From positions 1 through 18,630 of the forward strand of contig CAKVCG010000018.1 of the NCBI GenBank assembly GCA_934725525.1: a DNA stretch of 18,630 bases, in the 5' to 3' direction. This document shows, in pieces, positions 1 to 18,630 of this stretch. The translations under genes and the position numbers were made by a program. Each line of letters starts with the position of its first letter. Position 1 is the first letter of the stretch. The notes under the pieces were generated by a model. It was not told where the DNA came from and made no database searches. It worked only from the letters and a program-made list of their open reading frames with translations. This stretch comes from an uncultured Brachyspira sp. (lineage in GTDB: Bacteria; Spirochaetota; Brachyspiria; Brachyspirales; Brachyspiraceae).

Positions 1-83
1 ATTAAGGAAGAAGATTTTTCTATAGCATGATTTTTGCTCTTGAAAAACTCTTTAAATTTTTCCCTTAATTCTAAATGGTTCAT
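1..83 (-). CDS. alaS: Alanyl-tRNA synthetase, N-terminal fragment
   Basis: Only the first 27 codons are inside the window; the gene runs off the left edge. The translation begins MNHLELREKFKEFFKSKNHA and continues with an I-E-K-S-S-S-L segment. This matches the usual AlaS opening, in which a helix resembling E-I-R-x-x-F-L-x-F-F-x-x-x-G-H is followed by S-S-S-L in the class II catalytic core. The enzyme would charge tRNA-Ala with alanine in the cytoplasm. The ATG is preceded by a GGAG ribosome-binding site about 6 bases upstream and by a plausible promoter at 128-156. The identification rests on this short segment only, but the motif is distinctive. Confidence 0.85.
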   Translation of the reverse strand, partial: MNHLELREKFKEFFKSKNHAIEKSSSL

Positions 84-127
84 AACAACTCCGTATTTTG
101 AAAAATTTAAATAACTTTAATCGATTA

Positions 128-156
128 ATGATATAATTAAATATCATATTTTGCAA
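128..156 (-). promoter_or_regulatory. Candidate sigma-70-type promoter for alaS
   Basis: On the minus strand, TTGCAA (156-151) and TATCAT (133-128) are separated by exactly 17 bases. This puts the expected transcription start near 121 and gives a leader of about 40 bases before the alaS ATG. The -10 box lies in the left arm of a dyad, ATGATAT-N6-ATATCAT (128-147). The surroundings are so A/T-rich that a chance match is possible, but the same TTGCAA-N17 layout occurs at the tRNA promoter in this window. Confidence 0.5.
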
Positions 157-244
157 GCTAAATTTAGAAATATATAATATTAAAAATTATTTAATTAAAC
201 TATTTTATTTTATTATAATTTTCTTAATTAATTTGCAGTAAAAT

Positions 245-280
245 AAAAGGGCTTAACTAATAAAGTTAAACCCTTTTTTT
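245..280 (-). terminator. Rho-independent terminator of the 321-1058 lipoprotein gene
   Basis: A stem of GGG-x-TTAAC (249-257) pairs with GTTAA-x-CCC (265-273) around a 7-base loop and extends by A/T pairs. Read on the plus strand, position 252/270 is a C.A mismatch. Read on the minus strand it becomes a U.G wobble, so the hairpin is better formed in minus-strand RNA. There it is followed by TTTTATTTT. It lies 40 bases past the stop of the minus-strand lipoprotein gene. Confidence 0.75.
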
Positions 281-320
281 GTATCTATGAAAGCTCAAAA
301 ATTATTTTTTATTTTATTGT

Positions 321-1058
321 TTATATGGTTGATAACGCGTATTTATCTTCGTTATATTTAACCGCATTATTTCCTTCAATCTCTTTAATTATTGAATCGG
401 CTTTTTCCTTAAGTTTACTTTTAGATGTGTATTTTTCAGTCAATTCTATCACATATAAAGTATTTTCGTCTTTAAGGTAATATAATTGATATTCGCTGTC
501 GTTATCGTCAAGCTCCATATTTTTAACAACGCAAGCGTTTCTATCTCTGTCTGCATCGTTATTTTGACTCGTTACCAACTCGATACCTTCGACTATTTCC
601 ACAGTAGAATATTCGCTTTCGTCTGGTTCGCCCGTTTCCAATTCTCTTTCTTCAACTTTGGAATCTTCATTAAAGTAAAGAAAAGTAGATTCGGTTTCAA
701 CTTTTCCGTCATCTTGTTCTTCTTCGGTTTGAAACCAAACGGTGCTATACAATCTCGTTAACACGGAATATACCCTTTCATTTTCGGCTTTACTCTCGTT
801 TGTAGCGGTATCTGCCGCAGGCGTGATAGTCGTAATCGCATTCGTATCTCCCGAAGTAGAAGTAGTAGTTTTGTCTGGCTGTGCAGCTATACTAAATAAA
901 GCCGTTTTACTCGCGTTCAAACTTAAAGAGCCTTCTTTTACGCTTTTCTTTACGCTTGGCGTATTTTTTGTAAGCGGTTTTCCCGATGGAGCCGTATTTT
1001 TATTACAGGCAAGAGCTAACATACATACTGCTATTATGATTACTATTCTTTTTATCAT
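321..1058 (-). CDS. Putative lipoprotein of unknown function (245 aa)
   Basis: I do not recognise the family. The chosen start is ATG at 1058 because AGGAGG lies 5 bases upstream. The protein then begins MIKRIVIIIAVCMLALACNK, a short basic n-region, a hydrophobic core and a lipobox A-L-A-C with the lipidated cysteine at residue 18. A Ser/Thr/Ala/Lys-rich low-complexity linker follows (about residues 20-95). A more ordered, strongly acidic C-terminal part (about 95-245) contains clusters such as EEEQDDGK and ELETGEPDESE. It is probably anchored to a membrane by lipid, with the acidic domain on the outer face of that membrane. It lies downstream of recX on the same strand, separated from it by a candidate terminator, so it may have its own promoter. 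Only the lipoprotein assignment is well supported. Confidence 0.75.
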   Translation of the reverse strand: MIKRIVIIIAVCMLALACNKNTAPSGKPLTKNTPSVKKSVKEGSLSLNASKTALFSIAAQPDKTTTSTSGDTNAITTITPAADTATNESKAENERVYSVLTRLYSTVWFQTEEEQDDGKVETESTFLYFNEDSKVEERELETGEPDESEYSTVEIVEGIELVTSQNNDADRDRNACVVKNMELDDNDSEYQLYYLKDENTLYVIELTEKYTSKSKLKEKADSIIKEIEGNNAVKYNEDKYALSTI

Positions 1059-1106
1059 AATATCCTCCTCTGATGAATTTAATATATTAATTAGACGAAT
1101 TAAACT

Positions 1107-1150
1107 AAAAAAAGTTCCCGTAATTAAAAAAATTTTTATTAATTTTACGG
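1107..1150 (-). terminator. Possible terminator after recX
   Basis: Two bases after the recX stop codon, minus-strand RNA can form CCGUAA (1150-1145) paired with UUACGG (1123-1118). Extra A/U pairing in the long loop is possible. GAAC and a run of seven U (1113-1107) follow. The stem is short and the loop A/U-rich, so efficiency is uncertain, but position and U-tract fit an intrinsic terminator between recX and the lipoprotein gene. Confidence 0.45.
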
Positions 1151-1152
1151 AC

Positions 1153-1758
1153 TTATTTTTTAATATACTTTCCAAGCAGATTTTTTATATCTTCATATCT
1201 GAAACCTTTTCGCATTAAAGTTCTAATAATATATTCTTCTTTATTTTCTTTGCCTTCGTAAACTTTATAATATTTTCTCATCGCATTTTTTAGCGCTTTG
1301 CTTTCGGTTTTATAACTTATAGAATCAGCCGCTCTTTCTATCAATGAATTCTTTATTTTTGATTTTTTTAGATAATCGATTATAAATCTTTTGCTTTTTC
1401 CTTTCAATTTTAAAGAATTTACGGCAATTTTTACAAATCTTTTATCGTCAATCAAATCGTAATCTTTGCAATATTTAATAGCGTAATTTATGAATCTTTT
1501 TTTATGTCCTTTTTGAGATAATTTTTCTTTAAGAATATTTTCGCTTACAAAACCTCTCTTTAGAATATTAACCGCCGACTTTTTTACGGAAGATTCGAAT
1601 GCTCTCGCTCTTATATGAGGAATTTCTTCGTATTCGATTTCCATTCCTTCGTATATGTCTAGTTCGTAGGTTCCGTTTTTTGGAATCGTAAAAACATCTC
1701 CACCAGAAACTTTAATATATATTTTATTGCCTTTGAGTTTCATTTTTAGAATTATCAT
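1153..1758 (-). CDS. recX: RecX-type regulator of RecA
   Basis: The 201-residue protein has the RecX layout: an N-terminal beta-rich segment of about 50 residues followed by three-helix repeats. Recognisable elements are A-V-N-I-L-K-R-G-F-V-S-E-N-I-L-K-E-K-L (about 63-81), the D-L-I-D-D-K-R-F-V motif (about 101-109) typical of RecX repeat 1-2, and a final R-K-G-F-R-Y-E-D-I-K near the C-terminus. RecX family members bind RecA filaments and limit or modulate strand exchange and recombination. recA is not in this window. Neither ATG at 1758 nor ATG at 1743 has a clear ribosome-binding site, so the exact start is uncertain by five codons. The gene is divergent from the hydrolase gene starting at 1898. 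Confidence 0.85.
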   Translation of the reverse strand: MIILKMKLKGNKIYIKVSGGDVFTIPKNGTYELDIYEGMEIEYEEIPHIRARAFESSVKKSAVNILKRGFVSENILKEKLSQKGHKKRFINYAIKYCKDYDLIDDKRFVKIAVNSLKLKGKSKRFIIDYLKKSKIKNSLIERAADSISYKTESKALKNAMRKYYKVYEGKENKEEYIIRTLMRKGFRYEDIKNLLGKYIKK

Positions 1759-1829
1759 AAAATCAATATATATTAAATTTTTGTATTTTCAAGTATTTTA
1801 ATAAATAACAAATTTATACCAATATAAAA

Positions 1830-1858
1830 TTGACAATCGTTTTATTTTGTATTATACT
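1830..1858 (+). promoter_or_regulatory. Strong sigma-70-type promoter of the hydrolase-permease pair
   Basis: A consensus TTGACA (1830-1835) is followed after exactly 17 bases by TATACT (1853-1858). The predicted start is near 1865, giving a leader of about 33 bases. The leader ends with AGGAAG, 7 bases before the ATG at 1898. No operator-like repeat is evident around it. Confidence 0.75.
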
Positions 1859-1897
1859 ATATATAAAATAAATAAAAAATTATTAGGAAGTTAAGAT

Positions 1898-2626
1898 ATG
1901 AAACCTGTAATAGGAATAAGCGGTAGTATATTAAGCCATGAGAATGAAGGCATATTTTCAGGCTATGAGAGAGCTTATGTAAACGACGATTATGTGCTAT
2001 CAGTATCAAAAGCCGGCGGTATCCCATATATTGTTCCTATCGTAGATGATTACGAAGATATAAAGGAACAAGTAGCCCATTTAGACGGCATAATATTATC
2101 GGGTGGTTATGATGTGGACCCTATTTACTGGGACGAAGAAATCCATACCAAATTAGGTAGAATATTTCCAAGAAGAGATAAACATGAATTGAAATTAGTA
2201 GAATTAGCTTTAGAAATGAATAAACCAATACTCGGTATCTGTAGAGGCACTCAAATCATAAATGTCGCCTTCGGAGGTTCTTTATATCAAGATTTATCCT
2301 TCATAGAAAATTGCTATATAAAACATTCGCAAAACGCAAAACCTTATGAGGCTACCCATGATTTTATAACCACAGAAGGAAGCATTATCAGAGAGGTAGT
2401 CGGGGATAAAGTAAGAGTTAATTCCTTTCACCACATGGCTATTAAAGATTTGGGCAAGGATTTAATAGCTACGGGATATTCTACCGATAACGTAATAGAA
2501 AGTATAGAATACATGGAAAACGGCAATTTTATCCTTGGCGTTCAATTTCACCCCGAGATGATGCATGCTCATTATTCTTTCGCTTTAGATATTTTCAAAA
2601 AATTAGTATCATTTGCTAATAAATAA
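1898..2626 (+). CDS. Class I glutamine amidotransferase-like hydrolase (peptidase C26, PuuD type)
   Basis: This 242-residue cytosolic enzyme belongs to the gamma-glutamyl-gamma-aminobutyrate hydrolase family. The family signature residues are visible: D-G-I-I-L-S-G-G-Y-D-V-D-P (about 63-75), the nucleophile elbow G-I-C-R-G-T-Q with Cys115, and Q-F-H-P-E with His218 and Glu220 completing the Cys-His-Glu triad. Length fits the family. Members hydrolyse gamma-glutamyl amide bonds, for example in putrescine breakdown, but the substrate cannot be told from sequence. The start is fixed by AGGAAG and a near-consensus promoter. The APC permease gene starts 17 bases downstream, suggesting uptake and hydrolysis of a gamma-glutamyl compound or amino-acid derivative. 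Codon use is richer in ATC and G/C-ending codons than most of the window, hinting at transfer. Confidence 0.85.
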   Translation: MKPVIGISGSILSHENEGIFSGYERAYVNDDYVLSVSKAGGIPYIVPIVDDYEDIKEQVAHLDGIILSGGYDVDPIYWDEEIHTKLGRIFPRRDKHELKLVELALEMNKPILGICRGTQIINVAFGGSLYQDLSFIENCYIKHSQNAKPYEATHDFITTEGSIIREVVGDKVRVNSFHHMAIKDLGKDLIATGYSTDNVIESIEYMENGNFILGVQFHPEMMHAHYSFALDIFKKLVSFANK

Positions 2627-2643
2627 TAAATTAAGGAGTCCTT

Positions 2644-3927
2644 ATGGCTAAGAACAAATTTGGATTATTTAGTATCATATTACTTGGTATCAATGCAATA
2701 ATAGGAACGGGTATCTTCTTATTACCTAATCGGGCGTATGCCGAAGTAGGTGTTAATAGTATCTTTGTAATAATATTTGACGCCCTTTTAGTTATCAGTA
2801 TAGCTTTATGCTTCGCTGAGATGGGCGGGATGTATAAAAATAACGGCGGACCTTATATTTATGCAAAAGAGGCTTTTGGCGGTTTTGTAGGATTTGAAGT
2901 TGGCATAATGAAATGGGCTATAGCTATTATAGCTTGGGCAGCTATGGCAATGGGATTCCCTACCGCATTAGGCGCTGTGTGGGCTCCAGCTCAGAATCCC
3001 ATCGTCCAGAAAGTTATCGCCGTGTCAATAATTATCTTGCTGGGTATTATGAACATAATGGGCGTAAAAGTATCTAAAATAATGAACAATATTGTCACCA
3101 CTGGTAAGTTATTACCTCTAATATTGTTTGTTACGGTAGGTATCTTTTTTATTAAAGGGCATAATTTTACTAATCCCGTAGCCGAATCCGGCGAGGTTGT
3201 ATTGAAAGGAACATTCGGGTCTGCAGCCTTGCTTATATTCTATGCTTTCACAGGTTTTGAATCTATCGGAGTTGCGGCTGGAGATATGGATAACGCTAAA
3301 AAGAATGTGCCTCTGGCTATATGTATAGTCTTAGTTTTAGTGGCAATAATTTATACTTTAATACAAGTAAATAGTATCGGAATATTGGGACCGGAGTTAG
3401 CGGCAACAGAGACGCCTGTGGCTACCGCATCCGAAGCTTTTTTGGGTAAATGGGGTGGGGCTTTAGTAACGGCTGGAACTTTAATCTCAATAGGCGGTAT
3501 CAATATAGCTTCTTCTTTCTTAACTCCAAGGTCTGGGGTGGCTATGTCGGATGAGAATCAGTTGCCAAGTATAATATCAAAAAGAAATTCTAAAGATGTT
3601 CCTTATGTGGCGGTTATCATATCTTGCGTATTAACGGCATTGATAACCCTAACAGGTTCTTTCACTACCTTGGCCGCTATTAGCGTAGTATCTCGTTTTG
3701 CTCAATACATACCTACTTGTTTAGCTGTTCCAGTAATGAGAAAAAAGGCGCCGGACATGGAGAGGGGATTTACAATTCCGTTCGGACCGGTTATTCCAGT
3801 AGTAGCAATAGCGGTTAGTATTTGGTTATTAACTAATTCCGATTTGAAGAGAATAATCTTTGGGCTTGGCGGATTGGTTATAGGCGCCGTAATTTATGGG
3901 ATAATGAAATTATCGAATAAGAAATAA
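2644..3927 (+). CDS. APC-family amino acid/polyamine permease
   Basis: The 427-residue protein is almost entirely hydrophobic, with about twelve predicted membrane helices. It carries the APC first-helix signature G-I-N-A-I-I-G-T-G-I-F-L-L-P (about residues 15-28), whose unwound G-x-G-I-F segment binds substrate in this superfamily. F-Y-A-F-T-G-F-E-S (about 200-208) matches the helix-6 region. The likely role is import or exchange of an amino acid or amine across the inner membrane; the substrate is unknown. AAGGAG lies 5 bases before the ATG, and the gene is co-transcribed with the upstream hydrolase. Ile codons are about half ATC in the first 60 codons, and a sample 60 bases (2881-2940) is 38 percent G+C against 25 percent at 4981-5040, so the pair may be acquired. 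Confidence 0.85.
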   Translation: MAKNKFGLFSIILLGINAIIGTGIFLLPNRAYAEVGVNSIFVIIFDALLVISIALCFAEMGGMYKNNGGPYIYAKEAFGGFVGFEVGIMKWAIAIIAWAAMAMGFPTALGAVWAPAQNPIVQKVIAVSIIILLGIMNIMGVKVSKIMNNIVTTGKLLPLILFVTVGIFFIKGHNFTNPVAESGEVVLKGTFGSAALLIFYAFTGFESIGVAAGDMDNAKKNVPLAICIVLVLVAIIYTLIQVNSIGILGPELAATETPVATASEAFLGKWGGALVTAGTLISIGGINIASSFLTPRSGVAMSDENQLPSIISKRNSKDVPYVAVIISCVLTALITLTGSFTTLAAISVVSRFAQYIPTCLAVPVMRKKAPDMERGFTIPFGPVIPVVAIAVSIWLLTNSDLKRIIFGLGGLVIGAVIYGIMKLSNKK

Positions 3928-3953
3928 TATAAAAAATCATTTAAGAGATTCTA

Positions 3954-5303
3954 ATGTCAACTTTAAAAATAAGTATATCTGGTATAAGAGGAATAATAGG
4001 AGACGGACTTGACATAAGAACGGTTGTCGATTATACGGCGGCTTTTTCATGTCTTTTTCCAAAGAAAGCTAAAGTAGTAGTTTCAAGAGACACGAGATTA
4101 ACGGGAGATACGATAGCAAATTCGGTAATATCGACTCTAATGGCTTCGGGAATAAATGTTATAGACATAGGAATAACGCCCACTCCAACGGCTTTGTATA
4201 TGGTTGAAAAATTGAAAGCGCATGGCGGAATAATGGTTTCGGCGAGTCATAATCCAATAGAATGGAACGCTTTAAAATTAATAGGAAAAGGCGGAAAATT
4301 TTTGGATGAAAAATCGGTTCAAGAATTAAATAAACTTTACGAAAAAAAATCCTCAAGATTCGTCAGAGCTTTGGAAACGGGAACTTATCAGAAAATCGAT
4401 GACGCGATAGAACAGCATATAAAAAGAATAATCAGATTTATCGATATCGACAAAATTAAAAAATGTAATTTCAAAGTGGCATGCGATTATGTCAACGGAA
4501 CGGGTTTATTTGCCACTCCGAAATTATTAAAGACTTTGGGGGTAAAAGAAATTTCAATTAATAAAGAACATACGGGAAAATTTTCGCATGTAGCAGAACC
4601 TTCCGCAAGCAGCATGAAAAGTCTTTCAGAGTTGGCAAAAAAAAATAAAGTCGATATAGGTTTTACTCAAGACCCAGACGCTGACAGACTCGCGATAGTT
4701 TTAAATGACGGAACGATTATAAGCGAAGAATATACTTTGGCTTTATGCGCGAAATATTTATGGAATGTCGGAAAAGGAAACGCGGCGGTTAATTTATCCA
4801 CTTCAAGAATGATTGAAGATTTGGCAAAAGAAAAAGGCTATTCTGTCGACAGGACAAAAATTGGCGAAATAAATGTTTCTTCTCATGTCGTTAAGAATCG
4901 TTTATATTTTGGAGGCGAAGGAAACGGAGGAATAATTGTCCCGGCGGTTAGCCCGGGAAGAGATTCTCTTTTGGGAATAGCTTTGATATTGGAACTTATG
5001 GCTAAAGAAAATAAAACTATTAAAAAAATCGTGGAAGAAATTCCAAAATACGAAATAGTAAAAGAAAAATTGGAAGTCGCTAAAATAGACGAAAATTCAT
5101 TTTTAAAAAATATAAAATCAAAATTTCCAAAATCGAAAATAACCACAATTGACGGAATAAAAGTCGATTTAGATAACGGATGGCTTCATGTAAGGAGTTC
5201 GAATACCGAGCCGATAGTCAGAATAATAGCGGAAGCGAAAACAAAAAAAGAAGCTAAAGAATTGACAAAAATGGCTATAAATATTATAAAAATTAAAAAA
5301 TAA
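3954..5303 (+). CDS. glmM: Phosphohexomutase (phosphoglucosamine mutase / phosphomannomutase type)
   Basis: This 449-residue alpha-D-phosphohexomutase has all four domain signatures. These are the phosphoserine loop S-A-S-H-N-P with Ser98, the Mg-binding D-P-D-A-D-R with Asp240, Asp242 and Asp244, the sugar-recognition loop G-G-E-G-N-G-G (320-326), and the phosphate-binding loop R-S-S-N-T-E-P (414-420). Enzymes of this family move phosphate between C6 and C1 of hexoses. In the GlmM role this supplies glucosamine-1-phosphate for UDP-GlcNAc, cell wall and glycan synthesis. The sugar loop G-E-G-N-G-G resembles archaeal-type GlmM/PMM more than the G-E-Q-S-G-H common in bacterial GlmM, so the substrate and the symbol are tentative. 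Ile codons here are almost all ATA, unlike the permease 26 bases upstream. Confidence 0.8.
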   Translation: MSTLKISISGIRGIIGDGLDIRTVVDYTAAFSCLFPKKAKVVVSRDTRLTGDTIANSVISTLMASGINVIDIGITPTPTALYMVEKLKAHGGIMVSASHNPIEWNALKLIGKGGKFLDEKSVQELNKLYEKKSSRFVRALETGTYQKIDDAIEQHIKRIIRFIDIDKIKKCNFKVACDYVNGTGLFATPKLLKTLGVKEISINKEHTGKFSHVAEPSASSMKSLSELAKKNKVDIGFTQDPDADRLAIVLNDGTIISEEYTLALCAKYLWNVGKGNAAVNLSTSRMIEDLAKEKGYSVDRTKIGEINVSSHVVKNRLYFGGEGNGGIIVPAVSPGRDSLLGIALILELMAKENKTIKKIVEEIPKYEIVKEKLEVAKIDENSFLKNIKSKFPKSKITTIDGIKVDLDNGWLHVRSSNTEPIVRIIAEAKTKKEAKELTKMAINIIKIKK

Positions 5304-5323
5304 GGGATTTTTAATATTTGAAT

Positions 5324-5352
5324 TTGCAATTTTATCTTTATTCTTATATAAT
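5324..5352 (+). promoter_or_regulatory. Promoter of tRNA-Thr
   Basis: TTGCAA (5324-5329) and a perfect TATAAT (5347-5352) are separated by 17 bases. The expected start, about 5359, is only about 7 bases before the mature tRNA 5' end. This fits a dedicated stable-RNA promoter placed just after the mutase gene. Confidence 0.7.
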
Positions 5353-5365
5353 GACATACGATATT

Positions 5366-5438
5366 GCTGGTGTAGCTCAATTGGTAGAGCAGCTGATTTG
5401 TAATCAGCCGGTTGCGGGTTCGAGTCCCATCACCAGCT
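5366..5438 (+). tRNA. tRNA-Thr (anticodon UGU)
   Basis: The 73 bases fold as a full cloverleaf. The acceptor stem GCTGGTG (5366-5372) pairs with CACCAGC (5431-5437), followed by discriminator T. The D-arm is GCTC...GAGC. The anticodon stem is GCTGA/TCAGC with loop TTTGTAA, placing TGT at 5399-5401. The T-arm contains GGTTCGAGTCC. UGU reads threonine ACA and related ACN codons. CCA is not encoded and must be added after transcription. Confidence 0.97.
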
Positions 5439-5501
5439 CATTAAATCGATTTTATAATCTTTTATTAATTATTATATAACCATTAATTGGGATTATTTAT
5501 T

Positions 5502-6542
5502 ATGAGTTCTGTAAAACTAAAAAATCTTATAAATAAAAACAAATTTTTTGTCATAGCCGAAGCGGGATGCAATCATGAAGGCGATTTTGAAACTGCTTTA
5601 AAAATGGTCGGAGAAGCTGCTAAATCTGGCGCTCATGCTATTAAATTCCAAAGTTTTACGGTGAATAATTTATTTGCGGTAAAAGAATATACAAAAAAAT
5701 TAAAATTACCCAAAAACGCTCTCGATGGAATAAATAATATAATTTTAAAAACAGAATGGTATAAACCTTTAATGGCGGAAGCGAAAAAGAATAAGATTAT
5801 TTTTATAAGCACGCCTTTTTCGATAGAATCGGTTTTGGAGATGGAAGAAAATAATATTGGAATATATAAAATTGCCTCCTGCGATATTGACAATATTCCT
5901 CTATTAAACGCGATTGCTAAAACTAAAAAACCCGTGATAATGTCAACAGGACTCGCATTGAATAAAGATATAAACGAAGCTTTGAAAATATTAAAAAATA
6001 ACGAAGTCGCATTGCTTCATTGTTCGGTTGAATATCCGACTCCTCTAAAAAACGCTCGGTTAAATAGAATATCGGTTATGAATAAATTATTTAAAAAAAA
6101 TATAATAGGCTATTCGGACCATACGATAGGAATAGAAGCTCCGATAATAGCCTTTACTTTGGGAGCGAGAATAATAGAAAAACATTTTACGATAACTCCC
6201 GAAAAAAAATCTGGCGACCATATAATAAGTTTGAATACAAAATCAATGAGCGATTTAATTGCCGCGCTTAACAATGTTTTAATTATGCTTGGCGGAGAAA
6301 AGGCTTTAAGCAGAGAGAAGACTTTAAGCCAGCAGGAAAAAAAAGAGCTCATATTTGCAAAAAGAGGAATATATTTAAATCATAGCATGCTTAAAAACGA
6401 AATCGTAAAAGAAAAAGATTTGATAGCTTTGCGTCCTTGCGTTGGAATACCAGCGAAAAATTATAATAAAATAATCGGTAAAAAATTGAGGGTAGATAAA
6501 AAATCATTTACGGCTTTAAGTTTTGAAGAATTTACAAAATAG
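5502..6542 (+). CDS. neuB: N-acetylneuraminate synthase family protein (NeuB/SpsE type)
   Basis: The 346-residue protein has an N-terminal TIM barrel (about 1-270) and a C-terminal SAF/antifreeze-like domain (about 285-346), the standard NeuB layout. Family motifs seen are A-E-A-G-C-N-H-E-G-D (19-28), K-F-Q-S-F (48-52), S-T-P-F-S (103-107), H-C-S-V-E-Y-P-T-P (173-181), G-Y-S-D-H-T (203-208), and E-K-H-F-T (226-230). His207 and His228 are at the expected metal-ligand positions. Such enzymes condense phosphoenolpyruvate with an N-acetyl sugar to make a nonulosonic acid (neuraminic, legionaminic or pseudaminic type). Sequence alone does not settle which. ATG at 5502 is chosen; an in-frame TTG at 5487 lacks a ribosome-binding site. 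No epimerase, CMP-transferase or glycosyltransferase gene is adjacent, so partners must lie elsewhere. Confidence 0.85.
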   Translation: MSSVKLKNLINKNKFFVIAEAGCNHEGDFETALKMVGEAAKSGAHAIKFQSFTVNNLFAVKEYTKKLKLPKNALDGINNIILKTEWYKPLMAEAKKNKIIFISTPFSIESVLEMEENNIGIYKIASCDIDNIPLLNAIAKTKKPVIMSTGLALNKDINEALKILKNNEVALLHCSVEYPTPLKNARLNRISVMNKLFKKNIIGYSDHTIGIEAPIIAFTLGARIIEKHFTITPEKKSGDHIISLNTKSMSDLIAALNNVLIMLGGEKALSREKTLSQQEKKELIFAKRGIYLNHSMLKNEIVKEKDLIALRPCVGIPAKNYNKIIGKKLRVDKKSFTALSFEEFTK

Positions 6543-6569
6543 TAAAAAATAATTTTTAAAAATATTTTT

Positions 6570-6748
6570 AATCGTAATTACGATGTCGAAGTCCGAAGTA
6601 ATCCAAATATAAAAATGGTGCTTTTATTAATAACAATGTGGCTGTAGCCAATTGTGTTAACAATTCATATAAAATCACCCAAGGGGTTAAAACCCCTTGT
6701 TATCTGTGTGGATTGCTTCGACATTTTCAATGTCTCGCAATGACGATT
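6570..6748. repeat. Structured repeat with terminal inverted repeats (MITE/REP-like)
   Basis: The ends at 6570-6605 and 6709-6748 are imperfect inverted copies. Both read AATCGT-x-ATT-x-CGA at the outside and GAAG-x-AATCCA at the inside. The right copy contains a small hairpin, GACATTGAAAATGTC on the minus strand. The interior holds a perfect hairpin, CAAGGGGTTAAAACCCCTTG (6680-6699), and overlapping arms ACAAT (6633-6637), ATTGT (6651-6655) and ACAATT (6660-6665) that can pair in two exclusive ways. No open reading frame of note is present. The GAAGCAATCC/CATTGCGA end motif recalls short dispersed palindromic repeats seen in many bacterial genomes, so a non-autonomous mobile or REP-type element is inferred. 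Copy number cannot be seen from one window. Confidence 0.6.
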
Positions 6749-6751
6749 AAA

Positions 6752-6787
6752 TAAAAAAGACATCGCAATAAATACGATGCCTTTTTA
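6752..6787 (-). terminator. Terminator of the phase-variable lipoprotein gene
   Basis: The stem A5-G-x-CATCG (6754-6765) pairs with CGATG-x-C-T5 (6775-6786) around a 9-base loop. The internal position 6760/6780 is A.C on the plus strand but G.U on the minus strand, so the minus-strand RNA forms an unbroken stem followed by a U-run. It sits 26 bases past the minus-strand stop codon at 6813. It may also help stop plus-strand transcripts from neuB. Confidence 0.75.
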
Positions 6788-6812
6788 TATACTTTATGAT
6801 ATTTTTATTTTA

Positions 6813-7859
6813 TCAAAAATCCCATTTAGCATTACTGGGTAAAGTTAATTTAATAGTTAATCCCGTAGTCGTTAAATGCGCAACCTCTCTTGACAAGACA
6901 TTACCGCTTTTCAATGTTTTAAATTTCAAAGTGAAAGTGCAACCTTTACCGCTAACTGACGGCGTAGCAGAAGATTCTACTCCCAGAAAAGTTAAAAAAT
7001 ATTTTCCAAATTCTGAATTATCATTTATCGCGTTTACTAATGTTTCCGCCGCTTTACTTTTAGAAATACTTACGCTTGAGGAACTTGTTGTAGTCGTTCC
7101 AGTTGAAGAAAAATTAAGGCTTGAAGAAGAAAAACTTTTATCTGCAAAACTAAATTTAACCGTATTATCAAATGATGAAGTATCTGCAATGATTATTTCG
7201 CCAGCGCTTGGCGTGTCGCTTATTAACGCCGAGCTTTTTTGTTTTACGGTTTTCATTATAGTTTCTATTTCCGTTTTAGTTACAACTTTAGCTTTGATTA
7301 AATTAATATTAACATCTACATTTTTCGATTCTGAAGAAGTCGCTATTTTAAATGTTATTCTATATGCATATTTTTGCGTTTCGATAAATTTATCTTTTGC
7401 CGCTTGGAATTTACTTAAACCCGAACTTGATAATCTCAAATCTTTACTTGATTGATTATAGCTAAAATCGGATGTTCCTAAAGCCAATGGCAAGCTAGCG
7501 CTCATCTGTGCTACGCTTTCGATTGAAATGGTATAATCCGAAGCTCCAGTCACTGTGAAGCCTACAGTTCCTGCAGAATAAACTTTTGAGGAAGAAGTTT
7601 CACTAATAAGCGTTATGTCTTTAGAGTTGTTCAAAGCTTCGCTTACGGCAAAATAATTAAAGTTATTTCCTGTATTGCCGTTATTTCCCGTGTCGCCTCC
7701 AGTCGTTCCTTCATTACTACAACTAATTGAAAATAGTAAAGTTAGTAATGATAATAATGAGATAAGAAATGTTTTGAAGTGGCTATTAATTAAAGTATAA
7801 TTATAGCCGTTGAGTTGAGTTGAGTTGAGTTGAGTTGAGTTGAGTTGAGTTGAGTTCAT
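6813..7859 (-). CDS. Putative phase-variable surface lipoprotein with pentanucleotide repeat start
   Basis: This 348-residue protein matches no family I recognise. Translation starts at ATG 7859, with GGAGGA 8 bases upstream. The coding sequence then runs straight into about 9.6 copies of AACTC, read as NSTQL three times plus N. After residue 20 come a signal-type hydrophobic core (about 31-46) and a spirochaete-like lipobox S-I-S-C with Cys47. A flexible Gly/Asn/Thr linker follows. The body is rich in Ser, Thr and Lys, with stretches such as T-T-T-T-S-S-S-S (about residues 247-254), as in exposed proteins. The 46-residue leader, with only one Lys before the core, is unusually long. The repeat unit is not a multiple of three, so slippage would switch expression off. 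Two promoters upstream and a terminator downstream make it a single-gene unit. Confidence 0.8.
   Translation of the reverse strand: MNSTQLNSTQLNSTQLNGYNYTLINSHFKTFLISLLSLLTLLFSISCSNEGTTGGDTGNNGNTGNNFNYFAVSEALNNSKDITLISETSSSKVYSAGTVGFTVTGASDYTISIESVAQMSASLPLALGTSDFSYNQSSKDLRLSSSGLSKFQAAKDKFIETQKYAYRITFKIATSSESKNVDVNINLIKAKVVTKTEIETIMKTVKQKSSALISDTPSAGEIIIADTSSFDNTVKFSFADKSFSSSSLNFSSTGTTTTSSSSVSISKSKAAETLVNAINDNSEFGKYFLTFLGVESSATPSVSGKGCTFTLKFKTLKSGNVLSREVAHLTTTGLTIKLTLPSNAKWDF
7809..7856 (-). repeat. Pentanucleotide tandem repeat (AACTC)n inside the lipoprotein start
   Basis: Forty-eight bases consist of uninterrupted 5-base units (GTTGA on the plus strand, AACTC on the coding strand), 9.6 copies with no mismatch. 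The tract begins immediately after the ATG. In the present length the frame is open. In either shifted frame a TAA stop is met within about eight codons after the tract. Perfect short tandem repeats of this kind are typical slipped-strand contingency loci. Confidence 0.95.
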
Positions 7860-7889
7860 GATGTATATCCTCCGTTAAATTAGTTTATT

Positions 7890-7908
7890 CCGAAATTTTT
7901 TCTTTCGG
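7890..7908 (-). promoter_or_regulatory. Leader hairpin upstream of the lipoprotein start
   Basis: CCGAAA (7890-7895) and TTTCGG (7903-7908) form a 6-bp stem with a 7-base loop. On the transcript it lies about 17 bases before the GGAGGA ribosome-binding site. It may protect the mRNA or affect initiation; no such role is shown by the sequence itself. Confidence 0.35.
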
Positions 7909-7927
7909 TTATTTATTTTATTTATAA

Positions 7928-7954
7928 ATTATACAATCTAAAAAAATTTGTCAA
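7928..7954 (-). promoter_or_regulatory. Second candidate promoter for the lipoprotein gene
   Basis: On the minus strand TTGACA (7954-7949) and TATAAT (7933-7928) are both perfect, but the spacer is 15 bases, shorter than the usual 16-18. It would give a leader of about 60 bases. It may be a weak or activator-dependent promoter. Confidence 0.4.
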
Positions 7955-7994
7955 CCATTTATTTTTTAAATATTGATTAATTTATTTTAATAAC

Positions 7995-8023
7995 ATTCTA
8001 CAATATTTAAAAATTTTTGTCAA
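7995..8023 (-). promoter_or_regulatory. Main candidate promoter for the lipoprotein gene
   Basis: On the minus strand TTGACA (8023-8018) and TAGAAT (8000-7995) are separated by exactly 17 bases. The predicted leader is about 130 bases and would include the second promoter-like site and the leader hairpin. Confidence 0.6.
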
Positions 8024-8096
8024 CGCTTAAAATAAAAAAAATTTTCCTTGAAAGCGGACTTAAGCTAAAAAAATTTTATTATCAAAAATTATAAGT

Positions 8097-8124
8097 TTGA
8101 CAAATATAATCATTTTAGTATAAT
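8097..8124 (+). promoter_or_regulatory. Promoter of the ispF-squalene synthase unit
   Basis: Perfect TTGACA (8097-8102) and TATAAT (8119-8124) boxes are spaced by 16 bases. Transcription should start near 8131, about 26 bases before the ispF ATG. The leader contains a GAGAGG ribosome-binding site. Confidence 0.75.
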
Positions 8125-8156
8125 TTTAAAATAAAAAACAAAAAGCGAGAGGCAAA

Positions 8157-8633
8157 ATGAGAATAGGACATGGTTATGATTCTCATATATTTGAAAAAAA
8201 CAGAAAATTAATTTTGGCGGGAATAGAAATTAAAAGCGAAGTCGGATTAAAAGGACATTCTGACGCCGACGCGGTAATTCATGCATTGATAGATTCGATA
8301 TTCGGCGCTTTATCTTTGGGCGATATAGGAAGCCATTTTCCCGATAACGATAACAAATACAAAAATATTTCCTCTATAGAATTGCTTAAGGAAACTATAA
8401 AAATTATGGAAGAAAAAAATTATACGATTTCAAATGCGGATATTACTATTATACTTGAAAAACCGAAATTAAGAGATTATATCGATTCTATGCGCGAAAG
8501 TTTGGCAAAAATATTGAAAACAGATATAAAAAATATTTCTATAAAAGCGAAGACAAACGAAAAAATGGACGCGGTTGGAAGAGGAGAAGGAATAGCCGTT
8601 CATTGCGTATCGTTATTAAAAAATATTAACTAA
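8157..8633 (+). CDS. ispF: 2-C-methyl-D-erythritol 2,4-cyclodiphosphate synthase
   Basis: The 158-residue enzyme makes the cyclic diphosphate intermediate of the MEP isoprenoid pathway in the cytoplasm, releasing CMP. It has the standard length and motifs. G-H-G-Y-D-S-H gives Asp8 and His10, and G-H-S-D-A-D-A-V-I-H gives His42, the three zinc ligands. T-N-E-K-M-D-A-V-G-R-G-E-G-I-A near residues 132-146 is the conserved CDP-binding and active-site segment. It works as a trimer in known members. It is the first gene of a two-gene unit; the next gene starts 28 bases downstream and encodes a prenyl-coupling enzyme, consistent with an isoprenoid operon. Other MEP genes are not present here. Confidence 0.95.
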   Translation: MRIGHGYDSHIFEKNRKLILAGIEIKSEVGLKGHSDADAVIHALIDSIFGALSLGDIGSHFPDNDNKYKNISSIELLKETIKIMEEKNYTISNADITIILEKPKLRDYIDSMRESLAKILKTDIKNISIKAKTNEKMDAVGRGEGIAVHCVSLLKNIN

Positions 8634-8661
8634 TAAAAATTAAAAATATAAAGGTAAAATT

Positions 8662-9612
8662 ATGGGCGAGAAAATTACCACAAAATATTTACTCGATTTG
8701 GTTTCAAGAAGTTTTGCTTTGGCGATTCCTCTTCTTGATAAAAATAAAAAAATAAAAGTCGAAGTTCAATATTTGCTTGCAAGAATAATTGATACTATCG
8801 AAGATTCTATGCATGAAATTAAAGATAAAGAAACTTTGATAACAGGATTTATAAATATATTAAAAACTGCAAATATAGAAAATATAGAGAATTTTAAAAA
8901 AGTAGTAATAAGCAAAACTATAAACGAAAACGATAAAATTCTTATAGAAAATATCGATATTGTTCTTAAATCTTTTTGTAATTTCCCTGTTGAAATAAAA
9001 AATATGTCGATTTCATACTTAAAAGAGATGGGTTACGGTATGATATATTATCAGGACCATATAATAACCAGCTTCGATGATTTAAACGATTACTGCTATT
9101 ATGTCGCTGGAACGGTCGGGCTTTATTTAACCGAATTAGCAAGATTATCGGACGGACTAAATTTAGATAAAGAAAAGGCAAAAAAGCTCGGAATCTTCTT
9201 ACAAAAGATTAATATAATAAAAGACGCTAAAATTGATTACAAAGAAAAAAGAATATTCTGGCCCTCCTCTCTTTTCGATAATGAAAATCCTGCCCCCTAC
9301 TTCGAAGATATTGCATATATGGATAAGTCGCTTGAAATTTTAAATAAAATGATAGAAAGCGCGACAAATGAATTTAAACCTTCGATAGAATATATTATGA
9401 GTATAGAAAAAAAAGCTCAAGGTTATAGACGATTCTGTTTAGTTTCGGTATTGATGGGGTATGAAACCTTAAAGCTACTAAAAAATAATTACGACTTATT
9501 TAAAGGCAAAGTTTTGAAAATGCCTAAAAAAACCGCTTTGGATATAGTTTCAAAAGTTAAATCGGATTTTTATACCAATAAAAAACTTGAAGATATTTTA
9601 ATAAAAAATTAA
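8662..9612 (+). CDS. Squalene/phytoene synthase family protein (squalene-synthase-like)
   Basis: The 316-residue protein belongs to the head-to-head prenyl transferases. Motifs in order are S-R-S-F-A-L-A-I-P-L-L (15-25), the first Asp-rich motif D-T-I-E-D (44-48), Y-C-Y-Y-V-A-G-T-V-G-L (144-154), and the second motif Q-K-I-N-I-I-K-D-A-K-I-D (181-192) with Asp188 and Asp192, followed by R-I-F-W-P (197-201). The F-L-Q-K-x-N-I-I pattern and the F-W-P are closer to squalene synthase than to plant or CrtB phytoene synthases. The Arg usual before the second motif Asp is replaced by Lys187. No C-terminal membrane anchor is evident. It probably joins two farnesyl diphosphates to squalene or dehydrosqualene; the product is not settled. 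No cyclase, desaturase or hpn gene is adjacent. Its stop shares bases with the convergent smr stop. Confidence 0.8.
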   Translation: MGEKITTKYLLDLVSRSFALAIPLLDKNKKIKVEVQYLLARIIDTIEDSMHEIKDKETLITGFINILKTANIENIENFKKVVISKTINENDKILIENIDIVLKSFCNFPVEIKNMSISYLKEMGYGMIYYQDHIITSFDDLNDYCYYVAGTVGLYLTELARLSDGLNLDKEKAKKLGIFLQKINIIKDAKIDYKEKRIFWPSSLFDNENPAPYFEDIAYMDKSLEILNKMIESATNEFKPSIEYIMSIEKKAQGYRRFCLVSVLMGYETLKLLKNNYDLFKGKVLKMPKKTALDIVSKVKSDFYTNKKLEDILIKN

Positions 9613-10181
9613 TTATTGCTATGCAAATAAATTAACTTTGCGCCGCTTCCTCCGAGTCTTGCGGGGGCTTCTGTGGAATATTTTATATAATATTTGCCTT
9701 CGGTAGCTATATAATATTCCACTAAATCTTTTAAAACTGATATTTTATTTTCGCTTCTGAATCCTTTGCCATGTATTATTAAAACTACTCTTAATTTATT
9801 TTTTTTAGACTCAAAAATAAATTTCTTTACGCTATGCAATGCTCTTTCGCGCGTAAGCCCATGCAAATCTAAAATTTCTTGCGGTTTTGCATTTTTTATA
9901 TTTGGCTTAAATTTGGAATAAGCTTTTTTACTTACATTATTCAAATTTTTTATATGGTTTCTGCAATCAAGTTTTTCAATAGCTTTCAAAAAAATTTCTT
10001 TATCTTCTTCGCTATAACCATTATCAGTGTCACAATTTATTAATATATTATTATTTTTATTATGATTAATATTTTTTTTATTTTTTAAACTCTCTTTTAG
10101 GTCTTCAGGAAAATATCCATGCTCCAAATAAAACTCGAATAATTCTCTATCTTTAGAATTATTATAAGAATCTTTGGACAT
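9609..10181 (-). CDS. Smr-domain protein
   Basis: The 190-residue protein has a poorly conserved, Asn/Lys-rich N-terminal half (about 1-95). Its C-terminal Smr domain (about 100-187) has the signature L-D-L-H-G (104-108), I-I-H-G-K-G (135-140) and A-P-A-R-L-G-G-S-G-A (172-181). Smr domains, first known from the C-terminus of MutS2, are nucleases or nucleic-acid binders acting on DNA or on stalled-ribosome mRNAs; the exact role of stand-alone versions varies. The start has AAGGA about 7 bases upstream and lies 13 bases after the rho stop codon, so it is the last gene of the ribosomal-rho transcript. It meets the squalene-synthase-like gene tail to tail with no terminator between them. Confidence 0.85.
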   Translation of the reverse strand: MSKDSYNNSKDRELFEFYLEHGYFPEDLKESLKNKKNINHNKNNNILINCDTDNGYSEEDKEIFLKAIEKLDCRNHIKNLNNVSKKAYSKFKPNIKNAKPQEILDLHGLTRERALHSVKKFIFESKKNKLRVVLIIHGKGFRSENKISVLKDLVEYYIATEGKYYIKYSTEAPARLGGSGAKLIYLHSNN

Positions 10182-10194
10182 ATTAAATCCTTGC

Positions 10195-11658
10195 TTACGA
10201 ATTTAATAATTTAAGAAATTCAAAATTATCTTTAGTTGAATTCATTTTATCAATAATTTTCTCTATAATAGCATATTCGTCCACATTAACGTTTTGGCTT
10301 TGAGCATTTCTTATTAATCGCATCTTAGCAAGTTCCTCCTCGCTTAAAAGCAAATCGTCTCTTCTTGTGGAAGAAGAATCTATATCTATAGCAGGAAATA
10401 ACCTTCTGTTTGCAAATTTTCTATCCAAATGAAGTTCCATATTTCCCGTTCCTTTGAACTCTTCGTAAATATAATCATCCATTCTACTTCCCGTATCCAC
10501 TAAAGCGGAAGCGATTATGGTAAGAGAACCACCTTCTTCAATATTTCGAGCCGCTCCGAAAAATCTTTTAGGTTTATGCAAGGCGTTTGAATCTACTCCC
10601 CCAGTCAATATCTTACCGCTTGCTGGAACAACTAAGTTATAAGCTCTCGAAAGTCTTGTTATAGAATCAAGTATAATAACCACATCATGCTTATTTTCAA
10701 CCAATCTTTTAGCCTTCTCCAAAACCATTTCGGAAACCTGACAATGTTTATCCGGAGTTTCGTCAAAAGTTGACGCTATAACCTCTGCAGCGGGAACATT
10801 TCTTTTCATGTCGGTCACTTCTTCCGGCCTCTCGTCTATAAGCAGTATAAAGAGTTTTATATCGGGATAATTTCTACAAATGGCATTTGCAATTTCCTGA
10901 AGCATCATAGTTTTACCCGCTTTAGGAGGAGCTACTATTAATCCCCTCTGCCCTTTACCTATAGGAGAAACTAAATTTATTATACGAGTTGAAATTTTAT
11001 TTGGCGCAAATTCTAAATTTATACGTTCATTTGGGAATATCGGCGTAAGTTTATCAAATATTGGTCTTTTATATAAACTTTCCGGCTTATCTCCATTAAC
11101 CCTCTCTATTCTAAGAAGTCCAAAAAATTTTTCAGGGCTATTATCTTTAGGTGGCCGAACCTCTCCTCCCACCATATCTCCCGTTCTAAGTCCAAAAAGC
11201 CTTATTTGAGTGGGCGCTATATATATATCATCATGCCCCGATAAATAATTAGTATTCTTAGACCTTAAAAAACCGAAACCGTCTTGCAAAACTTCCAAAG
11301 TTCCATCCGCTTCTATTTTTCCCCCAGATGTAAGATGCGCCCTCAATATTAAATGCATTAATTCTTGACGTCTAACATTAGTGTCTTTTTTAATTCCATA
11401 ACCACCAGCAAATTCTAATAACTCTTCAAAAGTTAGAGCGCTTAACTTATTTATGTATATAATATCCTGATGTCTTTCAATAGTTTCGAACTTATCGTAT
11501 TCTATACTATTATCTTCTTCATTATTACCATTTGAAATATCTTCAGTGCCAGACAAAGTAGCTTTTTTTACAACTTTTTTTCTAACGCTTCTGACTTTAA
11601 CTGGTTCCGAAACCAATTCCGTTTCTAAATTTTCTTTACTTTTATTTGCCAAAGCCAT
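10195..11658 (-). CDS. rho: Transcription termination factor Rho
   Basis: The 487-residue protein is a full Rho helicase. It has an N-terminal helical domain (about 70-110), a cold-shock-like RNA-binding domain with D-G-F-G-F-L-R (126-132), and Walker A A-P-P-K-A-G-K-T (243-250). The I-I-L-D-S-I-T-R-L Walker B region is at about 328-336, and the Q-loop [10 protein letters not shown] lies a few residues after A-S-G-K. It forms a ring that moves along untranslated RNA and ends transcription. It carries a 60-residue N-terminal extension, basic at 21-33 ([12 protein letters not shown]) then acidic at 37-60, absent from the shortest Rho proteins. AAAGGGG precedes the ATG. It lies 84 bases after rplQ on the same strand, so it may be transcribed with the ribosomal genes as well as from its own promoter. 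Confidence 0.98.
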
Positions 11659-11679
11659 AAATACCCCTTTGTAAATAAT

Positions 11680-11695
11680 ATATGCAAATGCATAT
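11680..11695. promoter_or_regulatory. Dyad in the rho leader region
   Basis: ATATGCAAATGCATAT is a 7-bp inverted repeat with a 2-base centre, located 22 bases upstream of the rho ATG. As DNA it could be a binding site. As RNA it would be only a tight, weak hairpin next to the ribosome-binding site. No clear terminator or consensus promoter is visible in the rplQ-rho gap (11659-11742). Confidence 0.3.
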
Positions 11696-11742
11696 AAACT
11701 ATTTATAATTATTTGACCATTTTTATTAGTTTTTTATTTATT

Positions 11743-12117
11743 TTAATTCTGTTTAGTGGACGAACTATCGCAAAGCATAACTACGCACATATCGGCGTTG
11801 TCTCCGAATCTTTTATACGACAAAATTTTCCTCACAAAACCGCCGTTTCTATCCGCATATTTCGGAGCTATATCGTTGAATAATTTTCTCAATACCGTTT
11901 CGTCTTTTACATATTTGGCAATTATTCTTCTATTATGAAGATTGTCGGTTTTAGCTCTGTAAATAATTTTATCCGCTAACCGTTTTATTGCTCTGCCTTT
12001 TTCTTTAGTCGTTTCTATTTTTTCATACTTCAAAAGAGAAGTTAACATATTTGAAAGTATAGCCTTTCTATGCGCGCTTGTTCTATTAAGTTTTTTAACG
12101 CTTACTCTATGTCTCAT
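11743..12117 (-). CDS. rplQ: 50S ribosomal protein L17
   Basis: The 124-residue protein begins MRHRVSVKKLNRTSAHRKA, close to the classical L17 opening M-R-H-x-x-x-x-x-x-L-x-R-x-x-x-H-R. The middle part contains T-T-K-E-K-G-R-A-I-K-R-L-A-D-K-I and the C-terminal region K-R-F-G-D-N-A-D-M-C. L17 binds 23S rRNA near the exit tunnel of the large subunit. AAGGA precedes the ATG, which follows rpoA by 18 bases, the usual order at the end of the alpha operon. Confidence 0.97.
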   Translation of the reverse strand: MRHRVSVKKLNRTSAHRKAILSNMLTSLLKYEKIETTKEKGRAIKRLADKIIYRAKTDNLHNRRIIAKYVKDETVLRKLFNDIAPKYADRNGGFVRKILSYKRFGDNADMCVVMLCDSSSTKQN

Positions 12118-12135
12118 TTTATATCCTTGTTATTT

Positions 12136-13110
12136 TTATTTTCTCATTCCGAGATGAGCTCCGTATTCGGCAAGCTTTTCTTTAATCTCTTCAACAATCA
12201 TCTCGTTAGCGCCTATAAGTCTCAACAAATCGCTATCCGATTTTAACGCAACTTTATCAAGAGTTTTCAAATCTGAAGACATTAAAAAATTAGCCGTTCT
12301 AACAGAAAATTCTATCTCATCAACATACTTATTTTTTAAAACATCCAATATAGAATCTTTAGGAACTTCTTCTAATTTTTCATCGTTTTCTTCAACTTCT
12401 TCAGGAAGCATAAAACAAGTCAAATTGTCTCTTAATATTTTTGCCGCCCAAGACAAAGCTTTATCGGGAGTTATATTACCTTTAGTTTCTATTTCTAAAG
12501 AAAGTTTACCATAATCTATACGTTGTCCTACTCTTATAGGGTCGACATTATACTTAACGCTTACTATAGGAGAATATATGGCATCTATTACTATAGCGTT
12601 AACATCGCTTATCAATTCTGCGGATACTTCGGCTGGCACATAACTATAGCCTCCGTCTATTTGAAATTCCATCTCAAAACTATAACCTTCCGATATCGTG
12701 GCAATATAATAATCGGGGTTATAAACTTTCACTTCCGAATCGGATTCTACTAAATCTCGAGCCGTTATGACACAGGGACCGTCTTTTTTTATATGAACGG
12801 TTTTGCTTTCTATATTATCTGGAAGAGAAACCACGACATTTTTAAGATGCATTATCATAACGATTGTGTCTTCTTTCATTCCTTCGACATTTTCAAATTC
12901 GTTACTTACATCTTTTATTTTAATAGCCGTAATAGCGTATCCCGGTATAGAAGATAATAAAACTCTTCTTAAAGCGTTACCAATCGTAACGGCGTATCCT
13001 CTTTCAAAAGGCTGAGCCACAAATTTTCCGTAAGTGGAAGTCAAATCTTTAGCCTCAAAAGTAACTTTATGAGGATGCCTAATAGATTCCAATATTTCTT
13101 TTAATGCCAT
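12136..13110 (-). CDS. rpoA: RNA polymerase subunit alpha
   Basis: The 324-residue protein has the alpha N-terminal dimerisation and assembly domain (about 1-235), with F-E-R-G-Y-A-V-T-I-G-N-A-L-R-R-V-L-L-S-S-I (35-55). An acidic linker (E-E-V-E-E-N-D-E-K-L-E-E) leads to a C-terminal DNA-contact domain (about 253-324) ending L-G-M-R-K. In the C-terminal domain Arg271 and Asn274 match E. coli Arg265 and Asn268. However, the loop that in E. coli reads L-G-K-K-S-L is here A-N-E-M-I-V (301-306), so the Gly296, Lys298 and Ser299 equivalents are changed. AAGGGG lies about 11 bases before the ATG. The gene follows rpsD by 23 bases in the alpha operon. Confidence 0.98.
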   Translation of the reverse strand: MALKEILESIRHPHKVTFEAKDLTSTYGKFVAQPFERGYAVTIGNALRRVLLSSIPGYAITAIKIKDVSNEFENVEGMKEDTIVMIMHLKNVVVSLPDNIESKTVHIKKDGPCVITARDLVESDSEVKVYNPDYYIATISEGYSFEMEFQIDGGYSYVPAEVSAELISDVNAIVIDAIYSPIVSVKYNVDPIRVGQRIDYGKLSLEIETKGNITPDKALSWAAKILRDNLTCFMLPEEVEENDEKLEEVPKDSILDVLKNKYVDEIEFSVRTANFLMSSDLKTLDKVALKSDSDLLRLIGANEMIVEEIKEKLAEYGAHLGMRK

Positions 13111-13133
13111 TCTTATAATACCCCTTATAGCCG

Positions 13134-13760
13134 TTATTTAGAATAATACTCAATTATGAGTTGTTCGTTAATAGGATACTCTATATGTTCTCTTATAGGC
13201 AAAGTCACTATTTCGCCCGTTTTGCTTGATAAATCCAAATTAAGCCAAGCGGGAACATATTCGTTTTTCAAATCCTCTACTATCTCTTTAAATTGTCCTA
13301 TCGCGTTTCCTCTATCGGTAATGGAAATTTTATCTCCCACTTTCACGCAATAAGACGGAATTGTCATTTTCTTGCCATTAACGGATATAAATCCATGATA
13401 GACAAACTGCCTCGCTTGAGACCTGCTTTTTGCAAGCCCCAATCTATAAACCACATTATCAAAACGCAATTCCAATAATCTAAGCAAATTTTCTCCCGAA
13501 ACCCCGCTTATACGAATAGCTTCATGATAGTAATTTCTAAATTGTCTTTCCAATATTCCGTATATTCTTTTAACTTTTTGCTTTTCTCTCATCTGAACGC
13601 CGTATTCCGACAACTGTTTCATTTTTCGATTAACGGGACCTGGAACATCTCTTCTTTTTGTTATAGGACATTTAGCGCTTACGCATCTATCCCCTTTAAG
13701 CATAAGTTTCATGCGTTCTCTTCGACATAATCTGCAACTTGCATCTCTATATCTTGCCAT
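13134..13760 (-). CDS. rpsD: 30S ribosomal protein S4
   Basis: The 208-residue protein opens MARYRDASCRLCRRE and keeps four cysteines, at residues 9, 12, 26 and 31, spaced as a zinc knuckle (the C+ form of S4). An S4 RNA-binding domain follows (about 95-160) with L-E-L-R-F-D-N-V-V-Y-R-L-G and R-S-Q-A-R-Q-F-V-Y-H-G-F-I-S-V-N-G-K. S4 binds the 5' domain of 16S rRNA and starts small-subunit assembly. In several bacteria it also represses the alpha operon; no S4-specific mRNA pseudoknot was identified here. A GGAG site precedes the start. Confidence 0.98.
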   Translation of the reverse strand: MARYRDASCRLCRRERMKLMLKGDRCVSAKCPITKRRDVPGPVNRKMKQLSEYGVQMREKQKVKRIYGILERQFRNYYHEAIRISGVSGENLLRLLELRFDNVVYRLGLAKSRSQARQFVYHGFISVNGKKMTIPSYCVKVGDKISITDRGNAIGQFKEIVEDLKNEYVPAWLNLDLSSKTGEIVTLPIREHIEYPINEQLIIEYYSK

Positions 13761-13777
13761 AATTTATAAACTCCAAA

Positions 13778-14188
13778 TTATATTCTTCTTCTCTTTTTAG
13801 GACGACATCCGTTATGAGGCATCGGAGTGACATCTTTAATAAGTTTAACTTTCAAACCAGCCGCTTCAACCGCTCTTATAGAACTTTCTCTGCCCATGCC
13901 AGGTCCTTTCACATAAACATCAACCTCGCGAACTCCCATTTCAAAAGCTTTTTTAGAAGCTTTCTCGCTTGCAATTTGAGCCGCAAACGGAGTCGCTTTT
14001 TTACTGCTTTTATAATCTCCGTCCAAACCCGCGCTCGCCCAAGATAAAGTATTTCCGTTACGGTCGGTTATCGTAACTATAGTATTGTTAAAACTCGCTT
14101 TTATATGCACTATTCCAAAAGCCTCTACCTTTTTATCTCTTTTAACTTTTTTATCTTTTACAGTTTTTTTAACTCTTTGAGTTGCCAC
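13778..14188 (-). CDS. rpsK: 30S ribosomal protein S11
   Basis: The 136-residue protein contains the S11 signatures [16 protein letters not shown] (32-47) and [14 protein letters not shown] (92-105), and ends [10 protein letters not shown]. It lies in the platform of the small subunit. The start is GTG, not ATG, at 14188, supported by GGAGGA 7 bases upstream and by the basic N-terminus normal for S11. It is 42 bases downstream of rpsM. Confidence 0.97.
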
Positions 14189-14230
14189 TGACTATTCCTC
14201 CATTAGTCTTATTTCTTTATTTACTATTAA

Positions 14231-14620
14231 TTATTTCTTACCAGGAGCTTTTTTCTTGCCCGCTATAGCTTTTCTAGCTCCTCCGCCTCTTGCATTTCTT
14301 GAATTTGTTCTAGTTCTCTGTCCTCTTACGGGAAGCCTTTTTATATGACGCATTCCTCTATAAGAGTGAATATCTTTTAATCGTTTTATATTATTAAATA
14401 ATTCTGTTCTCAAATCGCCTTCGACTTTAGTAGTCGATTCTATAGCGTCTCTTAAAGCCGTAATTTGAGCGTCAGTCAAATCTTTAGCCTTAACGGAATA
14501 ATCTATATTAGCCTTATCGCATATTACATGAGCTAAAGTTCTTCCTATTCCGTATATGTCGGTAAGCGCTATCTCTATTCTTTTATTATTTCTTATTTCA
14601 ACACCCATTAATCGAGCCAT
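14231..14620 (-). CDS. rpsM: 30S ribosomal protein S13
   Basis: The 129-residue protein opens MARLMGVEIRNNKRIEIAL, with the helix-two-turn-helix segment T-D-I-Y-G-I-G-R-T-L-A (21-31). It has the C-terminal S-Y-R-G-M-R-H-x-x-x-L-P-V-R-G-Q-R-T-R-T-N-S-R (about 91-113) and a basic tail that reaches the P-site tRNA in known ribosomes. AAGGAG stands 7 bases before the ATG. It follows rpmJ by 33 bases. Confidence 0.98.
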   Translation of the reverse strand: MARLMGVEIRNNKRIEIALTDIYGIGRTLAHVICDKANIDYSVKAKDLTDAQITALRDAIESTTKVEGDLRTELFNNIKRLKDIHSYRGMRHIKRLPVRGQRTRTNSRNARGGGARKAIAGKKKAPGKK

Positions 14621-14653
14621 TTATTTTCTCCTTATTCAAAACTTCCTTAAAAA

Positions 14654-14770
14654 TTATTTTTGTTTTTGTTTATGTCTTGGATTTTTTTTACATATAACTC
14701 TAATAATGCCTTTTCTCTTAACAATTTGGCAATCATTACATCGTTTTTTAATCGAACTTTTTACTTTCAT
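14654..14770 (-). CDS. rpmJ: 50S ribosomal protein L36
   Basis: This 38-residue protein was read directly from the sequence between infA and rpsM. It begins [20 protein letters not shown] and ends with a basic tail [10 protein letters not shown]. Cys11, Cys14, Cys27 and His33 form the L36 zinc ribbon, so this is the zinc-binding form. The usual position of rpmJ between infA and rpsM confirms the call. L36 contacts 23S rRNA near the elongation factor site. Confidence 0.97.
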
Positions 14771-14790
14771 TATAATTATTCTCCGTTTAT

Positions 14791-15009
14791 TTACTTATAA
14801 CGATAAATTATTCTTCCCTTTGTTAAATCATAGGGAGACATCTCTATAGTCACCTTATCGCCTGGAAGAATACGAATAAAATTCATACGCATTTTCCCAG
14901 ATATATGAGCTAAAATTCTATGCCCGTTTTCAAGTTCCACTCTAAAAGTAGCGTTAGGCAAAGGCTCTACTACAATTCCTTCAACTTCAATAGTTTCTTT
15001 TTCAGCCAT
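14791..15009 (-). CDS. infA: Translation initiation factor IF-1
   Basis: The 72-residue S1-like OB-fold protein has the standard IF-1 length and sequence, including [13 protein letters not shown] (15-27), [10 protein letters not shown] (38-47) and the ending G-R-I-I-Y-R-Y-K. It binds the A site of the small subunit during initiation. Its ATG lies 8 bases after the secY stop. The AAGG site overlaps the last secY codons, so translation of the two is probably linked. Confidence 0.98.
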
Positions 15010-15017
15010 ATTAATTT

Positions 15018-16358
15018 TTACCTTCGCGCTTTAGATTTTTTTAATATTCCGTCATAATTATGCATTTGCAAATACGACTCAATTTGTTTTAATAACTCAA
15101 CGGCAACGCTTACGCTAATCATAACCGAAGTTCCGCCCATTAAATAAACCAATGAATTATTACTTCCCTTAAAAGGAGCGAATATAGGAATCTTCGTCAT
15201 GAGGTCGGGAAATACAGCAATCGCCGCCAAAAATATCGAACCACCTATCGTTATCCTTCCCAATACCGTTTTAAGATATTCCGCCGTTTGAGTTCCAGGT
15301 CTATAACCCGGTATAAAACCGCCCTGCTTCTTCAAATTTTCCGCTATATCGTCTGGATTAAATTGCACCGAAGTATATACATAAGCGAACATTATAACCA
15401 ATAAACAATATAAAATTATATATGCCCAACTCCCATAAGAGAAAAATCTAAGCAAAGCGTCAAGCCATCTCCATTGAATTCCTCTAGTCAAACTTGCTAT
15501 TTGAGCGGGAATCGCCATTAACGCCGAAGCAAATATTATAGGTATAACTCCAGATGGATTAATCTTAAAAGGTATATGAGTCGATTGAGCGCCAAAAACC
15601 TTTCTTCCAACCACTCTTTTAGCGTATTGAACGGGAATTCTTCTCTGTCCGCTTTCTTCATAAACTACGCAAAAAATAACTATGGCAAATATTATAAAGA
15701 AAAGAACTATAACCAAAGAATTCAAATATTCGCTGTCTCTCTTTTGAAACATATCGTAAACGCCAGCGGGAATACGAGCGACAATTCCAGCAAATATTAT
15801 AACCGAAATTCCGTTTCCAAGCCCTCTTTCCGTAATTTGGTCGCCAAGCCACATTAAAAACATAGTTCCAGCGGTAGCGGTAGCGACAACTATAAGAACA
15901 AAACCTAATCCAGGCTTCATATATATCATAGCGCCTTCGTTTATGCTCTGAATCCAACTTGCCATAGCAGCCGATTGTATTATACAAAGAACTAAAGCTA
16001 AATATCTAACATATTGATTTATTTTCTTTCTTCCGCTTTCTCCTTCTTTTTGCATTCTCTCTAAAGCGGGAATAACGACTCCAAGAAGTTGCATAATAAT
16101 CGAAGCGGATATATAAGGCATAATTCCCAAAGCTAATATTGAAAATCTAAATAAAGCTCCGCCTGAAAATAAATCCATAATAGTTAAGAGTCCACCTCCA
16201 CCTTGAGCTGAAGATAGAAATTCTAAAAGCGCAGTCGGGTCTATTCCAGGAGTCGGTATATGACTTCCTATTCTATAAATCAAAATAGCCAAAACGGTAT
16301 ATAAAATTCTGCTTCTTAATTCCTGCACTCTAAATATATTAGTCAACGACTTCAACAT
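15018..16358 (-). CDS. secY: Protein translocase channel subunit SecY
   Basis: The 446-residue membrane protein has ten predicted membrane helices. Near the start is [16 protein letters not shown] (about 26-41) with the first helix. The plug-helix region contains [19 protein letters not shown] (about 63-81). The cytosolic loop [11 protein letters not shown] is at about 354-364. With SecE and SecG it forms the channel for protein export and membrane insertion. ATAGGAT precedes the start. It sits between rplO (14 bases away) and infA (8 bases away); adk and map, often found after secY, are missing at this place. Confidence 0.98.
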
Positions 16359-16372
16359 TTAATTATCCTATT

Positions 16373-16861
16373 TTAAGATTTAATATCTTTTTTCTCTCTA
16401 ATATATTTTTTTCTTTCGTTTATTATAACTTTACCGCCCGATTTTTCAATCTTTTCTATGGCTTTTTTACTCGCCATATCGACCGTTATAGTAATAGCGT
16501 TTTTAACCTCGCCCATTGAAAGAAGTTTTATATAATCTCTACTTGAAGATAAATATCCTAATTTTAATAAAGTTTCCCTCGAAATCTCGCTTCCGATAGA
16601 ATCCAATTCTCCGACATTAATAATATTTACCAACTTTTTAAACGCCGCGTTATTGAAACCGCTTTTAGGAATTCTTCTATGCAAAGGCATCTGTCCGCCT
16701 TCAAAACCCGCTCTCCTACTATAGCCAGCTCGAGATTGAGCACCTTTATCCCCTCTTCCAGCGGTGCATCCCCATCCAGAACCTTGTCCGCGCCCTACTC
16801 TATGAGGTTTCTTGCTCGAACCTTTCGGAGCGTTTAAAATTTTTGTATTTTCCTGTGCCAT
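16373..16861 (-). CDS. rplO: 50S ribosomal protein L15
   Basis: The 162-residue protein has the L15 N-terminal glycine-rich arm R-V-G-R-G-Q-G-S-G-W-G-C-T-A-G-R-G (about 22-38). It also has R-A-G-F-E-G-G-Q-M-P-L-H-R-R-I-P-K (about 50-66). It ends with a longer lysine-rich tail (about 148-162) than the short form of the family. It is a late assembly protein of the large subunit. A GAGGG site lies upstream, overlapping the end of rpmD, which stops 12 bases before the ATG. Confidence 0.97.
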   Translation of the reverse strand: MAQENTKILNAPKGSSKKPHRVGRGQGSGWGCTAGRGDKGAQSRAGYSRRAGFEGGQMPLHRRIPKSGFNNAAFKKLVNIINVGELDSIGSEISRETLLKLGYLSSSRDYIKLLSMGEVKNAITITVDMASKKAIEKIEKSGGKVIINERKKYIREKKDIKS

Positions 16862-16873
16862 CTATTTAAACCC

Positions 16874-17053
16874 TCATTTATATTCTACTTTAAGAAGATG
16901 CGAAATTTTATTTATCATTCCCTTTATTTGAGGAGTATATTCATGCTCGACTACTCTTCTTCTCTTTTTGAAACCTAAAGCAAACACCGTATCTCTTTGA
17001 GATTTTTCATAACCTATGGGAGATTTTATTAATTTTATAACTACTTTAGACAT
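16874..17053 (-). CDS. rpmD: 50S ribosomal protein L30
   Basis: This 59-residue protein was translated directly from the gap between rplO and rpsE. It begins [20 protein letters not shown] and continues with [10 protein letters not shown] and a basic R-R-R, matching L30 (V-x-L-x-K-S-x-I-G, then L-G-L-x-K). The ATG overlaps the rpsE stop codon in TAATG. The GGAGG site lies inside the last rpsE codons, so L30 is probably made by coupled translation. L30 is a small RNA-binding protein of the large subunit. Confidence 0.97.
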
Positions 17054-17571
17054 TATTCCACCTCCCCATAAATTTGTTCTATACTAACGCCTCTTTTATT
17101 AGCCATTTGTCCCACCGTTTTCAAAGATTTAAGCCCTTCAAAAGTCGCTTTAGCCAAATTCATAGCGTTATTATTTCCGAGAGATTTTGAAAGAATATTT
17201 TTTACTCCGACTAATTCCAATACCGCTCGAGCTGGACCGCCAGAAATAACGCCCGTTCCTTTAGAAGCGGGTTTCATGATTATTCTACTGCTTCTAAAAA
17301 CTCCAACCGTATTATGAGGAATAGTTTCGCCTTTCAAATTAACTTCTATCATATTTTTTTTAGCCTGCTCTATAGCCTTTCTTATAGCGTCTGGAACTTC
17401 GTTTGCCTTTCCGTAGCCCAATCCGACATGTCCTTTTTTATCTCCCAAAACCATCAAAGCGGCAAATCTAAATCTTCTTCCGCCTTTCATAACTTTAGCG
17501 ACTCTATTTAAAGTTATAAGACGCTCTTCATACATATTTTTTTCTTCGTTATGATGACTATTATTGCTCAT
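17053..17571 (-). CDS. rpsE: 30S ribosomal protein S5
   Basis: The 172-residue protein has the S5 N-terminal double-stranded-RNA-binding motif with [21 protein letters not shown] (about 16-36). It has [18 protein letters not shown] (about 50-67) and a C-terminal domain with [16 protein letters not shown]. It acts in decoding accuracy and small-subunit assembly. The start at 17571 has AAGGAG about 10 bases upstream. The first 13 residues (with H-H-N-E-E-K) are extra compared with the core family. Its stop overlaps the rpmD start. Confidence 0.98.
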
Positions 17572-17585
17572 TAAAGTCTTACTCC

Positions 17586-17942
17586 TTAAAATTTCAATCC
17601 CGATTCTCTGGCGCCTTCAGCCAAAGATTTTACTTTTCCATGATAAATATATCCGTTTCTATCGAATACGACTTCGCTTATATTTTTATCTTTCGCCCTG
17701 CTTGCTAAAGTTTTGCCTATCTCTTTTGCCACATCTATATTTTTACCGCTTTTAATATCTTTTTCTTGTGAAGAAGCGGACGCTAATGTTATACCTTTGC
17801 TATCGTCCACAATTTGAGCGGAAATATATTTAAGACTTTTATAAACCGTAAGTCTCGGACGCTTTGAAGTCCCCTCTATTTTTATACGAATGCTTCTCTT
17901 TCTTCTTTCTCTTTGAGATTTAATTTTTTCTCTTAACCCCAT
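17586..17942 (-). CDS. rplR: 50S ribosomal protein L18
   Basis: The 118-residue protein has the L18 basic N-terminus ([19 protein letters not shown], about 13-31). It also has [15 protein letters not shown] (33-47), [13 protein letters not shown] (91-103), and the end [13 protein letters not shown]18 binds 5S rRNA. It lies 10 bases after rplF and 14 bases before rpsE. Confidence 0.98.
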
Positions 17943-17952
17943 AATTTCCCCT

Positions 17953-18525
17953 TTATTTAGCGGCTTTTTTGCTTTCTTTATGTTTTACATACTCGCCTTC
18001 AAATCTAACGCCTTTTCCTTTGTAAGGTTCGACTGGTCTTTTCTTTTTAATATTCATAGCGAGTTCGCCCACTTGCTCTTTATCGTTTCCTTCTATAATA
18101 ATCTTAGTGTCTTTTTCTACAGTAACTTTTATTCCTTCAGGAATTTTCATTTTAACATCGTTTGAAAAACCTAATTGTAAAGTTATAATATTTCCTTGAA
18201 CATTTGAACGATAACCCGTGCCTTCCAATTGCAAAACTTTTTTATAACCCGAATTAACGCCTTCTATCATATTATAAATAAGTTTCCATACTAAACCCAA
18301 TTGAGCCGAATATTTAGCCTTATTTTCTTTAATAGCTTTCTCGTCCGAACTTTCTATTTTAGGAGGTTTAACCCAAAGAACGTTGCCTTCAAGTTCAAAT
18401 ATTATATAATCAAAAAACTCTCTTGTCAACTCCCCTATTTTGCCCTTTACGGTTATTTTATGTCCGTCAACTTTAACTTCAACTCCCGCTGGAATCTGTA
18501 TAGGTTTATTAGCCAATCTACTCAT
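17953..18525 (-). CDS. rplF: 50S ribosomal protein L6
   Basis: The 190-residue protein shows the double L6 fold. It begins [20 protein letters not shown], has [13 protein letters not shown] (about 94-106), and carries the C-terminal signature [15 protein letters not shown] (about 160-174). It sits near the factor-binding region of the large subunit. AGAGGA precedes the ATG, which follows the rpsH stop by 15 bases. Confidence 0.98.
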
Positions 18526-18540
18526 TATAATATCCTCTCA

Positions 18541-18630
18541 TTACCATACATAGCATAAAACTTCGCCGCCGACATTTTCTTTTCTTGCCTGTTTATCCGT
18601 CATAACTCCTTTGCTTGTTGATATTACGGA
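18541..18630 (-). CDS. rpsH: 30S ribosomal protein S8, C-terminal fragment
   Basis: Only the last 29 codons and the stop lie in the window. The peptide reads S-V-I-S-T-S-K-G-V-M-T-D-K-Q-A-R and ends G-G-E-V-L-C-Y-V-W, the conserved S8 C-terminus. S8 is a primary binder of 16S rRNA and, in E. coli, a repressor of the spc operon. The gene continues beyond the right edge. Confidence 0.97.
   Translation of the reverse strand, partial: SVISTSKGVMTDKQARKENVGGEVLCYVW

What the first reader, a model, noticed from the sequence alone, without database searches (positions are those of the whole stretch)
7809..7859. Phase-variable lipoprotein: pentanucleotide tract directly after the start codon
Seen: 9.6 perfect copies of AACTC follow the ATG, in frame, before the signal peptide. 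Because 5 is not a multiple of 3, gain or loss of one or two units shifts the frame. Both shifted frames meet TAA soon after the tract (reading CGG-CTA-TAA, or ACG-GCT-ATA-ATT-ATA-CTT-TAA). The tract itself contains no stop in any frame. Known: short tandem repeats inside reading frames of surface genes act as contingency loci in several host-associated bacteria. Inferred: an ON/OFF surface lipoprotein, here captured in the ON state.
Basis: partly seen in the sequence, partly recalled or inferred. Interest (0 to 1): 0.85.

Follow-up and report, generated by a model that had tools for sequence, protein, structure and literature searches.

The report
Likely repeat switch, Brachyspira lipoprotein gene
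A gut spirochaete lipoprotein gene carries a five-letter DNA repeat right after its start, so gaining or losing a repeat should turn the protein off or back on, and related proteins suggest other five-letter repeats near the starts of their genes too.

Summary
In detail: 48 perfect bases of (AACTC)9.6 follow the ATG of a 348-aa lipoprotein gene on the minus strand, far beyond chance. The organism is very probably a Brachyspira (names). One tract length in three is open, the others end within 7-29 codons (0-15 units), and no ATG/GTG/TTG start restores the signal peptide.

Relatives support a switch. A 97%-identical homologue implies 3.6 copies. Of 20 relatives with at least 85% identity, 13 are database ORFs that begin exactly at window start codons 76, 103 or 125, where a caller would land once the frame is lost. 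Paralogues carry other pentanucleotide tracts, deduced from protein: (AACAA)n, (AGCAA)n and, in an unrelated lipoprotein, (AAGAG)n. The leader also sits on an unrelated mature protein. Of 83 truncated calls, 60 are nearest to leaders with a visible repeat unit and 1 to a tract-less leader.

Mechanism: slipped-strand, frame-shifting phase variation, as in Neisseria opa. Not shown: DNA of relatives, read-level variation, surface exposure, function. No paper on repeat-driven phase variation in Brachyspira was among the rows listed by ten searches.

The parts
7995..8023 (-). promoter-like site TTGACA-17-TAGAAT upstream of the lipoprotein gene
   Evidence: consensus scan, 11 of 12 matches; consensus only, not evidence of function
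7869..7873 (-). GGAGG Shine-Dalgarno motif, 9 nt before the ATG
   Evidence: read from the sequence
7857..7859 (-). ATG start codon of the lipoprotein gene
7809..7856 (-). (AACTC)9.6 pentanucleotide tract, 48 bp, perfect, coding NSTQLNSTQLNSTQLN
7722..7808 (-). rest of the leader: short linker and hydrophobic signal-peptide core up to the lipobox (LFSIS)
   Evidence: translation; AF2 helix 22-45, partly at low confidence; similar in the otherwise unrelated P0121
7719..7721 (-). Cys47 codon, predicted lipidation site
   Evidence: translation; the Cys is nearly invariant in alignment A2; lipobox reading rests on general knowledge, no predictor was run
6813..7859 (-). whole lipoprotein gene, 348 aa, stop at 6813-6815; mature part with an Ig-like N-terminal domain (about residues 66-190) and a C-terminal domain (191-348)
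7632..7634 (-). internal TTG (codon 76); 9 of 20 close relatives' database ORFs start here (MNNSKDITL...)
7551..7553 (-). internal GTG (codon 103); 2 of 20 close relatives' ORFs start here (MTGASDY...)
7485..7487 (-). internal TTG (codon 125); 2 of 20 close relatives' ORFs start here (MTLGASD...)
6754..6786 (-). terminator-like hairpin after the gene
   Evidence: consensus scan

Best explanation
The gene is a contingency locus. Slipped-strand mispairing changes the number of AACTC units just after the start codon. One length class in three keeps the frame and yields a secreted lipoprotein (the state seen here); the other two give a peptide of under 30 residues at the lengths examined and no lipoprotein. 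The gene belongs to a Brachyspira lipoprotein family whose members carry such 5-base tracts (AACTC, AACAA, AGCAA) in their leaders; AAGAG is implied in another lipoprotein. The leader seems to be a portable unit joined to different mature proteins, giving random ON/OFF combinations of surface proteins. Shown: tract, frames and stops in the window; shared leaders and start positions of ORF calls at the protein level. Inferred: the relatives' tracts, slippage as mutation mechanism, reversibility, surface location, benefit (antigen or adhesin variation in the gut).
For: Perfect 48-bp tract against a simulated maximum of 21 bp. Frame table for 0-15 units, and no ATG/GTG/TTG start between tract and lipobox or just upstream in the lost frames, checked for 7-11 units. 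P0001, 97% identical, implies 3.6 copies against 9.6. In one search, 20 of 120 relatives show at least 85% identity: P0001 has the tract, P0002 and P0003 start late but before the signal peptide, and 17 are truncated: one inside the signal peptide, nine at window codon 76, two at 103, two at 125, two (P0045, P0048) aligned to ATG 119, one (P0029) at a place that is no start codon in the window. Of 120 listed homologues, 83 lack a complete signal peptide in the call; 50 of these (27 + 23) are clusters whose longest contig is at least 5 kb. Nearest full-length relative of the 83: 61 have a leader that I classed as tract-bearing, 21 a late-start leader that I assigned to tract types by its flanks, 1 a tract-less leader; full-length members number 17, 12 and 7. 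Fisher p 0.0009 for 82:29 against 1:7 and 0.0004 for 61:17. Counting only leaders with at least one visible unit, 60:15 against 1:7 gives p 0.0003; with at least two units, 24:9 gives p 0.003. Rows are related, so these are guides. All period-5 peptide repeats of 9 or more residues in 124 fetched proteins plus the window protein (11 proteins, 4 peptides) are codable by a tandem 5-mer, which only 784 of 3.2 million pentapeptides are. Unit number differs among leaders: NKTKQ 1-3, SKAKQ 2-4, NSTQL 1 and 3.
Against: No DNA of any relative was obtained, so their tracts are deduced from protein. Truncated ORF calls may have other causes (start mis-annotation, decay, contig ends); clustering at 90% identity makes counts rough. 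Many relatives' leaders show only one unit (P0001, P0004, P0080, P0082, P0092, P0119), too short a tract to slip as readily as 9.6 copies would; one leader of the NKT type shows none (P0109) and one of the SKAKQ type a variant (P0116). Full-length proteins can only show changes of multiples of three units. Some leaders with AGCAA-like flanks are called from starts after the tract (MRSLT..., MNCALN...), which could bypass a switch there. No expression or surface data.
Confidence: 0.8

Rival explanations
1. The tract is an ordinary variable-number repeat that slips now and then but has no adaptive switching role; in-frame lengths are kept by selection and the N-terminal peptide is a tolerated spacer.
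For: Among the four AACTC-leader proteins known here only 1 or 3 NSTQL units are seen, all in frame. (AACTC)n tracts also occur where no lipoprotein starts: 6 viral-contig loci with 5 to 18 copies, none directly after an ATG. Variable-number repeats are used for strain typing in B. pilosicoli (cited in PMC8116685, passages).
Against: Several different 5-bp units in the leaders of one family, and the concentration of frame-lost ORF calls on such leaders.
Confidence: 0.1
2. The truncated database ORFs are mis-annotated starts or decaying pseudogenes, not OFF phases, so the family is degrading.
For: Only proteins were seen; one truncated call (P0073) is nearest to a tract-less relative, and P0029, P0045 and P0048 start at places not predicted or not used in the closest relatives.
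Against: The mature frames stay open and closely conserved in truncated forms (P0005-P0007, 95-97% identical over ORFs of 271-274 aa), which fits a reversible OFF state better than decay; the in-frame homologue P0001 was called from the M before its NSTQL unit.
Confidence: 0.06
3. The tract tunes translation or secretion in steps (a graded effect of leader length or an unstructured start region) and ON/OFF is secondary.
For: The tract lies directly after the start codon, and leader lengths differ in steps of 5 residues.
Against: A 5-bp unit changes the frame at every single step, so graded tuning would need three-unit steps.
Confidence: 0.04

Closest known systems
opa genes of Neisseria (CTCTT pentamers in the leader-peptide coding sequence)
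   Same: Pentanucleotide tract inside the leader coding region, frame-shift ON/OFF, multi-gene family of outer proteins in a host-associated bacterium. [quoted passage not shown]
   Different: Other unit, other phylum; the product is a predicted lipoprotein with an Ig-like domain, not a beta-barrel (barrel recalled); several different pentanucleotide units in one family; leader shared with unrelated proteins.
Repeat-mediated phase-variable repertoires in spirochaetes (Treponema pallidum)
   Same: Repeat-driven phase variation in the same phylum is known; a review names T. pallidum. Seen: passages of PMC11868660.
   Different: Other order and genes; no sequence comparison was made.
Variable surface proteins (Vsp) of Brachyspira hyodysenteriae
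   Same: Same genus, surface protein family for which phase variation has been discussed. Seen: passages of PMC5415613.
   Different: No repeat tract is mentioned in the passages seen; no sequence comparison was made here.
BPP43_05035 adhesin lipoprotein of Brachyspira pilosicoli
   Same: Lipoprotein of the same genus, described as a cell-surface adhesin. Seen: passages of PMC11444514.
   Different: A 463-aa six-bladed beta-propeller described as unique to B. pilosicoli; the fold predicted here is different.

Membership tests
Simple-repeat, frame-shifting (translational) phase-variable loci | Long perfect tandem repeat with a unit not divisible by three, inside the 5' coding region | tested here: met
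   (AACTC)9.6 directly after the ATG
Simple-repeat, frame-shifting (translational) phase-variable loci | Unit gain or loss gives early termination with no bypassing start | tested here: met
   Frame table (0-15 units) and start-codon scan (7-11 units; ATG, GTG, TTG) for this gene
Simple-repeat, frame-shifting (translational) phase-variable loci | Tract length differs between strains | tested here: inconclusive
   Protein of a 97%-identical homologue implies 3.6 against 9.6 copies, but its DNA was not seen
Simple-repeat, frame-shifting (translational) phase-variable loci | Out-of-frame alleles exist in nature | tested here: inconclusive
   Start positions of relatives' ORF calls fit lost frames; DNA not seen
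Simple-repeat, frame-shifting (translational) phase-variable loci | Reversible high-frequency switching within a culture | not testable with these tools
   needs reads or colonies
Neisseria Opa family | CTCTT unit in the leader | tested here: not met
   The unit is AACTC on the coding strand, GAGTT on the other
Neisseria Opa family | Beta-barrel outer-membrane protein (recalled) | tested here: not met
   AF2 models: leader helix, Ig-like domain at about 66-190 and a mixed alpha/beta C-terminal domain
Bacterial lipoproteins | Signal peptide with hydrophobic core, lipobox and Cys | tested here: met
   KTFLISLLSLLTLLFSIS-C47 by inspection; Cys nearly invariant. No signal-peptide predictor was run
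Ig-like / cadherin-like beta-sandwich | Fold match over a whole domain | tested here: inconclusive

The most novel reading that the evidence does not exclude
Brachyspira of the aalborgi group carry a pentanucleotide 'phasome': interchangeable leader modules, each a different 5-base tract plus a lipoprotein signal peptide, that have been copied onto paralogous and unrelated surface lipoproteins, so that many surface proteins switch independently at random.
Probability: 0.5. Interest if true: 0.75.

Novelty: new member of a known kind. Interest (0 to 1): 0.6.

Why it matters
Intestinal spirochaetes attach to the colon lining of people and animals, and how they vary their surface is poorly known (general knowledge). 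A family of repeat-switched lipoproteins could explain strain-to-strain antigen differences, would warn against using such a protein as a single vaccine or diagnostic target, and can be tested directly on existing reads. That different units of the same length (5 bp) are implied in the leaders of one family, and that a leader is shared with an unrelated protein, also bears on how contingency loci spread.

Tried and rejected
Attempts to get relatives' DNA failed. No whole genome is held for this window. Two scans of genome contigs, one viral scan with the family alignment, tblastn against plasmids and phages and a degenerate lipobox pattern in viral contigs gave no relative. The single viral match to ATG(AACTC)3 lies inside a 624-aa ORF of a viral contig and is taken as chance. 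Six viral loci with 5 to 18 AACTC units show no such lipoprotein start; in none is the tract directly after an ATG.

Weakness of the control: leader classes were set by my own patterns; 12 'late start' proteins were assigned to tract types from their flanks, and P0109 and P0116 were classed as tract-bearing without a standard unit. One search repeats the count with visible units only. Dropped before the count: 2 contig-edge proteins and P0121-P0124. Of the 162 homologues found only the 120 listed could be examined. A look at LFAISC and ALSISC leaders was not used as a control, because such leaders may lack start codons inside the signal peptide.

Full report
What is there. On the minus strand, an ORF of 348 codons (6813-7859) starts with an ATG preceded by GGAGG at 9 nt and is followed at once by 48 perfect bases of AACTC repeats. 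After the tract come a short linker, a hydrophobic stretch and a lipobox-like LFSIS-C at residue 47, then a Gly/Thr/Asn-rich tether (CSNEGTTGGDTGNNGNTGNN) and the mature protein. The neighbours are unrelated: a NeuB-type gene (5502-6542) and, divergently, an IspF-like gene at 8157 (name recalled from its sequence, not searched). A promoter-like site lies at 8023-7995 and a terminator-like hairpin at 6786-6754.

Chance. The longest period-5 run in 200 simulated order-4 Markov windows was 21 bp (mean 13.3) against 48 bp here. The DNA repeats every 5 bases although the peptide repeats every 15, so the repetition is a DNA phenomenon.

Frame logic. A script read the frame for 0 to 15 units. In the frame-lost lengths checked (7, 8, 10 and 11 units) the first ATG/GTG/TTG in the lipoprotein frame are internal: codon 76 (TTG, 273 aa), 103 (GTG, 246 aa), 119 (ATG, 230 aa), 123 and 125 (TTG, 226 and 224 aa). 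None restores the signal peptide.

Relatives. A search of 5.8 billion proteins found 162 homologues, 120 of them listed. The organism names visible in that table are all Brachyspira (B. aalborgi, once B. catarrhinii, or unnamed species); most rows carry no name. The lengths were telling: many close relatives are 271-274, 244-247 or 222-223 aa. Aligned to the window, 20 of the 120 show at least 85% identity. One (P0001, 97%) has the tract leader with one NSTQL unit, two (P0002, P0003) start late but before the signal peptide, and 17 are truncated: one inside the signal peptide and 16 after the Cys. Of the 16, nine start at window codon 76, two at 103, two at 125, two (P0045, P0048) align to codon 119 and one (P0029) starts at a place that is no start codon in the window. 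This is what gene callers would produce on frame-lost copies with intact downstream frames. Over all 120: 2 AACTC-type leaders, 8 AACAA-type, 6 AGCAA-type, 8 MNCALN starts, 11 other complete signal peptides, 38 starting inside the signal peptide, 45 starting after the Cys, 2 contig-edge. Of the 83 truncated, 50 are clusters whose longest contig is at least 5 kb, so contig ends are unlikely to explain most of them; positions on the contigs were not seen.

Control inside the family. Seven members have tract-less signal peptides (P0025, P0031, P0033, P0069, P0078, P0096, P0107). If truncated calls were a general annotation fault, they should fall near these as well. Of 83 truncated proteins, 61 are nearest to leaders classed as tract-bearing, 21 to late-start leaders that I assigned to tract types by their flanks, and 1 to a tract-less one; the full-length set has 17, 12 and 7. 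Fisher p is 0.0009 for 82:29 against 1:7 and 0.0004 for 61:17. With visible units only, it is 0.0003 for at least one unit (60:15) and 0.003 for at least two (24:9). The rows are related to each other, so these values are only a guide.

Other tracts. Leaders with NKTKQ and SKAKQ repeats occur in the same family, and REEKR in P0123, a different lipoprotein found through its signal peptide. The NKTKQ tract follows the start Met at once, as here; the SKAKQ tract begins at residue 8. Of 3.2 million pentapeptides only 784 can be coded by a tandem 5-mer. All four repeated peptides are among them: NSTQL by AACTC, NKTKQ by AACAA, SKAKQ by AGCAA, REEKR by AAGAG or a rotation. These were all the period-5 repeats of at least 9 residues in the 125 proteins scanned. 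Unit numbers differ between proteins (NKTKQ 1-3, SKAKQ 2-4, NSTQL 1 and 3); six leaders show a single unit. So pentanucleotide tracts in lipoprotein leaders are a repeated theme, deduced from protein sequence.

Portable leader. P0121 (194 aa) shares MNSTQLNGYNY and a similar signal peptide with the window family; the profile alignment covers its residues 1-47, with little similarity after its Cys36, and no credible match follows. P0123 matches P0010 in the signal peptide (E 7e-10) and not credibly elsewhere. P0122 has the NKTKQ leader on a distant member of the family. This suggests that leaders are exchanged between lipoprotein genes, which is inference from few cases.

Literature. Ten searches listed no paper on repeat-driven phase variation in Brachyspira; several found more papers than they listed (193 found and 20 listed; 2,238 and 20). 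'Brachyspira' with 'slipped-strand mispairing' found none, and 'Brachyspira' with 'phase variable' found 2 and listed one, on Treponema detection. In the B. aalborgi genome paper PMC6779451 (passages only) the terms 'phase varia', 'lipoprotein' and 'surface protein' do not occur in the main text. PMC8116685 (passages) cites variable-number tandem-repeat typing of B. pilosicoli, so length-variable repeats as such are known in the genus. The library holds open-licence papers only. The mechanism is well known from opa genes (PMC3745409, passages), and a review names Treponema pallidum among species with repeat-mediated repertoires (PMC11868660, passages).

Verdict. The wider picture, a family of lipoproteins with several pentanucleotide units and a shared leader, is the new part. 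Switching itself remains to be seen in reads or colonies.

Noticed in passing
P0121, P0123, P0124 (proteins): Lipoproteins unrelated in their mature part share the tract leader or the signal peptide; P0123 shows REEKR repeats that fit an (AAGAG)n tract.
   Followed up: partly
P0003, P0091, P0120 (MRSLT...) and P0064, P0065, P0067, P0068, P0074, P0075, P0099, P0117 (MNCALN...): Members with AGCAA-like flanks are called from starts after the tract but before the signal peptide; these starts might bypass or change the switch in that paralogue group.
   Followed up: no
window 321-1103 (-): A second predicted lipoprotein (MIKRIVIIIAVCMLALACNKNT...) without a tract and with no Pfam match above the cut-off.
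   Followed up: no
window 1153-1758 (-): RecX-like protein, both Pfam matches below the curated cut-off.
   Followed up: no
L004 1243-1332: An (AACTC)18 tract in a viral contig, in no open frame longer than 80 codons; the same unit without a lipoprotein start.
   Followed up: partly
window 8097-8124 (+): Perfect TTGACA-16-TATAAT promoter-like site ahead of the divergent gene at 8157.
   Followed up: no
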